Source: Tsuneonella rigui (GTDB taxonomy: Bacteria > Pseudomonadota > Alphaproteobacteria > Sphingomonadales > Sphingomonadaceae). From it: a stretch of 64,000 bases of DNA. Under the pieces are notes generated by a model. That model did not search any database. It was not told where the DNA came from and was given only the letters and a program-made list of their open reading frames with translations. The position numbers were made by a program, and so were the translations under genes. Numbering within the stretch: the first letter of the stretch is position 1; each line of letters begins with the position of its first letter. The stretch lies in contig NZ_RSEL01000026.1 in assembly GCF_003958625.1 (NCBI RefSeq), positions 1 to 64,000 of the forward strand, in the 5' to 3' direction. This document shows positions 1-64,000 of this stretch, piece by piece.

Positions 1-36
1 GGGCCGGGGCGGCGCAGCCAGGCGCCGCGCGAGGGC

Positions 37-705
37 TTACGCCTTGCCATTGCGGCCCCGCTTGGCGACCTTGCGCGCGGCGCGGATGGCGGCCTCACCT
101 TCCTTGGCCCGTGCTCGCAGCGTGTCGATCTTGGCGTTGATCGCGGCGATCGTCGCCACCTCGTCGGCGAGCGTGCGCCGGCCGCGTTCGCGCGCCACGC
201 TCTCGCGGTGGGCGGTCAGGCAGCGCAATGCGGTGGCGGTGTCGAACTTGCGGGGCGGTTCGGCGGGGACGCCGATCTCGCTGCCGCGCAAGTGCGCCAG
301 CAGCTCCATCTCCAGGTTGTCGTACCCTTCGGCGAGCGCGGCGTACCACGCCTTGGCGAAATCCGGGTCGGTTCGCCGCAGGGCGTATACCTTGCTCGTC
401 GGTAGGTCCGCCACCGCGGCGGCGGCGGCGACGTTGGAGGTGATAGCCAGCTCTTCCAGGAAGCGCGCGATCTTCGCTGCGTGGCGCGGGGCCCTGCGGC
501 CCGTGCGCCTCGTCTTGCGCGCGTCGAGCGGCTGGATCGCGTCCCACTGGGCACGGAACGCGTCATTGGTGCTGCGCCTGCGATACGGTGTGGCGTTGGT
601 CACCCCGGCATCGCGCGTCGCCTCGTTGACGCTGCGTCCCGCGCGCAGGGCGTCGAGAAAGCGGGTCGCCCAGACGGGCGCCGGTCTTTCCTGCTGGTCC
701 TTCAT
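37..705 (-). CDS. Terminase-small-subunit-like HTH protein
   Basis: Predicted 222-residue basic protein with two helix-turn-helix-like blocks, around residues 10-60 and 78-125. Each has the layout of phage terminase small subunits: a run of alanine-rich helices in which a 'novel partner' sequence leads to an R-x-x-D-x-x-F/A core (APYRRR-like and VYALRRTDPDF). The C-terminal third is arginine/lysine-rich and helical. The ATG at 705 was chosen over one 13 codons upstream because a GGGGA-type ribosome site lies just before it. No large terminase, portal or capsid gene is nearby, so a role in phage packaging is not supported. A DNA-binding role is inferred only from the fold-like pattern. A second protein of related design lies at 30052-30513. 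Confidence 0.6.
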   Translation of the reverse strand: MKDQQERPAPVWATRFLDALRAGRSVNEATRDAGVTNATPYRRRSTNDAFRAQWDAIQPLDARKTRRTGRRAPRHAAKIARFLEELAITSNVAAAAAVADLPTSKVYALRRTDPDFAKAWYAALAEGYDNLEMELLAHLRGSEIGVPAEPPRKFDTATALRCLTAHRESVARERGRRTLADEVATIAAINAKIDTLRARAKEGEAAIRAARKVAKRGRNGKA

Positions 706-924
706 CGGTCGTCGATCCCCGTCCCCTGCGATGCGGACACGCAAACGGGCGGAGGCTCCAAGGAGCGCCGCCCGTTCGAATCACACTATCGCGATGTTCC
801 TGTTGTGTAACCAAAGAGCGTGACGATGTCAAGCAGAAAAAACCAAATAGGTTCGTAATGGCGGCGGATTGTGCCTGACCAAGCGTTCCCCTAAACGCTG
901 CCGACCACGGGAGAGGGACCCTCA

Positions 925-1572
925 ATGCTGCGCAGCCTCTACAACTGGACGATGGAGAAGGCCGCGCACCGGCACGCCGTATGGTGGCTGGCGCTCTTCG
1001 CGTTCGTCGAGGCGAGCTTCTTCCCGATCCCGCCGCACCCGCTGCTGGGCCTGATGTGCCTCGCAGAGCCGAAGAAGGCGATCCGCTTCGCCGCGGTGGC
1101 TACGATCGCTTCGGTGGCCGGCGGGCTGCTCGGCTACGCGATCGGTTACGCGCTCTACGATACCGTCGGCACCCAGCTCCTCGCCGCGCTCGGCATGACC
1201 GAGAGCTTCCCGGTCGCCGCCTGTTACCTGCGCGAGTACGGGGCCGAGATCATCATGATCAAGGGCGCCACCCCGATCCCGTTCAAGCTGCTGACGATCA
1301 CCGCCGGGTTCATCGCCATGCCGCTGGTGCCGTTCATCCTCGCCAGCATCGTGAGCCGGGCGATCAGCTTCATGATCGTCGGCGTGCTGTTCCGCCTGTT
1401 CGGGGCGCCGATCAAGCGCTTCATCGACAAGTACCTTGGGCTCGTCACGATCGGCTTCGTGGTGCTGGTGGTTGGCGGCTTCATCGCCATCACCATGCTC
1501 TCGGGCGGCAACGACAAGGCGAGCGACAAGTGCTCGGCAGCCGCCGCCACGGTCGAAACCCGCGCGGCATGA
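925..1572 (+). CDS. YqaA/DedA-family membrane protein
   Basis: A 215-residue integral membrane protein with four or five hydrophobic segments. It has the DedA/VTT (SNARE-associated) signatures: an N-terminal F-(V/I)-E-x-x-(F/I)-P-x-P-P motif (FVEASFFPIPP, about residues 30-40) and a later G-x-T-P-I-P-x-K segment. This length and motif set match the short YqaA branch. Family members are linked to lipid scrambling or undecaprenyl-phosphate recycling and to envelope integrity. The ATG at 925 follows a strong GGGAGAGGGA site. The stop overlaps the next start as ATGA, so the two genes are probably translated together. Confidence 0.82.
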   Translation: MLRSLYNWTMEKAAHRHAVWWLALFAFVEASFFPIPPHPLLGLMCLAEPKKAIRFAAVATIASVAGGLLGYAIGYALYDTVGTQLLAALGMTESFPVAACYLREYGAEIIMIKGATPIPFKLLTITAGFIAMPLVPFILASIVSRAISFMIVGVLFRLFGAPIKRFIDKYLGLVTIGFVVLVVGGFIAITMLSGGNDKASDKCSAAAATVETRAA

Positions 1573-2279
1573 GCGAAGCCGCGCCCGCGCCCGCCCGGCG
1601 GCGCCTGTCCAAACCGCAATGGCTCACGCTCGGCGCGGCGGGCTTCATCATGTCGGTCACGCTGGCGATCATCAATGCGTTCTACGCGGTGCGCGGAGCT
1701 GAGGTAATCGTCCAGCCGCCCGAGCAGGTCCTGCTCTACCGCGACGGCGAGGGCGACCAGGCGGTGCTCAACTTCGCCATCCGCCTCGCCATGATCAACG
1801 CCGCCGACGGCGCGCACGGGGACGTGCTGATGAAGAGCGCGCTGGCGTTCAAGGGCCTCGACGCGCGCTTCGCCTTCGGCACCGAGCTGACCCCGGTTTT
1901 CGGCGACGACGACCAGCTTGCCAGCGGATGCGATTCGGGCGCGCGCTGCGTCGCGCTGCCGGGCCTCAAGGTGACCGAGCTGGGCGAGACCACACTCGAC
2001 GTGCCCGGCGGCGGGGTGAAGGCGCTGACCGCCGGATTCCCGCTGGTCGAGTGGAACTGCGAAGGCCGTGACTGCGCAAAATTCGCCGATGCCGACGCTG
2101 CCGCCACGACGCTCGCGGGCAAGGGCCTGGAGCCGATCGTGACCCTGGAATTCTTCGGCGACGGAGATCGGCGGATGACCTGCGCCGCGCGCGCGATCGA
2201 TGAGGCGTACCTCAAGGACAATGGCTGGATGTCGGCGCGCTGTCGGACGGCAGGCGTGACTGGTGATCCGTGGCTGTGA
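1569..2279 (+). CDS. Membrane-anchored protein of unknown function
   Basis: A 236-residue protein with a short proline/arginine-rich cytoplasmic N terminus and one transmembrane helix (about residues 19-42). A large extracytoplasmic domain follows with at least five cysteines (SGCDSGARC, WNCEGRDC and later CAARA, ARCRT), probably disulfide-bonded. I do not recognise the domain. The start ATG overlaps the stop of the YqaA-like gene by four bases, which fixes the start and suggests a shared operon and perhaps a shared membrane role. Confidence 0.7.
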   Translation: MSEAAPAPARRRLSKPQWLTLGAAGFIMSVTLAIINAFYAVRGAEVIVQPPEQVLLYRDGEGDQAVLNFAIRLAMINAADGAHGDVLMKSALAFKGLDARFAFGTELTPVFGDDDQLASGCDSGARCVALPGLKVTELGETTLDVPGGGVKALTAGFPLVEWNCEGRDCAKFADADAAATTLAGKGLEPIVTLEFFGDGDRRMTCAARAIDEAYLKDNGWMSARCRTAGVTGDPWL

Positions 2280-2333
2280 TCGGCCGCCGGTTCGGCTCGC
2301 GTTAATTGGCGCGCAGTCAGGAGCTTAGCCATC

Positions 2334-2726
2334 ATGATCCGCCCATTCCTCGCCCTCGCCGCATTGTCGGCCATCGCCGCCGCGCCGGCCGTGGCGCCTG
2401 TGCTCCAGCTGGCGAAGGAGACCGCCACGGTTGAGAACGCAGAGGGCGAGCCGCTGTTCGTGATTCGGGACCTCGCCTACCTGGCCGAGACCTACGGGAG
2501 CGCGGTGTCCTATGACCGCCTGACCCAGCGGGTCCGCGTCACTCCCGTCGGCCAGCCCTCGCTGTGGATCCGCTGTTCTGAATTGGCGCCTGCGGAAGGC
2601 CTGTGCATTCGCCGTCCGAACCGCGTGGGGCCGGTGCGCGACGAGGAAGACGAGGCCGGCCCGCTCTCGCGCAACCTGCCCGATTGCCCCGGCGATCCGC
2701 GCTGCCCGCGCCGCGGGTCTAAGTAG
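2334..2726 (+). CDS. Small secreted hypothetical protein
   Basis: A 130-residue protein with a Sec-type signal peptide: MIRP, a hydrophobic core, then Ala-rich cleavage around residues 18-21. The mature part has a copper-amine-oxidase-N-like or SH3-like short strand pattern (EPLFVIRDLAYLAETYGSAV) and a cysteine-containing, proline-rich tail (CSEL, LCIRR, DCPGDPRCPRR). An AGGAG site lies ten bases before the ATG. No function is assigned. It converges on the Lrp-type gene with four bases between the stops. Confidence 0.6.
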   Translation: MIRPFLALAALSAIAAAPAVAPVLQLAKETATVENAEGEPLFVIRDLAYLAETYGSAVSYDRLTQRVRVTPVGQPSLWIRCSELAPAEGLCIRRPNRVGPVRDEEDEAGPLSRNLPDCPGDPRCPRRGSK

Positions 2727-2730
2727 GCCT

Positions 2731-3198
2731 TCAGACCGGCGAGATCGGCCAGGCGGTGGTGAACTTGCGCCGCCGCTTGACGAAGCGGGTCTCGTAGCGG
2801 CGCACCGCCGGGTCCGATCCGAGCATCGCGTCGGCGAAGGCGTTGAACGCGTCCATGTTGGCGACGACCACCAGCACGAGGAGGTCGAACGGTCCCGCAA
2901 CCTCGAGGATCGTCTGCACTTCGGGGCGCGCCTCGAGCTTGCGCAGGAGCTGCTCGACCGGCTCGAGCGCGTGGCGGTCGAGCTGGACGTCGACCATCGC
3001 CGACAGGAACGGGCCGATCTTCTCCGCCACCACCGCGCGGTCGGCGACGATCGTGCCGTCCTCGCGCATGCGCCGCACCCGCCGGGCGATCGCCGACGGC
3101 GACAGCGCGACATCGCGCGCAAGATCCTCGGCGGTGCGCAAGGCATCCTCCTGCAGCAGGGCTAGCAGCTGCCGATCATAGCGATCCCAGTCGCGCAT
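2731..3198 (-). CDS. Lrp/AsnC-family transcriptional regulator
   Basis: A 155-residue protein with the usual Lrp/AsnC layout. An N-terminal winged HTH covers residues 5-60 (D-R-Y-D-R-Q-L-L-x-L-L-Q, then the recognition helix LSPSAIARRVRRM). A C-terminal RAM/AsnC ligand-binding domain covers about residues 65-145, with the G-P-F-D-L-L-V-L-V strand that shapes the effector pocket. Members bind amino acids and regulate nearby metabolic or transport genes. It is transcribed away from the S41 peptidase at 3314, with about 115 bases between the starts, so that peptidase or this gene itself may be the target (inference). Confidence 0.88.
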   Translation of the reverse strand: MRDWDRYDRQLLALLQEDALRTAEDLARDVALSPSAIARRVRRMREDGTIVADRAVVAEKIGPFLSAMVDVQLDRHALEPVEQLLRKLEARPEVQTILEVAGPFDLLVLVVVANMDAFNAFADAMLGSDPAVRRYETRFVKRRRKFTTAWPISPV

Positions 3199-3313
3199 TT
3201 CGTTCGAACCCGGCCCTCGTCGTGCGGAGATTTGGCAATAACGCCCGCATCTTTGCCCGCAACGCGCGTGGCCGCCAAGCTAGATAGTGCGGCAACGAAT
3301 TGGGAGGACAGCC

Positions 3314-4633
3314 TTGACCCTTTTGCCCCGCCTGCTCGCCTGCGCCGCGCTGATCGCGCTCGCGCCCACGGCCGCCTCGGCCCAGCACGCGCCTGCGCCC
3401 GCCGCGGCGACGACCGCCGAGGTGATCGCCGCAGCGCGCAAGCGGGTGGCCGATATCTACGTGATCCCCGAAACCGGCGCCAAGCTCGACGCGGCGCTCG
3501 CCGCGGCGGAGGCGAAGGGCACGTTCAATGGTCTCGAAGGCGACGCGCTCGCGGCCAAGGTCAACGAGGTGATGCACGGCGTCACCAAGGACGGGCACCT
3601 CGGCATGCGCTACGACCCGCAGCGCGCCGCGATCCTCGCCGCGAACCCGCCGAGCGATGACGATGACGACGGCGGCGAACTGCCGGCGAGCTTCCAGCGC
3701 GACATCGTTGTCGCCAACGGCGGGGTCACCAAGCTCGAGGTGCTGCCCGGCAACATCCGCTACCTCGACTATCGCGGCTTCATGTGGGGCACGCCCGCGG
3801 CGAAGGACGCGATGGCAACCGCGGCGCAGTTCCTGCGCGGCGGCGATGCGGTGATTATCGACCTGCGCCGCAACGGCGGCGGCGACGCGGCGGCGGTGAG
3901 CGCGCTCGCGAGCTACTTCCTTCCGCCGGACACCGAACTGATGCGCTTTGAATCGCGCGGCAATCCCGGCACGGTCAGCAAGACAAGCGCGGTGCCGTTC
4001 ACCCTCGCCGACCGCCCGGTTTACGTGCTGACCTCCAAGGGCACCTTCTCGGCCGCCGAGGAGTTCTCCGACCACGTCTCCGCGTTCAAGTTCGGCACGC
4101 TGGTGGGCGAGACCACCGGCGGCGGGGGCTTCAACAACACCTTCGTGCCGCTGCCCGGCGGCTACGTCATGAGCATCTCCTATGGCCGCGCGGTGCACAT
4201 GGTGACCGGCAAGGACTGGGAGCAAGTCGGCATCGCGCCCGCCATCGCGGTCCCCGCCGACCAGGCTCTGCTGCGCGCCCAGGCCGAAGCGACGACCGCG
4301 CTGGCGGCCAAGGCACCCGAGGACGAGCGCGACACCGACGCCCGCCTCGCCGCCTTCTACCGCGCGCAGCTGACCCCGGTCGATCCGGGCATGCCGCTGA
4401 CCGCCTACGCCGGCACCTACGGCCCGCGCACGATCGCGGTCGATGCCAGCGGCGCGCTGACCACCGCGCGCGAGGGCGCCCCGCCCGTCAAGCTGATCGC
4501 CGTCGGAGCCGACTCGTTCGTGCCGGAAACGGTACCGCAGCAGACGTTCCGCTTCATCCGCGAGGGCGGCACCATCGTGGCGGTCGAGAGCGACCTCCCC
4601 GGCCGCCCCGCGCAGCGCTCGCCGAAGGGCTGA
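3314..4633 (+). CDS. S41-family (C-terminal processing) peptidase, secreted
   Basis: A predicted 439-residue exported serine peptidase. A signal peptide (MTLLPRLL core, ending at AASAQ) is followed by an N-terminal helical cap. The S41 core has a strand/loop IIDLRRNGGGD and the nucleophile motif KGTFSAAEEF, with Ser246 by this start and the glycine-rich VGETTGGGG strand after it. A roughly 100-residue C-terminal extension resembles the tails of periplasmic tail-specific/interphotoreceptor-retinoid-binding-like members. There is no PDZ domain, as in the Tricorn/IRBP-like branch. TTG at 3314 is preferred over the upstream in-frame GTG at 3287 because GGGAGG sits seven bases before it and the signal peptide begins there. 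Confidence 0.85.
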   Translation: MTLLPRLLACAALIALAPTAASAQHAPAPAAATTAEVIAAARKRVADIYVIPETGAKLDAALAAAEAKGTFNGLEGDALAAKVNEVMHGVTKDGHLGMRYDPQRAAILAANPPSDDDDDGGELPASFQRDIVVANGGVTKLEVLPGNIRYLDYRGFMWGTPAAKDAMATAAQFLRGGDAVIIDLRRNGGGDAAAVSALASYFLPPDTELMRFESRGNPGTVSKTSAVPFTLADRPVYVLTSKGTFSAAEEFSDHVSAFKFGTLVGETTGGGGFNNTFVPLPGGYVMSISYGRAVHMVTGKDWEQVGIAPAIAVPADQALLRAQAEATTALAAKAPEDERDTDARLAAFYRAQLTPVDPGMPLTAYAGTYGPRTIAVDASGALTTAREGAPPVKLIAVGADSFVPETVPQQTFRFIREGGTIVAVESDLPGRPAQRSPKG

Positions 4634-4639
4634 CGAGAT

Positions 4640-4738
4640 ACCCTCTCCCGCGACGGAGAGGGTTAGGGCACCCCGCAGGGCGCGGCCTTGCGGGGATCCT
4701 GGGAGAGGGGCCAATGTGTCCCCAACGGCCCCTCTCCC
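4640..4738. repeat. Cluster of three hairpins between convergent genes
   Basis: Three perfect inverted repeats lie in the gap between the S41 stop and the Crp-type stop. ACCCTCTC (4640-4647) pairs with 4656-4663, CCCCGCA (4671-4677) with 4689-4695, and a 12-bp arm GGGAGAGGGGCC (4701-4712) with 4727-4738. There is no T-tract, so this looks like a REP-type intergenic palindrome cluster that may also insulate the two transcripts. Confidence 0.6.
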
Positions 4739-4758
4739 TCCGCCTCGCCAGAGGTCGG

Positions 4759-5436
4759 CTAGCCGATCGCGAGCAGCCGCAAACGCGCGGGATCGAGTAC
4801 GCTGAGCGCGCCATAGCCGCGCTTGACTAGCCCGCTCGCCTCCAGTTCCGCGAGCGCGCCGTTGGCGGTCGCGCGGGTGACGCCGAGGAGGTCGGCGATC
4901 TCCTGCTGGGTCACCGTGACCGCGCCCGCCTTGCCGCCGGCGAGGTTGGCGATCAGCGCCGCCGCGCGCGGGGTGACGGTGCCGCGCCGGGTGTGCGCCA
5001 GGAGATCGAGCGTCTCCTGCAACTGCGCTGATAGCGCCCCGAGCAGCGCGCGCATCGCGGCGGGATCGGCAGCCAGCGCGCTCTCGAACGCGGCGGCTCC
5101 GATCGCGCGCAGCCGCGCCTCCCCGCGCGCGACCGCGTCGACGATCCGCGGCTGGCCCGACAGCACCGCGAGCTCGCCGTAGGAATCGCCCGCGCCGAGC
5201 AGGGCGACCGCGCGAAATTCGCCCTCGGCGGTGAACTGCCCGACCGAGACCGCGCCCTCGTCGATCAACCAGAAGCCGCCCGCCGCCTGGCCCTTGTGCT
5301 GGATGATCTGCCCGTCCGCGAAGCTGCGCGCGGGCGAGGCGGCGACCAGCGCCGTCCGCATGCTCTCGGGCAGCGCATCGAACAGCATCGGCACGAGGAG
5401 CGAGCGGCCGGGTGTGAATTGTCGGGTTCTGGACAT
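4759..5436 (-). CDS. Crp/Fnr-family transcriptional regulator
   Basis: A 225-residue regulator. A cyclic-nucleotide-binding beta barrel spans about residues 15-125 (GQIIQHKGQAAGGFWLIDEG, then a GDSYGELAVLSGQPR phosphate-cassette-like strand). A C-terminal HTH_Crp follows (VTQQEIADLLGVTRATANGAL, about residues 170-190). There is no FNR-type cysteine cluster. The cassette G-E-L-A-x-L-x-x-x-P-R is close to the cAMP receptor form, but whether it binds a nucleotide is unknown. It is divergent from the fatty acid hydroxylase gene, with 51 bases between the starts, so control of that gene is plausible. Confidence 0.85.
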   Translation of the reverse strand: MSRTRQFTPGRSLLVPMLFDALPESMRTALVAASPARSFADGQIIQHKGQAAGGFWLIDEGAVSVGQFTAEGEFRAVALLGAGDSYGELAVLSGQPRIVDAVARGEARLRAIGAAAFESALAADPAAMRALLGALSAQLQETLDLLAHTRRGTVTPRAAALIANLAGGKAGAVTVTQQEIADLLGVTRATANGALAELEASGLVKRGYGALSVLDPARLRLLAIG

Positions 5437-5487
5437 TTCGCACTCGCCGATACCGCTATTTGAGTCGCGGGAGAAGGAGAACCGCGC

Positions 5488-6330
5488 ATGCCAGCCAGCA
5501 CCATCGCCATCCTCGCGATCTACTTCGGTTTCGCCGCGCTCGAACTCGCGCGGTCGAACCTGTTTGCGAAGCCCGAGCAGACCCGTGACGATGCGGTGGT
5601 CGAGGCCGTCAGCATGACGATGCTGCTCGCGGTCACCCAGCCGGCGATCGTGTTCGCCAGCGGCGCCATCGCGCACTGGCTGGCGCCGCAGTGGGCCGGG
5701 GCGCTGACGAACCTCAACGCGCTCGCGGGACTGGCGCTGTTCCTGGTCCTCGACGACATGACCCAGTACTGGTGGCACCGCGCGAGCCATATGACCCACT
5801 GGCTCTACAACCTGCACCGCGCGCATCACGACGGGCGCTACATGTCGGTGCGCCTCGTGTACCGGAACAACCTGTTCTATTACGCGATGATGCCCGGCCT
5901 GTGGCTGTCGGGGCTGCTGGTCTATCTCGGGCTCGGCTGGGTCTATGCCGGCTATGTCGTGGTCAAGATGGCGGTCATCATCGGCGCGCACAGCGATGTC
6001 GCGTGGGACGCGCCGCTCTACCGGATCAAGTGGCTGAGCCCGGTCATGTGGGTGGTCGAGCGCACCATCTCGACGCCGGCGACGCACCATGCGCACCACG
6101 GGCGGCATGAGGACGACCCGGCGGTCCACTACCGCGGCAACTTCGGCAACCTGCTGTTCTTCTGGGACGTCCTGTTCGGCACCGCGCGGATCACCCGCAG
6201 CTATCCCACGAGCTACGGGGTCGAGAACCTCGCGCCCGCGACGCTCGGCCAGCAGCTGATGTGGCCGGTGTTTCCGGAGAACAAGGTGACGGTTTCCGCG
6301 GGAGAGGAGGCGGCCGTCAGAGCCGCGTGA
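5488..6330 (+). CDS. Sterol desaturase/fatty acid hydroxylase superfamily protein
   Basis: A 280-residue membrane di-iron oxygenase with four or five hydrophobic helices and the eight-histidine pattern of the family. These are HRASH at residues 97-101, HRAHH at 110-114, a further conserved His/Asp near 167, and HHAHH at 200-204. Members hydroxylate or desaturate lipid chains, including sphingoid bases in eukaryotes. It ends 30 bases from the serine palmitoyltransferase stop, so a role in 2-hydroxylating sphingolipid acyl chains or modifying the long-chain base is an attractive but untested inference. A GGAGAAGGAG site precedes the ATG. Confidence 0.85.
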   Translation: MPASTIAILAIYFGFAALELARSNLFAKPEQTRDDAVVEAVSMTMLLAVTQPAIVFASGAIAHWLAPQWAGALTNLNALAGLALFLVLDDMTQYWWHRASHMTHWLYNLHRAHHDGRYMSVRLVYRNNLFYYAMMPGLWLSGLLVYLGLGWVYAGYVVVKMAVIIGAHSDVAWDAPLYRIKWLSPVMWVVERTISTPATHHAHHGRHEDDPAVHYRGNFGNLLFFWDVLFGTARITRSYPTSYGVENLAPATLGQQLMWPVFPENKVTVSAGEEAAVRAA

Positions 6331-6360
6331 TCTACCCGAGCGGCGGGCGGTCGGGGGCGG

Positions 6361-7611
6361 TTATACGATCCCGACCGCCTTGCCCGCGCGCTCGAACATG
6401 CCGAGGATGGTCTCGACTTCCTCGGCGGAGTGCTCGGCGCACAGCGAGCACCGCAGCAGGGTCATGTTGGCCGGCGTCGCCGGGGGCCGGGCGAGGTTGA
6501 CGTAGAGGCCTTCCTTGAGGAGCGCTTCCCACATCGCCGCGCCGCGTTCGAGATCGGGCATGATCACCGCGACGATCGCCGACTGCGGCTCCTTGGTCCC
6601 GAGCTCGAACCCGAGCCCGGTCAGCCCCTGGTGCAGCCGCTTGGAATTCTCCCACAAGTGCGCGCGCTTGTTGGAGCCGTGCATCAGCTTGCGGATCGAG
6701 GTCGCCGCGGTCGCCACCACGCTCGGCGGGAGGCTGGCGGTGAACACGTAGGGCCGGCACACCAGCCGCATGATCTCGAACTTCGGGTGGTTGGAAACGC
6801 AGAAGCCGCCGACCGTGCCGACCGACTTGGAGAAGGTGCCGATCACGAAATCGACGTCGTCTAGGCAGCCCTGGTCCTCGGCCACCCCGCGCCCGTGCTC
6901 GCCGATGAAGCCCATCGAGTGCGCCTCGTCGACCAGCACCATCGCGCCGTGCTTCTTGGCGACCGCGATCATCTCCTTGAGCGGCGCGATGTCGCCGAGC
7001 ATCGAATAGACGCCCTCCAGCACCACCAGCTTGCCCGCGCCTTCGGGGATCCGTCCGAGGCGCTTGTCCATCGCCTCGATATCATTGTGCTTGAACGGCA
7101 CCACCTCGGCGTTGCCCATCGCGCAGCCGTCCCAGATCGAGGCGTGGCTATCGATGTCGAGGACGATGTAGTCGCCCTTGCCCGCGATCGTCGAAATGAT
7201 CCCGAGGTTCGCCTGGTAGCCGGTGGAAAAGACCATCGCGTGGCCCATCCCGTAGAACTCCTTGAGCGCTTCCTCGCAGGCCTTGTGGCCGGAGTAGGTG
7301 CCGTTGAGCACGCGGGAGCCGGTGGTGCCCGAACCGTAGTCTTCCAGCGCCTGCTTGCCCGCGGCGATCACGTCCTCGTCGAACGTCATGCCCATGTAGT
7401 TGTAGGTGCCGAGCAGGATCGTATCGCGCCCGTTGCAGATCGCGCGGGTGGGGGAGAGGACCTTCTCCATCACCAGGTTGAAGGGATCCTCCTGTCCGGT
7501 CGACAGCAGCCCTTCGCGCATGGCGATCAGGTCGTCGAACTTGGAGAACAGGTCGCGCCCCTCTCCGGCGCGCGCCTCCGGGCGGTCGGGCTCGTCGATG
7601 CCTTCGCTCAT
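6361..7611 (-). CDS. spt: Serine palmitoyltransferase
   Basis: A 416-residue PLP enzyme of the alpha-oxoamine synthase family. It condenses L-serine with palmitoyl thioester to 3-ketodihydrosphingosine, the committed step of sphingolipid synthesis. Visible family features are NYMGM near the N terminus, GSGTTGSRVLNGTYSGH, the DEAHSMGFIGEHGRG segment, and the Schiff-base lysine in GTFSKSVGTVGG (Lys262). The sequence and length closely resemble the soluble homodimeric enzyme of Sphingomonas. It is translated from an ATG that shares one base with the stop of the acyl carrier protein gene (TGATG), which suggests coupled synthesis and an ACP-bound acyl donor. Confidence 0.95.
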   Translation of the reverse strand: MSEGIDEPDRPEARAGEGRDLFSKFDDLIAMREGLLSTGQEDPFNLVMEKVLSPTRAICNGRDTILLGTYNYMGMTFDEDVIAAGKQALEDYGSGTTGSRVLNGTYSGHKACEEALKEFYGMGHAMVFSTGYQANLGIISTIAGKGDYIVLDIDSHASIWDGCAMGNAEVVPFKHNDIEAMDKRLGRIPEGAGKLVVLEGVYSMLGDIAPLKEMIAVAKKHGAMVLVDEAHSMGFIGEHGRGVAEDQGCLDDVDFVIGTFSKSVGTVGGFCVSNHPKFEIMRLVCRPYVFTASLPPSVVATAATSIRKLMHGSNKRAHLWENSKRLHQGLTGLGFELGTKEPQSAIVAVIMPDLERGAAMWEALLKEGLYVNLARPPATPANMTLLRCSLCAEHSAEEVETILGMFERAGKAVGIV

Positions 7612-7850
7612 CAGTTCTGGGTCTCGGTCACGGCATCGACCAGGTTGCCCCAGGTCTCGATCTCGGCCTGCTGGTTCATCGAGATGATGATGTCGAACTC
7701 GTCCTCGATCGCGGCGACGAAATCCATCACCGTCAGGCTGTCGAATTCGAGGTCGCCCGCGAAGGTCGTGTCCTCGTCGATCTCGGTGCCCTTCTTGTTG
7801 AACGGCTCGACGATGGCGCGGATGCGGGCGTCGACTTCGGCTCGGTCCAT
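7611..7850 (-). CDS. Acyl carrier protein dedicated to sphingolipid synthesis
   Basis: A 79-residue acidic four-helix carrier protein. The phosphopantetheine serine is Ser38 in EFDSLTVMD, following a GDLEFDS helix start. Downstream acidic helix II (AAIEDEFDIIIS) is typical of ACP. It lies directly upstream of spt with a one-base stop/start overlap. The arrangement matches the spt-acp pairs of Sphingomonas and Caulobacter, in which a special ACP delivers the acyl chain. The ATG at 7850 gives the normal family length; the longer frame upstream has no ACP character. Confidence 0.92.
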   Translation of the reverse strand: MDRAEVDARIRAIVEPFNKKGTEIDEDTTFAGDLEFDSLTVMDFVAAIEDEFDIIISMNQQAEIETWGNLVDAVTETQN

Positions 7851-7977
7851 GGATTTGAGTGTCCTGTTTTGGCCGCGCGAGTGCCACGGCAATGCGGCGG
7901 AAAAGCGGCTCGGCAGCGCGCTTGTCAAGATTGCGCCCCGCTGGCAAGTCCAAGGGCCACGGGAGGGGACGCGCGGA

Positions 7978-8520
7978 ATGGACCACGACACGCCGGCACC
8001 GGCAAGCTCGCAGTACGGCACCTCGGCCTATTCGCTGCACGCGATCCACCTCGTGCGCACCACCCAGCAACAGACGCTGCAGCTATCGCAAATGGCGGAC
8101 CAGAAGGCGTCGATCCTGATGGGCGCGAGCTTCCTGGTGTTCTCGATCGCGGTCAGCCGTGCGTTCTCGGGACACCTGCCGGTCAGCCTCGCGATCCTCG
8201 CGCTGTTCGCGTTCCTAAGCTCGCTGTGCGCCGTGATCGCGGTGCTGCCGTCGGTCTCCCCCAAGGGTGAGCCGCAGGGCGCGAACCGGCTGTTCTTCGG
8301 TCATTTCGCCGCGCGCGACGAGGCGGAGTGGACCGAGGAAGTGCTCGACCGCCTGCGCGACGACGAGGCGGTGTTCCGCACCATGCTCCACGACATCTAC
8401 CAGAACGGCCAGGTTCTGCGGCGGAAGAAATACCGCTTCCTGGCGATCGCCTATCGGCTGTTTGTGGTGGGGTTGGTGGTGACCCTGGGGTCGTTCGTGG
8501 TGGAGATGTGGGTGCGGTAG
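7978..8520 (+). CDS. Pycsar-effector-like membrane protein (DUF5706)
   Basis: A 180-residue protein with a helical N terminus ending in a Q-rich segment. The signature stretch ADQKASILMGASFLVFSI begins near residue 40 as the first transmembrane helix, a second helix spans about 68-90, a soluble helical middle follows, and a final helix lies near 158-178. The A-D-x-K-A-S/G-x-L-x-G/A motif at the membrane entry is typical of the PycTM/DUF5706 family. In Pycsar defence, such membrane proteins disrupt the membrane after binding cCMP or cUMP. No uridylate or cytidylate cyclase gene is next to it here, so a defence role is inference. A GGGAGGGGA site precedes the ATG. It is divergent from acp. Confidence 0.72.
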   Translation: MDHDTPAPASSQYGTSAYSLHAIHLVRTTQQQTLQLSQMADQKASILMGASFLVFSIAVSRAFSGHLPVSLAILALFAFLSSLCAVIAVLPSVSPKGEPQGANRLFFGHFAARDEAEWTEEVLDRLRDDEAVFRTMLHDIYQNGQVLRRKKYRFLAIAYRLFVVGLVVTLGSFVVEMWVR

Positions 8521-8528
8521 TAAGCACA

Positions 8529-8602
8529 AGCCCGGATCAAGTCCGGGCTGACGAGGATCATAAGTAAACCCTACAATCGTCGGCCCGGGCTTGACCGGGG
8601 CC
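8529..8602. repeat. Inverted pair of palindromic REP-like elements (left of GIY-YIG gene)
   Basis: The first palindrome has arms AGCCCGGA/TCCGGGCT (8529-8536 and 8542-8549) around TCAAG. A second element of the same family lies in reverse orientation at 8582-8602, about 30 bases away. This forward/reverse pairing is typical of BIME-type units. A matching pair lies on the other side of the 99-residue gene. Confidence 0.7.
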
Positions 8603-8626
8603 TGTCGCTTTTCTTCTGGCTGAACT

Positions 8627-8926
8627 ATGGATCGAGAAACGAAGGGCGGCTGGGTCCACATCCTCGCCGATCGGTTCCGCGGCGCACTCTACGTTGGAGT
8701 GACCAGCGACCTCGCTGCTCGCATGGTCCAACATCGCGACGGCAACGGCTCCGCCTACTGCGCCCGTCGCGGCATCACCCGGCTCGTCTGGGCGGAACGC
8801 GGCGACTCGATCGAAGACTGCATCGAGGACGAAAAGCGCCTCAAGCGCTGGCGTCGGGAATGGAAGTTCGACCTGATCGAGAAGACCAACCCCGATTGGG
8901 ACGACCTGTTTGAACACCTGACCTAA
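8627..8926 (+). CDS. GIY-YIG domain nuclease-like protein (UPF0213-type)
   Basis: A 99-residue protein made of a single GIY-YIG domain. The two motif strands are present in relaxed form (VHILAD and LYVGVT, residues 11-26). They are followed by the conserved Arg in AARMVQHR, a R-x-G-I-T-R-L-V-W strand, and the metal-binding Glu region (AIEDE-type, here CIEDEKRLKRW). The first motif has VHIL where GIY is usual, a common variation. Solo proteins of this size are widespread in alphaproteobacteria and their role is unknown. It is flanked on both sides by paired palindromes, which suggests movement as a unit. Confidence 0.82.
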   Translation: MDRETKGGWVHILADRFRGALYVGVTSDLAARMVQHRDGNGSAYCARRGITRLVWAERGDSIEDCIEDEKRLKRWRREWKFDLIEKTNPDWDDLFEHLT

Positions 8927-8937
8927 CCCCTTCCGTC

Positions 8938-9012
8938 GGCCCGGACTTGATCCGGGCCAGTGCTTCTCTTGCCACGTCGCCAAGGCAGCACCACCCCGGA
9001 TCAAGTCCGGGG
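8938..9012. repeat. Inverted pair of palindromic REP-like elements (right of GIY-YIG gene)
   Basis: A reverse-oriented copy (GGCCCGGA/TCCGGGCC, 8938-8958) starts 12 bases after the GIY-YIG stop. A forward copy (CCCCGGA TCAAG TCCGGGG) lies at 8994-9012. The core CCCGGATCAAGTCCGGG is identical to that at 8531-8547, and the flanking TGACG/CGACG is shared. The gene is therefore bracketed by two inverted pairs in mirror order. Confidence 0.7.
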
Positions 9013-9041
9013 CGACGTAGATCGGACGGGGTCAGCTCGTC

Positions 9042-9410
9042 CTAACCCGGCACCAACCCCCGCACCGCCGCCATGAATGGCCCGATCGACACCGGCTTCG
9101 ACAAATACCCCGTCGCCCCCGCGTCCCGGATGCGGTCCTCGTCTCCCTTGCCGGCGTATGCGGTCACTGCCAGCACCGGGGTATCGCGCAGGCTTGCGTC
9201 GCGGCGCATGGCGGTGATCAGGTCGACGCCGGAGACGGTGCCGAGCTGGATGTCCATGATCACCAGGTCGGGCGCGAAGGCGCGCGCGGCGTTCAGCACC
9301 AGCTCGCCGTCGGCGACCGGCTCGACCTCGAACCCGCTGGCGCGCAGCACGTCGCAGAACAACTTGCGGTTGAGGTCGTTGTCCTCGACAACGAGAATTC
9401 TCTTTGCCAC
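9042..9410 (-). CDS. divK: Single-domain response regulator DivK
   Basis: A 122-residue receiver domain without an output domain. The acidic pair Glu9/Asp10 (ILVVEDND), phosphoacceptor Asp53 (LVIMDIQ), conserved Thr/Ala in LAVTAYA and Lys in LSKPVS are all present. DivK controls the PleC/DivJ-CtrA cell-cycle phosphorelay in alphaproteobacteria. The GTG at 9410 is chosen because GGGAG precedes it and it puts the phospho-aspartate at position 53 as in Caulobacter DivK. An ATG at 9455 would add 15 unconserved residues. DUF3572 genes often sit beside divK, as here. Confidence 0.88.
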   Translation of the reverse strand: MAKRILVVEDNDLNRKLFCDVLRASGFEVEPVADGELVLNAARAFAPDLVIMDIQLGTVSGVDLITAMRRDASLRDTPVLAVTAYAGKGDEDRIRDAGATGYLSKPVSIGPFMAAVRGLVPG

Positions 9411-9535
9411 TGCGGCGGCGCTCCCGGAATGCCCGGGCCCGCGCTTAAGGCCCATCAAGGACGCTGACAATCACCGCCGACGCTACACATCATTCCGGAG
9501 ATGCCGACACCCTGGCGCTGTCCGCGCTCGGCTGG

Positions 9536-9745
9536 GTGCTGGCCGATCAGGAGCGCGCCGACCGCCTGCTCGCGCTCACCGGGCTGACGCCGGAGATCCT
9601 GCGCGACCAGCTGACCGACCGCGCGGTGCTGGGCGCGGTGCTCGAATATCTCGCCGGACATGAGCCGGACCTCGTGCTCGCCGCCGACGCTCTCAACGTG
9701 CCGCCCGAACGGCTGGTCGCCGCGCGCGAGGAGCTGGCCCGATGA
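9536..9745 (+). CDS. DUF3572 family protein (start uncertain)
   Basis: A small helical protein of the DUF3572 family: LADQERADRLLALTGLTPEILRDQ-like helices, then AVLEYLAGHEPDLVLAADAL. Homology-like sequence continues upstream of the GTG at 9536 (TLALSALGW), but that frame is open only from 9449 and contains no ATG, GTG or TTG before 9536. The real start may be CTG at 9464 or 9512. An ATG at 9501 lies one base out of frame. It overlaps the following HAD gene by four bases and is the first gene of a tightly coupled operon. Function unknown. Confidence 0.7.
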   Translation: MLADQERADRLLALTGLTPEILRDQLTDRAVLGAVLEYLAGHEPDLVLAADALNVPPERLVAAREELAR

Positions 9746-10413
9746 GCCGCCCGCTGGTGATCTCCGACTGCGACGAGGTGCTGCTCTACATGGTGGCGCA
9801 CTTCAAGGCGTGGCTGGAAGAGGGGCAGGGGGTGAACTTCAACCTCGTCGGCAACGATTTTGCGGAATCGATGCGCTGGCAGGAGAGCGGCGAGCTGGTC
9901 GAGCCCGCCGAGATCTGGGGCTTCCTGCGCGGTTTCTTCGATACCGAGATGCACCGGCAGAACCCGATCCCCGGCGCGGTCGAGGGGATCAATGCGCTCA
10001 GCGAGCACGCCGACGTGGTGATCCTCACCAACCTGACCGACCGCCACCGCGACATGCGTGCCGAGCAGCTCGCCAATGTCGGCATCAACGCGCGGGTGTT
10101 CACCAACCAGGGGCCGAAGGGCCCGGCGCTGAAGGCGATCATCGACGAGCTCACGCCGAGCCGCGCGGTGTTCATCGACGACTTGGCGCAGCATCACAAA
10201 TCGGTCGGTGAGCATGTGCCGCACGTCCGCCGCCTGCACCTGTGCGGCGAGCCGACGCTGGCCGGGCGTATCGCCTGCGCGCACCAGGCGGGGGACGCGC
10301 ACGCGCGGATCGATAGCTGGGACGAGGCGCTGCCCTGGCTGATGGGCGAAGTCACAAGAGAAGACCCTGCCCTCAAGCAGCGCAGCGGTAAGGCAAACGA
10401 GGAAATCGCATGA
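9742..10413 (+). CDS. HAD-superfamily hydrolase
   Basis: A 223-residue haloacid-dehalogenase-like protein. Motif I is ISDCDEVL, with nucleophile Asp9 and acid/base Asp11, where the usual D-x-D-x-T/V has C and E at the variable positions. Motif II is VILTNLT (Thr/Asn type). The Lys lies in GPKGPALK and motif IV is AVFIDDLAQH. It is probably a small-molecule phosphatase with unknown substrate. The start ATG overlaps the DUF3572 stop and its own stop overlaps the RidA start (ATGA), so it belongs to the coupled operon 9536-12746. Confidence 0.82.
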   Translation: MSRPLVISDCDEVLLYMVAHFKAWLEEGQGVNFNLVGNDFAESMRWQESGELVEPAEIWGFLRGFFDTEMHRQNPIPGAVEGINALSEHADVVILTNLTDRHRDMRAEQLANVGINARVFTNQGPKGPALKAIIDELTPSRAVFIDDLAQHHKSVGEHVPHVRRLHLCGEPTLAGRIACAHQAGDAHARIDSWDEALPWLMGEVTREDPALKQRSGKANEEIA

Positions 10414-10871
10414 CGATCGAAGCAAAGCTGGAAGAACTCGGGATCACCCTGCCACAGGCGGCGGCGCCGGTGGCGGCCTATGTGCCGGTGGTTGTCTCGG
10501 GCGGCGTCGCCTACGTCTCGGGCCAGCTCCCGTTCGTGAACGGCGAGCTGGTCAAGGGCCGGCTCGGCGAGAGCGTGCCGCTTGAGGACGGCATCGCGGC
10601 GGCTCGTGCGTGCGGGCTGATGATCCTGGCGCAATTGAAGGCCGCGCTCGGCTCGCTCGACCGGGTCGAGCAGGTGATCAAGCTGGGCGCGTTCGTGAAC
10701 TCTACCGGCGAATTCGTCGACCAGCCGCGCATCGCCAACGGCGCGAGCGAGCTGATGGCCGAAGTGTTCGGCGACGCGGGCAAGCACGCCCGCAGCGCGG
10801 TCGGCGTGCCGGTCCTGCCGCTGGGCGCCGCGGTCGAGGTCGATGCGATTGTCGCCATTCGCGCTGATTGA
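10410..10871 (+). CDS. RidA family protein (YjgF/YER057c/UK114)
   Basis: A 153-residue protein with the RidA core: GGVAYVSGQLPFVNGELVKG near residues 31-50, the AARACGLMILAQL helix, VIKLGAFVNS, and the end region ARSAVGVPVLPLGAAVEVDAIV. The substrate-contacting Arg is present as HARSAVGV. Length and the longer N terminus match the YjgF_like_1 group. RidA enzymes deaminate reactive enamine/imine intermediates from amino acid metabolism. It starts inside the HAD stop and overlaps the next gene by 29 bases. Confidence 0.9.
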   Translation: MTIEAKLEELGITLPQAAAPVAAYVPVVVSGGVAYVSGQLPFVNGELVKGRLGESVPLEDGIAAARACGLMILAQLKAALGSLDRVEQVIKLGAFVNSTGEFVDQPRIANGASELMAEVFGDAGKHARSAVGVPVLPLGAAVEVDAIVAIRAD

Positions 10872-11616
10872 CGCGCTGCTCGCGCCCGCGCCCGACCCGA
10901 CGCGGGTCGCCTGGCTGGGCCGACAGGAATATGCGCACCGCGGTGTGCACGACGAGCAGGTGGTCGAGAATTCGCCGAGCGCCTTTGCCGAGGCGATCTC
11001 GCGCGGGATGGGCATCGAGTGCGATGTCCAGAAGAGCCGCGATGGCCGTGCGATGGTGTTCCACGACTGGAGCCTCGAACGCCTGACGCCGCTGAGCGGC
11101 CGGGTCGCCAAGCGCGATGCCGCTGAGCTCGAGCAGGTGCCCTTACGGGGCACAGGCGATTGTATCCCGACACTCGAGCGGATGCTCGCGCAAGTCGCCG
11201 GGCGGGTGCCGCTGCTGATCGAGGTCAAGTCCAAGAAGGACCGTAGCCCGATCCCGCTTTGCCTCGCGGTGCACCGTGCATTGGAGGGGTATGCCGGTGA
11301 CGTTGCGGTTATGAGCTTCGATCCACGCGTGCCAAGATGGTTCAGGACCAACTCGCCCGGGCCGGTTCGCGGGCTGGTCGTGACCGAAGAAAGTTCGCGC
11401 GGCCTGCGCGGTTGGCTCAAGCGCCAATGCACGCTGTGGCACGGCAAGCCCGAGTTCCTCGCCTACGACGTGCGCGATCTGCCGAGCCGGTTCGCGTCCG
11501 CCCAACAGGCGCGCGGCCTGCCGCTGCTGACCTGGACCGTGCGCTCGCCCGCTTTGCGCGAGCGTGCGGCGCTCCATGCCGACGCGCCGATCGCCGAAGG
11601 AGCGGGGCTGGCGTGA
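10843..11616 (+). CDS. Glycerophosphodiester phosphodiesterase
   Basis: A 257-residue GDPD-family TIM-barrel enzyme that hydrolyses glycerophosphodiesters to glycerol 3-phosphate and an alcohol. The catalytic motif AHRG is at residues 31-34 (His32), NSPSAF follows, then E-x-D as IECDV, and the second histidine in VFHDWSLERLT. LIEVKSK supplies the metal/charge strand. There is no signal peptide, so it acts in the cytoplasm. The start lies within the RidA gene, and the stop overlaps the GTG start of the next gene. Confidence 0.85.
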   Translation: MRLSPFALIDALLAPAPDPTRVAWLGRQEYAHRGVHDEQVVENSPSAFAEAISRGMGIECDVQKSRDGRAMVFHDWSLERLTPLSGRVAKRDAAELEQVPLRGTGDCIPTLERMLAQVAGRVPLLIEVKSKKDRSPIPLCLAVHRALEGYAGDVAVMSFDPRVPRWFRTNSPGPVRGLVVTEESSRGLRGWLKRQCTLWHGKPEFLAYDVRDLPSRFASAQQARGLPLLTWTVRSPALRERAALHADAPIAEGAGLA

Positions 11617-12746
11617 GCGAAGGCGAATTGGTCGCGCGCATGGCCGGCTCGGTCGGCGAGCTTGACGCTGCCCAATGGGACGCGCTGACCGACGGCGGCA
11701 ACCCGTTCGTCAGCCACGCCTTCCTCTCCGCGCTGGAGGATTCGGGCAGCGTGGGCGAAGGCACCGGCTGGCTTCCCGCGGCATTGGTGATCGAGGAAGG
11801 CGGCCGCCTGACCGCCGCGCTGCCCGCTTACCTCAAGGGACACAGCCAGGGTGAGTACGTGTTCGACCATTCCTGGGCCGACGCTTGGGAGCGGGCCGGG
11901 GGGCGCTACTACCCCAAGCTGCAGATCGCGGTGCCGTTCACCCCGGCGACCGGTCCGCGGATCCTCACCCAGGACGCGTTCATCGGCGGGCTGCTGCTCA
12001 ATTTTGCGCGTGACTTCACCGAGGCAAACCACTTCTCGTCTGCGCACGCGACGTTCATCGAGCCGGCGCAGGCGGAAATATTCGAGCGCGATGGGTGGCT
12101 GCTGCGGCGCGACCTCCAGTTCCACTGGACCAACCGCGGCTATTCGACCTTCGACGACTTCCTGGACCAACTCGCCAGCCGCAAGCGCAAGGCGATCCGC
12201 AAGGAACGCGCCGCCGCGCAGGAAGGCGTAACCATCCGCCGCCTCACCGGCACCGACATCCGGCCCGAGCACTGGGACGCGTTCTGGCAGTTCTACCAGG
12301 ACACTGGCGCCCGCAAATGGGGTAGCCCTTACCTGACCCGCGAAGCGTTCGACCTGTTTGGGGATCGGATGGGCGAACGGATCCTGCTGGTGCTGGCCTT
12401 CGATGGCGAGCGGCCGATCGCGGGGGCGCTCAATTTTATCGGGTCGGAGGCGCTCTACGGCCGCTATTGGGGCTGCGTCGAGGACCGGCGCTTCCTCCAT
12501 TTCGAGCTGTGCTATTATCAGGCGATCGACGCCGCGATCGAGCTCGGCCTCACCCGGGTCGAAGCCGGCGCGCAGGGCCAGCACAAGATCGCTCGCGGTT
12601 ACGAACCGGTGCAGACCACCTCGGCGCACTGGATCGTCGATCGCGGTTTCCGCAAGGCGGTCGCCGATTTCCTCGAGCGGGAACGCCAGGGAGTCGCGGT
12701 CGACGCCGAATGGCTCGGGGAACGGACTCCGTTCCGCAAAGGTTAG
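11613..12746 (+). CDS. COG3146-type (DUF482) GNAT-like acyltransferase
   Basis: A 377-residue protein of the FemAB/GNAT-fold family (COG3146, peptidogalycan biosynthesis/recognition-like). Visible landmarks are NPFVSHAFLSALEDSGSV near the N terminus, the ASRKRKAIRKERAAA basic helix, a central FYQDTGARKWGSPYLT segment, and GAQGQHKIARGYEPV near the C terminus, all typical of the family. Substrate unknown. The GTG start overlaps the GDPD stop by four bases (GTGA). It is the last gene of the operon beginning at DUF3572. Confidence 0.83.
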   Translation: MSEGELVARMAGSVGELDAAQWDALTDGGNPFVSHAFLSALEDSGSVGEGTGWLPAALVIEEGGRLTAALPAYLKGHSQGEYVFDHSWADAWERAGGRYYPKLQIAVPFTPATGPRILTQDAFIGGLLLNFARDFTEANHFSSAHATFIEPAQAEIFERDGWLLRRDLQFHWTNRGYSTFDDFLDQLASRKRKAIRKERAAAQEGVTIRRLTGTDIRPEHWDAFWQFYQDTGARKWGSPYLTREAFDLFGDRMGERILLVLAFDGERPIAGALNFIGSEALYGRYWGCVEDRRFLHFELCYYQAIDAAIELGLTRVEAGAQGQHKIARGYEPVQTTSAHWIVDRGFRKAVADFLERERQGVAVDAEWLGERTPFRKG

Positions 12747-13072
12747 GCCGCGCGGCGTTCGCCGGCCAGCAGCCACTCGCGCGCCCGGCGCTGGGCTTCG
12801 GCGATTTCGCGGGCGGTCATTTCGTCGGAAATGTCGGCCCGGCACCACGACGCTTCCTCGTGCCCCTTGGCGGCGGCGAGGTTGAACCACTTGTGCGCTT
12901 CGATGAGGTCGCACGCGACGCCGTGGCTACCGGTCGAGAACGCCACGCCGAGATCATACAGCGCCGAGGTATCGCCCTGCGCCGCGGCGGCCAAGCAGTG
13001 CGCCACCAACAGGTCGCCCGCCGGAGCCGATGCCGGTTTCGCCGCGCTCCCTTCGATCTTGATCAGTTCCAT
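12743..13072 (-). CDS. Small Sel1-repeat-like protein
   Basis: A 109-residue protein holding roughly one and a half Sel1/TPR-like repeats. AAAQGDTSALYDLGVAFSTG fits the A-x-x-G-x-x-x-A-x-x-x-L-G pattern, followed by AHKWFNLAAAKGHEEA. Such repeats usually scaffold protein contacts. The C terminus is charged and helical. The stop overlaps that of the COG3146 gene by four bases on the opposite strand. Confidence 0.78.
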   Translation of the reverse strand: MELIKIEGSAAKPASAPAGDLLVAHCLAAAAQGDTSALYDLGVAFSTGSHGVACDLIEAHKWFNLAAAKGHEEASWCRADISDEMTAREIAEAQRRAREWLLAGERRAA

Positions 13073-13343
13073 GTCGAATTCCCCCCCCGGCCAGCCCCCT
13101 CGCTGCCGTTGGAATGAATTCAGCCCTTTATGGTCAACAAACCGTTAACGAGACTTTCGAAAAGTGACGGTGCGTTCGGCCCACCTTAAGTTTCGCCCCG
13201 CTAGGGCGCGCCAGCCGGAAAGCATGCTTGTGCCCACCCGGAGCCGTCCCTATAGGCGCGCCAACGCTGAACGGAGGCGACTGAGTCACCGGATAAATTC
13301 CGGGATCACGGGCCCGCCAACGAAGCGGTTTGAGAGGACATCG

Positions 13344-13799
13344 ATGGCCACTGTGGCTAGCGACATCGACGTACTGGAGAAGGCGCGGCGCGCGCTCGCC
13401 GACGACTACGTCCCGTCCGACGACGAAGAGTACATGGGCGCGGCGCAGCAGGATTATTTCCGCCTGCTGCTGCTCGAGTGGAAACGCTCGATCCTGTCCG
13501 CCGCGAATGCGACGCTGCAGTCGCTGCAGGACGGCCCGATCCGCGAGGCTGACCTCAACGACCGCGCCTCGAGCGAGACCGACTGGGGTATCGAGCTGCG
13601 CACCCGCGACCGCCAGCGCAAGCTCATCTCGAAGATCGACTCCGCTCTGCGCCGGATCGACGCGGGCGAGTACGGTTATTGCGAGGTCACCGGCGATCCG
13701 ATCGGCCTCAAGCGCCTCATCGCGCGGCCTGTGGCGACCATGACGGTCGAGGCGCAGGAAGCCCACGAACGGCGCGAAAAAATCTCCCGCGACGACTGA
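13344..13799 (+). CDS. dksA: RNA polymerase-binding transcription factor DksA
   Basis: A 151-residue DksA. The coiled-coil tip region carries acidic DLNDRASSETD (about residues 72-82) for the polymerase secondary channel, and the C-terminal globular domain has GEYGYCEVTGDPIGLKRL. Only one cysteine of the usual four-cysteine zinc finger is present, as in other alphaproteobacterial DksA proteins that act without zinc. It adjusts rRNA and amino acid promoters with ppGpp. The ATG at 13344 has a GAGAGGA site. A long leader of about 270 bases separates it from the divergent Sel1 gene and contains no other gene that I can see. Confidence 0.92.
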   Translation: MATVASDIDVLEKARRALADDYVPSDDEEYMGAAQQDYFRLLLLEWKRSILSAANATLQSLQDGPIREADLNDRASSETDWGIELRTRDRQRKLISKIDSALRRIDAGEYGYCEVTGDPIGLKRLIARPVATMTVEAQEAHERREKISRDD

Positions 13800-13921
13800 C
13801 GCGCAGGGCCTTCCGACTTAAACTTTCCTTAGCCGATTCAGCGTAAATCCGCCGGTAATGCCAGCGCGGCCGGAGTCCGCTGCGTGCACGCGATTGTTTT
13901 TTGAGAGGAACTGCCCGCGCG

Positions 13922-14299
13922 ATGTCCGCCGTCGATACGCGTCATATCAATCGGGACAGCCTGTTCCTGATGGCCGAAGTGCGTCTCGAGGGCGACTCGG
14001 CGAGCCATCGGGTGAAGGTGCGCAATCTCTCGGCGGGCGGCATGATGGCCGAAGGCGACGTCGCGGTTCTGCGCGGTGCGCGGGTGAGCGTCGAGCTGCG
14101 CAATCTTCCTGTCGTCGAGGGCAGCGTGGCCTGGGTGCAGGACAACCGCTTCGGCATCGCTTTCGCGCGCGAGATCGATCCGCGGGCACCGCGCACCGCG
14201 GTCGGGGGCGGTGACCTGGACACGCCGCGGTTCGTGCGTCCTGCCTCGATCCTGCCCAACGGTCAGACGTTCGAACGGGGGCCGCTGCGCAAGCTCTGA
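13922..14299 (+). CDS. PilZ domain protein
   Basis: A 125-residue protein that is mostly one PilZ domain. The N-terminal arginine region (HINRDSLF) is followed by the conserved N-L-S-A-G-G motif (residues 37-42) and later strands GSVAWVQDNRFGIAFA. The c-di-GMP-binding R-x-x-x-R is weak (only R18 is obvious), so ligand binding is uncertain. A GAGAGGA site lies before the start. A second PilZ-like gene lies at 27658. Confidence 0.8.
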   Translation: MSAVDTRHINRDSLFLMAEVRLEGDSASHRVKVRNLSAGGMMAEGDVAVLRGARVSVELRNLPVVEGSVAWVQDNRFGIAFAREIDPRAPRTAVGGGDLDTPRFVRPASILPNGQTFERGPLRKL

Positions 14300-14358
14300 G
14301 CGCGCCGCTCGGCGGGTCCCCCCTGACGCGCCACTCATGACCTGCTAGCACAGCCCGG

Positions 14359-15822
14359 ATGCTTCGCCGTCCGCGCCCGCTAGCCATCCTGGCCGCACTG
14401 ATCCTGCCATTCACCGTCGCGCTGAGCGCCTGCGGATCGAAGGATGACGGCGAGGCGCTGCAAGTCGCCTTCATCGGGCCGAGCGATTCCCTTTTTGCGC
14501 GCGGCCTGCGCCTGCCCGCTCCGGCGCAGCAACTCAGGGCCGCGACGGCCGAGGGCCTGGTCGCGCTCAATGCGCAGGGCGAGGTGGTGCCCGCGCTCGC
14601 CGAGCGCTGGATCGTGACCGAGGACGGGCTCAGCTACATCTTCCGCCTGCGCAATTCCGATTGGCTCGACGGGCGGCCGATCGCCGCCGAAGAGGTACGC
14701 GACCAGCTCAAGCGAACGCTTCGCTCGCTCTCCGGTACTTCGCTCGGCCTCGATCTCGCGCCGGTGTCCGAAGTGCGCGCGATGACCGGGCGGGTGATCG
14801 AGGTGCGCCTCAGCAGCCCGATGCCGGATTTCCTGCAACTGCTTGCCCAGCCGGAGCTGGGGGTGCTGCACAAGGGCGTTGGCGCTGGGCCGATGACCTT
14901 GCAGCGCGATGGCGCGGTCGCTCAGCTTGCGCTCCTCCCGCCCGAAGCGCGCGGCCTGCCCACGCGTGAGGATTGGCGGGAGGGCACCCGCGCCCTCGCG
15001 GTGCGCGCGCTGCCGGCCGAAAAGGCGGTCGCCGCATTTCGCAACGGTCAGGTCGATCTCGTGCTCGACGGTCGGCTGGCCGATCTTCCCCGCGCCGACA
15101 CCGGCCCGCTGTCGCGCGGGACGGTGCGGCTCGACGCAGCGCAAGGCCTGATGGGCCTGCGGGTGGTGCGCGCCGATGGCCTCCTCGCCGATCCGCGCCG
15201 CCGCGAAGCACTGGCGATGGCGATCGATCGCGAAACCCTGCTCGCACCGTTCAACGTCGCCGGCTGGACGCCGAGCAGTCGGCTGGTGCCCTCCGCGGTC
15301 GCGGGAAATGCCCCCGAGCGGTGGGCGGGCCTGACGATCGAGCAGCGGCGCGGCGAGGCACGGCGGCGGATTGCGGGCTTCGCCAACGCCTCGGTGCGGG
15401 TGTCTCTGCCCGCAGGGCCCGGCTCCGACCTCCTCTTTGGCCAACTCGCCGAAAGCTGGAGCCAGATCGGCGTCACCGCGGTCCGTGCGCGAGACGGCGA
15501 GCCCGCCGATCTCGAGTTTTTCGACGCGCTCGCCCGCACCGGCGGACGGCCGTGGTATCTCAACCAGTTCGCCTGCACGGTGCGGCGAACCCTGTGCTCG
15601 CCCGAAGCGGACGAGCTCGTCCGCGACGCGGCCGCCCAGTCCGATCCGGTCGCGCGGCTGACGATGCTGGCCGAGGCAGAGGAGCGCGTGAGCGCAATGG
15701 AAAACTTCATCCCCCTCGGCGCGCCGGTGCGCTGGTCGCTGGTGCGCGGCGACATCGATGGGTTCGCGGAGAACCGCTGGGCGCTGCATCCCTTGTTGCC
15801 GCTCGCGCTCGGCCCCACATGA
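14359..15822 (+). CDS. Family 5 extracellular solute-binding lipoprotein
   Basis: A 487-residue lipoprotein. The signal peptide ends in a lipobox, LSAC (Cys about residue 25). The mature protein has the SBP_bac_5 peptide/nickel-binding architecture: ERWIVTEDGLSYIFRLRNSDWLDGRPIAAEEV-type domain I start, the internal AMTGRVIEVRLSSP strand, and AMAIDRETLLAPF in domain II. It probably binds peptides or similar solutes for an ABC importer. No permease or ATPase for it is in the neighbourhood, so its transporter is elsewhere or it works alone. Confidence 0.85.
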   Translation: MLRRPRPLAILAALILPFTVALSACGSKDDGEALQVAFIGPSDSLFARGLRLPAPAQQLRAATAEGLVALNAQGEVVPALAERWIVTEDGLSYIFRLRNSDWLDGRPIAAEEVRDQLKRTLRSLSGTSLGLDLAPVSEVRAMTGRVIEVRLSSPMPDFLQLLAQPELGVLHKGVGAGPMTLQRDGAVAQLALLPPEARGLPTREDWREGTRALAVRALPAEKAVAAFRNGQVDLVLDGRLADLPRADTGPLSRGTVRLDAAQGLMGLRVVRADGLLADPRRREALAMAIDRETLLAPFNVAGWTPSSRLVPSAVAGNAPERWAGLTIEQRRGEARRRIAGFANASVRVSLPAGPGSDLLFGQLAESWSQIGVTAVRARDGEPADLEFFDALARTGGRPWYLNQFACTVRRTLCSPEADELVRDAAAQSDPVARLTMLAEAEERVSAMENFIPLGAPVRWSLVRGDIDGFAENRWALHPLLPLALGPT

Positions 15823-15842
15823 TCCGCTGAAGGAGAGTGCCC

Positions 15843-16259
15843 TTGAACGAGCCGAACCGCGCGCGACCCATGGGGATCGACCTGCCGATCGGTACCGACG
15901 CGACCTCGGTCCGCCGGCGGATCGAGGCGATGGAGCAGTTGCTCGAGAACAGCTTCACCGTTCCCGGGGTCAACTACCGCGTCGGGCTCGATTCGATCGT
16001 CGGCCTGGTGCCGGTGGTCGGCGACTTCGTGACCGCTGCGATGGGCATGTGGCTGGTGTGGGAGGCGAAGAACCTCGGCCTGCCCAGGTGGAAGCTGTGG
16101 CGGATGACCGGCAATGTCGCGGTCGATACCGCGGTCGGGGCGATCCCGGTGGTGGGCGACGCGGTCGACTTCCTGTTCAGGTCGAACACCCGCAACCTGA
16201 AGATCGTCAAGCGGCACCTCGACAAGCATCACCCCGCGACACGCACGATCGAGGGCTGA
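15843..16259 (+). CDS. DUF4112 membrane-associated protein
   Basis: A 138-residue protein of the DUF4112 family: R-R-I-E-A-M-E-Q-L-L-E near residues 20-30, a characteristic GLDSIVGLVPVVGDFVTA hydrophobic stretch, and its near repeat GAIPVVGDAVDFLFRSN. The tail is basic and histidine-rich. Function unknown. TTG at 15843 is preferred because AAGGAG lies seven bases before it; a GTG at 15837 overlaps that site. Confidence 0.82.
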   Translation: MNEPNRARPMGIDLPIGTDATSVRRRIEAMEQLLENSFTVPGVNYRVGLDSIVGLVPVVGDFVTAAMGMWLVWEAKNLGLPRWKLWRMTGNVAVDTAVGAIPVVGDAVDFLFRSNTRNLKIVKRHLDKHHPATRTIEG

Positions 16260-16280
16260 GCCAAAGCCAACCCCCCTGTT

Positions 16281-16353
16281 CGTCACCCCCGCGAAAGCGG
16301 GGGCCCATCTCCAACCGGCTGGGTGATGGATCCCCGCTTTCGCGGGGATGACG
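16281..16353. repeat. Paired REP-like palindromes (BIME)
   Basis: CCCCCGC/GCGGGGG hairpin (16286-16303) and, in inverted orientation, ATCCCCGC/GCGGGGAT (16330-16349). The outer edges GTCA and TGACG mirror each other. This is the common intergenic GTCATCCCCGCGAAAGCGGGG element of many proteobacteria. It lies between the DUF4112 and kynA genes. Confidence 0.7.
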
Positions 16354-16382
16354 GCTCGGGAGAGTTTGGCGTATGAGGGCGC

Positions 16383-17174
16383 ATGCCCCGCGACGTCACT
16401 TATTCGAGCTATCTCGACCTCGACTGCATTCTCTCGGCGCAGCACCCGGCCAGCGCCGCGCACGACGAGCTCCTGTTCATCATCGTCCACCAGGCGAGCG
16501 AGCTGTGGCTCAAGCTGTGCCTGCATGAGCTCAATGCCGCCCGCGCCGAGATCGCCGCCGATGACTTGCGGCCCGCGTTCAAGATGCTCGCCCGGGTAGC
16601 GCGCGCGCAGAACCAGCTCATCCAGTCGTGGGACGTGCTGAGCACGATGACCCCGGCCGACTATTCCGAGGTGCGCCCGCACCTTGCTAGCTCCAGCGGC
16701 TTCCAGAGCGCCCAGTACCGGCTGATGGAGTTCCTCCTCGGCGGCCGCAATCCCGACATGGTGACCATGCACGAGGCGACCCCCGAGGTGGCCGCGGCCC
16801 TGCGCGCCGAGCTCGATCGCCCGAGCCTCTACGACGAAGCAATCCGCCTGCTCGCCCGCCGCGGCTTCCGCATTCCAGACGCGGTGCTCGAACGCGATCA
16901 CCGCGGCGGGTGGACGCCGTCAGCCGAGGTCGAGGCCGCGTGGGCGGAAATCTATCGCGAGCCCGAGGACTACTGGGACCTTTACGAGCTGGCCGAAAAG
17001 CTCGTCGATCTCGAATACCACTTCCAGCGCTGGCGCTTCGGGCACCTGAAGACCGTCGAGCGCATCATCGGCTTCAAGCGCGGCACCGGCGGGACGGCGG
17101 GCGTGCCGTACCTCGAAGGCGTGCTGAAGCAGGTGTTCTTTCCCGAACTGCTGAGCGTACGGACGGCGATCTGA
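16383..17174 (+). CDS. kynA: Tryptophan 2,3-dioxygenase
   Basis: A 263-residue haem enzyme that opens the indole ring of L-tryptophan to N-formylkynurenine. Family signatures are present: YSSYLDLD near the start, ELLFIIVHQASELWLKL (residues 29-45), SSGFQSAQYRLMEF, LVDLEYHFQRWRFGHLKTVERIIGFKRGTGGTAGVPYLEG with the axial haem histidine, and the final LFPELLSVR-type end (FFPELLSVR). No other kynurenine-pathway gene is adjacent. Confidence 0.93.
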   Translation: MPRDVTYSSYLDLDCILSAQHPASAAHDELLFIIVHQASELWLKLCLHELNAARAEIAADDLRPAFKMLARVARAQNQLIQSWDVLSTMTPADYSEVRPHLASSSGFQSAQYRLMEFLLGGRNPDMVTMHEATPEVAAALRAELDRPSLYDEAIRLLARRGFRIPDAVLERDHRGGWTPSAEVEAAWAEIYREPEDYWDLYELAEKLVDLEYHFQRWRFGHLKTVERIIGFKRGTGGTAGVPYLEGVLKQVFFPELLSVRTAI

Positions 17175-17228
17175 TTTGCCCGACGCTTCTAGCCCCTCAC
17201 TGCAAACGACAATGCAAAGTCACATCTC

Positions 17229-17792
17229 ATGGCAGTCATCAGCGACACGCCGATCTTGGGCCGGCAATGCGGCCAGTGCAGCATGTGCTGCAAGCTCATG
17301 GAGATCAAAGAGCTGCAGAAGCCGGGCGGCTCCTGGTGTCGGCACGTCAGCAAGGGCAGCGGTTGCTCGATCTATCGCGACAGGCCACCGTCATGCGCCG
17401 CGTTCGGTTGCGGCTATCTCCACTGGCCGATGGCGGGCGATCACTGGTTTCCTGCCAGATGCAAGATGGTGATCGTCGCCGAAAATGATACGCGCATGGC
17501 CATCCATGTCGATCCCAGTATGCCCAACGTGTGGAAGTCGGAGCCCTACTATTCCGACCTCAAGACCTGGGCCCGGCACGCATCCCGGAACCCCGGGCAG
17601 CAACTGGTGGTGACCGTCGCGGGCCGCATGTTCGTCATCCTTCCCGACAAGGACGTGGACATGGGAATAGTCTCGGAAGATGAAATTGTCTTGTCCGGAC
17701 AGATGGCTGACGGAAGCTACATGGCCATCAAGGTGCGGACCGATGATCTTGGCATCGAAAGATTGGCCAATGGGGGATATCGGGTTCGGTAG
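17229..17792 (+). CDS. Cysteine-cluster (YkgJ-like) protein
   Basis: A 187-residue protein. A cysteine motif C-x-x-C-x-x-C-C lies near the N terminus (QCGQCSMCCKL, residues 14-24). Later cysteines follow at SWCRHVSK, GCSIY, SCAAFGC and RCKMV, a typical YkgJ-type iron/zinc-chelating set. The second half has no cysteines and resembles a beta-rich appended domain of unknown role. The gene is AT-richer than its surroundings and ends eight bases from the stop of another YkgJ-type gene on the opposite strand. Confidence 0.75.
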   Translation: MAVISDTPILGRQCGQCSMCCKLMEIKELQKPGGSWCRHVSKGSGCSIYRDRPPSCAAFGCGYLHWPMAGDHWFPARCKMVIVAENDTRMAIHVDPSMPNVWKSEPYYSDLKTWARHASRNPGQQLVVTVAGRMFVILPDKDVDMGIVSEDEIVLSGQMADGSYMAIKVRTDDLGIERLANGGYRVR

Positions 17793-17800
17793 GCACCGCT

Positions 17801-18283
17801 TCAGGAGAAAAAGCGCCGGCCCTTCAATTTGAAGTATCGATCCGCCAGAATATCCATCGAAAGTAGAGCCAAGCGCGTCTGCGGGGCCGCGGCGGGGTCC
17901 GCATAGAGCCGAGCCCGGAGCGCCCAGATTTTCTCCTCTTTGGGAAGGAGTTGGCGCACGGCTTGCACTGCTGCCCTCAGCAAGCTGACCCGGCGGTCGG
18001 CTTCCGGACGGTCAATTGCGCCTTCCTCGAGCGCGCTCAGGGTAGTGCATCGGAATTCGCGACAGGTGGCAGGACGTTGCTCGTAGACGGTGCATGATGC
18101 GCCGCACAGCCGCGTGCACGGATGAGAGAATATTTCCCGACCGTCCTCCCTTTCGACGGGGAATCCCAGCGAGTGAATTCGCGCTGATTCCTCCGGCGTC
18201 ACGCAGGAGTATCGGAAGAAGGCATCGGTGCAACACACCCCGCATGTTACGCACAGGGGTGGCAGGTCAGACTGCAGATCCAT
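17801..18283 (-). CDS. YkgJ-family cysteine cluster protein
   Basis: A 160-residue protein with C-x-x-C-x-x-C-C at residues 11-18 (CVTCGVCC), then CTRLCGASCTVYEQRPATCREFRC. This is the standard CxxCxxCC-plus-C-terminal-cysteine YkgJ pattern, thought to bind Fe or Zn. The C-terminal half is helical and basic. It converges with the other cysteine-cluster gene and has lower GC than its neighbours, suggesting the two arrived together. Confidence 0.82.
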   Translation of the reverse strand: MDLQSDLPPLCVTCGVCCTDAFFRYSCVTPEESARIHSLGFPVEREDGREIFSHPCTRLCGASCTVYEQRPATCREFRCTTLSALEEGAIDRPEADRRVSLLRAAVQAVRQLLPKEEKIWALRARLYADPAAAPQTRLALLSMDILADRYFKLKGRRFFS

Positions 18284-18514
18284 CGTCGGCTCGCACCTTG
18301 CGATTTTGCCGATCAGATGGCCGGCGCTGCCATTGTCCTACAGCGGACAGAGTGTGACAAGATGTCGGCCATGTCCCGGTCTCCGCTCATCGAAGGACGA
18401 TTCGCGAAAGTGACAAGAATTACTCGCAAATTCGCTGCAACCTATTGATTCTGCGTGCCGAATCCAGTCGGCGGAGTTTCAAAAAACACCCCCGGTCAGT
18501 GTGACAAGTTGGGG

Positions 18515-19123
18515 TCAGGCCTCCAGCTCGATGTCCCAGTACAGCCAGTCGCGCCAGGTTTCGTGGAGGTAGTTCGGCGGGAAGGCCTTGCCGTGCTGGT
18601 GAAGCTGCCAGCTGGTCGGGCGGATCGGGCGCACCGCGGGGTGCATCCGGGCCTGGACCGGGGTGCGGCCGCCCTTCCTCATGTTGCACGGCGCGCAGGC
18701 GGTGATGATGTTCTCCCACGTCGTCCGCCCGCCGAGGCGGCGGGGGATGACATGGTCAAAGGTCAGGTCCTTTTCGCTCCCGCAGTACTGGCAGGCGAAC
18801 CGATCGCGCAGGAACAGGTTGAAGCGGGTGAAGGCGGGAAACTCGTTGGGCTTCACGTACTGCCTGAGCGCGATCACGCTGGGGATCTGCATGTCGAGGC
18901 TGGGCGAGTGGACGCAGCGTTCGTAGCTGGCGACGATGTCGACCCGCTCGAGGAACACCGCCTTGATCGCGGTCTGCCATGGCCACAGGCTGAGCGGATA
19001 GTACGACAGCGGCGTGTAGTCAGCGTTGAGCACCAGCGCGGGGCAGCTTTCCAGCCTGCGCGCCGGGTCTTCCTCGGCGGTGCGGAAGCGGGCGGTCCGC
19101 TCGATCAGTTCGGCATTGAACAC
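18515..19123 (-). CDS. HNH endonuclease domain protein
   Basis: A 202-residue protein with an HNH_5-type nuclease domain. The zinc knuckle FACQYCG (about residue 125) is followed by the catalytic DLTFDHVIPRRLGGRTTWEN and ACAPCNMRKGGRTP, which supplies the second CxxC. The N-terminal half (LVLNADYTPLSYYPLSLWPWQ) is typical of a broadly conserved alphaproteobacterial group. Cellular role unknown. The GTG at 19123 has GGAGGG upstream. It is divergent from gluQRS. Confidence 0.82.
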   Translation of the reverse strand: MFNAELIERTARFRTAEEDPARRLESCPALVLNADYTPLSYYPLSLWPWQTAIKAVFLERVDIVASYERCVHSPSLDMQIPSVIALRQYVKPNEFPAFTRFNLFLRDRFACQYCGSEKDLTFDHVIPRRLGGRTTWENIITACAPCNMRKGGRTPVQARMHPAVRPIRPTSWQLHQHGKAFPPNYLHETWRDWLYWDIELEA

Positions 19124-19246
19124 GTTGCGCGGTGCCCTCCGATTGACGCTATCGGAGCATTTGCCGATTTGTGCGTCAACCCGGTGACGGTCATGGAATC
19201 CACAGCGGTTGGGCCTCTGGGGCCGGTGCGATAGGGCTGCGCGCGC

Positions 19247-20074
19247 ATGGAAACCACCCGCTTCGCCCCTAGCCCCAACGGGCCGTTGCACCTGGGCCAC
19301 GCCTATTCGGCGATCGTCGCGCACGATCTGGCGCAGGAGCGGGGCGGCCGGTTCCTGCTGCGGATTGAGGATATCGATGGAACGCGCAGCCGGTCGGAGT
19401 TGGCGGCGGAGTTTCGCGCCGATCTCGCCTGGCTGGAGCTCCAGTGGACCGAAGTCGCCGCGCAATCCGCCCGGCTGGCGCGGTACGAGGAGGCAGCCGA
19501 GAGCCTGCGGACGATGGGGCTTCTCTATCCTTGCTCGTGCACGCGCGCTGAGATTGCCGCTGCTGCACGCAAGCGCGGCCCGGAGGGACCAGTCTATCCC
19601 GGCACCTGTCGCGGGCGATCGGCTGATCCGGCGGAAGCGGCGTGGCGGCTCGATGTCGGCCGCGCGCTTCGGTTGACCGGCCCACTCTCGTGGGAGGACG
19701 AGGTTGCGGGACCACAGGAAGCGCGCCCTGAACTGCTCGGCGATGTCGTTCTAATGCGCAAGGACGCGCCGGCGAGCTATCACCTCGCGGTCACGCTCGA
19801 CGATGCGGCGGACGGTGTCACGCTCGTCACGCGCGGGCGAGACCTGTTTGCGGCGACCCACATCCACCGACTGCTCCAGGCGTTGCTCGATTTGCCGGTG
19901 CCGCGCTGGCACCACCATTCGCTGCTGGTCGAACCCGACGGCCGCAAGCTCGCCAAGCGGCGCGGCTCCCCCGGGCTCGACGAGCGGCGGCTGGCGGGCG
20001 AGGACGGCAGTGCGCTCGCCGACGCCTTGCGCGCGCACCGTTTCCCTGCTGGCATTTCGCTCTCGGAGGCCTAG
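19247..20074 (+). CDS. gluQ: Glutamyl-Q tRNA(Asp) synthetase
   Basis: A 275-residue paralogue of the glutamyl-tRNA synthetase catalytic domain without an anticodon-binding domain. It attaches glutamate to the queuosine base of tRNA(Asp). Visible are the HIGH-type motif HLGH (residues 16-19) in RFAPSPNGPLHLGH, RIEDIDGTR, the zinc ligands CSC (about 89-91) and GTC, and the degenerate KMSKS region GRKLAKRRGS. Confidence 0.93.
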   Translation: METTRFAPSPNGPLHLGHAYSAIVAHDLAQERGGRFLLRIEDIDGTRSRSELAAEFRADLAWLELQWTEVAAQSARLARYEEAAESLRTMGLLYPCSCTRAEIAAAARKRGPEGPVYPGTCRGRSADPAEAAWRLDVGRALRLTGPLSWEDEVAGPQEARPELLGDVVLMRKDAPASYHLAVTLDDAADGVTLVTRGRDLFAATHIHRLLQALLDLPVPRWHHHSLLVEPDGRKLAKRRGSPGLDERRLAGEDGSALADALRAHRFPAGISLSEA

Positions 20075-20083
20075 ATAACCCGC

Positions 20084-20311
20084 ATGACCACGTTCCTCGT
20101 CATCGTCCTCGTCGTCCTCATGATCATGGTGGTCGTCTCGCTGGTGCGCGGGATCGTCGCGTTCCTGCAGTCGCACAAGGCGGACATCGAGGCGGGCAGC
20201 CGGCGGCAGCAGGACATGCAGCTGATGCAGAACAAGATGATGTTCAACCGCATCAAGTACCAGGCGCTGGCGATCGTGGTGGTGGCGGTCATCATGATGA
20301 TCGCGCGCTGA
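20084..20311 (+). CDS. HIG1-domain-like small membrane protein
   Basis: A 75-residue protein with two transmembrane helices (about residues 4-27 and 56-73). The linker carries Q-x-x-x-M/N-K-M-M-x-x-R-x-x-x-Q, like the HIG1/twin-transmembrane family that associates with respiratory complexes. A HIG1-like gene followed by cobalamin adenosyltransferase and 3-hydroxybutyryl-CoA dehydrogenase is a recurrent alphaproteobacterial order, which supports the call. Confidence 0.7.
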   Translation: MTTFLVIVLVVLMIMVVVSLVRGIVAFLQSHKADIEAGSRRQQDMQLMQNKMMFNRIKYQALAIVVVAVIMMIAR

Positions 20312-20330
20312 CGGCGGGTTCGCCCGACCG

Positions 20331-20897
20331 ATGGTCAAGCTCAACAAGATCTACACCCGCACCGGCGACGACGGCACCACCGGCCTGGTCGACGGCTCGC
20401 GTGCGCCCAAGCACTCGGCGCGGATCGAGGCTATCGGCGCAGTGGACGAAGCCAATTCCGCGCTGGGCTTCGCGGCCGTTGCGTTGGAGGGTGAAGCCCG
20501 TGCCGACGCAACCCGTATCCAGAACGACCTGTTCGATCTCGGCGCGGATCTCGCGACTCCCGGCGAGGACTTCACCCCGTCGGCGATGGTCCTGCGGATC
20601 GTCCCGTCGCAGGCGGACTGGCTGGAAACGCGGATCGATGCGGCGAGCGAGCGGCTGACTCCGCTCACGAGCTTTGTTCTTCCCGGAGGCAGCGAGGCCG
20701 CAGCGCGAGTGCACTTGGCGCGGGCGGCGGTGCGCCGCGCCGAACGGGCGATGACGGCGCTTGGCGAGCACGATTCGGTCAACCCGGCCGCACTCGCCTA
20801 CGTAAACCGGCTGTCAGATTATCTTTTCCAGCTCGCGCGCCTGCTCAACGATGAGGGGCGCAGCGACGTGACGTGGATTCCCGGCGCAAACCGCTAG
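20331..20897 (+). CDS. PduO-type cob(I)alamin adenosyltransferase
   Basis: A 188-residue enzyme that transfers the adenosyl group of ATP to cob(I)alamin to give coenzyme B12. It starts with the PduO ATP-binding loop [17 protein letters not shown] and has [15 protein letters not shown] and the helix [12 protein letters not shown] with the key Arg residues. [11 protein letters not shown] closes the domain. It lies 20 bases downstream of the HIG1-like gene. Confidence 0.93.
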
Positions 20898-20958
20898 GCA
20901 AGCCGCCCACCGCTCGCTAACCCGCCGCCTTTGCTGCAAGTGCGAAGGAATTGTGCGA

Positions 20959-21828
20959 ATGCAAACAGTCGGCGTCATCGGAGCGGGCCAGATGGGCGCG
21001 GGGATCGCCCAGATCATCGCGCAGCACGGCATGAAGGTCCTGCTGTCTGACGTCGATCTCGCTGCCGCCGAACGGGGCAAGGCCGGGATCGACAAGGCGC
21101 TGGGCCGGCTGGTCGGTCGCGGCAAGCTCGAGATCGCCGACGCCGAGGCGACGCTGGCGCGCATCCAGCCGGTCGCCGAGCTCGCGCCGATGACCGAGGC
21201 GAGCTTCATCATCGAAGCTGCGACCGAGAACGAGAAGATCAAGCAGGCGATCTTCGGCAACGCCGGCAAGGTGCTCGGGCCGGATGCGATCATGGCGAGC
21301 AACACCAGCTCGATCCCGATCACGCGGATGGCCAACTGGTCGCCCGATCCGGCCCGCTTCATCGGCCTTCACTTCTTCAACCCAGTCCCGGTGATGGGAT
21401 TGATCGAGGTCATCCCCGGCCTCGCCACTTCGCCCGAGACCATCGCCCGCACCCGAGCGCTCGCGGAGGCGCTCGGCAAGGAAGTGGTCGAGGTGCAGGA
21501 CGAGCCCGGCTTCGTCGTCAACCGCATTCTCATCCCGATGCTCAACGAGGCCGCATTCGTGCTCGGCCAGGGCACCGCCAGCATTGCCGACATCGACAAA
21601 GGCTGCCGGATCGGCCTCAACCACCCGATGGGGCCGCTGGAGCTGGCGGATTTCATCGGCCTCGACACCTGCCTGGACATCGTCCGCGTGCTCTACAGCA
21701 CGACCGGCGACAGCAAGTACCGCCCCGCGCCGCTGCTGGTGAAATACGTCGAGGCCGGCTGGCTCGGCCGCAAGAGCGGGAAGGGGTTCTACGACTATTC
21801 GGGCGAAGCGCCCGTTCCGACGCGCTGA
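20959..21828 (+). CDS. 3-hydroxybutyryl-CoA dehydrogenase
   Basis: A 289-residue NAD-dependent enzyme oxidising or reducing short 3-hydroxyacyl-CoA. The Rossmann motif [11 protein letters not shown] (residues 8-18), the catalytic-histidine strand [13 protein letters not shown] and the Glu in that region, SNTSSIPI, and [11 protein letters not shown] are all family signatures. The ATG at 20959 has AAGGA nine bases upstream; the GTG two codons earlier is less well placed. Confidence 0.92.
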
Positions 21829-21832
21829 CGCG

Positions 21833-21858
21833 GGAACGGCGGGGCGGTCAGGACGGTT
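21833..21858 (+). promoter_or_regulatory. Candidate EcfG (general stress sigma) promoter
   Basis: GGAAC (21833-21837) and CGGTT (21854-21858), 16 bases apart, lie 24 bases before the start of the small acidic gene. The pattern is close to the GGAAC-N16/17-CGTT consensus of alphaproteobacterial EcfG. Two more matches lie at 35624 and 51986. Confidence 0.45.
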
Positions 21859-21881
21859 AAGCGGGCAAAGGAGAATTGCCC

Positions 21882-22178
21882 GTGGCTACCGACCCCAACC
21901 TTGCCCCCGAAACGCATAATTCCGAACAGGACGACGAACAGGAACAGGCGCAGACCGTCGCCGATCAGGCCCGGGCGCTGCGCAAGGGTGATCCGACGTC
22001 GAGCGTCAAGGTCGGCGGTGGCGACGTGCAGGATCTGGTCGATCACATGCGCGACATGGAAAGCTCGGGCCGGATCGACATGGGCGCCTACGACGGCGAG
22101 GAAACCATGGACGACAACGAGGACAAGTACGGCGAGGCCCAGAAGGCCGATCCTGAACTGCGTTCCGACGGAACCTGA
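21882..22178 (+). CDS. Small acidic hydrophilic protein
   Basis: A 98-residue strongly acidic protein without cysteines or membrane segments, rich in Asp/Glu and Gln. The central VGGGDVQDLVDHMRDMESSGRIDMGAY segment looks structured and both ends look disordered. GTG at 21882 has AAAGGAGA eight bases upstream. It resembles the small hydrophilic stress-induced proteins common in sphingomonads (inference from composition and its EcfG-like promoter). No known domain. Confidence 0.68.
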   Translation: MATDPNLAPETHNSEQDDEQEQAQTVADQARALRKGDPTSSVKVGGGDVQDLVDHMRDMESSGRIDMGAYDGEETMDDNEDKYGEAQKADPELRSDGT

Positions 22179-22188
22179 GCTGCCGAAA

Positions 22189-22584
22189 CTACTGCTGCGG
22201 CGGCGCTTGAGACGGCGCTTGCGGCTGGGCTTGCCCAGGCACGTCGCGTGACACGATCACCACATCGTTCGACATCTCTGCGGGATCGGGCGGATTGGCG
22301 GTGGCGAATTCGTCGATCGGGGTCGGGTCTTCACCCTGAGCCGGGTCAATTAATTCTTCGTCCGTGGCCATCACGACGTTGTCGCCAGATTCATCTGAAG
22401 GTGAGACCTCCTGCGTAACGCCGGTCAGCTGCTCGGCCTGCGCCTTTTGTTGCGCGATCTGGTCGGTCGCATCCTGCAGGGCGCCGTGGCTCTTCTCGGT
22501 CCCGACGAGCGTCGTCACGCCTGCCAGCGTCAGGGCGACGAACAACAGCGCAAACCAGCGATTGCGGAACATGTAGCCACGCAT
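22189..22584 (-). CDS. Single-helix membrane protein of unknown function
   Basis: A 131-residue protein with an N-terminal transmembrane helix (about residues 9-26), a coiled-coil-like ATDQIAQQKAQAEQL segment, an acidic middle, and a Gln/Pro/Ala-rich tail (QAQPQAPSQAPPQQ). It follows mutS with 24 bases between and may be co-transcribed. No domain recognised. Confidence 0.6.
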   Translation of the reverse strand: MRGYMFRNRWFALLFVALTLAGVTTLVGTEKSHGALQDATDQIAQQKAQAEQLTGVTQEVSPSDESGDNVVMATDEELIDPAQGEDPTPIDEFATANPPDPAEMSNDVVIVSRDVPGQAQPQAPSQAPPQQ

Positions 22585-22608
22585 GCGCGCGAGCTTACGC
22601 CGTATTGG

Positions 22609-25215
22609 TTAAGCTTCGCTTGAACCCGCTTCGCGCTTGAGCTCGTACAGCACCTCCAACGCCTCGCGCGGGGTCAGGGCGTCGACATCGACCGCCTGCA
22701 AGCGCTCGCGTAGCGTGTCGCACTGCTCCTCCTCGGCTTCCGCCGCCGCGGCGAACAGCGGCAGGTCGCCGAGCCCGGCCGCAAGTCCGCCGGTCTGCGC
22801 CCGGCCTTTCTCGAGCTTGTCGAGCACCGCCTTGGCGCGCGAAACCACCCGCTGCGGCACGCCTGCCAGTCGCGCAACGGCCAGACCATAGCTGCGATCC
22901 GCCGGCCCCTTGGCAAGCTCATGGAGCAGCACGAGATCGCCCTTCCATTCGCGGGCACGCACATGGTGTAAGGACAGTGCGTCGCACGTCTCGGCCAGCC
23001 GGGCGAGCTCGTGGTAGTGAGTGGCGAACAGGCAGCGGCTGCGGTTGGTCTCGTGCACCGCTTCCGCCACCGCCCACGCCAACGCGAGGCCATCGTAAGT
23101 CGAGGTTCCGCGGCCCACTTCGTCGAGGATCACGAACGAGCGTTCGGTCGCTTGCGACAGGATCGCGGCGGTCTCGACCATCTCGACCATGAAGGTCGAG
23201 CGGCCGCGCGCGAGATTGTCGCTCGCGCCGACCCGGCTGAACAGACGATCGGTCAGGCCCACGGTAGCACTGCTCGCCGGTACAAAGCTTCCGGCCTGGG
23301 CAAGGAGAACGATCAGCGCGTTCTGCCGCAGAAAGGTCGACTTGCCGCCCATGTTCGGCCCGCCGATCAGCCACAGCCGGTCGTTCGGCGCGAGCGTGCA
23401 GTCGTTTGCTACGAACCGTTCGCCCCGGCTGGCGAGCGCGGCTTCGACCACCGGATGGCGACCGCCTTCCACCTGCAGCACCGGCTCGTCGCTCAGCGCC
23501 GGCCGCGCCCAGCCGCCTTCGGCACCGCGCTCGGCATGGCTCGCGGCGACGTCGATCCGCGCGAGTGCGGCGGCGGTGCGGGCGATTGCCTCACGCGCGG
23601 CGACTGCCTCACCGACCAGCTCTTCGAAGTGCGCTTCCTCTGCCGCGAGCGCATGCCCGCCCGCCTCGGCGATGCGGCTGGCTTCCTCATGGAGCGAGAG
23701 CGAGTTGAAGCGCACCGCGCCCGCCATCGTCTGGCGGTGCGTGAAGCCGCTATCGGGCGCCATCAGCGCATCGGCCGCGCGGGCCGGCACCTCGATGAAA
23801 TAGCCGAGCACGCCGTTGTGGCGGATTTTGAGCGCGGCGATGCCGGTCTCGGCGCGGTATTTGCCTTCGAGAGCAGCAATCGCTCGTCGCGCGCTACCCG
23901 AGGTTCGGCGCAGGTCGTCGAGCGCGGCATCGTAGCCTTCGGCGATATATCCGCCCTGGCTACGCTCGGTCGGGGGCGAAGGTACCAGCGCGCGGTCGAA
24001 GAGGTCGGTCAACGCACCGTGCCCGCCGAGATCGGGCATCAGTGCGTCCAACAGGGCGGGCCGGTCGGCCCTGCTTCCTAGGTGATCGCGAATGCGGCGC
24101 GCTTCACCCAGGCCATCGCGCAGTTGGCCGAGATCCCGCGGACTGCCGCGCCCCGCGACGACTCGTCCTAGCGCGCGGCCGACGTCGGGGAGAGAGCGCA
24201 GCGCGGCGCGCAAGTCGGTGCGAAGCAGCGGGTCGTCGTGCAACCATGCGACCAGCGCCAACCGCTCCTCGATCGCGGCCCTGACCGTCAACGGCGCTGA
24301 AAGGTCAGCCGCTAGCTGGCGCGCTCCGGCGCCGGTAACGCAGCGGTCGATTGTCGCCAGCAGTGATCCGGCGCGCCCGCCCTGACTGCTCTCGACGATT
24401 TCCAAGCTCGCGCGGGTCGCGGCATCCATCGCCAGGGTGCCGCCGCTCTCGTGCGCGACAGGCGGCAAGAGCAGCGGCAGCTTCCCGCGCCCCGCGTGCT
24501 CCAGGTAGGCAATGAGGCCACCCGCCGCCGCCAGCATGGCACGCGAGAACTGCCCGAATCCGTCGAGCGTGGCCACGCCGTGCACCCGGCACAGTCGGGC
24601 GGTTCCTCCGTCGCTGGCGAAATCTCCGCGTGGTCGAGGAATCACGTCGGCGGGCGCGTCGTCCCATTCGTCGGGCGCTACCGTCTCGCTTGGTGCCAAC
24701 CGGGCGAGGACGGACGCAAGGTCGCCAGCCGAGCACTCCTCCAGTTCCATTCGGCCGGTGGAGATGTCGACTTGGGCAACACCGCAAGTGCCCCGCACTT
24801 CGCACACTGCGGCCAGCACGTTCGCGCGGCGCGGCTCGAGCAGGGCTTCCTCGGTCAGGGTGCCGGCGGTGACGAAGCGGACGATGTCGCGATTGACCAG
24901 GGCTTTCGATCCGCGCGCCTTGCGCGCTTCGTCCGGGCTTTCGGTCTGCTCGGCGATCGCCACCCGACACCCCGCCTTGATCAGCCGCGCAAGGTACCCT
25001 TCCGCAGAATGCACCGGCACGCCGCACATCGGCACCGGCGCGCCGTCGTGCTCGCCGCGGCTGGTCAGCGCGATGTCGAGCACCTGTGCCGCGGTCTTCG
25101 CATCGTCGAAGAACAGCTCGAAGAAATCGCCCATGCGGTAGAACAGCAGGCAGCCTTCGGCCTGCGCCTTGAGCGCCTGGTACTGCGCCATCATCGGAGT
25201 CGAACCGCCCGCCAC
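22609..25215 (-). CDS. mutS: DNA mismatch repair protein MutS
   Basis: An 868-residue MutS, which recognises base mismatches and recruits MutL. The mismatch-reading motif F-x-E is in GDFFELFFDDA near residue 35. Connector, core and clamp domains follow, then the ATPase with Walker A GGPNMGGKST, the signature ATHYHELARLAE, and Walker B DEVGRGTSTYDG. Length matches the family. GTG at 25215 gives the family-like beginning before PMMAQYQALK; a TTG one codon earlier is also possible. Confidence 0.96.
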   Translation of the reverse strand: MAGGSTPMMAQYQALKAQAEGCLLFYRMGDFFELFFDDAKTAAQVLDIALTSRGEHDGAPVPMCGVPVHSAEGYLARLIKAGCRVAIAEQTESPDEARKARGSKALVNRDIVRFVTAGTLTEEALLEPRRANVLAAVCEVRGTCGVAQVDISTGRMELEECSAGDLASVLARLAPSETVAPDEWDDAPADVIPRPRGDFASDGGTARLCRVHGVATLDGFGQFSRAMLAAAGGLIAYLEHAGRGKLPLLLPPVAHESGGTLAMDAATRASLEIVESSQGGRAGSLLATIDRCVTGAGARQLAADLSAPLTVRAAIEERLALVAWLHDDPLLRTDLRAALRSLPDVGRALGRVVAGRGSPRDLGQLRDGLGEARRIRDHLGSRADRPALLDALMPDLGGHGALTDLFDRALVPSPPTERSQGGYIAEGYDAALDDLRRTSGSARRAIAALEGKYRAETGIAALKIRHNGVLGYFIEVPARAADALMAPDSGFTHRQTMAGAVRFNSLSLHEEASRIAEAGGHALAAEEAHFEELVGEAVAAREAIARTAAALARIDVAASHAERGAEGGWARPALSDEPVLQVEGGRHPVVEAALASRGERFVANDCTLAPNDRLWLIGGPNMGGKSTFLRQNALIVLLAQAGSFVPASSATVGLTDRLFSRVGASDNLARGRSTFMVEMVETAAILSQATERSFVILDEVGRGTSTYDGLALAWAVAEAVHETNRSRCLFATHYHELARLAETCDALSLHHVRAREWKGDLVLLHELAKGPADRSYGLAVARLAGVPQRVVSRAKAVLDKLEKGRAQTGGLAAGLGDLPLFAAAAEAEEEQCDTLRERLQAVDVDALTPREALEVLYELKREAGSSEA

Positions 25216-25330
25216 CAAAGTGGGTTAGCGGCGAGGCAGGCGATTCGGAACGCGGCACGTTCCGCTTTCCCCTGTTGCCGCTGGCAGAGTTCCGTTACGG
25301 CACCCGCCAGCGACAACGAAAGGGTGCCCA

Positions 25331-27592
25331 TTGGCCGACGACAAGCCCACCGCCTTCACCGCCCGCGAGGCGCTGTTCTACCACGAGACGATCCGCCCCG
25401 GTAAGATCGAGATCGTCCCGTCGAAGCCGATGGCGACCCAGCGCGATTTGAGCCTCGCCTATTCGCCGGGTGTCGCGGCCCCGGTCCAGGCCATCGCCGA
25501 CGATCCCGCCAATGCTGCGAGGTACACCGCGCGCTCTAACCTGGTCGCGGTTATCACCAACGGCACCGCCATCCTCGGCATGGGCAACCTCGGCGCGCTC
25601 GCCGCCAAGCCCGTGATGGAAGGCAAGGCGGTGCTGTTCAAGCGCTTCGCCGATGTCGATTCGATAGACATCGAGCTTGCGACCGAGGACCCCGACAAGT
25701 TCATCGAGGCGGTCGCGCTGATGGAGCCGAGCTTCGGCGGCATCAATCTCGAAGACATCGCCGCGCCCGAATGCTTCGTCATCGAGCAGGCTCTGCGCGA
25801 GCGGATGAACATTCCGGTCATGCACGACGACCAGCACGGCACCGCGATAATCGCCGCCGCCGGCCTCATCAACGCCTGTTACCTTACCGGCCGCAGCCTC
25901 AAGGACGTGCGCATGGTGGTGAACGGCGCCGGCGCGAGCGCGCTCGCCTGCACCGCGCTGATCAAGGCGCTGGGGGTGCCGAGCGACCAGGTGATCGTGT
26001 GCGACCGCTCCGGTCCGATCTATCCGGGCCGCGACGGAGTCGACCAGTGGAAGAGTGCGCACGCCACCGTCACCCAGGCGCGCAGCCTGGAGGAGGCGCT
26101 GGTCGGGGCGGACGTGTTCCTCGGCCTCTCCGCCAAGGACGCGCTCAAGCCGGCGTGGGTCGAGAAGATGGCCGACAAGCCGATCATCTTCGCGATGGCC
26201 AACCCCGATCCGGAAATCCGGCCCGAGGACGCCAAGGCGGTCCGCCCCGATGCGATCATCGCCACCGGGCGGTCGGACTACCCGAACCAGGTCAACAACG
26301 TACTAGGATTCCCCTTCATCTTCCGCGGCGCGCTCGATGTGCAGGCGACCGCGATCAACGAGGAGATGAAGATCGCCGCCGCCGAGGCGATCGCCTCGTT
26401 GGCCCGCGAGCGGGTGCCCGACGAGGTCGCGGCAGCGTACGGCGTCAATCACAAGTTCGGCACCGACTACATCATCCCTGCACCGTTCGATCCGCGGCTG
26501 ATGGAGGTGGTGTCGTCGGCAGTCGCGCAGGCGGCGATGAACAGCGGTGTGGCCAAGGCGCCGATCGCCGACATGGCCGCCTATCGCCAGAGCCTGAAGG
26601 CCCGGCTCAACCCGACCACTTCGGTCCTCACGCGCGTTTACGAGGATGCCAAGGCCAATCCCAAGCGGATGGTGTTCGCCGAAGCCGAGGAGGACGTGGT
26701 CCTGCGTGCAGCGATCCAGTTCCGTGATTTCGGCTACGGCACCCCGATCCTGGTCGGGCGGACCAAGGCGGTGGTCGACAAGCTGCACATGCTCGGCGCG
26801 AGCGACCCGGGTGGGTTCGAGATCCAGAACTCGGCCGACAGCCACCTTGTCCCGCAGATGGTAGAGTATCTCTACGAGCGGCTCCAGCGCCGCGGCCGCA
26901 CGCTGCGCGATGTCCGGCGGATCGTGAACCAGGACCGCAACGTGTTCGCCGCGCTCCTGGTGGCGCTCGGTCACGGCGATGCGCTGATCACCGGTCTCAC
27001 CCGCACCTTCGCGCAGTCGATGCGTGAGGTGAGCCTGGTGATCGACGCCAAGGAGGGCTCCGTCCCCTTCGGCATCCACCTGATGATCGGCAAGAACTAC
27101 ACCGTGTTCCTCGCCGACACGACGATCAACGAGCGGCCAAGCGCGGAGCAGCTTGCCCACATCGCCCGCGAGACCGCAGCGGTCGCCAAGCGGCTGGGTC
27201 ATGAGCCGCGGGTGGCGTTCCTCAGCTACTCCACCTTCGGGAATCCGGCGGGCCGCTGGCTCGACAACATCCGCGAGGCCGTGGCGATCCTCGACGCCGA
27301 GAACCCGGGTTTCGAGTACGAGGGCGAGATGGCCCCCGATGCCGCGCTCAATCCCAAGGTGATGGAGCTCTATCCGTTCAGCCGCCTCTCGGCCCCCGCG
27401 AACGTGTTGATCATGCCGGGCCTGCAGTCAGCCAACCTCTCGGCGAAGCTGCTGCGCGAGCTGGCGGGCGCGAGCACCATCGGACCGATGATGGTGGGCA
27501 TGGAGAAGCCGGTGCAGATCGCTCCGATGACTGCGCTTGCGCCTGATGTGCTGACGCTGGCGGTGCTGGCCGCGGCTGGGGTTGTGGGCTGA
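25331..27592 (+). CDS. maeB: NADP-dependent malic enzyme (MaeB type)
   Basis: A 753-residue two-part protein. The N-terminal half is malic enzyme, converting malate to pyruvate, CO2 and NADPH (SLAYSPGVAAP, the metal/substrate DDQHGTA, the NADP loop VNGAGASALA). The C-terminal half, from about residue 440, resembles phosphotransacetylase (PTA) and acts as an acetyl-CoA-sensing domain without activity in this family. It supplies NADPH and pyruvate under gluconeogenic or lipid-making conditions. TTG start with AAAGGG upstream. Confidence 0.94.
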   Translation: MADDKPTAFTAREALFYHETIRPGKIEIVPSKPMATQRDLSLAYSPGVAAPVQAIADDPANAARYTARSNLVAVITNGTAILGMGNLGALAAKPVMEGKAVLFKRFADVDSIDIELATEDPDKFIEAVALMEPSFGGINLEDIAAPECFVIEQALRERMNIPVMHDDQHGTAIIAAAGLINACYLTGRSLKDVRMVVNGAGASALACTALIKALGVPSDQVIVCDRSGPIYPGRDGVDQWKSAHATVTQARSLEEALVGADVFLGLSAKDALKPAWVEKMADKPIIFAMANPDPEIRPEDAKAVRPDAIIATGRSDYPNQVNNVLGFPFIFRGALDVQATAINEEMKIAAAEAIASLARERVPDEVAAAYGVNHKFGTDYIIPAPFDPRLMEVVSSAVAQAAMNSGVAKAPIADMAAYRQSLKARLNPTTSVLTRVYEDAKANPKRMVFAEAEEDVVLRAAIQFRDFGYGTPILVGRTKAVVDKLHMLGASDPGGFEIQNSADSHLVPQMVEYLYERLQRRGRTLRDVRRIVNQDRNVFAALLVALGHGDALITGLTRTFAQSMREVSLVIDAKEGSVPFGIHLMIGKNYTVFLADTTINERPSAEQLAHIARETAAVAKRLGHEPRVAFLSYSTFGNPAGRWLDNIREAVAILDAENPGFEYEGEMAPDAALNPKVMELYPFSRLSAPANVLIMPGLQSANLSAKLLRELAGASTIGPMMVGMEKPVQIAPMTALAPDVLTLAVLAAAGVVG

Positions 27593-27657
27593 CCTCGGTC
27601 GCATTTAACCGCGTTGTTGCAGGCGATCGTTAACCCTCGGCCGCGAAGGGTGCGGCG

Positions 27658-28050
27658 ATGGCCAAGCTCAACCGACCCAAGCTCGTGACGCACTACACCG
27701 GGCCCCGGGCCGGACCGCGGGAGTTCGTGTCGCTCGAAGGCCGCTGCAGCGTGGGCAAGGGCGAGGCGGAGATCATCGCGGTGCTCGACCTCGACGCGCG
27801 CGGTTGCCGGGTGAAGGGGATTACCTCGGCGGTGACCAAGACCGATCCGTTGCAGCTGTGGCTGGGCCAGATCGGACCGATTGCTGGCAGGCTCCGGTGG
27901 GTCAAACGTGGCAGCGCGGGGATCGCCTTCGCCGGGCCGCTGGATGACGAGCAACTAGAGCTGGCGAAGCGCACGGCACTGCCGGTGCCTGTCGCCGAAG
28001 TCGTTCCGTTGCGGCGACGCTTTCGGCCCGAGCCTGACGCCGCAGCCTGA
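27658..28050 (+). CDS. PilZ-like domain protein
   Basis: A 130-residue basic protein with a C-terminal PilZ-like beta-barrel: VLDLDARGCRVKGITS (about residues 41-56), the LWLGQIGPIAGRLRWVKRGSAGIAFAGPL strands, then a basic, proline-containing tail. The canonical R-x-x-x-R and D-x-S-x-x-G are altered (D-L-D-A-R-G-C), so c-di-GMP binding is doubtful. It stands alone between maeB and a convergent low-complexity gene. Confidence 0.7.
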   Translation: MAKLNRPKLVTHYTGPRAGPREFVSLEGRCSVGKGEAEIIAVLDLDARGCRVKGITSAVTKTDPLQLWLGQIGPIAGRLRWVKRGSAGIAFAGPLDDEQLELAKRTALPVPVAEVVPLRRRFRPEPDAAA

Positions 28051-28057
28051 CAGCGAA

Positions 28058-28086
28058 GCGGCCGCCCTCACTCAGAGAGCGGCCGC
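28058..28086. terminator. Hairpin between convergent genes
   Basis: Two copies of GCGGCCGC (28058-28065 and 28079-28086) flank 13 bases and can form an 8-bp stem. It is located just after the PilZ-like stop and before the low-complexity gene stop on the other strand. There is no clear T-tract, so it is a weak bidirectional terminator at best. Confidence 0.4.
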
Positions 28087-28108
28087 CTTCACCATTCGGG
28101 CTGAGCGA

Positions 28109-28504
28109 TTACTCGCCGTTCGAGCCGAAATCCTGCTGGCTGCGGCTGTCGCGGTCGAGCTCCGAGTTGCCCGAATCGCTGTCCCATTCCTCCTGCGAGG
28201 CCTGGTCCGAGCGTAGGCTCTCTTCGCCGAAGTCGCCGCTGTTGCGGCTGCTCTGGTCGCCGCCCATTCCGCCCTGCTGCTGCCCTTGCTCCTGCTGACC
28301 GCTCTGCTGGCCGCCATAGCCCTGGCCACCGGATTGCTGTTCCTGTTGCCCACTCTGCTGACCAGCGTTCTGGTTGCCTGACTGCTGCTCTTGTTGGCCC
28401 TGGCCACCCGACTGCTGGTTCATCTGCCCGGACTGCTGACCGCGACCATCGTTGCCGCCCGACTGCTGACTGCGATTGGCGTCGTTGCCGTTGTTCTGGT
28501 TCAT
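28109..28504 (-). CDS. Gln/Gly/Ser-rich disordered protein
   Basis: A 131-residue protein built almost wholly from Q, G, S, N, D and E. It contains repeated QQSG and QEQQSGGQG blocks in the first two thirds and an acidic, Arg/Ser-dotted tail. It has no cysteine and no hydrophobic segment, so it is probably disordered. The ATG at 28504 has GGAGAG nine bases upstream, supporting expression. Function unknown. Composition resembles stress-related hydrophilins or phase-separating tails, which is inference only. Confidence 0.7.
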   Translation of the reverse strand: MNQNNGNDANRSQQSGGNDGRGQQSGQMNQQSGGQGQQEQQSGNQNAGQQSGQQEQQSGGQGYGGQQSGQQEQGQQQGGMGGDQSSRNSGDFGEESLRSDQASQEEWDSDSGNSELDRDSRSQQDFGSNGE

Positions 28505-28642
28505 CACCGCTCTCCTTCGATCTTCGTGGGTCGCCCGGTCATACCGGGCACATCGCCTCAATGATGCGAAAGGTCAGCGGTTGCAGGCCAAGCGCCAAAG
28601 GGCCCGCGGCGAGCGCCAAGTCGTTGAGCGCGTTAGTGAAAC

Positions 28643-28873
28643 CTAATCTGCGGCAATATTGTCAGGATCGTCCCATCCCGGCAGCCGGACGAAGTCGAAC
28701 CGGTTGCGCAACGCTCGGTTGAAATAGCCGCCCTTCGATCGGACCCGGCTGAACCCCTCGGCGACGGTCGGCGGGACGGCGAAGTAGCGATAGACCCGCC
28801 CGGTGATGAACTCGATGTCGAGCGCGCCGGCATCGGGCCGGTAGACGTAGCGGCGAATCGCGGTCGACGGCAT
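28643..28873 (-). CDS. KTSC domain protein
   Basis: A 76-residue protein that is one KTSC domain: STAIRRYVYRPDAGALDIEF, then YRYFAVPPTVAEGF and SKGGYFNRALRNRF. This matches the family's L-x-I-x-F, V-Y-x-Y-x-x-V-P and G-x-x-F/Y-N pattern. Some family members are fused to tRNA synthetases or nucleases, but the function of solo ones is unknown. Confidence 0.8.
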   Translation of the reverse strand: MPSTAIRRYVYRPDAGALDIEFITGRVYRYFAVPPTVAEGFSRVRSKGGYFNRALRNRFDFVRLPGWDDPDNIAAD

Positions 28874-28968
28874 GGCCCTTCAACGCGGCGCATGTCACCA
28901 AGTGCCCGAACGCGAGAGCGGCGCCTCCCCGTGAGGGGAGGCGCCACCCGTTGTCATGCGATAAACGC

Positions 28969-29445
28969 TTAGCTGATCGCGTGCTTGAGCTGGCTCATCT
29001 CGTCGTGGCCGGCCTTGACCGACTGCCAGGCCTGTTCGACCGCCGAGCGGGCTTCGGCAGGCAGATCGGTGTGGCGCAGCGCGGCCTCGAACTTCTCCTT
29101 CAGGTAGTCCTCGCCGCTCTCGACCGAGTTGACGATCGCTTCGTCGTCGCGGCCGAGCACCGCTTCCTTGAGGTTGATCCACCCGCGGTGGACGGCGCCG
29201 GCGGTGGTGCCGTCATCCTCGGGGTTGCCGCCGAGCCGAGCGACCGCGGCCTGCAGGCCGGTCAGCGCCTGCTGGCGTTCCTGCGCGCGGGCATTGAACA
29301 TCTCGGCAAAGCGGCTGTTCTCGGTGTCGGCGGCGGCCTTCTGGTAGCCTTCGATCGAATCGATCAGCGTGCCGATGAGGGTGTTGAGCTCGGCGGTGTC
29401 GGTCGCGTCGGCGCTGCCGGTGCGGGTGTAGGCGTCGTTTTCCAT
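28969..29445 (-). CDS. PA2169-family four-helix-bundle protein (DUF2383)
   Basis: A 158-residue all-helical protein. Typical family features are [67 protein letters not shown], and [15 protein letters not shown], a ferritin-like arrangement (DUF2383). It has its own AAGGA site nine bases before the ATG, so it is probably made independently of the upstream YjhX frame. Members are often stress-induced; function unknown. Confidence 0.85.
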
Positions 29446-29811
29446 GAGTGTGCGATCCTTCGCGAAGAGGGTTGGTGCCCCTAGAGCGTTTGCCGCGCCC
29501 GGATGTTCCGCCCGCTGATCGGCTGCCCCGCACGGATCGTCGATCCGGCCCGCTAACCGGTTGTCGAGCTGCGCGCGGACCGCCAACAGCCCCAGCCGCG
29601 TGGTGGCGTAGGGCCGCCCGCCGTGGCTGGCGATCAATCCGCGCTGCTTCAGGCGCCGGAACACCGCGAGGGTGCAGTCCGGCAGCACGAAGCCGTCGCG
29701 GGTGATGCAGTCGGCGGCGACGATCCGCCCGCCTTCGTCGCGTAAGTGATGGATCGCGCCGCCTTGCGCGAGCGCGTGGAGCACGCGCTGTTCGTGTTTC
29801 GAAACGTTCAC
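28969..29811 (-). CDS. YjhX-type toxin domain, open through to the PA2169-type protein
   Basis: From GTG at 29811 the frame encodes about 85 residues of the YjhX toxin family ([60 protein letters not shown]). It then continues without any stop through a 37-residue linker into the PA2169-type protein that starts at ATG 29445. The linker contains a TAG one base out of frame, within GCTCTAGGG. Either this is a true 280-residue fusion or the YjhX stop was lost. An in-frame ATG at 29934 with AGGAAA upstream would extend the product further. No YjhQ-like antitoxin is beside it. Confidence 0.55.
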
Positions 29812-30051
29812 TGGAATGGCCCCTGCTGGCACAGCAACAGCACGCGCGCGCCGATTGGCGCGGGAGGCGTGCGGCTCGACGCTGGCGGGACGGCAAGTCC
29901 CGGCGTCGGCTAAGCGGGCGGCAGTTTCCTTCATGTTCGCTTTCCTGGCGTGAACGGAGCGAGACTACCGTGGCGTCCGCCGCCCCGTCAATCGCGCGGC
30001 AACCTCGCGCCTGACCTGTCACGCATAACCGCCCTCAGAACACTGTGACTT

Positions 30052-30513
30052 TCACCCTCCTTCGTCGATCTCGCGGCACGCCCGATCGAGCTGCGCGAGA
30101 TGGCTGAGGAGGGCATTATTGTCGGGTTTCCAATAGGTTCCGCGGTAGCGCCCGGCGAACATCCGCACCTGCATGATCCCCACCTTGCTGCGGTATCCGG
30201 CGTGGAGCCCTGTGGACTTCGGCGAGGCCAAGTCCACAGGCGTGTGCGGCTTTCCCAGCGCCTTGTCCCACGCCGCGGCAAATCCCGCCGCGCCGCGGCG
30301 CCGGCGCAGGCGATAGGCGCTCTCCCGTCCCATCTTCACCCGCCGACAGGCAGCGATGACCGAGCGCGTTTCGGCGAGGTGGCCGATGAAGGCCCCCTGC
30401 CGCGCGGGCGTCCACCCATCGGCGCGGCGGCCGACGGGCACGGGGTGGAACTGGAACAGCGAAAGGCGCGGTCGCGGCGGGCGCGGGGGCGAGGGTGGTG
30501 GCCAGTGCTTCAT
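30052..30513 (-). CDS. HTH-like conserved protein of sphingomonad type
   Basis: A 153-residue basic protein. A proline-rich start is followed by a helix-turn-helix-like block, ARQGAFIGHLAETRSVIAACRRVKMGRESAYRLRRRRGAAGFAAAWDKAL (about residues 42-92), of the same design as terminase small subunits. A C-terminal basic domain follows, with two Tyr/Gly strands (AGYRSKVGIMQVRMFAGRYRGTYWKPDNNALLSHL). I know no assigned function. It follows the sulfotransferase gene on the same strand, 49 bases on. Confidence 0.65.
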   Translation of the reverse strand: MKHWPPPSPPRPPRPRLSLFQFHPVPVGRRADGWTPARQGAFIGHLAETRSVIAACRRVKMGRESAYRLRRRRGAAGFAAAWDKALGKPHTPVDLASPKSTGLHAGYRSKVGIMQVRMFAGRYRGTYWKPDNNALLSHLAQLDRACREIDEGG

Positions 30514-30562
30514 CCCGCAGGGTGGAGCAGAAATCCCGCGTGTAGGAAAATGCTTCCGAGTC

Positions 30563-31477
30563 CTATGACCCCAGCCGCTCGACCTCCGCCGCGAGCGAGG
30601 CCCAGTCGGCGTGCCCGGTGACTGGCGCCACTCGCTCCGCCCACAGCGCGTCGATCTGCGCGGCGACGGAGGGCGGCAGCACGGAAGCATCGCTGGCGAC
30701 CTGCTGCACCTTGGTCGAATCGCTATCGGCCGGCACCCCGATCCGCCGTTCGAGCGCGGCGCAGACCATCGCATCGTCGAAGCGGTCCTTGTGCGCGTAC
30801 ATGAACTCGCGCGCGGTCATCCCCTCGACTTCTGCGACATCCTCGTCGCTCACCGCGAGGCCAAGGAACGCGGCGAGCCGGCGGATCATCGCCCCGCGGT
30901 TGCGCGCGGCCCAGCGATAAGTCGCCAGCAGCGTGTCGGGCTCTTCGCGGCGGGCGTACCAGCTAAGCAAGTGGGTGAAGTAGTCGCACCCGTTGGGCCC
31001 GCCGCCCAGCCACAGCGGGAAGAACTCCTCGAGGCTCAATGCGCCCCGCTCGATGTGCCAGCCGTCGAAGAAGCGGTAGAAGGAACAGTACGTCTCCTTG
31101 GGATCGCGCAGCGTGACGACGTAGCGCATGCCGGCGGGCAGCCGCTCGTACTCGCGGTGGCTCTTGAAGCCGCGCGGTTGCGCGCGCTGCGGGCCGTTGA
31201 TGTCGTGATCGATCAGCGGGGCGGAATCCTCCCACGGGACCACCCGGCTGATATCGTCGAAGTCCATCTCGCCCCTGGCCGTGGCGGCGACCGTGCGCAG
31301 CTGGTGGAACATCTGCTGCATCATGGTGGTGCCGCTCTTGGCCCAGCAGGCGATGAACACGTCGCCGGGCTCGTTCTCGAGCGGGCGGAAGTGCTGCAGC
31401 GGCTCGGCCATGATCGCGCCGACGTTGATGCCGAATTCCTCGACGCTGCGCGCGCGCCTTCCCAGCCCTACGGTCAT
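30563..31477 (-). CDS. Sulfotransferase domain protein
   Basis: A 304-residue cytosolic PAPS-dependent sulfotransferase-like enzyme. The 5'-phosphosulfate loop is CWAKSGTTMMQQM (about residues 43-55) and the 3'-phosphate motif is VTLRDPKETYCSFYRFF (about 115-131). The usual C-terminal R-K-G-x-x-G-D-W-K is not obvious. It resembles eukaryotic-type soluble sulfotransferases found in some bacteria; the acceptor is unknown. GGAGG lies before the ATG. Confidence 0.8.
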   Translation of the reverse strand: MTVGLGRRARSVEEFGINVGAIMAEPLQHFRPLENEPGDVFIACWAKSGTTMMQQMFHQLRTVAATARGEMDFDDISRVVPWEDSAPLIDHDINGPQRAQPRGFKSHREYERLPAGMRYVVTLRDPKETYCSFYRFFDGWHIERGALSLEEFFPLWLGGGPNGCDYFTHLLSWYARREEPDTLLATYRWAARNRGAMIRRLAAFLGLAVSDEDVAEVEGMTAREFMYAHKDRFDDAMVCAALERRIGVPADSDSTKVQQVASDASVLPPSVAAQIDALWAERVAPVTGHADWASLAAEVERLGS

Positions 31478-31580
31478 GTGCGTTGCCTCCCCCCGAGGCG
31501 ACCCTGCGCCCGCACTATGCCACGGCGGCGCTCAAGTGAAAACGGCTTGGCGTGAGGGCGCGGCGCGCTAGCGTGCTAGG

Positions 31581-32204
31581 ATGGCTCGCCTGCCGCGCAA
31601 CCCTTGGCCGAAAGACAGCGGCAACGTCGTTCGCTTCCGCAAGCGCAGCCGCTGGACCAAGCCTGCGGCTTATGGCGTGAAGCCGGCGCGCTTTCGGCGG
31701 CCGGGCAAGAGCTGGCGGCAGGAGTGGTTCGAGATGCGCCCGATCCTGTTTCTCATCGCGCTGGTGACGATCGCGCTGCTCTACCAGACGCCCGGCTTCT
31801 ACGAGCCGCCCGGCTTCCTGCAGAGCGCGCCCGACCGGATCGAAGGCGTGTTCACCCGCTGCGGGCCGGGCCGAGGGACGTTCTGCGTGATCGACGGCGA
31901 CACCTTCAAGCTGGGCGACACCAAGTACCGCGTGACCGGCATCGACACCGCCGAGGTCCACGCCCGCTGCCCGGCCGAGGCGGCGCGGGCCGAGGCCTCG
32001 ACCACGGCGCTGCAAGGCTGGCTCAGCGCCGGGGCGTTCCAGATCACCACCCGGCTCGACCAGCCCACCGACCGCTACGGCCGCACCCTCGCCATCGTAA
32101 AGCGCACGAGGCCCGACGGCAGCGAGGAGCGGCTGGCCGACTGGATGCAAGCCCACGGCGGCGCGCGGGGCTATGACGGCGGGTTCAGGGGTGGGTGGTG
32201 TTGA
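31581..32204 (+). CDS. Membrane-anchored thermonuclease (SNase) family protein
   Basis: A 207-residue protein with a basic N-terminal tail, one transmembrane helix (about residues 53-66), and a staphylococcal-nuclease-like OB fold. FCVIDGDTFKLGDTKYRVTGIDTAEV contains the Asp ligands and the R of the active site. TDRYGRTLAIVKR contributes the second arginine and ADWMQAHGGAR the end. It is probably an extracytoplasmic Ca-dependent nuclease. It starts the accessory block that ends with the SIR2 gene. Confidence 0.83.
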   Translation: MARLPRNPWPKDSGNVVRFRKRSRWTKPAAYGVKPARFRRPGKSWRQEWFEMRPILFLIALVTIALLYQTPGFYEPPGFLQSAPDRIEGVFTRCGPGRGTFCVIDGDTFKLGDTKYRVTGIDTAEVHARCPAEAARAEASTTALQGWLSAGAFQITTRLDQPTDRYGRTLAIVKRTRPDGSEERLADWMQAHGGARGYDGGFRGGWC

Positions 32205-32207
32205 GGC

Positions 32208-32504
32208 TCAGCCCCAACTTTCGCACGCGATCCCATCGCTATCACCGTCGAAATAGTCGCGATAGCCTGGCTCCCCGCGACGAATGGGGGCCGCGCCCGC
32301 AGCGCTTGCTTCGCTGCAGCCGCTATAGGTCACGCTGTTTTCGATTGCGGCGCGCTCTTCAGGGCTCATTAGCATGACTTCCACCTGCGGATACAGGAAC
32401 CACACACCTGCGAATGCCATCGCTGCGTAAATCGCTATGTCCGCGTAGGAGATCTGGTCACGTCGGTGACGGTTCTTCCCAAGGCGTTGATTACGACGGC
32501 GCAT
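32208..32504 (-). CDS. Excalibur calcium-binding domain protein
   Basis: A 98-residue protein with a basic cytoplasmic start, one transmembrane helix (about residues 23-44) and a C-terminal Excalibur motif. It begins at YSGCSEASAAG and ends in YRDYFDGDSDGIACE, where D-x-D-x-D-G-I-A-C-E is the diagnostic calcium loop. These domains often accompany thermonuclease-like proteins, and here it converges directly on one (3-base gap). Confidence 0.82.
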   Translation of the reverse strand: MRRRNQRLGKNRHRRDQISYADIAIYAAMAFAGVWFLYPQVEVMLMSPEERAAIENSVTYSGCSEASAAGAAPIRRGEPGYRDYFDGDSDGIACESWG

Positions 32505-32551
32505 ACGGTGAAGATAAACGTCAATAGTTTGCGAGCCGTGAAGGGCATGGA

Positions 32552-33133
32552 ATGAAGAAACCCGCGACAGTCGAAGCGCTCGACAAGCTCGGACGGGTGC
32601 GGCTGTCGAAGCACTTCTTCATGCGCGAGATGCTCATGTCGGAAATCGCGCAAGTGCACGGGCTACTCAACGCGCCCGACGACCCGGACCTCGCGATCGA
32701 GGTTGGCACTCGGCTGTGTGAGGATTTGCTCGAGCCGATTCAGGAACGCTGGGGGCGGATCACGATCCGAAGCGCCTATCGCTCTGCGGAGGTAAATGCG
32801 CTCGGCAATGCGATGCAAAAGGCGGGCAAGACCGGCTACACCTGCGCAAGCAACGAGGCGAACAACGCCCGCCACATCTGGGACCGCCTCGACGCGAACG
32901 GCCACAAGGGCGCGATGGCTTGCATCGTCATCCCCGACTTCGCCGACGTGTACCCGGAGGAGGGCGGCTGGCAAGTACTGGCGCGCTGGATCGACGAAAT
33001 GCTGCCTTATTCGTCGCTGCATTTCTTCCCGAAGCTATGGGCGGTGAACGTCGGCTGGCACGAGGTACCCGAGCGGCGGATCGACAGTTATGCGGTGCCG
33101 AAGGGGCGTTGGGTCTCGAAAGAAACGGCCTGA
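32552..33133 (+). CDS. Peptidase M15-like protein
   Basis: A 193-residue protein with a D-Ala-D-Ala carboxypeptidase-like layout: LSKHFFMREMLMSE near the N terminus, ITIRSAYRSAEVNALG (residues 70-85), and later SLHFFPKLWAVNVGWHE with the final H-E pair. The expected zinc ligands H-x(6)-D are replaced in part (NNARHIWDRLDA), so activity is uncertain. There is no signal peptide. It lies in the accessory block with moderately lower GC. Confidence 0.6.
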   Translation: MKKPATVEALDKLGRVRLSKHFFMREMLMSEIAQVHGLLNAPDDPDLAIEVGTRLCEDLLEPIQERWGRITIRSAYRSAEVNALGNAMQKAGKTGYTCASNEANNARHIWDRLDANGHKGAMACIVIPDFADVYPEEGGWQVLARWIDEMLPYSSLHFFPKLWAVNVGWHEVPERRIDSYAVPKGRWVSKETA

Positions 33134-33179
33134 TCACGGCCCGTACTACCAGCGTCAAAGTCCTCGTGGTTGCGTTGAC

Positions 33180-34403
33180 TCAAGGCGCGTCCCGACTGGA
33201 TAACCGTTCAAGCACTTCGCTGGTGAGTGGTGACCTGGTCGGATCAGCCGAGATCATGCATTCGTGAAGAGCCTCGTTCAATCCTTCCGCAAATGGCTCC
33301 TCAATTAGACGGATCTCGACGTGCGCCTTTGCCGCCTCGCCTGAGCTAACTCGCTGGCGGTGAGCAAAGACATCAAGTGCTCTCTTGTCTAAGCCGGGAT
33401 TTATAACGATCAGCTTCGCTTGACGTCTTGTGCGCATCCAAGCTCTAATCATCGCATTGACGTGTTGGTCGCCAAAGGAGTAGCCGGCAACAAGAAGAAT
33501 GTTAGACTGCCTCAGCTGTTCAAAGAACGAATGACGAAGTGCTAAAAACGGACCATCGGAGAAAAGCTTCTCCGCTTGCCCGCCAAAAATAAGAGCGTGT
33601 TTCTTATTTGGCAGTAATCGGTCGGACACTTCGATATCGTCGAAATTTTCTAAATACCAATTAAGTGATCCGTGCAATTTGATAAGTTTGATTTCGCCAT
33701 CATAGAATTTGATATATCGGCGCAGGTTCCAGCTGCGTAGCCCGTAATCTATCGAGATGCCGCGCGACTTTGCAGAACGCTCCAAAAGCAAATCGTAATT
33801 CAGGCTCCCGATGCAGCTGAAGCGATCAGATGCATGTTCGAGCAGCCGCTCTACATAGGAATAGCTTTCCTCTCGAGGTGTAAGGAGTCTGACCAAGACT
33901 TCGATAAACCGATCAGCATCATAAGCAGGCGATCCAGTTCCACGAAGTGAGCGTCCAAGTGTATGAGAAATATTTTCGATGGCGTGGCGGTTGATTGAGT
34001 ACGCAATCGCGTTCGTGCTAGTCAAAGAACGTGACGGTCTTCGTTCAAGAATGTCATAAAAGCTGCTCCGAAATTCACCTTCATCAAACGGCTCAGGCCG
34101 ATCGCCAAAGGCCCTAAGATCATCCCACCCAGTCACAAACTCTGACAATACGTTCGAGTCGCGCCTAAGAAATTGTTTTACCGCATCGTAGGCAGTTTCG
34201 ACATCAACCCGCTGGAAAGGCGATCCGCCGTTCCGGGTGGCACGGACTAACAGTTTGGAGATCACGTATCCGAAGAGATGACCTTCCGGATAGCCACGCG
34301 CGACGAGGTAGTTGTAAACCTCCTGCGTCAGATCGAAAGTATTGAGAAGTCCGGCGTCGATTGAAGCGCCGGCCCCCAGAAGCGCGAGAGGCTTCCCCGC
34401 CAC
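33180..34403 (-). CDS. SIR2-like NAD-binding domain protein
   Basis: A 407-residue protein of the SIR2_2-type Rossmann family. The NAD loop LLGAGASIDAGL is at residues 8-19, GSLNYDLLLERS and IKLHGSLNWYL supply the conserved Asn/His pair, and VAGYSFGDQHVN is the C-terminal signature. There is no zinc ribbon, as in defence-type SIR2 proteins that degrade NAD. The coding sequence is much AT-richer than its neighbours, a sign of transfer. GTG at 34403 shares one base with the TAG of nrdB (TAGTG), so it is coupled to ribonucleotide reductase. No HerA, ThsB or Argonaute partner is visible. Confidence 0.82.
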   Translation of the reverse strand: MAGKPLALLGAGASIDAGLLNTFDLTQEVYNYLVARGYPEGHLFGYVISKLLVRATRNGGSPFQRVDVETAYDAVKQFLRRDSNVLSEFVTGWDDLRAFGDRPEPFDEGEFRSSFYDILERRPSRSLTSTNAIAYSINRHAIENISHTLGRSLRGTGSPAYDADRFIEVLVRLLTPREESYSYVERLLEHASDRFSCIGSLNYDLLLERSAKSRGISIDYGLRSWNLRRYIKFYDGEIKLIKLHGSLNWYLENFDDIEVSDRLLPNKKHALIFGGQAEKLFSDGPFLALRHSFFEQLRQSNILLVAGYSFGDQHVNAMIRAWMRTRRQAKLIVINPGLDKRALDVFAHRQRVSSGEAAKAHVEIRLIEEPFAEGLNEALHECMISADPTRSPLTSEVLERLSSRDAP

Positions 34404-35479
34404 TACTCCGCGGCCACAGCCCCGGCGTCATCCCCGAACAGCCCCGGCTCGCTCGCGTCCGCCGCGGCTTCGCCGAGGTCGTTCGCGCCATCCCCCGCCT
34501 TCGCCTTCTGGCGGCTGTCGAAGCTCGACCACACGTCGCCCCAGTTTCCGCGGGTGGCGGCCTTGGAGTATTCGGTGGCGCGGGTTTCGAAGAAGTTGGC
34601 GTGCTCCACGCCGTTCAAGAGCGGGGCGAGCCAGGGGAGGGGGTGGTCCTCGACCATGTAGATCGGCTGGAAGCCCAGCTGCCCCAGGCGCCAGTCGGCG
34701 ATGTAGCGGATGTAGCGCTTGATCTCCTTGGCGCTCATGCCGGGGACCGGGCCCTGCTCGAACGCGAGGTCGATGAAGGCGTCCTCCAGCCGCACCGTCT
34801 TCTGGCACATGTCGAGGATGTCTTCCTTGACCGCCTTGGTCAGGCACTGGCGTTCGGCCACGAAGGCGTGGAACAGGCGGGTGATGCCTTCGCAGTGCAG
34901 GCTTTCGTCGCGGACCGACCAGCTGACGATCTGGCCCATGCCCTTCATCTTGTTGAAGCGCGGGAAGTTCATCAGCATCGCGAAGCTGGCGAACAGCTGC
35001 AGCCCTTCGGTGAAGCCGCCGAACATGGCGAGCGTGCGGGCGATATCCTCGTCGCTATCGACCCCGAACTGCGCGAGGTAATCGTGCTTATCGCGCATCT
35101 CCTGGTACTCGAGGAACATGCCGTACTCGCTCTCGGGCATGCCGATCGTGTCGAGCAGGTGGCTGTAGGCGGCGATGTGGACCGTCTCCATGTTGCTGAA
35201 CGCGGTCAGCATCATCTTGATCTCGGTCGGCTTGAACACCCGGCCGTACTTGTCGTGGTAGCAATCCTGCACCTCGATATCGGCCTGGGTGAAGAAGCGG
35301 AAGATCTGCGTGAGAAGGTTGCGCTCGTGATCGGAGAGCTTCTGCGCCCAGTCGCGGCAGTCCTCGCCCAGCGGCACTTCTTCCGGCAGCCAGTGGACCT
35401 GCTGCTGGCGCTTCCAGAAGTCGTAGGCCCACGGGTATTCGAAGGGCTTGTAGGTCTTGCGGGCTTCGAGCAACGACAT
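34403..35479 (-). CDS. nrdB: Ribonucleotide reductase class Ia subunit beta
   Basis: A 358-residue R2 protein that holds the di-iron tyrosyl radical. The metal/radical ligands are seen in order: QADIEVQD (Asp/Glu), METVHIAAYSHLL (E-x-x-H and the radical Tyr), FTEGLQLF, and RDESLHCEG (E-x-x-H). The C terminus after about residue 325 is an Ala/Asp-rich tail ending near AVAAE, which may dock to NrdA. The partner nrdA is about 5 kb away rather than adjacent. Its TAG overlaps the SIR2 start. Confidence 0.95.
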   Translation of the reverse strand: MSLLEARKTYKPFEYPWAYDFWKRQQQVHWLPEEVPLGEDCRDWAQKLSDHERNLLTQIFRFFTQADIEVQDCYHDKYGRVFKPTEIKMMLTAFSNMETVHIAAYSHLLDTIGMPESEYGMFLEYQEMRDKHDYLAQFGVDSDEDIARTLAMFGGFTEGLQLFASFAMLMNFPRFNKMKGMGQIVSWSVRDESLHCEGITRLFHAFVAERQCLTKAVKEDILDMCQKTVRLEDAFIDLAFEQGPVPGMSAKEIKRYIRYIADWRLGQLGFQPIYMVEDHPLPWLAPLLNGVEHANFFETRATEYSKAATRGNWGDVWSSFDSRQKAKAGDGANDLGEAAADASEPGLFGDDAGAVAAE

Positions 35480-35517
35480 GTTGTGGTTCCTGTGCGACTG
35501 GCGGCGTGCTGGCGCGA

Positions 35518-35533
35518 ACCCTCAATATAGGGT
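35518..35533. promoter_or_regulatory. NrdR-like box upstream of nrdB
   Basis: ACCCTCAATATAGGGT matches the 16-bp NrdR consensus ACACWATATATWGTGT at about 12 positions. It sits within a perfect dyad AACCCT-N6-AGGGTT about 40 bases before the nrdB start. A similar dyad precedes nrdA. Confidence 0.45.
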
Positions 35534-35623
35534 TTCAGGCCGCTGATTCGAAGCCAAATCGCAAGATTGAGGCGGGGATAAAGTGCTTATCGCCTACCGC
35601 CCGGCGGCTGCTTGAGGCGGAAC

Positions 35624-35648
35624 GGAACCGCCGGTCTCGTCAACGGTT
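35624..35648 (+). promoter_or_regulatory. Candidate EcfG-type promoter
   Basis: GGAAC (35624-35628), 15 bases, then CGGTT (35644-35648). It faces the terminated leader or small RNA and the acidic 94-residue gene at 35842. Confidence 0.4.
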
Positions 35649-35654
35649 CACTGG

Positions 35655-35783
35655 TTAACGGCCGGCACGGATCGAGCCCTACCGGCTGCAATGAGGGAAA
35701 ACCGCGGGCGTGCCCGAATTTTCCCCTTTTCGCGGGCATTGTCCGCACCCTCGCGCCCCTCTCCTAACCGGGAGGGGCGTTTT
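35655..35783 (+). ncRNA. Candidate small RNA or attenuated leader
   Basis: Region of about 130 bases between the EcfG-like promoter and an intrinsic terminator. It contains a GCCCG/CGGGC hairpin with a pyrimidine loop (TTTTCCCCTTTT) and the terminator hairpin CGCCCCTC/GAGGGGCG (35754-35761 with 35772-35779), followed by four T. No start codon with a ribosome site was found inside. It ends 60 bases before the gene at 35842. Structure prediction only. Confidence 0.4.
35754..35783 (+). terminator. Intrinsic terminator
   Basis: An 8-bp G+C-rich stem with a ten-base loop and TTTT directly after. It lies upstream of the acidic gene, so it either ends a small RNA or attenuates that gene. Confidence 0.6.
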
Positions 35784-35841
35784 GGTTTGCGCGGGACCTA
35801 GCGCGTGGCGGGCGCGTTGGAAGGGGGAAGGAGAGCACGTC

Positions 35842-36126
35842 ATGTCCGAACTCGAACCCGAAGACTCGCGCGTCATCACCAATACCCAGAACCGCGCCCC
35901 CGGGGAGCCACCGCGCACCGGCCCGCGCGAGGACGAAGCCCGCGCCCAAGCCGGCCAGCCGACCGCCGAGGAGAGAGCGGCGAACGCCAACGGCGGCTTC
36001 GCCACCGAAGGCGATTCGCCCGAGCATCCAGACCGCATGGCCGGCACGTCCGCGCAGGAATACGCCGAGGAGCACGACGGCGAGACCGCCGACGACAGCG
36101 GCAGCTGGCGCGACCAGTCGGAGTAA
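35842..36126 (+). CDS. Small acidic hydrophilic protein
   Basis: A 94-residue acidic protein without Cys and with no hydrophobic segment, rich in Glu, Asp, Ala and Pro. The pattern NTQNRAPGEPPRTGPREDEARAQAGQPTAEERAAN is disordered-like. It has a good GAAGGAGAG site. Composition and the EcfG-type upstream motif suggest a stress-induced hydrophilin, by inference. No known domain. Confidence 0.65.
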   Translation: MSELEPEDSRVITNTQNRAPGEPPRTGPREDEARAQAGQPTAEERAANANGGFATEGDSPEHPDRMAGTSAQEYAEEHDGETADDSGSWRDQSE

Positions 36127-36161
36127 GGGCTAGGCGAGGCGAGGGGCGACCCCGCCTCGGG

Positions 36162-36548
36162 TCACTTCCAGAACCAGCGGTCCCGCGCGCCGCGCCGCGC
36201 GCGCTCGCGCCACATGCGCACGTAGAGCCAGATCCCCGACACCGAGAAGAAGATCAGCGCCAGGCCGGAGAGGAACGAGATAGCCTCGCCCGCCTTGCCG
36301 AACTCGGAGCCTGAGTGGATGTGGTGGAAGAAGCCGGTCAGCGCCGCGAGGCCGGTGCGCTCGCCCTTGGGCGGCATGCAGCGCCAACCTTCGGGGCAGA
36401 CGAATCCCGGCGGTGGCGCGACTTCGGCCGCGCCAGCTGAAGCCGCCTCGCCCGACCACGCGCCGAGATGGCTGAGCACCCCGGTCACCGCTATCCACAG
36501 CATGAACACGGCGAAGAAAACCGACAGCCAGCGATGCCACTTGCGCAA
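36162..36548 (-). CDS. PepSY-type membrane protein
   Basis: About 128 residues from TTG at 36548 (AAAAGGA eight bases upstream). The first helix RKWHRWLSVFFAVFMLWIAVTGVLSHL is the usual start of PepSY_TM proteins. A periplasmic loop with two cysteines (FVCPEGWRCMPP) and a second helix near the C terminus follow. These are linked to iron reduction or siderophore uptake in other bacteria. A TTG at 36587 would add 13 residues; its upstream context is weaker. Confidence 0.75.
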   Translation of the reverse strand: MRKWHRWLSVFFAVFMLWIAVTGVLSHLGAWSGEAASAGAAEVAPPPGFVCPEGWRCMPPKGERTGLAALTGFFHHIHSGSEFGKAGEAISFLSGLALIFFSVSGIWLYVRMWRERARRGARDRWFWK

Positions 36549-36626
36549 TGCGCCAATCCTTTTGTTGCAAATGCTTCGCAAGCGCAACTGACACGGCGCC
36601 GGTCGGGGCGCAACTGGTTTCGTAGT

Positions 36627-37667
36627 CTAGTGGGCGCGGAGGCCGCGGAGCGCTTCGACCACACCAATCACCCGCGGCGCGATCAAGCCGGCGGGCTTCT
36701 CCCACACCGCCGGCCGCTCGACCTCCTGCCCGCCCATGCGCCCCTTGAACCGATACACATCCGGGTTGGCGTCGGGGTCGATCCCGCCGAGATCGTAGCG
36801 CTTGAGCCCGCGTTCGCGAGCATGCTCGATCACCGCCCACTGCAGCAGGAACGCTGCCCGCTCCTCGCGCCCCACTGGGTCGACCGCGCCGAGCAGGTAA
36901 ACCGCGGTGTCTCCGGTGAATGCGCCGATATGGCCGCCGACCAACCTATCACCGGCATAAGCGAGGTGTGCGACAAACGGTGGCGGCTCATCCGGGACAG
37001 CGTGGCGCGCGGCGCGCGCGTAGAACTCCGCATCCTGCGCCAGCCCAAACCGCTTCTGCGCGGCGAGGTCAGCCAACATCGGCTGCAACTGCGCGATGTC
37101 CTCGGGCGCAGAGCTGCGCACCACTCGTAAATCCCCCCGCTCGCCGCGCCGCAAGTCTGTCCGCCACTTGCCGGCTAGCGATGCGCGCAATTCGTCGAGC
37201 GACGGCGACAGGTCCAGCGCGATCGTGCGCCCGCCGTTCGCGGAGCGCTTGAACCCGAGGTCGCGGTAATCGGCATCCAGGCCGCCGCTCGCCCCCTGTT
37301 CGACCGGCGCGCTGACCCGCACTGTCAGCTTACGGCGCGCGTAGTGGCGAGCGATCTCGCCGAGGCATGCCTCCCAGACGGCCGAAGAAAAGTTCTCATC
37401 CGTCCGCCGCGTGGCCGGGCCACCGTGCAGATAGGCAAGGCCCCCGCCGAGCAGCGGAATCGGCTTGATCCGCACGCTAGCAAATCCAGCCGCTTCGCCA
37501 GTGTCCTCGACCACCACGAACTCGGCGCACGTGCCCACGCGCGCTGCCGCTTCGAGCGCGTAGCCAGGCTCCTGCGTGTAATCGAGATCGGCGAACAACC
37601 GGCTGCAGCGCTGCGCCTCGGCCAAGTTGACCGTGCGCAAGCGAATGGTGCCAGGGTTTGCGCTCAT
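36627..37667 (-). CDS. FemAB/GNAT-like acyltransferase
   Basis: A 346-residue protein of the FemAB/DUF482-related GNAT fold: AAGFASVRIKPIPLLGGGLAYLHGGP, then the GKWRTDLRRGERGDLRVVRS basic helix, and the ending LKRYDLGGIDPDANPDVYRFKGRMGG typical of lipid II-type or polysaccharide-linked amino-acyl transferases. Substrate unknown. The ATG lies inside the left arm of an inverted repeat that is mirrored 240 bases upstream. Confidence 0.8.
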   Translation of the reverse strand: MSANPGTIRLRTVNLAEAQRCSRLFADLDYTQEPGYALEAAARVGTCAEFVVVEDTGEAAGFASVRIKPIPLLGGGLAYLHGGPATRRTDENFSSAVWEACLGEIARHYARRKLTVRVSAPVEQGASGGLDADYRDLGFKRSANGGRTIALDLSPSLDELRASLAGKWRTDLRRGERGDLRVVRSSAPEDIAQLQPMLADLAAQKRFGLAQDAEFYARAARHAVPDEPPPFVAHLAYAGDRLVGGHIGAFTGDTAVYLLGAVDPVGREERAAFLLQWAVIEHARERGLKRYDLGGIDPDANPDVYRFKGRMGGQEVERPAVWEKPAGLIAPRVIGVVEALRGLRAH

Positions 37668-37908
37668 ATCCAGCAATGGCCTGGATCGCGTGCAGAAGCC
37701 CGCTGGGGAGGAGTGCGGCGCAGACGCGTAGCCATTGCTACGCGCAAGCAAGCGACGCGCCCAGCGGGCTTCTGCACGCGACCGCAGCGCGGCGGGCGCA
37801 TTTTGGCCCAAGCCGGCGTCCCTCGTCGGTCACGATGGCATGCATCGCTCCCTCCTCGCTCCTTGTCCTGAGCCAAAACGCGCTCCGTCCAGGCCGTTGC
37901 TGGATATG
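37665..37908. repeat. Nested inverted repeats in a 329-base noncoding gap
   Basis: Outer arms at 37665-37685 and 37888-37908 match in 20 of 21 bases. Inner perfect 20-bp arms at 37687-37706 and 37761-37780 enclose an 8-bp hairpin CGCGTAGC/GCTACGCG (37725-37744). A third arm pair, GCGCATTTTGGC, lies at 37796-37807 and 37872-37883. The outer left arm includes the start codon of the FemAB-like gene; the outer right arm ends in a matching ATG on the other strand. The rest of the gap (37909-37996) holds no gene that I can see. Confidence 0.75.
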
Positions 37909-37996
37909 AGTGCAGACCCTATAGGGTCCCGTCACCGGGTGCTGGCTCTAAGCCATTGCGCCCCACCGTCAACCTGCCGAGCCGGGCGAGAGCTGG

Positions 37997-38596
37997 ATGG
38001 ATGTTTTCCGCGCACCGCTCGCCGCGCCCCCCACCCCGCGCCGGCGGTGGGTCGCTGCGCTTGAGCGCATTGCGCGAACCCATCTGCTGTCGCGGTTCGA
38101 TCGGCGGCGGGTAGTATTCCGCTGGCGGCCCGAGGCCGTCCGGCTCGGTGAAAGCGACCTCCGCGTCGAGCGTGTGGCTTCGCTGGATGAGCTGCCGAAC
38201 ACGGTCTTCCGCGAGTTCGATTCGGACGGTCAGCCTCTGGCCTGGTATAGGCACTTCCTAAATCAGGGCGCGGTGCTGTGGACCGCCATCGAAGGCGGCC
38301 GGGCGCTCGGATCGGTCTGGGTACTGCCAGCCGCGCGGGCGGGTGATTGGTACGTTCCGCTCGAGCCTGACGCGGGGGTCATCTACGGCGTGGTCACACC
38401 GCCGTGGGCGCGGGGGCGGGGGATTGCCGCGCAGCTCTCGCTCGCGGCGGCGCGCGGCGCTGGCGGCGCACCGGTGTACCTCGATTGCATGGCGTGGAAC
38501 CGCCCGGCGCAGCGCGCTTTCGAAAAGGCGGGGTTCGAGCCCGTCGCGGTCGCCGGCAGTCGCTGGCGCGAAGCCCGAGCCGGCCCCGATGCCTGA
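37997..38596 (+). CDS. GNAT-family N-acetyltransferase
   Basis: A 199-residue protein. The C-terminal half has acetyl-CoA binding features: IYGVVTPPWARGRGIAAQLSLAA with the R/Q-x-x-G-x-G/A loop, followed by YLDCMAWNRPAQRAFEKAGFEPV. The N-terminal half has no clear match. The stop overlaps the start of the glycosyltransferase gene, so the two form an operon. Confidence 0.75.
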   Translation: MDVFRAPLAAPPTPRRRWVAALERIARTHLLSRFDRRRVVFRWRPEAVRLGESDLRVERVASLDELPNTVFREFDSDGQPLAWYRHFLNQGAVLWTAIEGGRALGSVWVLPAARAGDWYVPLEPDAGVIYGVVTPPWARGRGIAAQLSLAAARGAGGAPVYLDCMAWNRPAQRAFEKAGFEPVAVAGSRWREARAGPDA

Positions 38597-39545
38597 GCGG
38601 ACCCCCGAACTGTCGATCCTGCTGGTCAACTGGAATACGCGCGACATGACGCTCGAGTGCCTTGCCTCGGTCGTCGCAGAGACCAGGCAAACCGACTACG
38701 AGATCATCGTGGTCGACAACGGGTCGACCGACGGATCGGCAGAAGCGATCGCGCAGGCTTTTCCGCAAGTGAGGTTGATCGACAGCGGCGAGAACCTGGG
38801 CTTCGCCCGCGCCACCAATCTGCAAGCGCAAGAGGCGCGCGGCGACAAGCTCCTGCTGCTCAATACCGATACCGTCGTGCTCAACGGCGCGGTCGACGCG
38901 CTGATGGAGTTCAGCCGGCGCGAGCCGCAGGCGCGCATCTGGGGCGGGCGCACGCTCTACGCCGACGGCTCGCTCAACCCGACTTCGTGCTGGGGGCGAT
39001 TAAGCGGTTGGAGCTGCCTGACGCAGGCGCTCGGGCTGTCGGCGATGTTCCCCGAATCGCGCTTGCTCAATCCGCGCGCCTATCCCGGCTGGTTGCGCGA
39101 CAGCGAACGCGAAGTGGATATCGTCACCGGCTGCCTGTTCCTGATCGAGCGGTCGTTCTGGAACGAGCTCGGCGGGTTCGATCCGCGCTTCTTCATGTTC
39201 GGCGAGGAGGCGGAGCTGTGCGCGCGTGCGCAAGCGGCCGGTGCGCACCCGATGATCACTCCGCACGCGACCATCATCCACTACGACGGGGCCAGCAATC
39301 GCGACCCGCTTCAGAAGGCGATCTTCCAATTGCAGGCAACCCTCCGGGTGGTGGACCTGCACATGAGAGGTACCGAGCGGTCGGTTGCGCGCGCCGCTAC
39401 GATCGGCGGCGTGGCTCTGCGCAAGGCCGTTTTCAGGATCGCGGCGCGCGTCGCCCCCGCCCGCTGGCGCAATCGCGCGAGGGAGTGGGCCGGCATCTGG
39501 GCTCGCCGGGCGGAGTGGCGCGACGGCCCGCTTACCCGCTTGTAG
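38589..39545 (+). CDS. Family 2 glycosyltransferase
   Basis: A 318-residue GT2 enzyme: SILLVNWNTRDMTLECLASV, the nucleotide-sugar site EIIVVDNGSTDGSAEAI, DKLLLLNTDTVVLNG (D-x-D as NTDT), and the acceptor/catalytic GGFDPRFFMFGEEAELCARA. It resembles rhamnosyl or polysaccharide-chain transferases. No signal peptide; acts at the cytoplasmic membrane face. It overlaps the GNAT gene by eight bases and converges with the polysaccharide deacetylase. Confidence 0.85.
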   Translation: MPERTPELSILLVNWNTRDMTLECLASVVAETRQTDYEIIVVDNGSTDGSAEAIAQAFPQVRLIDSGENLGFARATNLQAQEARGDKLLLLNTDTVVLNGAVDALMEFSRREPQARIWGGRTLYADGSLNPTSCWGRLSGWSCLTQALGLSAMFPESRLLNPRAYPGWLRDSEREVDIVTGCLFLIERSFWNELGGFDPRFFMFGEEAELCARAQAAGAHPMITPHATIIHYDGASNRDPLQKAIFQLQATLRVVDLHMRGTERSVARAATIGGVALRKAVFRIAARVAPARWRNRAREWAGIWARRAEWRDGPLTRL

Positions 39546-39551
39546 CTGAGA

Positions 39552-40235
39552 TCAGCGAAAGCGGCGCCGATAGGCGCGCGATGCCGCCTGCTTCATCCGT
39601 TCGAGCGGACCCGCGTTCCCGGTGAGTATCGTCTCGACCTCGTCCGCGTTCATCCCGGCCATCATTGTGTTGCGGTTCCACACCCGCGCTACTGGGTCGA
39701 AGGTACCGCGATCACTGGTCAGGATGCGGCGGAAGCCATGACGCTCCAGCCAGGTGAAGACCCGGCTGTCATAGGCGCCGAACGGAATCGCTACCTCATC
39801 GACGGGGCGGCCGGCCGCGTGCGCCACTTCATCGCGGGCGCGAACGGTCTCGTCTTCCAGTGCGGCGTCGTCGAGGGTGCGCCAGTCGAGATGGTGGCGG
39901 CCGTGAAGGCCGACGGTCATCCCCATAGTCGCCAGCGTCCGAAGATCTTCACGCGACAGGTAGTGCGGCTGACCCAGGCGGCCAGCGAGCACATAGAACC
40001 GGCCCTTCAGCTCTCGGCTGGCAAGCATTTCCGCCGCTTCGAGGTCGGAGGCGTTGCCGTCATCGAAGGTGATCGCGAACCGATCGGGATGCGGGTCAGC
40101 GGCGATGCGGTCGAGGATCGCGGCGAAGGCATCGCGCGCCAACCAGAACGGCCGCTCGTCGGCGTCGATGCCGGCGTGCGGTTCTCCCAGCCCGTGAAAG
40201 TTGAGCGCGACGTGCGCCCGCGCCTTCACCGGCAT
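39552..40235 (-). CDS. Polysaccharide deacetylase (NodB-like)
   Basis: A 227-residue protein with a NodB homology domain. The first metal/base motif is RFAITFDDGNASD (D-D). MTVGLHGRHHLDWRTL is the H-x-x-x-H motif and AIPFGAYDSRVFTWL is the third strand. It probably removes acyl groups from an N-acetylated sugar of the surface polysaccharide. There is no signal peptide from this start. With GT2, GNAT and FemAB nearby, it suggests a small envelope-polysaccharide cluster. Confidence 0.83.
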   Translation of the reverse strand: MPVKARAHVALNFHGLGEPHAGIDADERPFWLARDAFAAILDRIAADPHPDRFAITFDDGNASDLEAAEMLASRELKGRFYVLAGRLGQPHYLSREDLRTLATMGMTVGLHGRHHLDWRTLDDAALEDETVRARDEVAHAAGRPVDEVAIPFGAYDSRVFTWLERHGFRRILTSDRGTFDPVARVWNRNTMMAGMNADEVETILTGNAGPLERMKQAASRAYRRRFR

Positions 40236-40377
40236 CGTGTCGGTTCGGCTGCCACGGTTGGCGCCATTATGGTGACAATTGCCTCGAACATGGATCGTCC
40301 GCCTGAAATACACAGGCCGGCAAGTCCAGCACCATATCCAAAGTTACGGAGAAAGAATTAACGACGATAGGCCGGCC

Positions 40378-42414
40378 TTACTGGCAGGCCAAGCACTCCT
40401 CGTAGTCGGTTTGTCCGCCCGCCAGTTCGAATTTCGCCGCGTCAGGCGTGTTATCCGCTTCTACCCCGCCGGCGAATCCGGCGCGCTGGACGCTCTTCGA
40501 ACGCAAGTAATACAAGGACTTGATGCCCTTCTCCCAGGCCTGGAAGTGGAGCATCGCGAGGTCCCACTTGTCGACATCGGCGGGGATGAACAGGTTCAAA
40601 CTCTGCGCCTGGTCGATGAACGGCGTGCGGTCGGCGGCGAATTCGAGCAGCCAGCGCTGGTCGATCTCGAAGCTAGTCTTGTAGACCGCCTTTTCCTCGG
40701 GCGTGAGGAAGTCGAGGTGCTGCACCGAGCCGCCCTTCTCGAGGATCGAGTTCCACACATTGGTGGAATTCTTGCTCTTCGTATCGAGCAGTTTTTCGAG
40801 GTACGGGTTCTTGACGATGAAGCTGCCCGACAGCGTCTTGTGAGTGTAGATGTTGGCCGGGATCGGCTCGATGCACGCGCTGGTGCCGCCGCAGATGATC
40901 GAGATCGACGCGGTCGGCGCGATCGCCATTTTGCAGCTGAACCGCTCCATCGCGCCCGCGTCGGCGGCGTCGGGGCAGGGCCCGCGCTCTTCGGCCAGCA
41001 CCATGCTCGCCTCTTCGGCCTTGGCGGCGATGTGTTTGAACATTTTCAGGTTCCACACTTTCGCCATCGGGCTTTCGAAGCCGATGTTCTTCATCTGCAG
41101 GAATGAGTGGAAACCCATCACGCCCATGCCGACGCTCCGTTCGCGCATCGCGGAGTATTTGGCGCGCGCCATCTCTTCGGGCGCGCGATCGATGTAGTCC
41201 TGCAGCACGTTGTCGAGGAAGCGCATGACGTCCTCGATGAACGTCTTGTCGCCTTCCCACTGCTCCCAGGTTTCGAGGTTCAGCGAGGACAGGCAGCACA
41301 CCGCAGTGCGGTCGTTGCCGAGGTGGTCGATCCCGGTCGGCAGTGTGATCTCGGAGCACAGGTTCGAGGTCGAGACCTTGAGGCCGAGCTCGCGGTGGTG
41401 GCGCGGCATCATCCGGTTCACCGTGTCGGAGAACACGATGTAGGGCTCGCCGGTGGCCAGGCGGGTTTCGACCAGCTTCTGGAACAGGCTGCGCGCATCG
41501 ACCTTGCCGCGGACTTCGCCGGTCTTGGGGCTGGTCAGCGCCCATTCGCCGCCCGCACGCACGCACTCCATAAACGCGTCGCTGACGAGCACGCCGTGGT
41601 GCAGGTTCAGCGCCTTGCGGTTGAAGTCGCCCGAGGGCTTGCGGATTTCGAGGAACTCCTCGATCTCGGGGTGCGAAATGTCGAGGTAGCAGGCGGCCGA
41701 GCCGCGCCGCAGCGACCCCTGCGAAATCGCCAGCGTCAGGCTGTCCATTACCCGCACGAACGGGATGATGCCGCTGGTCTTGCCATTGAGGCCGACCGGC
41801 TCGCCGATCCCGCGCACGTTGCCCCAGTAGGTGCCGATCCCGCCGCCGCGCGATGCGAGCCAGACGTTCTCGTTCCAGGTGCCGACGATGCCTTCGAGGC
41901 TGTCGCTCACCGAATTGAGGTAGCACGAGATCGGCAGGCCGCGATTGGTGCCGCCGTTCGACAGCACCGGGGTCGCGGGCATGAACCACAGCTTGGAGAT
42001 GTAGTCGTACAGCCGCTGCGCGTGATACTGGTCGTCGGCGTAGGCGTCGGCCACGCGGGCGAACAGATCCTGGTAGGTCTCGCCCGGCAGCAGGTAGCGG
42101 TCGTCGAGCGTTTCCTTGCCGAAGTCGGTCAGCAGAGCATCGCGGCTGGCGTCGGTGACGATCGTGAAGCGCCGGTCGGCGATCTTCTTGCTGTCGTCGC
42201 CGGGCTTCTTGGCGGCCTTGACCACGGTGGCGACCGCCTCAGCCATCGCACCGGCGGCCATGTCGGCGACCAACGCTTCGCTGCCCTTGTCGTGCTTGTC
42301 CATGCTCAGTGCCGCCTTATTGCCGGGCGCAGCGTCCGTTGCCGGGCTGTCGATCGCATCCGCAGTGGTGTCATCGAGCCCCATGGCCGCCTCGTTCCCA
42401 GTCCTGAAATCCAT
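40378..42414 (-). CDS. nrdA: Ribonucleotide reductase class Ia subunit alpha
   Basis: A 678-residue R1 subunit. Active-site cysteines are in PISCYLNSV and NLCSEITLPT, the loop region is RRGSAACYLDISHPEIEEF, and the C-terminal redox pair lies in ECLACQ. The N terminus has an Asp/Ala-rich extension of about 85 residues but no ATP-cone, so dATP-controlled overall activity by that domain is not expected. nrdB lies about 5 kb downstream. Two NrdR-like dyads lie about 215-265 bases upstream. Confidence 0.95.
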   Translation of the reverse strand: MDFRTGNEAAMGLDDTTADAIDSPATDAAPGNKAALSMDKHDKGSEALVADMAAGAMAEAVATVVKAAKKPGDDSKKIADRRFTIVTDASRDALLTDFGKETLDDRYLLPGETYQDLFARVADAYADDQYHAQRLYDYISKLWFMPATPVLSNGGTNRGLPISCYLNSVSDSLEGIVGTWNENVWLASRGGGIGTYWGNVRGIGEPVGLNGKTSGIIPFVRVMDSLTLAISQGSLRRGSAACYLDISHPEIEEFLEIRKPSGDFNRKALNLHHGVLVSDAFMECVRAGGEWALTSPKTGEVRGKVDARSLFQKLVETRLATGEPYIVFSDTVNRMMPRHHRELGLKVSTSNLCSEITLPTGIDHLGNDRTAVCCLSSLNLETWEQWEGDKTFIEDVMRFLDNVLQDYIDRAPEEMARAKYSAMRERSVGMGVMGFHSFLQMKNIGFESPMAKVWNLKMFKHIAAKAEEASMVLAEERGPCPDAADAGAMERFSCKMAIAPTASISIICGGTSACIEPIPANIYTHKTLSGSFIVKNPYLEKLLDTKSKNSTNVWNSILEKGGSVQHLDFLTPEEKAVYKTSFEIDQRWLLEFAADRTPFIDQAQSLNLFIPADVDKWDLAMLHFQAWEKGIKSLYYLRSKSVQRAGFAGGVEADNTPDAAKFELAGGQTDYEECLACQ

Positions 42415-42944
42415 TGTGCCCCGTCCGTCTTTCGCTTGCGGAAGAACGGGGCTCCCGACCCCGATGTTCCGTATTCGTTCGATTCGGAGCTGAAGCATCC
42501 GAACTATCATTTTTGGGCGCTAGCGGGGGGATTACTTTTCCCCAGATCGCTCCCCAAGCGGGCCTCCGCGAGGGCGCACAAGGGCCGCAGTTTCCGGTCC
42601 GCTGCATATGGGCATGCGCGGCGGCGAAAACTAGGTCTTGTGGGTCCCCCATAGTGCCCAACCACAATGGATAGTGAATCAACCGGGACTCGGGTGCAAT
42701 AGGGTCAATACCCAATTAACCGCGATCGGCCTATGAAGGGCCCGGTGTCTTAGCATTGTGCAGCGCCGCGACGCGCCGGATTTCCACCACTGGCGGCCTG
42801 CGCAAGAGTCAAAATGGAGCCGGTGAAAAATATTTTGCCGGGGACTGCCTGCGCAAGGCCTTGCCAGCCCAACACAGGTTAGTCGCGGAACGATCGGAAG
42901 GGCCCGGCCTTGAGTCACCACACAATCTCAAGCGCAGGTGGGAC
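42415..42944. promoter_or_regulatory. 530-base regulatory gap between nrdA and the ClpP-like gene
   Basis: Two NrdR-like 16-mers lie on the divergent side: CCACAATGGATAGTGA (42662-42677, 12 of 16 matches) and a weaker AAACTAGGTCTTGTGG (42628-42643). The short dyad GGGTCAATACCC lies at 42702-42713. I see no coding sequence with a convincing ribosome site. An AT-rich -10-like run (AAAAATATTTTG near 42828) may serve the ClpP-like gene. Confidence 0.45.
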
Positions 42945-43526
42945 ATGGCACGAGAAGACCGCGAACACTGCAAACCCGATGCCAAGCTGACGGCGGACAT
43001 CTCGCTCGTGGGCACCGTCGATGAGGCGATGGCATGCAAGTTGCGCGACGCCCTCGCGGACGCCGAATCGGGCGACGGGCCGCTGACGATCGACATGACC
43101 ACGCTGGGCGGCGACCCGGAAATGGCGCGGCGGATGATCGTCGAGGTCGACGCCGCGCGCGAGCGGCTCAAGGGACGGCGGCTGGTGTTCGTCGGCAAGA
43201 CGGTGGTCTATTCCGCAGGCTGCACCTTCATGGCGGCGTTCCCGCCTGAGGACCGCTACCTCACCGCCGACGCGACGCTGCTGATTCACTGCCGGCAATT
43301 GAAGCAGACGATGGAGCTCGACGGGCCGATCCGCTCGCACCTCCCGAAACTGGAAGCGATGATCCACCAGCTCGAAACCGGCATCGATCTCGAAAAGGAG
43401 AACTTCGAGCGGCTGATCGAGGGCACCGAAGTACCGATGGACGAGCTGCTCGAGAAGGCGCTCTATAACTGGTACGTGTCGGCCGAGGAAGCAGTCGAGC
43501 GCAAGCTGGTTGCGGGGATCGTCTAG
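42945..43526 (+). CDS. ClpP-fold serine-protease-like protein
   Basis: A 193-residue protein with the ClpP/crotonase architecture: PLTIDMTTLGGDPEMARRMI (the G-G-D-x-x-x oxyanion strand), VGKTVVYSAGCTFMAAFP with the candidate nucleophile Ser, and LLIHCRQL with the candidate His. The helix LEKENFERLIEGTEVPMDELLEKALYNWYVSAEEAVERKLV matches the C-terminal handle. The usual A-S-M/A nucleophile context is changed to Y-S-A-G-C. No Clp ATPase is adjacent. Confidence 0.75.
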   Translation: MAREDREHCKPDAKLTADISLVGTVDEAMACKLRDALADAESGDGPLTIDMTTLGGDPEMARRMIVEVDAARERLKGRRLVFVGKTVVYSAGCTFMAAFPPEDRYLTADATLLIHCRQLKQTMELDGPIRSHLPKLEAMIHQLETGIDLEKENFERLIEGTEVPMDELLEKALYNWYVSAEEAVERKLVAGIV

Positions 43527-44125
43527 GTCGAGCACTGCCGTGCGGCGTCGGCGGCTGCCCGCGCCGCGTCGTTTTGTCCCGCACCTGGGGCGATCTCTTC
43601 GACCATACACGGCGTCGGTTTGAGCCGGATGGCTAGCAGATACGCAACTTCGGGCGCCGGGTGCGGCTGTTCCGCGACGTTGAAGCGCACGATCAGCGAG
43701 TCGGGCAAGAAGCGCTCGGCGGCGGGCCCGCGCCATTCGGCGGTCTTGCCGAACGAACTGAACGCGCCGCCGCTCGCGCGCGACAAGTCCAGCTTAGTCT
43801 CCGCGCGGTCGGGCGCGACTACGCTCATCGTTTGCCGCGCATCGGCGTCGGCGATGCGCAGTTGCCAGCCTGCCGGGCCCGGGCACAGCACCTCGCTGTA
43901 AGGCATCTCCTCGCGCTCCTCGCGCTCCTCGCGCACGAGCTTGCAGCCTTCGAGCGAGGTGTAGCGATACGCGCGGCCGGCAACCGGGCTGGGTGAGGCG
44001 GGCGCCGCCTGCGCACGCGCCGCGGGACTGGTGTCTTGAGTGGCGGCAGGCGCCGGCTCCTCCCCGCCTCCCTGCGAACAAGCGGCGAAGAGGGCGAAGG
44101 CGGGAAGGAGCGCGAGCGTTTTCAT
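43523..44125 (-). CDS. Lipoprotein of unknown function
   Basis: A 200-residue predicted lipoprotein. The signal peptide MKTLALLPAFALFAACS gives lipobox FAAC (Cys about residue 17). A Pro/Ala-rich linker follows, then a beta-rich domain with a YRYTSLEGCKLVRE start and a second Cys pair (VLCPG, TPCMVEE). No known domain. The stop overlaps the ClpP-like stop by four bases. Confidence 0.65.
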   Translation of the reverse strand: MKTLALLPAFALFAACSQGGGEEPAPAATQDTSPAARAQAAPASPSPVAGRAYRYTSLEGCKLVREEREEREEMPYSEVLCPGPAGWQLRIADADARQTMSVVAPDRAETKLDLSRASGGAFSSFGKTAEWRGPAAERFLPDSLIVRFNVAEQPHPAPEVAYLLAIRLKPTPCMVEEIAPGAGQNDAARAAADAARQCST

Positions 44126-44159
44126 CCCGCACCAACCCGTCAGGTTCGCGAAAGCTCCG

Positions 44160-45059
44160 TCAGGCGGGCACGGGCGCGGCGGCCCGCGCATGGTCGGCGA
44201 TGGCATCGGCGATCTCGTCGACCAGTTCGAGCGGCAGGTCGTGACCCATGCCGGGGATGGTCTTGAGCTTGGAGCCCTTGATGTGCGCGGCGGTATCCTG
44301 CCCGCCCGCGAGCGGGACCAGCGGATCGGCCTCGCCGTGGATCACCAGCGTCGGTGCGGTGACGCTCTGCAGCCGCTCGCGCCGGTCGCCGTCGGCAATG
44401 ATCGCGGCGAGCTGGCGCGGCATGCCCTGCGGGTAGAAGCTGCGCTTGATCAGCGCCCGGCTGCGCTCGCGCACCTTGTCGGGGTCGGAGCGGTAGCCGG
44501 GGCTGCCGATTGCGGTGGCGACCTTTACCCCGTGCTCAACCAGTACCTCCTCGTCCATCGATTCGGGCCGCTTGGTCAGCGCCGACATTGCTTCCTTGGT
44601 CGCTGCGGGCAGCTTGCGGTTGCCGGTGGTCGACATGATCGAGGTCAGGGTCAGCACCCGCTCAGGGTGGCTGAAGGCCATGTGCTGGGCGATCATCCCG
44701 CCCATGCTCGCGCCGACGATGTGCGCCTTGGCAATGCCCAGCGCGTCGAGCAGGCCGATCCCATCGTCCGCCATGTCGGCGAGCGTATAGGGTACCTTGG
44801 GCTTAAACCCGAAGCGGCTGAGCAGCATCATCTTGACGATGCCCGGCGACTTCGCGCCTTCCATCTTGTGGCTCAAACCGATGTCGCGGTTGTCGTAGCG
44901 AATCACCCGGAAACCGCGCTCGACCAGCGCATCGACCAGCTCTTGTGGCCACAAGGTCATCTGTGCGCCGAGGCCCATCACCAGCAGCACCGGCGGCGCG
45001 TTCTTGTCGCCGTGCTCGTCGTACTCGATCGTGATTCCGTTGGCGGTGGTCTGCGGCAT
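44160..45059 (-). CDS. Alpha/beta-fold hydrolase
   Basis: A 299-residue hydrolase. The oxyanion strand LLVMGLGAQM, the nucleophile elbow IVGASMGGMIAQ (Ser in G-A-S-M-G-G), the acid in VIHGEADPLVPLAGG and the His in IPGMGHDLP are all visible, giving a full Ser-Asp-His triad. It resembles the esterase/haloperoxidase group; substrate unknown. No signal peptide. Confidence 0.88.
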   Translation of the reverse strand: MPQTTANGITIEYDEHGDKNAPPVLLVMGLGAQMTLWPQELVDALVERGFRVIRYDNRDIGLSHKMEGAKSPGIVKMMLLSRFGFKPKVPYTLADMADDGIGLLDALGIAKAHIVGASMGGMIAQHMAFSHPERVLTLTSIMSTTGNRKLPAATKEAMSALTKRPESMDEEVLVEHGVKVATAIGSPGYRSDPDKVRERSRALIKRSFYPQGMPRQLAAIIADGDRRERLQSVTAPTLVIHGEADPLVPLAGGQDTAAHIKGSKLKTIPGMGHDLPLELVDEIADAIADHARAAAPVPA

Positions 45060-45128
45060 GCGTTGGCCCTCCCTTTCGCTCCCGCCCGGTGCGTAGCATC
45101 GGACGCGAGCGAAGGAAAAGGGCCGGGA

Positions 45129-46799
45129 TCAGTCCGCCGACCGGGTAGCGTTCAGCTCGCGCCCGCCCTGCCGCAGGACGAGCCCGCCGGCCTTGCCCTC
45201 GCCCGGCGTGAACTCGACGCGCGCATCGACGCCCACGGCGGCGAACTCGGTCGCGCTCAATGCCTGCAGCGCGATCGGCCGCTGCGGACCGAAGGCGAGC
45301 GTGAGCACGCCGTCGTCACCGAGGGCGACCGCGATCGGCGCGACCGCGCTGGTATAGGCGCCGGTGTAGCTCGCCAGCACCTCGCGCGGCACGTCGACCG
45401 TGACCAGCTTGGGCATTGGCCCGGTGCGCAGCGCGCGCTCGGCCTTCTCCTCACCGTTCTGGTGCATCAGCATCGCCCACGTGCCATCGCTCTCCTGCTT
45501 CATCTCGAACCAGTTGAGGCTGTTAGGGCCGTAGAAGAACCGATTGCCGCCCGCGGCCAGCACCGCGCTGTCGGACGCGCCGCTGCGGCGGGTGTAGAGC
45601 TTGCCGTCGCGCGCGAAGAACAGGCGGGTCGCGTCGCCGTCCCCGTCGATCGCATAGCTGCCGAACATCGGCTCGAGCGCGGCGAGATCCGGGGTCGCTT
45701 CGCTGAAGGTCGGGAACGGCTTGCCGATCGCCTGCGCCGCCAGCCGCAGCATCGGCAACCCGGCGGACTGGATGCCGCCATCGGAATTGGTGAACACCGC
45801 AACAAACAAGTCGCGCTCGGGGATGTAGAGCGCGTTGGTGCCGAAGCCGAAGATGCCCCCGCTATGGGTGATCGTCTTGAGGCCCTGCAAGCTGGTCTGG
45901 CCGAGCCCGAAGCCGTAAGGCTCACTCTTGCCGTCCGGCAGCGGAGTGGGCGCGATCATCTGGGCGTAGAGCGGCGCGCTCACGACCTTGCCGTGATGAA
46001 GCGCGTCGGACCACTTCGCGAGATCGCCCACGGTCCCGATCAGCGCGCCGGCGGCGTGCGGCACGCTCATGTCGAGCACCCGGGCGGGCACGAACTTGCC
46101 GTCGGGGCCTTCGGTATAGCCGGTCGCGAACGCCGGGACCGAGGCTTCCTCGCCTCCATAGCGGATCGTCGTCAGCCCGAGCGGCTTGGTGATCCGTTCG
46201 GCGATCGCCTGGTGCCACGGCATGCCGGTCACCGCTTCGATCACCGCGCCAACGAGGACGTAGCCCGAGTTGTTGTAGTCCCACTTCTCGCCGGGCTGGA
46301 ACTCCGCTGGCTGGTCGCGGAACTCGGCGATCATCTCGGCAGTGGTGTGCGGCGTGCGCACCTTGTCGCTCGCCATCCACCCGGGGATGCCGGTGTACGA
46401 CTGGATGCCCGAGGTGTGGTTGAGCAACTGGCGCACGGTCGCGTGGGCGCCCGGCTCGGGATAGCCGGGGACGAACTTCGACAGCGGATCGTCGAGCGAC
46501 AGCTTGCCCTCGGCGACCAGTTGGAGAACCACCGCGGCGGAGAACTGCTTGGTGATCGAGCCCAGGCGGAACACCGTGTCGGGTGTGACCGGCACGCCCT
46601 TGGCCATATCGGCCATGCCCGCGCCGCCCGCGTAGACCACCTTGCCGCCCTCGGTCACGATCACCGCGCCGCCGGGGCCGCTGACCGGATAGGCCGCGTC
46701 GACGATCGCCTCGGCCTTGGCCGCAAAGTCGGGCTCGACGGCGTGAGCCGGAGCCGACAGGACCGCCAGCGCCGCAGCGGCGGAGTATTTGAAATTCAT
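45129..46799 (-). CDS. Beta-lactamase-class-C-like serine hydrolase, secreted
   Basis: A 556-residue exported enzyme. The signal peptide ends at APAHA. The AmpC/EstB-like domain has the nucleophile S-x-x-K in LGSITKQF, the Y-x-N in WDYNNSGYVLVG, and HSGGIFGFG as the third motif. A C-terminal domain of about 180 residues is beta-rich (DUF3471-like). Members are esterases, D-aminopeptidases or peptidoglycan-related enzymes rather than beta-lactamases. The upstream gap has an AT-rich run around 46815-46840. Confidence 0.85.
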   Translation of the reverse strand: MNFKYSAAAALAVLSAPAHAVEPDFAAKAEAIVDAAYPVSGPGGAVIVTEGGKVVYAGGAGMADMAKGVPVTPDTVFRLGSITKQFSAAVVLQLVAEGKLSLDDPLSKFVPGYPEPGAHATVRQLLNHTSGIQSYTGIPGWMASDKVRTPHTTAEMIAEFRDQPAEFQPGEKWDYNNSGYVLVGAVIEAVTGMPWHQAIAERITKPLGLTTIRYGGEEASVPAFATGYTEGPDGKFVPARVLDMSVPHAAGALIGTVGDLAKWSDALHHGKVVSAPLYAQMIAPTPLPDGKSEPYGFGLGQTSLQGLKTITHSGGIFGFGTNALYIPERDLFVAVFTNSDGGIQSAGLPMLRLAAQAIGKPFPTFSEATPDLAALEPMFGSYAIDGDGDATRLFFARDGKLYTRRSGASDSAVLAAGGNRFFYGPNSLNWFEMKQESDGTWAMLMHQNGEEKAERALRTGPMPKLVTVDVPREVLASYTGAYTSAVAPIAVALGDDGVLTLAFGPQRPIALQALSATEFAAVGVDARVEFTPGEGKAGGLVLRQGGRELNATRSAD

Positions 46800-46859
46800 C
46801 GCGGTTTTTCCTCCCTCGTGTATTGCTGAGTTAATACACTGAGGAAAACCGGTCAAGCG

Positions 46860-48443
46860 CTACGGCACCAGCACCGTGTCCTTCGCCACCGGGTCGGTCT
46901 CAGGATAATCGAGCGTGTAGTGCAAGCCCCGGCTCTCGTGCCGCTTCAGCGCGCTGCGGACGATGAGGTCGGCGCACTGGTGGAGGTTGCGCAGCTCGAT
47001 CAGGTCGGTGGTGACGCGGAAGCTGCCGTAATAGTCCTCGATCTCCTGCGCCAAATTGGCGATCCGGTGCGCGGCGCGTTCGAGGCGCTTGGTGGTGCGC
47101 ACGATGCCGACGTAGTTCCACATGAACCGGCGGATCTCGGTCCAATTCTGCTGGATGACGACTTCCTCGTCGGAGTCGGTCACCCGGCTGGCGTCCCACT
47201 CCTTGATCGCGGGCGGCTCGTCCATCTCATCCCACGCGGCGAGGATGTCTTTCGCCGCGGCCTCGCCGAATACGAAGCATTCGAGCAGCGAGTTGGAGGC
47301 GAGGCGGTTGGCACCGTGCAGGCCGCTCTCGGTGCACTCGCCCGCAGCCCACAAACCGGGGAGGTCGGTCCTCGCGTCGAGCCCGATCAGGATCCCACCG
47401 CAGGTGTAATGCTGCGCGGGCACCACCGGGATCGGCTCCTTGGTCATGTCGATGCCGAGCCCGATCAGCTTCTCATAGATGTTCGGGAAGTGGTGCTTCA
47501 CGAACTCCGGTTCCTGGTGGCTGATGTCGAGGTGGACGTAGTCGAGCCCGTCGCGCTTGATCTCGCTGTCGTTGGCGCGCGCCACGATGTCGCGCGGGGC
47601 CAGCTCGGCGCGCTCGTCGTAATCGGGCATGTAGCGATGCTTAGTCTTGGGATTGAGCAGCAGCCCGCCCTCGCCGCGCACCGCCTCGGTAATGAGGAAG
47701 TTCTTGACCTCGAGGTTGTAGAGGCAGGTCGGGTGGAACTGCATCATCTCCATGTTGGAGACACGGCAGCCCGCCCGCCACGCCATCGCGATGCCGTCCC
47801 CGGTCGCACCGCGCGGCGCGGTGGAGAACTGGTACACGCGCCCCGCGCCGCCGGTCGCCATCACTGTGGCCCGCGCGACATGCGCCTCGACCTGGCCGGT
47901 CGCTTCGTCGAGCGCATAGACGCCCCACACGCGGCCACTGCCGGAGAATTTCTCCGCATTCCGGCCGGTGATGAGATCGATGCAACTGCGCCCCGGCAGC
48001 AAGGTAATGTTGGGGTTTGCCTCGGCTGCCTTCAGCAGCGCCTCCTGCACCGCCCAGCCGGTCGCGTCGTTGACATGGACGATGCGCCGCTGGCTGTGCC
48101 CGCCCTCGCGGGTGAGGTGCAGCGCGCCCTCTTCCTTGTTGAACGGCACGCCGAGCTCGATCAGCCGGTCAATCGCGGCGGGCGCGTTCTCGATCACGAA
48201 CTCGACCGTCTCGACCCGGTTGAGGCCCGCGCCGGCGACCATCGTGTCGCGGATGTGCTCCTCGAAGGTGTCTCCCGCATCAAGCACCGCGGCGATCCCG
48301 CCCTGCGCCCACGCCGTGCTGCCGCCGGTCAGCGATCCCTTGGCGAGCACCAGCACCCGGCGGGTCTCGGCCAGCGCGAGCGCGGCGGTCAGCCCGGCGG
48401 CGCCCGAGCCGATGACGATAACGTCGTGTTGCGGCGTGGTCAT
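46860..48443 (-). CDS. nadB: L-aspartate oxidase
   Basis: A 527-residue FAD enzyme that oxidises L-aspartate to iminosuccinate for NAD synthesis. The FAD loop is VIGSGAAGLTAAL. The active-site segments are STAWAQGGIAAVL, REGGHSQRRIVH, MQFHPTCLYN and AQHYTCGGILIGLD, and the FAD-contacting Glu-Ser-Gly-Leu-His-Gly-Ala-Asn-Arg-Leu is present. Partner genes nadA and nadC are not adjacent. Confidence 0.95.
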   Translation of the reverse strand: MTTPQHDVIVIGSGAAGLTAALALAETRRVLVLAKGSLTGGSTAWAQGGIAAVLDAGDTFEEHIRDTMVAGAGLNRVETVEFVIENAPAAIDRLIELGVPFNKEEGALHLTREGGHSQRRIVHVNDATGWAVQEALLKAAEANPNITLLPGRSCIDLITGRNAEKFSGSGRVWGVYALDEATGQVEAHVARATVMATGGAGRVYQFSTAPRGATGDGIAMAWRAGCRVSNMEMMQFHPTCLYNLEVKNFLITEAVRGEGGLLLNPKTKHRYMPDYDERAELAPRDIVARANDSEIKRDGLDYVHLDISHQEPEFVKHHFPNIYEKLIGLGIDMTKEPIPVVPAQHYTCGGILIGLDARTDLPGLWAAGECTESGLHGANRLASNSLLECFVFGEAAAKDILAAWDEMDEPPAIKEWDASRVTDSDEEVVIQQNWTEIRRFMWNYVGIVRTTKRLERAAHRIANLAQEIEDYYGSFRVTTDLIELRNLHQCADLIVRSALKRHESRGLHYTLDYPETDPVAKDTVLVP

Positions 48444-48496
48444 GCGCGTGCTTGAACACGCCCGCGCCGGTCGGCGCAAGATGATTGGGGCCGAAG

Positions 48497-48976
48497 ATGG
48501 ACGCCGCGCGGCGCAAGCAACTGGAAGAGCGCCGTCGCTTCATGCACGAGCGCAATGCTGCGCGCGCCCAGCGCCAGGCGATGGAGCCCGCGTTGTCGGC
48601 TTTGGAGCAGGCAGGGGAGACCTTCCGCGTTTATCGCTTGGGCCCCGAGCCGCACTGGAACCCGCGCTGGATTCCTTCGGGCTACAGCTACATCCCATGG
48701 CACGATCTCCCCGGAGTGGAGACGCGCAAGGTCAACGACCGGCCGGCGATGGCAGAGGTCCTGCGCGAACTCCTGGCGGAGCGGCTGAAGCCGGAAGACG
48801 AGTTCCTGTTCGTCCCCGCGGGCAAGGGCTGGTCGATCGGCATGCTGCGCGAAGGTTTCGACCGCCATGCCGAGGCACTGCTCGATGTCGCGTGGGACAA
48901 CGCTTATCTCGCCGCGCCGCCCGCGCAGTGGCTGCTGTGCGGCGACTGGAGCCGGGTCATGTGGAAGGACGGCTAG
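48497..48976 (+). CDS. Conserved hypothetical protein
   Basis: A 159-residue basic protein. An arginine/glutamate-rich helix (residues 1-35) is followed by a compact domain with VYRLGPEPHWNPRWIPSGYSYIPWHDLP and PAGKGWSIGMLREGFDRHAEALL segments. I do not recognise a family. The ATG at 48497 has no clear ribosome site; a TTG four codons earlier is possible. Divergent from nadB. Confidence 0.6.
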   Translation: MDAARRKQLEERRRFMHERNAARAQRQAMEPALSALEQAGETFRVYRLGPEPHWNPRWIPSGYSYIPWHDLPGVETRKVNDRPAMAEVLRELLAERLKPEDEFLFVPAGKGWSIGMLREGFDRHAEALLDVAWDNAYLAAPPAQWLLCGDWSRVMWKDG

Positions 48977-49095
48977 GCAATTTCCCGCACAGGGCGCGCG
49001 AATCCCACGCTTCGCCGCTCGGGCCTATCGCTGTGCAATCGCTCGGCTAACCCAGTGCGGGACAGGGGAATGAGGGTCGGGAAGGGTCGCTCGCA

Positions 49096-49284
49096 ATGAA
49101 GCTTGCGCATATTTCGTGCGCGTTCGGTCGGCATAGTGTCGATGCGAACGCTATTCGCCGCGTGCACGGGGGCCAGGTCGGCCGCTGCCGGCATTGCTCC
49201 ACGCCGCTGGAGGAAAGTTCGCCGTTTACCTGGACGCCGATGTACGTCCGCGATGCGGGGCTCGGCGGGCGCTACCTGGGTTAA
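49096..49284 (+). CDS. Small zinc-ribbon-like protein
   Basis: A 62-residue protein. The C-A-F-G-R-H pattern near the start and C-R-H-C-S-T-P later give a likely small zinc site. A GGGAAGGG-type site lies 13 bases before the ATG. Tiny proteins with a first Cys-x(4)-His and a later C-x-x-C are common in this order. Function unknown. Confidence 0.5.
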   Translation: MKLAHISCAFGRHSVDANAIRRVHGGQVGRCRHCSTPLEESSPFTWTPMYVRDAGLGGRYLG

Positions 49285-49293
49285 GGGGCGCCG

Positions 49294-50232
49294 CTAGGCG
49301 GCAGAGCTGGTCAGGCTGACGAACACATCCTCGAGGTCCGCCTCGCGGGTGGTCACGTCCTCGATCACGAAACCCTGCGCCTGCACCAGGCCGAGTACCT
49401 GGCCGGCGGTGATCTTGTCCTTGTCGTAGGTGATCGCGACCGTGCGATCGCCTTTCTTCTCGGACTTCTTGAACGCCTCGTGCACCGGGGGCGCGGCCAT
49501 GTCGCGGTCGAGGGTCAGCTCCACGACCTTCTCGGCCATCATCCCGACCAGCTCGCGGGTCGGCTGGTCGGTGATCAGCTCGCCGTGATTGATGATCGCG
49601 ATCCGGTCGCAGAGCTGCTCAGCTTCCTCGAGGTAATGGGTGGTGAGGACCACCGTGACCCCTTCGCGGTTGAGGCGGGTGACCAGCTCCCACAATTGCC
49701 GGCGCAGCTCCACGTCAACCCCGGCCGTGGGCTCGTCGAGCACCAGGATCGGAGGCGAGTGAACCATCGCCTTCGCCACCAGCAGGCGGCGTTTCATGCC
49801 GCCCGACAGCGTGCGGGCGTAGGCGTCGCGCTTGTCGGACAGGCGCACCGCTTCGAGCAGTTCCTCCGAGCGGCGCAGCGCCTTGGCGACGCCGTAGAAG
49901 CCGGCCTGGTTCTCCAGCACCTCGAACGGAGTGAAGAACGGATCGAACACGATCTCTTGCGGGACGATGCCAATCGAGCGCTTGGCGTTGCGCGGGTGCG
50001 CGTCGATGTCGAAGCCCCAGATCTCGGCCGACCCGCTGGTTTTCATCACCAGCCCCGCGAGGATGTTGATGAGGGTCGACTTGCCCGCGCCGTTGGGGCC
50101 GAGCAGGCCGAAGATCTGGCCTTCGGGAACGTCAAAGCTGACGCCCTTCAGCGCGAGCTTGCCCTCCTCGCCCTTCACGCCGGCGTAGCGTTTGACGAGG
50201 TCGCGGATGCGGATCGCGGGTTCTGTAGCCAT
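49294..50232 (-). CDS. ABC transporter ATP-binding protein (ABC-2 type)
   Basis: A 312-residue ATPase: Walker A GPNGAGKST, Q-loop IVPQEIVFDP, signature LSGGMKRR, Walker B ILVLDEPTAGVD and switch His in TTHYLEEAEQL. A C-terminal DUF4162-like domain ends it. The type is that of drug/lipid exporters of the CcmA/NodI group. No membrane permease lies beside it in either direction, so its partner is elsewhere. Confidence 0.92.
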   Translation of the reverse strand: MATEPAIRIRDLVKRYAGVKGEEGKLALKGVSFDVPEGQIFGLLGPNGAGKSTLINILAGLVMKTSGSAEIWGFDIDAHPRNAKRSIGIVPQEIVFDPFFTPFEVLENQAGFYGVAKALRRSEELLEAVRLSDKRDAYARTLSGGMKRRLLVAKAMVHSPPILVLDEPTAGVDVELRRQLWELVTRLNREGVTVVLTTHYLEEAEQLCDRIAIINHGELITDQPTRELVGMMAEKVVELTLDRDMAAPPVHEAFKKSEKKGDRTVAITYDKDKITAGQVLGLVQAQGFVIEDVTTREADLEDVFVSLTSSAA

Positions 50233-50290
50233 TGCAGCGGCGCACTAGGGCCGTTGCACGCCCCTCGCAATGCCGGTAACGGCCGGGCTC

Positions 50291-50542
50291 ATGAGCATCC
50301 CTCCGCCCGAAGTCACCATGGTCACCGAACGCCGCGTCGCCTGTGACGGCGCCGAGGCGATCCGCGGCGGCCCGGGCTTCGTCCCGAGCGCGCTCGGCCA
50401 TCCGCGCGTGTGGCTGGAGATCGACGAGCACGGCTACGTCGACTGCGGCTACTGCGACCGGCGCTTCGTCCTGGCGGGGGGACCTGCCGACGGGGCCGAC
50501 CAGGCGACATTGAGCGACATTTCTTCGGGCGCGACGCCCTAG
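50291..50542 (+). CDS. Zinc-finger protein (zf-CHCC type)
   Basis: An 83-residue protein with [37 protein letters not shown]. The C-x(n)-H-x(n)-C-x-x-C layout is the zf-CHCC/NDUFS6 fold found in alphaproteobacteria and mitochondrial complex I. The ATG at 50291 is used because the upstream in-frame ATG at 50270 adds unconserved residues. Confidence 0.82.
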
Positions 50543-50575
50543 ATTAAGCGCGCAGTCGCGCCCATATCGCAGGGC

Positions 50576-51997
50576 ATGACACCCGACCCGCACGCGCTGC
50601 TCTACGCCGATGGCAAGCTGACCCCCGACGAGGCGCAGGCGCTCGCCGCAGAAACCTTGCGCGGCTGCGACGACGGCGAACTCTATCTCCAGTTCGCCGC
50701 GACCGAGGCGTTCGTGTTCGACGACGGGCGGCTGAAGACCGCCAACTACTCACGCGATGCCGGGTTCGGCCTGCGCGGGGTGTCGGGCGAGATGACCGGC
50801 TTCGCGCACGCCAACGAGATTTCCGCGGCCGCCATCCGCCGCGCGGGCGAGACGCTGCGTCTGCTCGATCCGAGCAAGGGCGAGCGCGCCGCGCCGCCGC
50901 CGCGCAGCAACCGCCACCTGTACACCGACGCCAGTCCGCTTGATGCGTTGCCTTTTGCCGACAAGGTCGCGCTGCTCGAAAAGATCGACGCCGCCGCGCG
51001 TGCGCGCGATCCGCGCGTGGTGCAGGCGACCGCCAACCTCGCCGCGTCGTGGAGCGCGATCGAGATCGTCCGACCCGACGGCTTCGTCGCCCGCGACATT
51101 CGCCCGCTGGTGCGGCTCAACGTGTCGGTCGTCGCCGAGGCCAATGGCCGGCGCGAGACCGGCAGCTTCGGCATGGGTGGGCGCTACCTTTACGACGCGC
51201 TGTTCGACGAGGCCAATTGGTCGAGAGCGATCGACATGGCCGTGGCGCAGGCGCTGACCAACTTGGACAGCGTCGCCGCGCCTGCGGGCGAGATGACCGT
51301 GCTGCTCGGCCCCGGCTGGCCCGGCGTGCTGCTGCACGAGGCGGTCGGCCACGGGCTCGAAGGCGATTTCAACCGCAAGGGCACCAGCGCGTTCTCGGGC
51401 CGGCTCGGCACCCGCGTCGCCGCGCCGGGAGTAACCATCGTCGACGACGGCAGCATCATGGATCGGCGCGGTTCGCTGTCGATCGACGACGAGGGCACGC
51501 CGACGCAGGAGACCGTGCTGATCGAGGACGGCATCCTCAAGGGCTACATGCAGGACCGGCTCAACGCGCGGCTGATGAGGGTGGCGGCCACCGGCAATGG
51601 GCGCCGCGAGAGCTATGCGCACGCGCCGATGCCGCGGATGACCAACACCTTCATGCGCGGCGGCAACGACGACCCGGCCGAGCTCTTGTCCCGCGTCAAG
51701 AACGGCATCTTCGCCAAGAGTTTCGGCGGCGGGCAGGTCGACATCGTCAGCGGCAAGTTCACCTTCAGCTGCACCGAGGCGTACAAGATCGAAAACGGCA
51801 AGCTCGGCGCCCCGATCAAGGGCGCAACGCTGATCGGCGATGGGCCGAGCGTGCTCACCAAGGTCACCGGCATCGGCAACGACATGGCCTTGGACGAAGG
51901 CGTGGGAATGTGCGGCAAGGGTGGGCAGAGCGTGCCGGCGGGCGTCGGCCAGCCGACACTGCTGGTCGAGGGCCTCACCGTCGGCGGAACCGCCTAA
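50576..51997 (+). CDS. tldD: Metalloprotease TldD
   Basis: A 473-residue TldD. The zinc site is HEAVGHGLEGD (H-E-x-x-x-H), placed at about residue 259. Surrounding conserved segments are VLLGPGWPGVLLHEA, YMQDRLNARLM and GPSVLTKVTGIGNDM. TldD with TldE degrades unfolded peptides and matures small peptides such as microcin B17. The partner tldE/pmbA is not next to it. Confidence 0.95.
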   Translation: MTPDPHALLYADGKLTPDEAQALAAETLRGCDDGELYLQFAATEAFVFDDGRLKTANYSRDAGFGLRGVSGEMTGFAHANEISAAAIRRAGETLRLLDPSKGERAAPPPRSNRHLYTDASPLDALPFADKVALLEKIDAAARARDPRVVQATANLAASWSAIEIVRPDGFVARDIRPLVRLNVSVVAEANGRRETGSFGMGGRYLYDALFDEANWSRAIDMAVAQALTNLDSVAAPAGEMTVLLGPGWPGVLLHEAVGHGLEGDFNRKGTSAFSGRLGTRVAAPGVTIVDDGSIMDRRGSLSIDDEGTPTQETVLIEDGILKGYMQDRLNARLMRVAATGNGRRESYAHAPMPRMTNTFMRGGNDDPAELLSRVKNGIFAKSFGGGQVDIVSGKFTFSCTEAYKIENGKLGAPIKGATLIGDGPSVLTKVTGIGNDMALDEGVGMCGKGGQSVPAGVGQPTLLVEGLTVGGTA

Positions 51998-52011
51998 GGT
52001 CAGCGCCGGTT
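51986..52011 (+). promoter_or_regulatory. Candidate EcfG-type promoter
   Basis: GGAAC (51986-51990) and CGGTT (52007-52011), 16 bases apart, span the tldD stop and lie 47 bases before the secreted gene at 52058. Same spacing as at 21833. Confidence 0.45.
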
Positions 52012-52057
52012 CATTCCGTCTATGGTAATGGTAACGCCAACACCAAGGAGATGACCG

Positions 52058-52453
52058 ATGAAAAGGATTGCTCTTACGCTCGCAGCCGTCGCCGGCGTCG
52101 CGCTGGTGGCCGGTCCCTCGGTCGCCGGTGAGCGCCTGACGGGTGACCAGAAGCTCGCCAAGCTGCTCGAAGGCCGCGTCGCAGGCGCGCCGCAGAACTG
52201 CATCAACACGCGGGTCAACAGCGACTCGCAAGTGATCGACAAGACCGCGGTGGTGTACGGCCGCGGGCGGACGATCTGGGTCAACGTGCCCGCTAACGCA
52301 CGCGATCTCGATTCCGACGACGCGCTGCTGATCCGCCAGACCGGTGCGCAGCTTTGCCGCCAGGATATCGTGACGACGTTCGACAGTTCGGGCGGATTCT
52401 ATACCGGCAACGTGTTCCTCGGCGACTTCGTCCCTTACACCCGGGCCGACTGA
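52058..52453 (+). CDS. Secreted hypothetical protein
   Basis: A 131-residue protein with a signal peptide (MKRIALTLAAVAGVALVAG, cleavage near SVAG). The mature domain has two cysteines (QNCINTR, QLCRQD), probably disulfide-bonded, and strands QVIDKTAVVYGRGRTIWVNV. AAGGAG precedes the ATG. No known domain; the EcfG-like promoter suggests stress induction. Confidence 0.65.
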   Translation: MKRIALTLAAVAGVALVAGPSVAGERLTGDQKLAKLLEGRVAGAPQNCINTRVNSDSQVIDKTAVVYGRGRTIWVNVPANARDLDSDDALLIRQTGAQLCRQDIVTTFDSSGGFYTGNVFLGDFVPYTRAD

Positions 52454-52466
52454 CGCTCCGCATAAC

Positions 52467-53012
52467 ATGACGGCCGCCCCGCGCCGCTGGGCGGCCGACT
52501 TGCTCCATTTCTGGTTCCACGAACTCGGCGCAGAGGACTGGTTCGGCGGCTCGGCCGAGGTCGACGCGGCTTCGCAACGTTTCGCGCGCGACCTCGATAT
52601 GCTCGGCCGCCGTCCGGCGCACGAGTTCCTCGGCGATCCGCTGACCGCCCGCGCCGCAATCCTCCTGTTCGATCAGATCCCGCGCAATGTGTTCCGCAAG
52701 GATGCGCGGGCTTTCGCCCACGACGCGCTCGCACGCCGGATTGCCAAGGGGGTGATCGCGTGCGGCTGGCTCGATGGGCTGTCGCGCGACGAGCGCGCGT
52801 TCGTCGGGATGCCGCTGATGCACAGCGAAGCCATCGCCGACCAGCGCGCGAGTCTCGCCTTCTTCCGCGGATCGCCGACCAACTTCGCCTTCGCCCGCGC
52901 GCACTGGCGGATGATCGCCCGTTTCGGACGGTTTCCCCACCGCAATGCCGTGCTCGGCAGACGGTCCAGCCCGGCCGAGCGCGCGGCCATCGCGGCGGGG
53001 AATGCTTGGTAA
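52467..53012 (+). CDS. DUF924 family protein
   Basis: A 181-residue helical protein: DLLHFWFHELGAEDWFGGSAEVD, ILLFDQIPRNVFRKDARAFAHDALA, and FVGMPLMHSEAIADQ are DUF924 landmarks (a TPR-like domain). RxxxxxGRFPHRNAVLGR-type ending is present. Function unknown. Confidence 0.87.
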   Translation: MTAAPRRWAADLLHFWFHELGAEDWFGGSAEVDAASQRFARDLDMLGRRPAHEFLGDPLTARAAILLFDQIPRNVFRKDARAFAHDALARRIAKGVIACGWLDGLSRDERAFVGMPLMHSEAIADQRASLAFFRGSPTNFAFARAHWRMIARFGRFPHRNAVLGRRSSPAERAAIAAGNAW

Positions 53013-53016
53013 GGCG

Positions 53017-53469
53017 TCAGTCGGTCAGCTGACCCCGGATCGCGCCGTTGGGATAGGCGGTGGTGTGGACGTTGACATAGAAGTCCGCTGGGTTCCCCTG
53101 CAGGCGATTCTCGGTCCACTCCTTGCCGTCCTTGCAGCCCTGCCAGCGGCCCTCGTTTGACTTCTCGAGCGTGAGCACCGGGGGCCCGTTCACCCCGGCG
53201 CGGCCGAAGTGGATATGGGCCGCGGTGATCGGATCGAGACCGCGAAGGTCGTGGATTTCCCAGCACACCTGGCCGAAGCCGTCCGACACCGAGACCTCGG
53301 CCTTGCCGTAGCCATCGGGATCGCCGCCGCCGACCTCGTTGGCGCCGGTCAGCACCGCGTTGTAGGTGTCCGAGGTGGCATCGACCGCTTCTTCCTCGAG
53401 CGTTGCACAGCCGGCGAGCGTGATCGCTCCCATCAGGCCCGCGAACGCGAGCGCGTGTTTCCTGTTCAT
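53017..53469 (-). CDS. CHRD domain lipoprotein
   Basis: A 150-residue lipoprotein. The lipobox is LAGC (Cys21 by this start). The CHRD beta-sandwich has ANEVGGGDPDGYGKAEVSV, ITAAHIHFGRAGVNGPPVLTL and YVNVHTTAYPNGAIRGQL. Chordin-like CHRD domains occur in bacterial envelope proteins of unknown role. GAGAG lies before the ATG. Confidence 0.87.
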   Translation of the reverse strand: MNRKHALAFAGLMGAITLAGCATLEEEAVDATSDTYNAVLTGANEVGGGDPDGYGKAEVSVSDGFGQVCWEIHDLRGLDPITAAHIHFGRAGVNGPPVLTLEKSNEGRWQGCKDGKEWTENRLQGNPADFYVNVHTTAYPNGAIRGQLTD

Positions 53470-53595
53470 GCTACTCTCCTGTTTGCGGCGCCGTGTCCCT
53501 CGGCCCGCACGCGAAGATAACAATGGTTAGCGGGGGAAGTTTCCGCCAGGGTCATGGCCGCGCGGCCGGGGGAAGGTGCGCTGGGAGATAAGCGA

Positions 53596-54558
53596 ATGAT
53601 AAGTCAGCAGGAACCCGTTGGATCGCCGTTTGGCTACCGCTCGCGCGCACTAGAGGTGGTCGAGGGAATCGACCTGTCGGGCAAGCAGGTGGTGGTCACC
53701 GGCGGCTATTCGGGAATCGGCACCGAGACCGTCCGCGCGCTAGCCGCTGCTGGCGCGAAGGTCATCGTCGGAGCGCGCCGGACCGGGCAGGCCGAGGACG
53801 TGCTGCGCACGGTCGAGGGCGATATCGCGATTTTCCCGCTGGACTTGTCTGATCCCGCATCGATCGACGCCTTCGCCGAGAGCGTGGCCGAGCGGTGGGA
53901 CCGGATCGATATCCTGGTCAACAACGCCGCAGTGATGGCCAGTCCGCTGACCCGCGATGCCCGTGGATACGAAGGCCAGTTCGCGACAAACCACCTCGGC
54001 CATTTCCAGCTCACCGCGCGGCTGTGGCCGCTGTTGAAGGCGGCGAACGGTGCGCGCGTGGTGGTATTGTCGTCGGTCGGGCACCGGTTGAAGGGGCTCG
54101 ATCTCGAAGACCCGAACTTCGAGCGGCGCGATTACGACAAGTGGCTCGCTTACGGTCAGGCCAAGAGCGCCAACGCGCTGTTCGCGCTACAGCTCGACAA
54201 GCTGGGCGAACCGTACGGCGTGCGCGCGTTCGCGGTGCATCCCGGCGGGATCATGACGCCCTTGCAGCGGCACCTCTCGAACGAGGAGCAGGTCGCGATG
54301 GGCTGGATCGACGCCGACGGTAACGTCAACGAGCGCTTCAAGACTGAGGAGCAGGGCGCCTCCACCACCGTGTGGGCGGCGACCTCGCCGCAACTGGAGG
54401 GCAAGGGCGGTGTTTATCTGGAAAACTGCGAGGTCGCCGAGCCGGCGAGCAAGGATAATCCGATGGGCGGCGTGTTCCCGCATGTGCGCGACGAGGACTT
54501 GGCAGAGCGGCTTTGGGACAAGTCGGAGGAGATGACCGGGGTGCGGTTCAGGCCCTGA
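53596..54558 (+). CDS. Short-chain dehydrogenase/reductase
   Basis: A 320-residue SDR. The cofactor loop is VVVTGGYSGIGTET, D-L-S-D-P near the adenine, NNAA, the serine in VVLSSVGHRL, and the catalytic Y-x-x-x-K in YGQAKSANAL. Similar to retinol-dehydrogenase-like long SDRs. GGGAG lies before the ATG at 53596. Confidence 0.88.
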   Translation: MISQQEPVGSPFGYRSRALEVVEGIDLSGKQVVVTGGYSGIGTETVRALAAAGAKVIVGARRTGQAEDVLRTVEGDIAIFPLDLSDPASIDAFAESVAERWDRIDILVNNAAVMASPLTRDARGYEGQFATNHLGHFQLTARLWPLLKAANGARVVVLSSVGHRLKGLDLEDPNFERRDYDKWLAYGQAKSANALFALQLDKLGEPYGVRAFAVHPGGIMTPLQRHLSNEEQVAMGWIDADGNVNERFKTEEQGASTTVWAATSPQLEGKGGVYLENCEVAEPASKDNPMGGVFPHVRDEDLAERLWDKSEEMTGVRFRP

Positions 54559-55348
54559 CGGTCGGCGTTCGGTCCGGGTCGAGATCGATCACCAGGTCCG
54601 CGGGCTCGTCCTCCAGCGTCCAGCGGGTGATGCGCTCGTAGTGGTCAATGAAGCGCTTGATCGCAGGTGTTTCCATGCCGCCGAACGGCAGTTGACGCTC
54701 CTGTTCGGTCCGCCAGCGTAGCACGACATCGAAACTGGGCGCGCGCAGCAGGACGCGCAGCGCGAGCCGTTCGAATAGCGCGGCGTAGTCGCTCGACAGG
54801 CGCGCGTTCACCCAACGGCGCCAGCGACCGGCAGGGTCCTCCAAGCGCTCGAGCATGTTGATCGGTTCGGCAAGACAGCCGTCCGCCTGCGGCCGCGCGC
54901 CGATGCACCAGCCTTCGAGGATAACGACATCGAACGGACCTACGACCGTGCGCCAGTCTCCATCGAGCCGGTCATCCGTAGCCTTGTCGAAGCGCGGGAT
55001 CTGCACGTCCTCCCCGCGCAACATGCCGTCCAGCACGGCCGTAAGAAGCGCGACGTCGTGGGTGCCGGGCACGCCGCGCGTTGCGAGGAGCGGGTGGACG
55101 GTGGCGGCCAGCCTCGCTCGCTCGGCGCGCGTGAGATAGAAATCGTCGAGCGAAAGCACTGCCGCGCGCAAGCCAGCCGCGGCCAGGCGCGCGACAATCC
55201 GTGGCGCCATCGTCGATTTGCCCGAGCCCTGCGCGCCGGCCAGCCCAACCGCGATCGGCCGACCCGTCGCGGCCAGGACCTTTCGGATAGCGGCCGCCAC
55301 GTGAACGTCTACGGCCGCCCATTCCTTCTCGTGGGCTATCGGTGTCAT
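54548..55348 (-). CDS. P-loop kinase of the D-glycerate 3-kinase type
   Basis: A 266-residue P-loop protein: Walker A GLAGAQGSGKST (about residues 34-45), the LSLDDFYLTRAER strand with Asp, RGVPGTHD, and VVILEGWCIGARPQ. These match plant-type glycerate kinases and related bacterial PRK/UDK-like enzymes, phosphorylating D-glycerate. It converges with the SDR gene by an 11-base overlap. Confidence 0.8.
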   Translation of the reverse strand: MTPIAHEKEWAAVDVHVAAAIRKVLAATGRPIAVGLAGAQGSGKSTMAPRIVARLAAAGLRAAVLSLDDFYLTRAERARLAATVHPLLATRGVPGTHDVALLTAVLDGMLRGEDVQIPRFDKATDDRLDGDWRTVVGPFDVVILEGWCIGARPQADGCLAEPINMLERLEDPAGRWRRWVNARLSSDYAALFERLALRVLLRAPSFDVVLRWRTEQERQLPFGGMETPAIKRFIDHYERITRWTLEDEPADLVIDLDPDRTPTVRA

Positions 55349-55503
55349 TGGTCGACCGTCCCCCGCCATTCGTCGACCCGAATAGCGCAAGTGCTTGCAA
55401 TGCGGAACGAAATGCTCTGGCGGGCTGCCCGCGCACGCTCTAGTGGCGCGCGCGCCGCGGGCCGATCGGCCCGGGCGAGAAATTCTGAGGGGTTCGTAAT
55501 CAC

Positions 55504-56469
55504 ATGCATCGCAGAAACTTTGTCGGCGGGGCCGCCGCTTCGCTCGCGGCTGTCGCCGTGCCCAGTGCGGCCAGCGCGCAGCTTGGCGGGCTCGGAGGCC
55601 TCGGCGGCAAGCTCTTGAAGAAATCGCCGCTGGCCAACGTACTGGGCGGCAAGCCCCCGATCACCACCGAGCTGGCCGACGCCAAATGGGGCAATCCGGA
55701 GCTGGACAACTTCACCCCGCGCGAAGCCGCGCGCTCGCTGATGACGCTGCAGCGCACGCCCAACGGCGGCTTCGTGTTGCAGCCCGGCTACTACGAGTTC
55801 GTCGGCCAGAGCTATTGCCTGAAGGCGGGTACGCATGGTCCGGGCGGCGGTGACGGGTATCTTTACGCGCCGCCGCTGGGCCCGGCGGAGGATGCGGTGA
55901 TGACGATCGTGCGCGGCTCGGTGAACCGCCCAGAGATCGCGCAGAGCAAGATCCAGCAGCTGTTGTGGGCCATCATCGCCCGCGCCAAGTTCGAGGACCT
56001 GACCGGCGACAGCAAAGCGGTTGCCGCGCAGCTCCTCACTCCGCGTCAGCTCGCGGGCCTGAACCGCAGCGCGCTCGATGTGCTGCACGGCAATGCTCTG
56101 ACCGACGCGCTCGGCGGGGTCCCCGAACCGCTGCGCCAGATCGCCCAAGCGGAAGCGCAGCTCCGCCAGATGCTCACCACGCCGGGCGCGACTTTTGCCG
56201 AGATGGAGCGGATCGCGGTGCTCAGCGGCAACGCTCCGCTCGGTGCAGGCAGCCGCGAGACGCCATCGGGCCGGTGGTCGAACCACCCCGACGGGTATCA
56301 CGTGCGTTACCTGCCGAGCGGATACTCGACCACCGAGGTCAACATCTGGGTGCCGCAGGGCAGCCCGGCGGTGGGCAAGGAATACGACCCCGCGACCCAC
56401 ATCGCGGTCCCCGGCAACACTTCGCGTCAGCGGTTGATCCAGTCAGGCCGCCCGCAGCAGGGGCATTGA
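55504..56469 (+). CDS. Secreted hypothetical protein
   Basis: A 321-residue protein. The twin-arginine-like start MHRRNFVGGAAASLAAVAVPSAASA is followed by a Gly/Leu-rich segment, LGGLGGLGGKLLKK. The mature part has YYEFVGQSYCLKAGTHGPGGGDGYLYAPP and a C-terminal WSNHPDGYHVRYLPSGYSTTEVNIWVP. I do not recognise a family. It is divergent from the glycerate-kinase-like gene. Confidence 0.65.
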   Translation: MHRRNFVGGAAASLAAVAVPSAASAQLGGLGGLGGKLLKKSPLANVLGGKPPITTELADAKWGNPELDNFTPREAARSLMTLQRTPNGGFVLQPGYYEFVGQSYCLKAGTHGPGGGDGYLYAPPLGPAEDAVMTIVRGSVNRPEIAQSKIQQLLWAIIARAKFEDLTGDSKAVAAQLLTPRQLAGLNRSALDVLHGNALTDALGGVPEPLRQIAQAEAQLRQMLTTPGATFAEMERIAVLSGNAPLGAGSRETPSGRWSNHPDGYHVRYLPSGYSTTEVNIWVPQGSPAVGKEYDPATHIAVPGNTSRQRLIQSGRPQQGH

Positions 56470-56497
56470 TGATCGATGGGAGTGGGCTCGGGTGCGC

Positions 56498-58087
<1,590 letters not shown>

Positions 58088-58178
58088 GCGGGCCGTTAAG
58101 CCAGTCCGCCGCGCGCTGTCCAGAAGCGCGATTGTCGCGTCCCCAGTGGCGCGTTACCAGTGCAGCGGGGAGGGGCTC

Positions 58179-59417
58179 ATGCAGCAGCGCGCGGTCCTGT
58201 GGTTTCTGTTCGCGGTCGTGCTGGTCGACATGATCGGTTTCGGCATCGTCATGCCGGTGCTGCCGCAACTGATCATGCACTTGGGCGACATGCCGGTCGA
58301 CAGCGCGGCGGTGTGGGCCGGGTGGCTGGCGGCGGGCTATGCCGCGATGCAATTCGTGTTCGCGCCGATCATCGGCAGCCTGTCGGACCGCTTCGGGCGG
58401 CGGCCGGTGCTGCTGGCGTGCCTCGCCGGTTTCGGAATCGACTATCTGGTGCAGGGCCTCGCGCCCAGCCTCGGCTGGCTGGTCGCCGGGCGGGTCGTCG
58501 CGGGATTGACGGGCGCAAGCTACTCGGCCGCCTACGCCTACATCGCCGATGTCACCCCGCCCGAGAAGCGCGCCGCCAGCTTCGGGCTGATGGGCATGGC
58601 GTTCGGGTTCGGCTTCATCATCGGTCCCGCGCTCGGCGGCCTGCTCGGCGAGATCGGTCCGCGGGTGCCGTTCCTCGCCGCGGCCGGTCTGGCGCTGGTC
58701 AACGTCCTGTTCGGGTTCTTCGTGCTCAAGGAGAGCCTCCCGCCGGAGAAGCGCCGGCCGTTCAGCCTCGCGCGCGCCAACGCCTTTTCGGCCTTGCGCG
58801 CGCTCGGCAATCAGAGCCGTGCGGTCATCTGGACCATCGGCGCGATCGGCGTGTGGCAGCTCGCGCACATCGTCTATCCCTCGATCTGGTCATACTTCGC
58901 GATCGAGGCCTATGGCTGGAGCGCGTGGCAGATCGGGCTATCGCTGGCGGCGGTCGGCGTCGGGAGCGCGCTGGTGCAGGGGGTGCTGCTCGGCCGCGTG
59001 GTGGCGCGGATCGGCGAGGTCGGCGCGGTGCTGGTCGGGCTGACAGCGGTGGTACTGGCGACGGCGGCGTTCGCCTTCGCCCGGTCCGACGTCGTGGTTT
59101 ACGCAGCGATCCTGTTCAATGGGTTGCAAGGGCTGATCTACCCGTCGCTCAATGCGCTCAACAGCCGGGCGGTCGACAAGCCCGCCGCCGACGCAGGCGG
59201 AACGGAATCGAGCCAAGGCGAGCTACAGGGCGCGACGCAGGCGGTCGGCTCGGTCGCCCAGATCGTCGGCCCGCCGCTGTACGCCTTTGTCTTCGCCAAG
59301 TTTTCCGGACCAAACGCGATCGCGCATTTTCCGGCCATGCCGCTGGTGCTGTCCGCGACGATCGCGGTCCTCGCGGTGTCGCTGTTCCTGGCCGGCATCA
59401 GACGGGTGCATCGCTAG
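58179..59417 (+). CDS. TetA-like MFS transporter
   Basis: A 412-residue protein with 12 transmembrane segments. The MFS signature between helices 2 and 3 is GSLSDRFGRRPVLL. The motif ADVTPPEKRAASFGLMGMAFGFGFIIGPALGG (motif C/antiporter region) is like TetA/drug antiporters. Real tetracycline specificity is not provable from sequence. GGGGAGGGG lies before the ATG. Confidence 0.88.
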   Translation: MQQRAVLWFLFAVVLVDMIGFGIVMPVLPQLIMHLGDMPVDSAAVWAGWLAAGYAAMQFVFAPIIGSLSDRFGRRPVLLACLAGFGIDYLVQGLAPSLGWLVAGRVVAGLTGASYSAAYAYIADVTPPEKRAASFGLMGMAFGFGFIIGPALGGLLGEIGPRVPFLAAAGLALVNVLFGFFVLKESLPPEKRRPFSLARANAFSALRALGNQSRAVIWTIGAIGVWQLAHIVYPSIWSYFAIEAYGWSAWQIGLSLAAVGVGSALVQGVLLGRVVARIGEVGAVLVGLTAVVLATAAFAFARSDVVVYAAILFNGLQGLIYPSLNALNSRAVDKPAADAGGTESSQGELQGATQAVGSVAQIVGPPLYAFVFAKFSGPNAIAHFPAMPLVLSATIAVLAVSLFLAGIRRVHR

Positions 59418-59433
59418 TTGCGCCAAACGCAAC
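59417..59433. promoter_or_regulatory. Operator-like dyad, copy 1
   Basis: GTTGCG-CCAAA-CGCAAC, a perfect dyad with a five-base spacer. It begins at the last base of the MFS stop codon and is repeated exactly at 60360-60376. It sits 20 bases upstream of a -35 element. Confidence 0.55.
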
Positions 59434-59453
59434 ACGTCGCGCGCTTATCTCAT

Positions 59454-59482
59454 TTGTGCAAAGCTTGGCGAAAGATTATTTC
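59454..59482 (+). promoter_or_regulatory. Promoter of the small RNA (copy 1)
   Basis: TTGTGC (59454-59459), 17-base spacer, TATTTC (59477-59482). It belongs to a 67-base cassette (59417-59483) repeated with the same spacing at 60360-60426. Confidence 0.55.
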
Positions 59483-59488
59483 CACCGC

Positions 59489-59652
59489 TGAAGCCGGACG
59501 ACGCCAGTCCTCTCCCCCCGAAGCGGCGGGTCCGGCCAGCGCCCGCGATCCCCTCCCGGATCCCGGAAGCGCGCTTCGCCCCCGCTGCAAGGCGGCCCGC
59601 GAATAGATACGGAGCGGCGGCTCTCTCTCCCCCTCGGCCGCCGCTCCGTTTT
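59489..59652 (+). ncRNA. Probable small RNA with CU-rich hairpin loops
   Basis: A transcript of about 160 bases is predicted from promoter to terminator. There is no ATG, GTG or TTG with a ribosome site inside. Hairpin 1 is GCCGGAC/GTCCGGC (59493-59499 with 59530-59536), enclosing CGCC/GGCG and loop TCCTCTCCCCCC. Hairpin 2 is GATCC/GGATC (59547-59551 with 59558-59562) with loop CCTCCC. Hairpin 3 is the terminator, with loop TCTCTCTCCCCCTC. These loops are anti-Shine-Dalgarno-like, as in some alphaproteobacterial sRNA families. Not experimentally known to me. Confidence 0.55.
59609..59652 (+). terminator. Strong intrinsic terminator
   Basis: A perfect 13-bp stem (59609-59621 with 59637-59649) is followed by TTTT. 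It ends the predicted small RNA. Confidence 0.85.
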
Positions 59653-59727
59653 CATTCTCCCTGACGGATTTTTCCATCTTTTCCGCGCGTTCGGCGGCTA
59701 GGCGCCTCTGCGAGGGGAGCACGGTCA

Positions 59728-60357
59728 ATGGATACGAATGACGCCGCCGAGCTGATCGCCGAGCTGTGCGAGGACCGCGCGGAGAAAGCTGACGAGGCGC
59801 ACTTCGCCAATCGCGCCGCGCTGCTGATCGCGGCGATGGCGGCGGTGTTGGCGATCGGTGGTCTCGGCGGCGGCAACGCCACCGACGACATGATGATCGG
59901 CAACATCCGCGCGAGCGACACCTGGGCGTTCTACCAGGCCAAGAACATTCGCCAGACCGCTTACGAGATCGAGGCGGCCGAGCTGGAATCGCGGTTAGTC
60001 GGCGCCAGCGGTGCGCAGGCCCACGACCTCAACGGCCGGATCGCGAAGTACCGCGCCAAGGTGGCCCGCTACGATGACGAGCCCGATCCGGCGGCGCCTG
60101 ATGATCCGCTCAAGGGCGAAGGCAAGAAGCAGCTGATGGCGCAAGCCAAGGTGTTCGAGGCCATGCGCGACCGCGCGTCCGAGCAGGACAACAACTTCGA
60201 TTACGCCGAGGTCGTGTTGCAACTTGCACTGGTGTTAGGGTCGGTCGCGATCCTTGCCGGCAACCGCACCGTGCTGACTGTATCGGCTTTGCTCGGCGCG
60301 ATCGGCACCGTGCTGACACTCAACGGCTTCTTCCTGCTGTTTCCAATACCGTTTTGA
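59728..60357 (+). CDS. DUF4337 membrane protein
   Basis: A 209-residue protein with a helical cytoplasmic start, one N-terminal membrane helix (about 31-47), the family segment DTWAFYQAKNIRQTAYEIEAAEL, and two C-terminal helices (about 160-176 and 184-205). DUF4337 has no assigned role. GAGGGGAG lies before the ATG. It lies between the two promoter cassettes. Confidence 0.85.
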   Translation: MDTNDAAELIAELCEDRAEKADEAHFANRAALLIAAMAAVLAIGGLGGGNATDDMMIGNIRASDTWAFYQAKNIRQTAYEIEAAELESRLVGASGAQAHDLNGRIAKYRAKVARYDDEPDPAAPDDPLKGEGKKQLMAQAKVFEAMRDRASEQDNNFDYAEVVLQLALVLGSVAILAGNRTVLTVSALLGAIGTVLTLNGFFLLFPIPF

Positions 60358-60359
60358 CC

Positions 60360-60376
60360 GTTGCGCCAAACGCAAC
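60360..60376. promoter_or_regulatory. Operator-like dyad, copy 2
   Basis: Identical GTTGCG-CCAAA-CGCAAC dyad; the first 20 bases of the cassette are the same in both copies. It lies three bases after the DUF4337 stop. Confidence 0.55.
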
Positions 60377-60396
60377 ACGGGTGCGCGTCTTCTCAT

Positions 60397-60425
60397 TTGT
60401 GAAAAGCCGCGCGTAATATTATTTC
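60397..60425 (+). promoter_or_regulatory. Promoter of the micropeptide transcript (copy 2)
   Basis: TTGTGA (60397-60402), 17-base spacer, TATTTC (60420-60425), with the same spacing to the dyad as copy 1. Confidence 0.55.
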
Positions 60426-60499
60426 CCTGCGCATCACCGGGGTCGGCCGCTCATCCGGGCAGCCGATTACACGGAGAACCACTCAACAGGGGAAAGCCC

Positions 60500-60580
60500 A
60501 TGCGTCTCGCATCGCACATCCTGGCGTTCTTCGCTGCGGCGGCCATCAGCGGCCTCACGCTCGCGACGACCATCGCCTGA
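60500..60580 (+). CDS. 26-residue hydrophobic peptide
   Basis: Encodes MRLASHILAFFAAAAISGLT and six more residues. It is a basic start followed by a single hydrophobic helix, like a membrane peptide or bare signal sequence. It has its own ribosome site AGGGGAAAG, its own promoter 75 bases upstream and a terminator 6 bases after the stop. Too short for automatic calls. Function unknown. Confidence 0.6.
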   Translation: MRLASHILAFFAAAAISGLTLATTIA

Positions 60581-60585
60581 TCGCC

Positions 60586-60612
60586 AAGGCCCGGGGTTTC
60601 CCTGGGCCTTTT
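60586..60612 (+). terminator. Intrinsic terminator
   Basis: AAGGCCC-GGGG / CCCTGGGCCTT stem with one G-T pair and a TTTT end, six bases after the micropeptide stop. Confidence 0.75.
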
Positions 60613-60638
60613 GCGTTGGGGCTCCCTGCCCCGCGCGT

Positions 60639-62201
60639 TCAGTCGATCGTCAGCTCGGCCGCGGCGCGTTCGCGCAAGTCGGTCTTGAGCAGCTTGCCGA
60701 TGTGGCTGCGCGGCATCTCGTCAATCGTCAGCAGCGCCGCCAGTCGCTGGGTCTTGCCCAGCTTGCCGTTGGTCTCGGTCAGGATCGACTGCACCGCGGC
60801 CTCGGGCGTTCCCGGGATCAGCCGCACGAAGCCGACCGGGGTTTCACCCCACTTGCGGCTGTCCATCCCGACCACAGCGGCCTCCGCCACGCGCGGATCG
60901 GTTTCCAACACTGCTTCGAGATCGCTCGGGTAGATGTTGAACCCGCCCGAGATGATCATGTCCTTGGCGCGGCCGACCAGCTCGACGAACCCGTCCTCGT
61001 CGATGCGGCCGATGTCGCCCATGCGCTGCCAGGTTTCGCCGCTCTCGGGATCGGTCCAGTAGCCCTCGCGGGTCTTGCCCGGCTGGTTCTTGTAGCCCGA
61101 CATCATCGTGCCCGAACGGCCGATGAGGTTGCCGGGCGTGCCGGGCGGAACCGGTCGATCCTCGTCGTCGAGGACCTTCAATTCGCTGCCCGGCGCGGGT
61201 CGGCCGACGGTGTGCAGCTTGTCGGGGAATTCGTGTGCCTGCAGCAGGCACACCACGCCGCCCTCGGTCATCGAGTAAATCTCGACCAGGCTGCCGGGCA
61301 TCCGCCGCAACACCTCGCGCTTGAGCTCGGCGGAGAATGGAGCGGAGGTGCAGTATTTTGCAACCAGGCCTGAAAGGTCGAAGTCGTCGAACGACGGCTC
61401 GTCCATCAGGCGCTGGTACTGCACCGGCACCAGCATCGTCACGTTGGTCCTGTCAGCCTGCGCGTGCGCGAGCCAGCGCTTGGTGTCGAACTTGCCCATG
61501 ATCCGCACCGTGCCCCCGGCCAGCAGCGGGGGCAGGAACGCGATCATGGTGGTGTTCGAATAGAGCGGCGTGGAGGCGAGGCTGATCACGTCCTGCCCGG
61601 TCGAGCGGAACGCCTGCGCGGTGCCGGTGAACTGGCGCCAGCGCATGAGGTGCGAATGAACGATGCCCTTGGGGATGCCGGTGGTGCCGCTCGAATAGAT
61701 GATGTTGAACGGGTCGCTCTCGGCCGGATCGAACGGCGCGGCTCGCGTGCCGGCGGGCGCCATCCACCCGTCGAGGTCTTCGTCGAGCACGATCCGCTCG
61801 AGATCGGGCATGAACCCGTCGCCGAGCTCGGTCAGCTTAGCGCGGTCGATGAACAGGTGCCGCGCGCCGCTGTCGGCCGCCATGCCGGCAAGCTGCTCGG
61901 CGCTGGCGCTGGTAGTGAGCGGCGCCGCGACCCCGCCCGCACGCACCGCCGCCAGGAACACCAGCGCGTAGGGGATGGTCGAAGTGCCGAGGATCGCCAC
62001 CGACTGCCCGCGTTCGAGCCCGGTTTCGAGCATGCGCGCGGCGATCCGTTCGATGCGGTCGTCGAGCTCGCCCCAGGTGACTTCGCCCTGCTCGTCGCGC
62101 AGGGCGACCTTGCCGGGCTGGACCGCCGCCCAATCGGCGAGGACTTGCGGGAACGAACCGAACGGCTCGCCGAGACGGGCGGCAATATCCTCAGGCGTCA
62201 C
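60639..62201 (-). CDS. Acyl-CoA synthetase/AMP-dependent ligase
   Basis: A 520-residue class I adenylate-forming enzyme: the ATP loop [38 protein letters not shown] and [20 protein letters not shown]. The catalytic Lys lies in [10 protein letters not shown] near the end. It probably activates a fatty or carboxylic acid as CoA thioester. GTG at 62201 overlaps the stop of the M20 peptidase by four bases (GTGA), so the two are coupled. Confidence 0.9.
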
Positions 62202-63622
62202 TTGCTCGACAGCTCCTTGACCAGGTCGAACAAATAGTCGCGTGCGGTGTAGACCGCCTTGACCTCGACCCGCTCGTTGAGGCCGTGGGTGCCGTTGCCG
62301 TCGGGGTCGCCCCAAACGCTCGGCACGCCGTAGGTCGGGATGCCCGCGCCGCCGGTGTAGACGCCGTCGGTCGCGCCGGTGGACATCGACGGGACCACCG
62401 GCACGCCCGGATAGTACTTGGCGGCCAGTTTTTCCATCGGCCCGATCAGCGCCGGATCGAGCGGCGGGCTCTTGGCAACCGGCTTGTCGGCCCGGCGATA
62501 CTCGATGGTGATCTTGGGATCGCCGATCACCTGGGCAAGCTGGTCCCTGATCTCCTCGCGGGTGTGGCCCGGGAACATGCGGCAGTTGACGTTCGCCTCC
62601 ACCCGCTGCGGCAGCGCATTCAGCGCATGCCCGCCGTCGATCATTGTCGCGACGCAGGTCGTGCGCAGCATCGAGTGGAGCGACTTGTCCTTGTTCACCA
62701 CAGCCATCGCGGCGCTGTCATTGAGGTCCTTGGTAAGCGCGACCATCGCCTTGCCGGTCTCGTCGAGCCGCAGCGCGCCGGCCTTGGCGAAGAACACCCG
62801 GGTGGTGTCGTTGAACTCCGCCGGAAATTCGTGCGCGGAGATTTTGTCGAGCGCGCGGCTCATGTCGTAGATCGCGTTCTCGGGCACCGGCGCGGAACTG
62901 TGGCCGCCCGGGTTGGTCGCGGTCAGCTTGAAGTCCTGGTAGACCTTCTCGCCGACCTGGATGGTCTGGACGAGCAGGTGGCCCTTGCCGTCGGTGCGCC
63001 CGCCGCCGCCTTCGTTCAGCGCGAACGCGGCGTCGATCAGGTCGCGCTTCTCGCTCGAGAGGTACTCGGCGCCGTTGAACGCGGTGTCGGTCTCCTCGCC
63101 GCAAGTGAGCGCCATCTTGATCGTGCGCTTGGGCTGGTAGCCCGCTTGCTTGAGCCGGATCAGGGTGTCGGCCCAGGTCGCGGCCTGGAACTTGTCGTCG
63201 AGAATGCCGCGGGCGTAGTAGTACCCGTTCTCCTCGACCAGCTTGAACGGATCGCGCACCCAGTCCTCGCGCTTGGCGGCGACCACGTCGATGTGCGCCA
63301 GCAGCAGCATCGGCTTGAGGGTGGTGGAGGTGCCGGGGAGGACCGCGACGAGGCCGCCATCGTCCGGATGCTCCGCGACCGAGAACGGGATAAGCTGCTC
63401 GTCAGTGAAGCCGGCCGCCTTCATCCGGGTGGCGATCTGCGCCGCGGCCTGGGTGCAACTGCCGACCCCGACCACGGTGTTGGTCTCGACCAGCTCCTTG
63501 TAGAGATCGAAGAACTTCTGCTGGTCGGGCCGCAGCGGACCCTGCGTGCCGGTGGCGACCTGCGCCAGCGCGGAAGTCGAGATCAGGGAAGCCGCGACCG
63601 CCCCCAGTACCGCCTTTTTCAT
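62198..63622 (-). CDS. M20-family peptidase, secreted
   Basis: A 474-residue exported metallopeptidase. The signal peptide [20 protein letters not shown] is followed by zinc ligands in [11 protein letters not shown] (H, D), RGILDDK (D), GEETDTAF (E-E) and the C-terminal H of GTHGLNE. The dimerisation insert lies in the middle. It is of the carboxypeptidase/dipeptidase type. It ends in the acyl-CoA synthetase start. Confidence 0.9.
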
Positions 63623-63727
63623 CACATTCTCCCCTGCGATTCGCCCGCGACAAAAGCAGGAAACGATTGTGGATGGAAGGGCCCCTTGCGGGTTCCTAAA
63701 TGGCCCCCTCGTCCCTATATAATCGGC

Positions 63728-64000
63728 ATGGACGAGAAGACCGAAAATACCCCGAACCAGAATGGCTACGGCGCCGACAGCATCAAGGTGCTGAAGGGCC
63801 TCGACGCGGTGCGCAAGCGCCCCGGCATGTACATCGGCGATACCGACGACGGATCGGGCCTGCACCACATGGTGTTCGAGGTTTCCGACAACGCGATCGA
63901 CGAGGCGCTGGCGGGTCACTGCGACCTGGTCCTGATCGAACTCAACCCTGACGGCTCGGTCTCGGTCGAGGACAACGGCCGCGGGATTCCCGTCGATATC
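63728..64000 (+). CDS. gyrB: DNA gyrase subunit B (5' part)
   Basis: The first 91 residues of GyrB, cut by the window end. [43 protein letters not shown] and [12 protein letters not shown] are the N-terminal GHKL ATPase motifs (N and G1 boxes). Divergent from the M20 peptidase; the roughly 105-base gap between the starts holds both promoters. Confidence 0.95.

Follow-up and report, generated by a model that had tools for sequence, protein, structure and literature searches.

A predicted CU-rich small RNA of Tsuneonella rigui with a promoter module in common with SuhB/MmgR and a micro-protein gene that relatives carry inside the homologous RNA

Introduction

Two components of the system described here are already known, namely small RNAs (sRNAs) of the CU-rich, anti-Shine-Dalgarno (anti-SD) type and the combination of a small protein and an sRNA in one transcript, as in CcaF1-CcsR. 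The SuhB/MmgR/alpha-r8 family (RF00519; SisA-D in Caulobacter) resembles our RNA in its operator and in the register of its promoter. SisA-D are described as acting through a 10-mer with an anti-SD signature on ribosome-binding regions, and SisA as base-pairing with a target (PMC12559287); the likeness to our RNA is one of description and not of letters. SuhB of Sphingopyxis is reported to bind thnR mRNA, to lower its translation together with Hfq, and to follow growth rate (PMC6563040). The new RNA differs from SuhB/MmgR in its scaffold, which is about 170 nt long and comprises four hairpins with three CU loops, and in that its homologues encode a micro-protein.

Transcripts that unite a gene for a small protein with CcsR-type RNAs are, according to their published description, frequent in Alphaproteobacteria (PMC10253847). 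In the CIN1 locus, a 71-aa DUF1127 protein (CcaF1) is encoded by the same transcript from which four RNAs (CcsR1-4, cuckoo RNAs) are processed. The new family also combines a small protein with an RNA, but this protein is hydrophobic, has 26-27 aa and no Pfam match, and is encoded behind one CU hairpin and usually before another. Moreover, the gene linked to the RNA in the window encodes a DUF4337 and not a DUF1127 protein. The nearest precedent for a regulon of sRNAs plus a small protein is probably that of VtlR, a LysR-type regulator of Agrobacterium, described as directly driving the sRNAs AbcR1 and VrsA and the annotated small protein atu1667 from very few genomic sites (PMC7486931). In our case the genes with a T-N11-A dyad upstream are two for sRNAs and one for a micro-protein, a likeness drawn from descriptions and not from site sequences.

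We consider it likely that the RNA described below is a trans-acting anti-SD riboregulator belonging to a new family of dual-function RNAs, which in the genus of T. rigui is divided between a non-coding sRNA and a separate micro-protein gene, each with its own copy of the promoter. Within the libraries and literature searched, the new features are the split, the RNA family and its micro-protein, and the promoter code that connects them with SuhB; no description of this RNA or of the micro-protein was found in that literature.

Layout and Fold of the RNA

The window, i.e., the whole stretch of 64,000 nucleotides that was analysed, contains on its plus strand a predicted CU-rich sRNA at 59484-59655, supported by a covariance model (R1) and by the genomes of the genus. 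It would be transcribed from its own promoter, with a start at about 59488. Hairpin 1 (59493-59536; in the predicted fold its stem extends to 59486-59541) carries the loop TCCTCTCCCCCC at 59508-59519, and hairpin 2 (59543-59566) carries the loop CCTCCC at 59552-59557, which belongs to the middle pyrimidine run of the genus. Hairpin 3 (59575-59603) is without a CU loop and contains pairs with double changes, and hairpin 4, the 3' hairpin (59609-59649), has 14 bp and the loop CTCTCTCCCCCTC at 59623-59635, CU-loop 3' hairpins and covariation being found also in relatives. The predicted folding energy of the region 59484-59656 is -83.3 kcal/mol, as compared to -70.1 kcal/mol (sd 4.2) in 200 dinucleotide shuffles (z -3.2), none of which was as stable.

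The first-pass annotation of this DNA had placed the three CU-loop hairpins correctly and had seen no credible start codon, in agreement with the lack of any ATG and of any ORF of at least 12 aa inside the window RNA. Its list of elements was incomplete, as it lacked the fourth hairpin (59575-59603), the second operator and promoter (60360-60424) and the micro-ORF, and the view confined to the window could not reveal that members of the RNA's family also encode a micro-protein.

The comparison with Rfam proposed in that annotation gave no family above its cut-off anywhere in the window (Rfam 15), the best scores of alphaproteobacterial sRNAs being far under the cut-offs, and no family match in 20 loci containing homologues of the window RNA. 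In particular, the RF00519 covariance model (gathering score 41) matched separate suhB genes and neither the window nor the 20 homologue loci, and the models of CcsR1 (RF02791) and ar14 (RF02344) reached 14.9 bits vs. 65.3 and 15.7 bits vs. 58.8, respectively, with no match in the 20 loci.

The predicted folds expose C/U-rich loops with an SD-complementary core, a trait of the functional class of anti-SD sRNAs, and by analogy with members of this class, which base-pair with mRNAs and usually do so with Hfq, the RNA may pair with SD sequences. The predicted pairing of single loops with the SD consensus is weak (-7.3 to -9.0 kcal/mol), that of the SuhB core being also -8.3 kcal/mol. The 9-mer UCCUCUCCC occurs in 5/5 suhB loci read and in 10/11 new RNAs. 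It is this common 9-mer (10/11 genomes), together with the promoter, that would allow the function of SuhB to be transferred to the new RNA.

Conservation and Covariation

The RNA is present in all 11 genomes of the genus. A blastn search with a 261-bp stretch pointed to the right place in nine of them, comprising the own genome, seven long matches and, in G009, a short match; in G005 the match lay elsewhere, G007 gave no match, and the RNA was located in both by reading the dyad. Three pyrimidine-rich stretches follow in the same order in 11/11 genus RNAs, the middle run having at least 7 nt in ten of them and being a shorter C run in G003. ORFs of at least 12 aa are present inside the RNA in four genomes (G002, G005, G007, and G009), the only similar pair being that of the near relatives G005 and G009; the remaining seven, which include the window, have none.

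The covariance model search suggested at the outset does find relatives. R1, built on 8 of the 11 genus sequences with hairpin 1 cut short, recovers the three genus genomes outside its build set (G005, G007, and G009, the last as L027) and has a match in another genus (G392, E 1e-4). Its 9 matching genomes among the 396 of the order are a lower bound because hairpin 1 is cut short in its eight sequences.

The stems covary while the loops remain CU-rich. In the 3' hairpin of 19 sequences, 98.1% of cells are paired, as compared to 35-51% for slid partners, and 6 of 14 pairs show double changes. In the outer stem of hairpin 1 (24 sequences) the corresponding values are 88% vs. 19-54% and 3 of 7 pairs; the number of double-change pairs in this stem is not above that of shuffles (370/500), while the share of paired cells and the covariation score are both higher than in any of the 500. 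Between genera the inner stem of this hairpin varies much and still pairs, as judged by eye and from single folds.

Hairpin 1 has a CU loop in 34/34 tabled loci, nine of which came from a pattern already requiring CCTCTCCC; under a strict one-hairpin rule none is found in four of the 34 (G003, G006, G004, and G253). Among 15 loci found by micro-ORF or promoter searches, which did not use the CU criterion, 14 have the CU loop (13 tabled ones and G356), and G146 is without it by eye; G356 and G146 are outside the 34 loci and were inspected separately. A CU-loop 3' hairpin, for which the search asked for a CU loop, is present in 31/34 loci. The hairpins, whose conservation among related genomes had been named beforehand as the point on which the prediction would stand or fall, are conserved.

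Operator and Promoter

Operator 1 (GTTGCGCCAAACGCAAC, 59417-59433) is a 17-bp dyad, GTTGCG-N5-CGCAAC, of the general form GTTGC-N7-GCAAC with T-N11-A. Predicted promoter 1 follows it on the plus strand with TTGTGC (59454-59459), 16 nt, and TTATTT (59476-59481), at a rigid spacing from the operator. Both elements had been noticed in the first reading of this DNA and are confirmed here, the promoter as a pattern at which a strict sigma-70 scan made no call (59454-59481). The same dyad recurs exactly as operator 2 (60360-60376), and a promoter pattern search places predicted promoter 2 (TTGTGA-16-TTATTT) at 60397-60424 of the plus strand.

Without mismatches, GTTGCG-N5-CGCAAC occurs at three places of the own genome: upstream of the sRNA, upstream of the 60500 ORF of 26 aa, and at C29:21923, where it precedes a gene matching RF00519 suhB (52 bits vs. 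a cut-off of 41). Over its full 17 bp, the dyad before the own SuhB/MmgR (RF00519) has one changed base. The GTTGC-N7-GCAAC dyad lies upstream of the RNA in 11/11 genus genomes. The bare dyad is neither rarer nor commoner in the genus than its control (2-8 places per genome vs. 3-7 for the reversed pattern), and the enrichment is confined to the composite of dyad and promoter. Among sequences with a perfect dyad, the distance from the operator end is 15 nt to a CTCATTT-like element and 41 nt to ATTAT in 20/21 new-RNA sequences, and the -35 element starts in one register in 20/21 new RNAs and 26/31 suhB genes.

The promoter pattern with up to three mismatches was found in 23/396 genomes of the order, and its reversed control in none. 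The dyad followed after 62-92 nt by CCTCTCCC, a pattern that mixes suhB and the new RNA, was found in 92/396 genomes, all of the own family (3 sites for the reversed control). The composite promoter of fixed spacing with up to two mismatches is present in 259/367 Sphingomonadaceae genomes and 72/96 genera (5 sites for the reversed control). The presence in 11/11 genomes, the covarying stems, the rigid spacing (20/21), and the operator common to SuhB/MmgR lend comparative support to the original suggestion of a regulated riboregulator with its own operator.

LysR-type activators bind T-N11-A sites around -65. The centre of operator 1 (59425) is at about -63 from the predicted start, and the site therefore looks LysR-like by its geometry only. 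Six LysR-type genes above the cut-off in the own genome were read, and none could be linked to the operator.

PhaR/AniA was also considered as the reader of the operator. Its appeal was that AniA represses mmgR in Sinorhizobium, where the regulator site is in the MmgR promoter, and that PHB affects suhB in Sphingopyxis; a PhaR domain is encoded in 11/11 genus genomes. Published PhaR boxes are of the GC-N3-GC form (CTGCN3GCAG; YGCRNYGCR) (PMC12542648), in contrast to the GC-N7-GC of the operator in the window and at the 11 genus sites, and because of this wrong spacing PhaR/AniA was rejected. PhaR may, nevertheless, act through the -35 element (GC-N4-GC). In G298 (C1:85761-85779; L059, L096), TTTTCGCA-N2-TGCGAAAA makes the -35 region palindromic, as is nearly the case in some suhB promoters; it is possible that this palindrome is a second protein site.

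Micro-ORF beside or inside the RNA

An unannotated ORF of 26 aa (MRLASHILAFFAAAAISGLTLATTIA; 60500-60580, plus strand), preceded by the ribosome-binding site AGGGGA, was identified with the use of homologous ORFs, an HMM, and a coding test. Behind the RNA, 7/11 genus genomes have such an ORF of 26 codons (the G004 copy starts with GTG), and six of the seven have a recognisable second promoter. In G006 the dyad before the micro-ORF is imperfect, and in G001 a GTTGC-N7-GCAAC-like dyad is present without a recognisable promoter. No micro-ORF follows the RNA at the locus in G002, G005, G007, and G009, and the HMM found none elsewhere in G002, G005, and G007, the three of these four that were sampled. 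Four micro-ORFs searched against Pfam and NCBIfam had no match up to E=1. The micro-peptide is hydrophobic (best 19-aa mean of 2.0 on the Kyte-Doolittle scale), with R or K nearly always after its first M, and the micro-protein is probably inserted in the membrane.

The HMM, built from 10 ORFs, matched 40/396 genomes of the order at E<=0.05, 16 of them at E <0.001. Two of the 24 weaker matches, L118 and L119, were inspected and neither has such an ORF; the L135 match runs past the end of its stretch and was left out. In 20 ORFs, mean pS was 0.53 and mean pN 0.27, with pS>pN in 190/190 pairs, and differences by codon position numbered 1655, 871, and 2358. In the G198/G268 pair pS was 0.30 and pN 0.02. 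In five Pelagerythrobacter-type ORFs of one common place, pS was 0.20-0.40 and pN 0.02-0.05 in 9/10 pairs, the tenth being nearly identical. By these substitution patterns the micro-ORF evolves as a protein, in ORFs gathered by a protein pattern or HMM, a selection that favours protein-like conservation.

In ten genomes (G118, G167, G171, G198, G268, G331, G274, G303, G362, and G392) the micro-ORF is inside the homologous RNA, in the order CU-loop hairpin, ribosome-binding site, ORF, and CU-loop 3' hairpin, the last being absent in G167 and G303. These internal ORFs have 26-27 codons and belong to Erythrobacter-like Sphingomonadaceae; the named carriers of the dual form are Pelagerythrobacter marinus, P. 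aerophilus, P. rhizovicinus, Altererythrobacter sp. C41, and Alteripontixanthobacter muriae. Judging from the sequence, a conserved coding ORF and a regulatory structure, which define a dual-function RNA, are united in these relatives and not in the window RNA, and the dual form would be one transcript. No such ORF is present in G186, G298, G253, G356, G368, and the g32 genomes (G191, G261, G312, and G341). In G235 and G168, related DNA at the place of the ORF encodes other residues (an open frame of 27 codons in G168 and a 21-codon frame in G235), and these frames are read as altered relics. G146 has the operator and the ORF and, by eye, no CU hairpin.

The arrangement of the dual forms, in which the loop of the 5' CU hairpin could pair with the AGGAG-type ribosome-binding site directly behind this hairpin, raises the question whether the hairpins act only in cis, setting translation or stability of the micro-ORF mRNA, with the non-coding version of the genus as a remnant of that mRNA or a decoy for it. 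The loops of the window RNA, too, can pair with the ribosome-binding region of the own micro-ORF (-9.9 to -10.6 kcal/mol, predicted). We nevertheless regard an exclusively cis-acting role as unlikely. ORF-less forms in six other genera retain both CU hairpins, so that the RNA appears to matter apart from the protein; CU loops are kept in 11/11 genus RNAs, including the four genomes that have the RNA and no micro-ORF at the locus, and a third CU hairpin was added in the own genus.

Neighbourhood and Forms of the Locus

The RNA lies between guaA (GMP synthase; 56498-58087, minus strand) and a convergent gene of the AMP-binding, acyl-CoA ligase type (60639-62315, minus strand). The guaA motif is found upstream in 31/34 loci, and the ligase motif within 3.2 kb downstream in 29/34 loci by a strict and in 30/34 by a looser search. 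Since these two genes flank most loci, the dual, ORF-less and split forms represent the same locus in most genera.

In the window, a DUF4337 gene (59728-60357) lies between the RNA and the micro-ORF unit, on the same strand as the RNA. Its start, 78 nt past the 3' hairpin, would suit a leader or attenuator of the downstream gene, a role that we consider very improbable, as DUF4337 follows the RNA only in G000 and G003 (2/11 genus genomes, by eye), and in the others the micro-ORF unit or the convergent ligase takes its place.

The closeness of the GC-rich 3' hairpin to the convergent gene in most loci could in turn indicate a mere terminator region between genes, transcribed only as a 3' UTR. 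The first-pass annotation had called this hairpin a terminator, and the GC-rich 14-bp stem at 59609-59649 is followed directly by TTTC, or by TTTT when the final base of the stem is included, but the name is only partly apt: TTTT stands behind the 3' hairpin on the sRNA strand in just 8/31 loci. A strict terminator scan made no call at this RNA. Considering also that a terminator region does not predict a conserved promoter with rigid operator spacing, the CU-loop hairpin 1, or an internal micro-ORF, we find this explanation scarcely credible.

In a tree of the ligases (30 rows), the three forms of the locus require 9 changes, and for the dual form no fewer than 3 follow from the starred branches; the split form is found in the own genus only. 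Ten of the 27 inner branches of this tree are open, its long branch is A. muriae, and four of the 34 loci (G118, G167, G261, and G191), which have no ligase motif, are not in it. The change may have proceeded from the dual to the split form, a direction that leans on the scattered dual rows of the tree.

Proposed Mechanism

That the RNA is a sponge for Hfq or another RNA-binding protein and not a base-pairing regulator is highly unlikely, since, even though a titrating RNA would presumably show repeated pyrimidine hairpin loops as well, its loops share the letters of the UCCUCUCCC core present in the SuhB genes of the genus, and both SisA, of the same family (PMC12559287), and SuhB, with thnR (PMC6563040), are reported to bind mRNA targets.

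For the trans-acting anti-SD riboregulator that we favour, the following mode of action may be proposed. A DNA-binding protein would recognise GTTGC-N7-GCAAC, which is centred some 63 bp before the predicted start; the site and its spacing are observed, and the protein and the sign of its control are conjectural. The three CU-rich loops, exposed on stable hairpins, would pair with G-rich SD regions and lower the translation of several mRNAs, much as is thought for RNAs of the SuhB/MmgR kind, through the core that the genus's SuhB also contains. SuhB levels in Sphingopyxis are reported to be high when the cells grow at a high rate (PMC6563040), and if the common operator carries the signal, the new RNA probably reaches its highest level in fast growth. 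In Erythrobacter-like Sphingomonadaceae the RNA often appears to be a dual-function one, and in the own genus its two jobs would have been separated: the window and most of the sister species have the operator and promoter twice in tandem, the first copy before the non-coding RNA with its extra CU hairpin and the second before a micro-ORF without CU loops. This tandem picture is not uniform across the genus, as 4/11 genomes are without the micro-ORF at the locus and G001 and G006 deviate.

The locus contributes an RNA family that Rfam does not contain and a micro-protein family without an entry in Pfam or NCBIfam. For SuhB/MmgR, it provides a promoter code which can be used to find the regulator and partners of this RNA across hundreds of genomes. 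The dual, ORF-less and split versions form a natural comparative system in which the RNA and peptide roles of a dual-function RNA can be separated.

A Possible Wider Regulon

Downstream of copies of the composite promoter in 11 further stretches lie micro-ORFs of a second type, others related to the first, UrcA-like genes, and a suhB gene. The second type, e.g., MTAFAKRVVELYVRGAARYPMPFIWTL, lies behind a CU-loop hairpin in L188 and L189; the one of L188 and a like ORF in L190 had no NCBIfam match. The one UrcA-like fragment tested matched TIGR04433 (49.1 bits vs. a cut-off of 25). Since the promoter module is common to SuhB, the window RNA, and further micro-ORFs and UrcA-like genes of other genera, all of them are probably switched together.

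A broader proposal, which in our judgement could equally prove right or wrong, is that of a Sphingomonadaceae-wide regulon in which one DNA-binding protein, through a two-part promoter (GTTGC-N7-GCAAC and a TTTCGCA-N2-TG -35 element), links CU-loop anti-SD RNAs with micro-proteins that are secreted or located in the membrane, namely UrcA and two kinds of 23-29 aa. The dual-function RNA of this regulon would have lost the ORF repeatedly; in the own genus, tandem duplication would have divided it into a riboregulator without an ORF and a separate gene for the micro-protein. If true, this would be a case in which a dual-function RNA underwent subfunctionalisation in nature.

Tandem arrays of the composite promoter, with copies about 300-520 bp apart, are present in G430 (C2:286659-287853; L188), G465 (C13; L189), and G567 (C35; L194), and each copy precedes a micro-ORF or an UrcA-like gene. 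The second-type micro-ORFs at L188:1097-1327 and in L189 (minus strand, 995) encode about 27 aa ending in PMPFIWTL or similar. Two operator-bearing suhB-like genes are found about 0.2-1 kb apart in G305, G337, G231, and G385. Further dyads lie between rsh-like and cytochrome bd-type genes in L022, L026, and L030 (G004, G006, and G010, respectively) and between AMP nucleosidase-like and acetyltransferase-like genes in G005 and G009, all these genes being named by eye from their translations.
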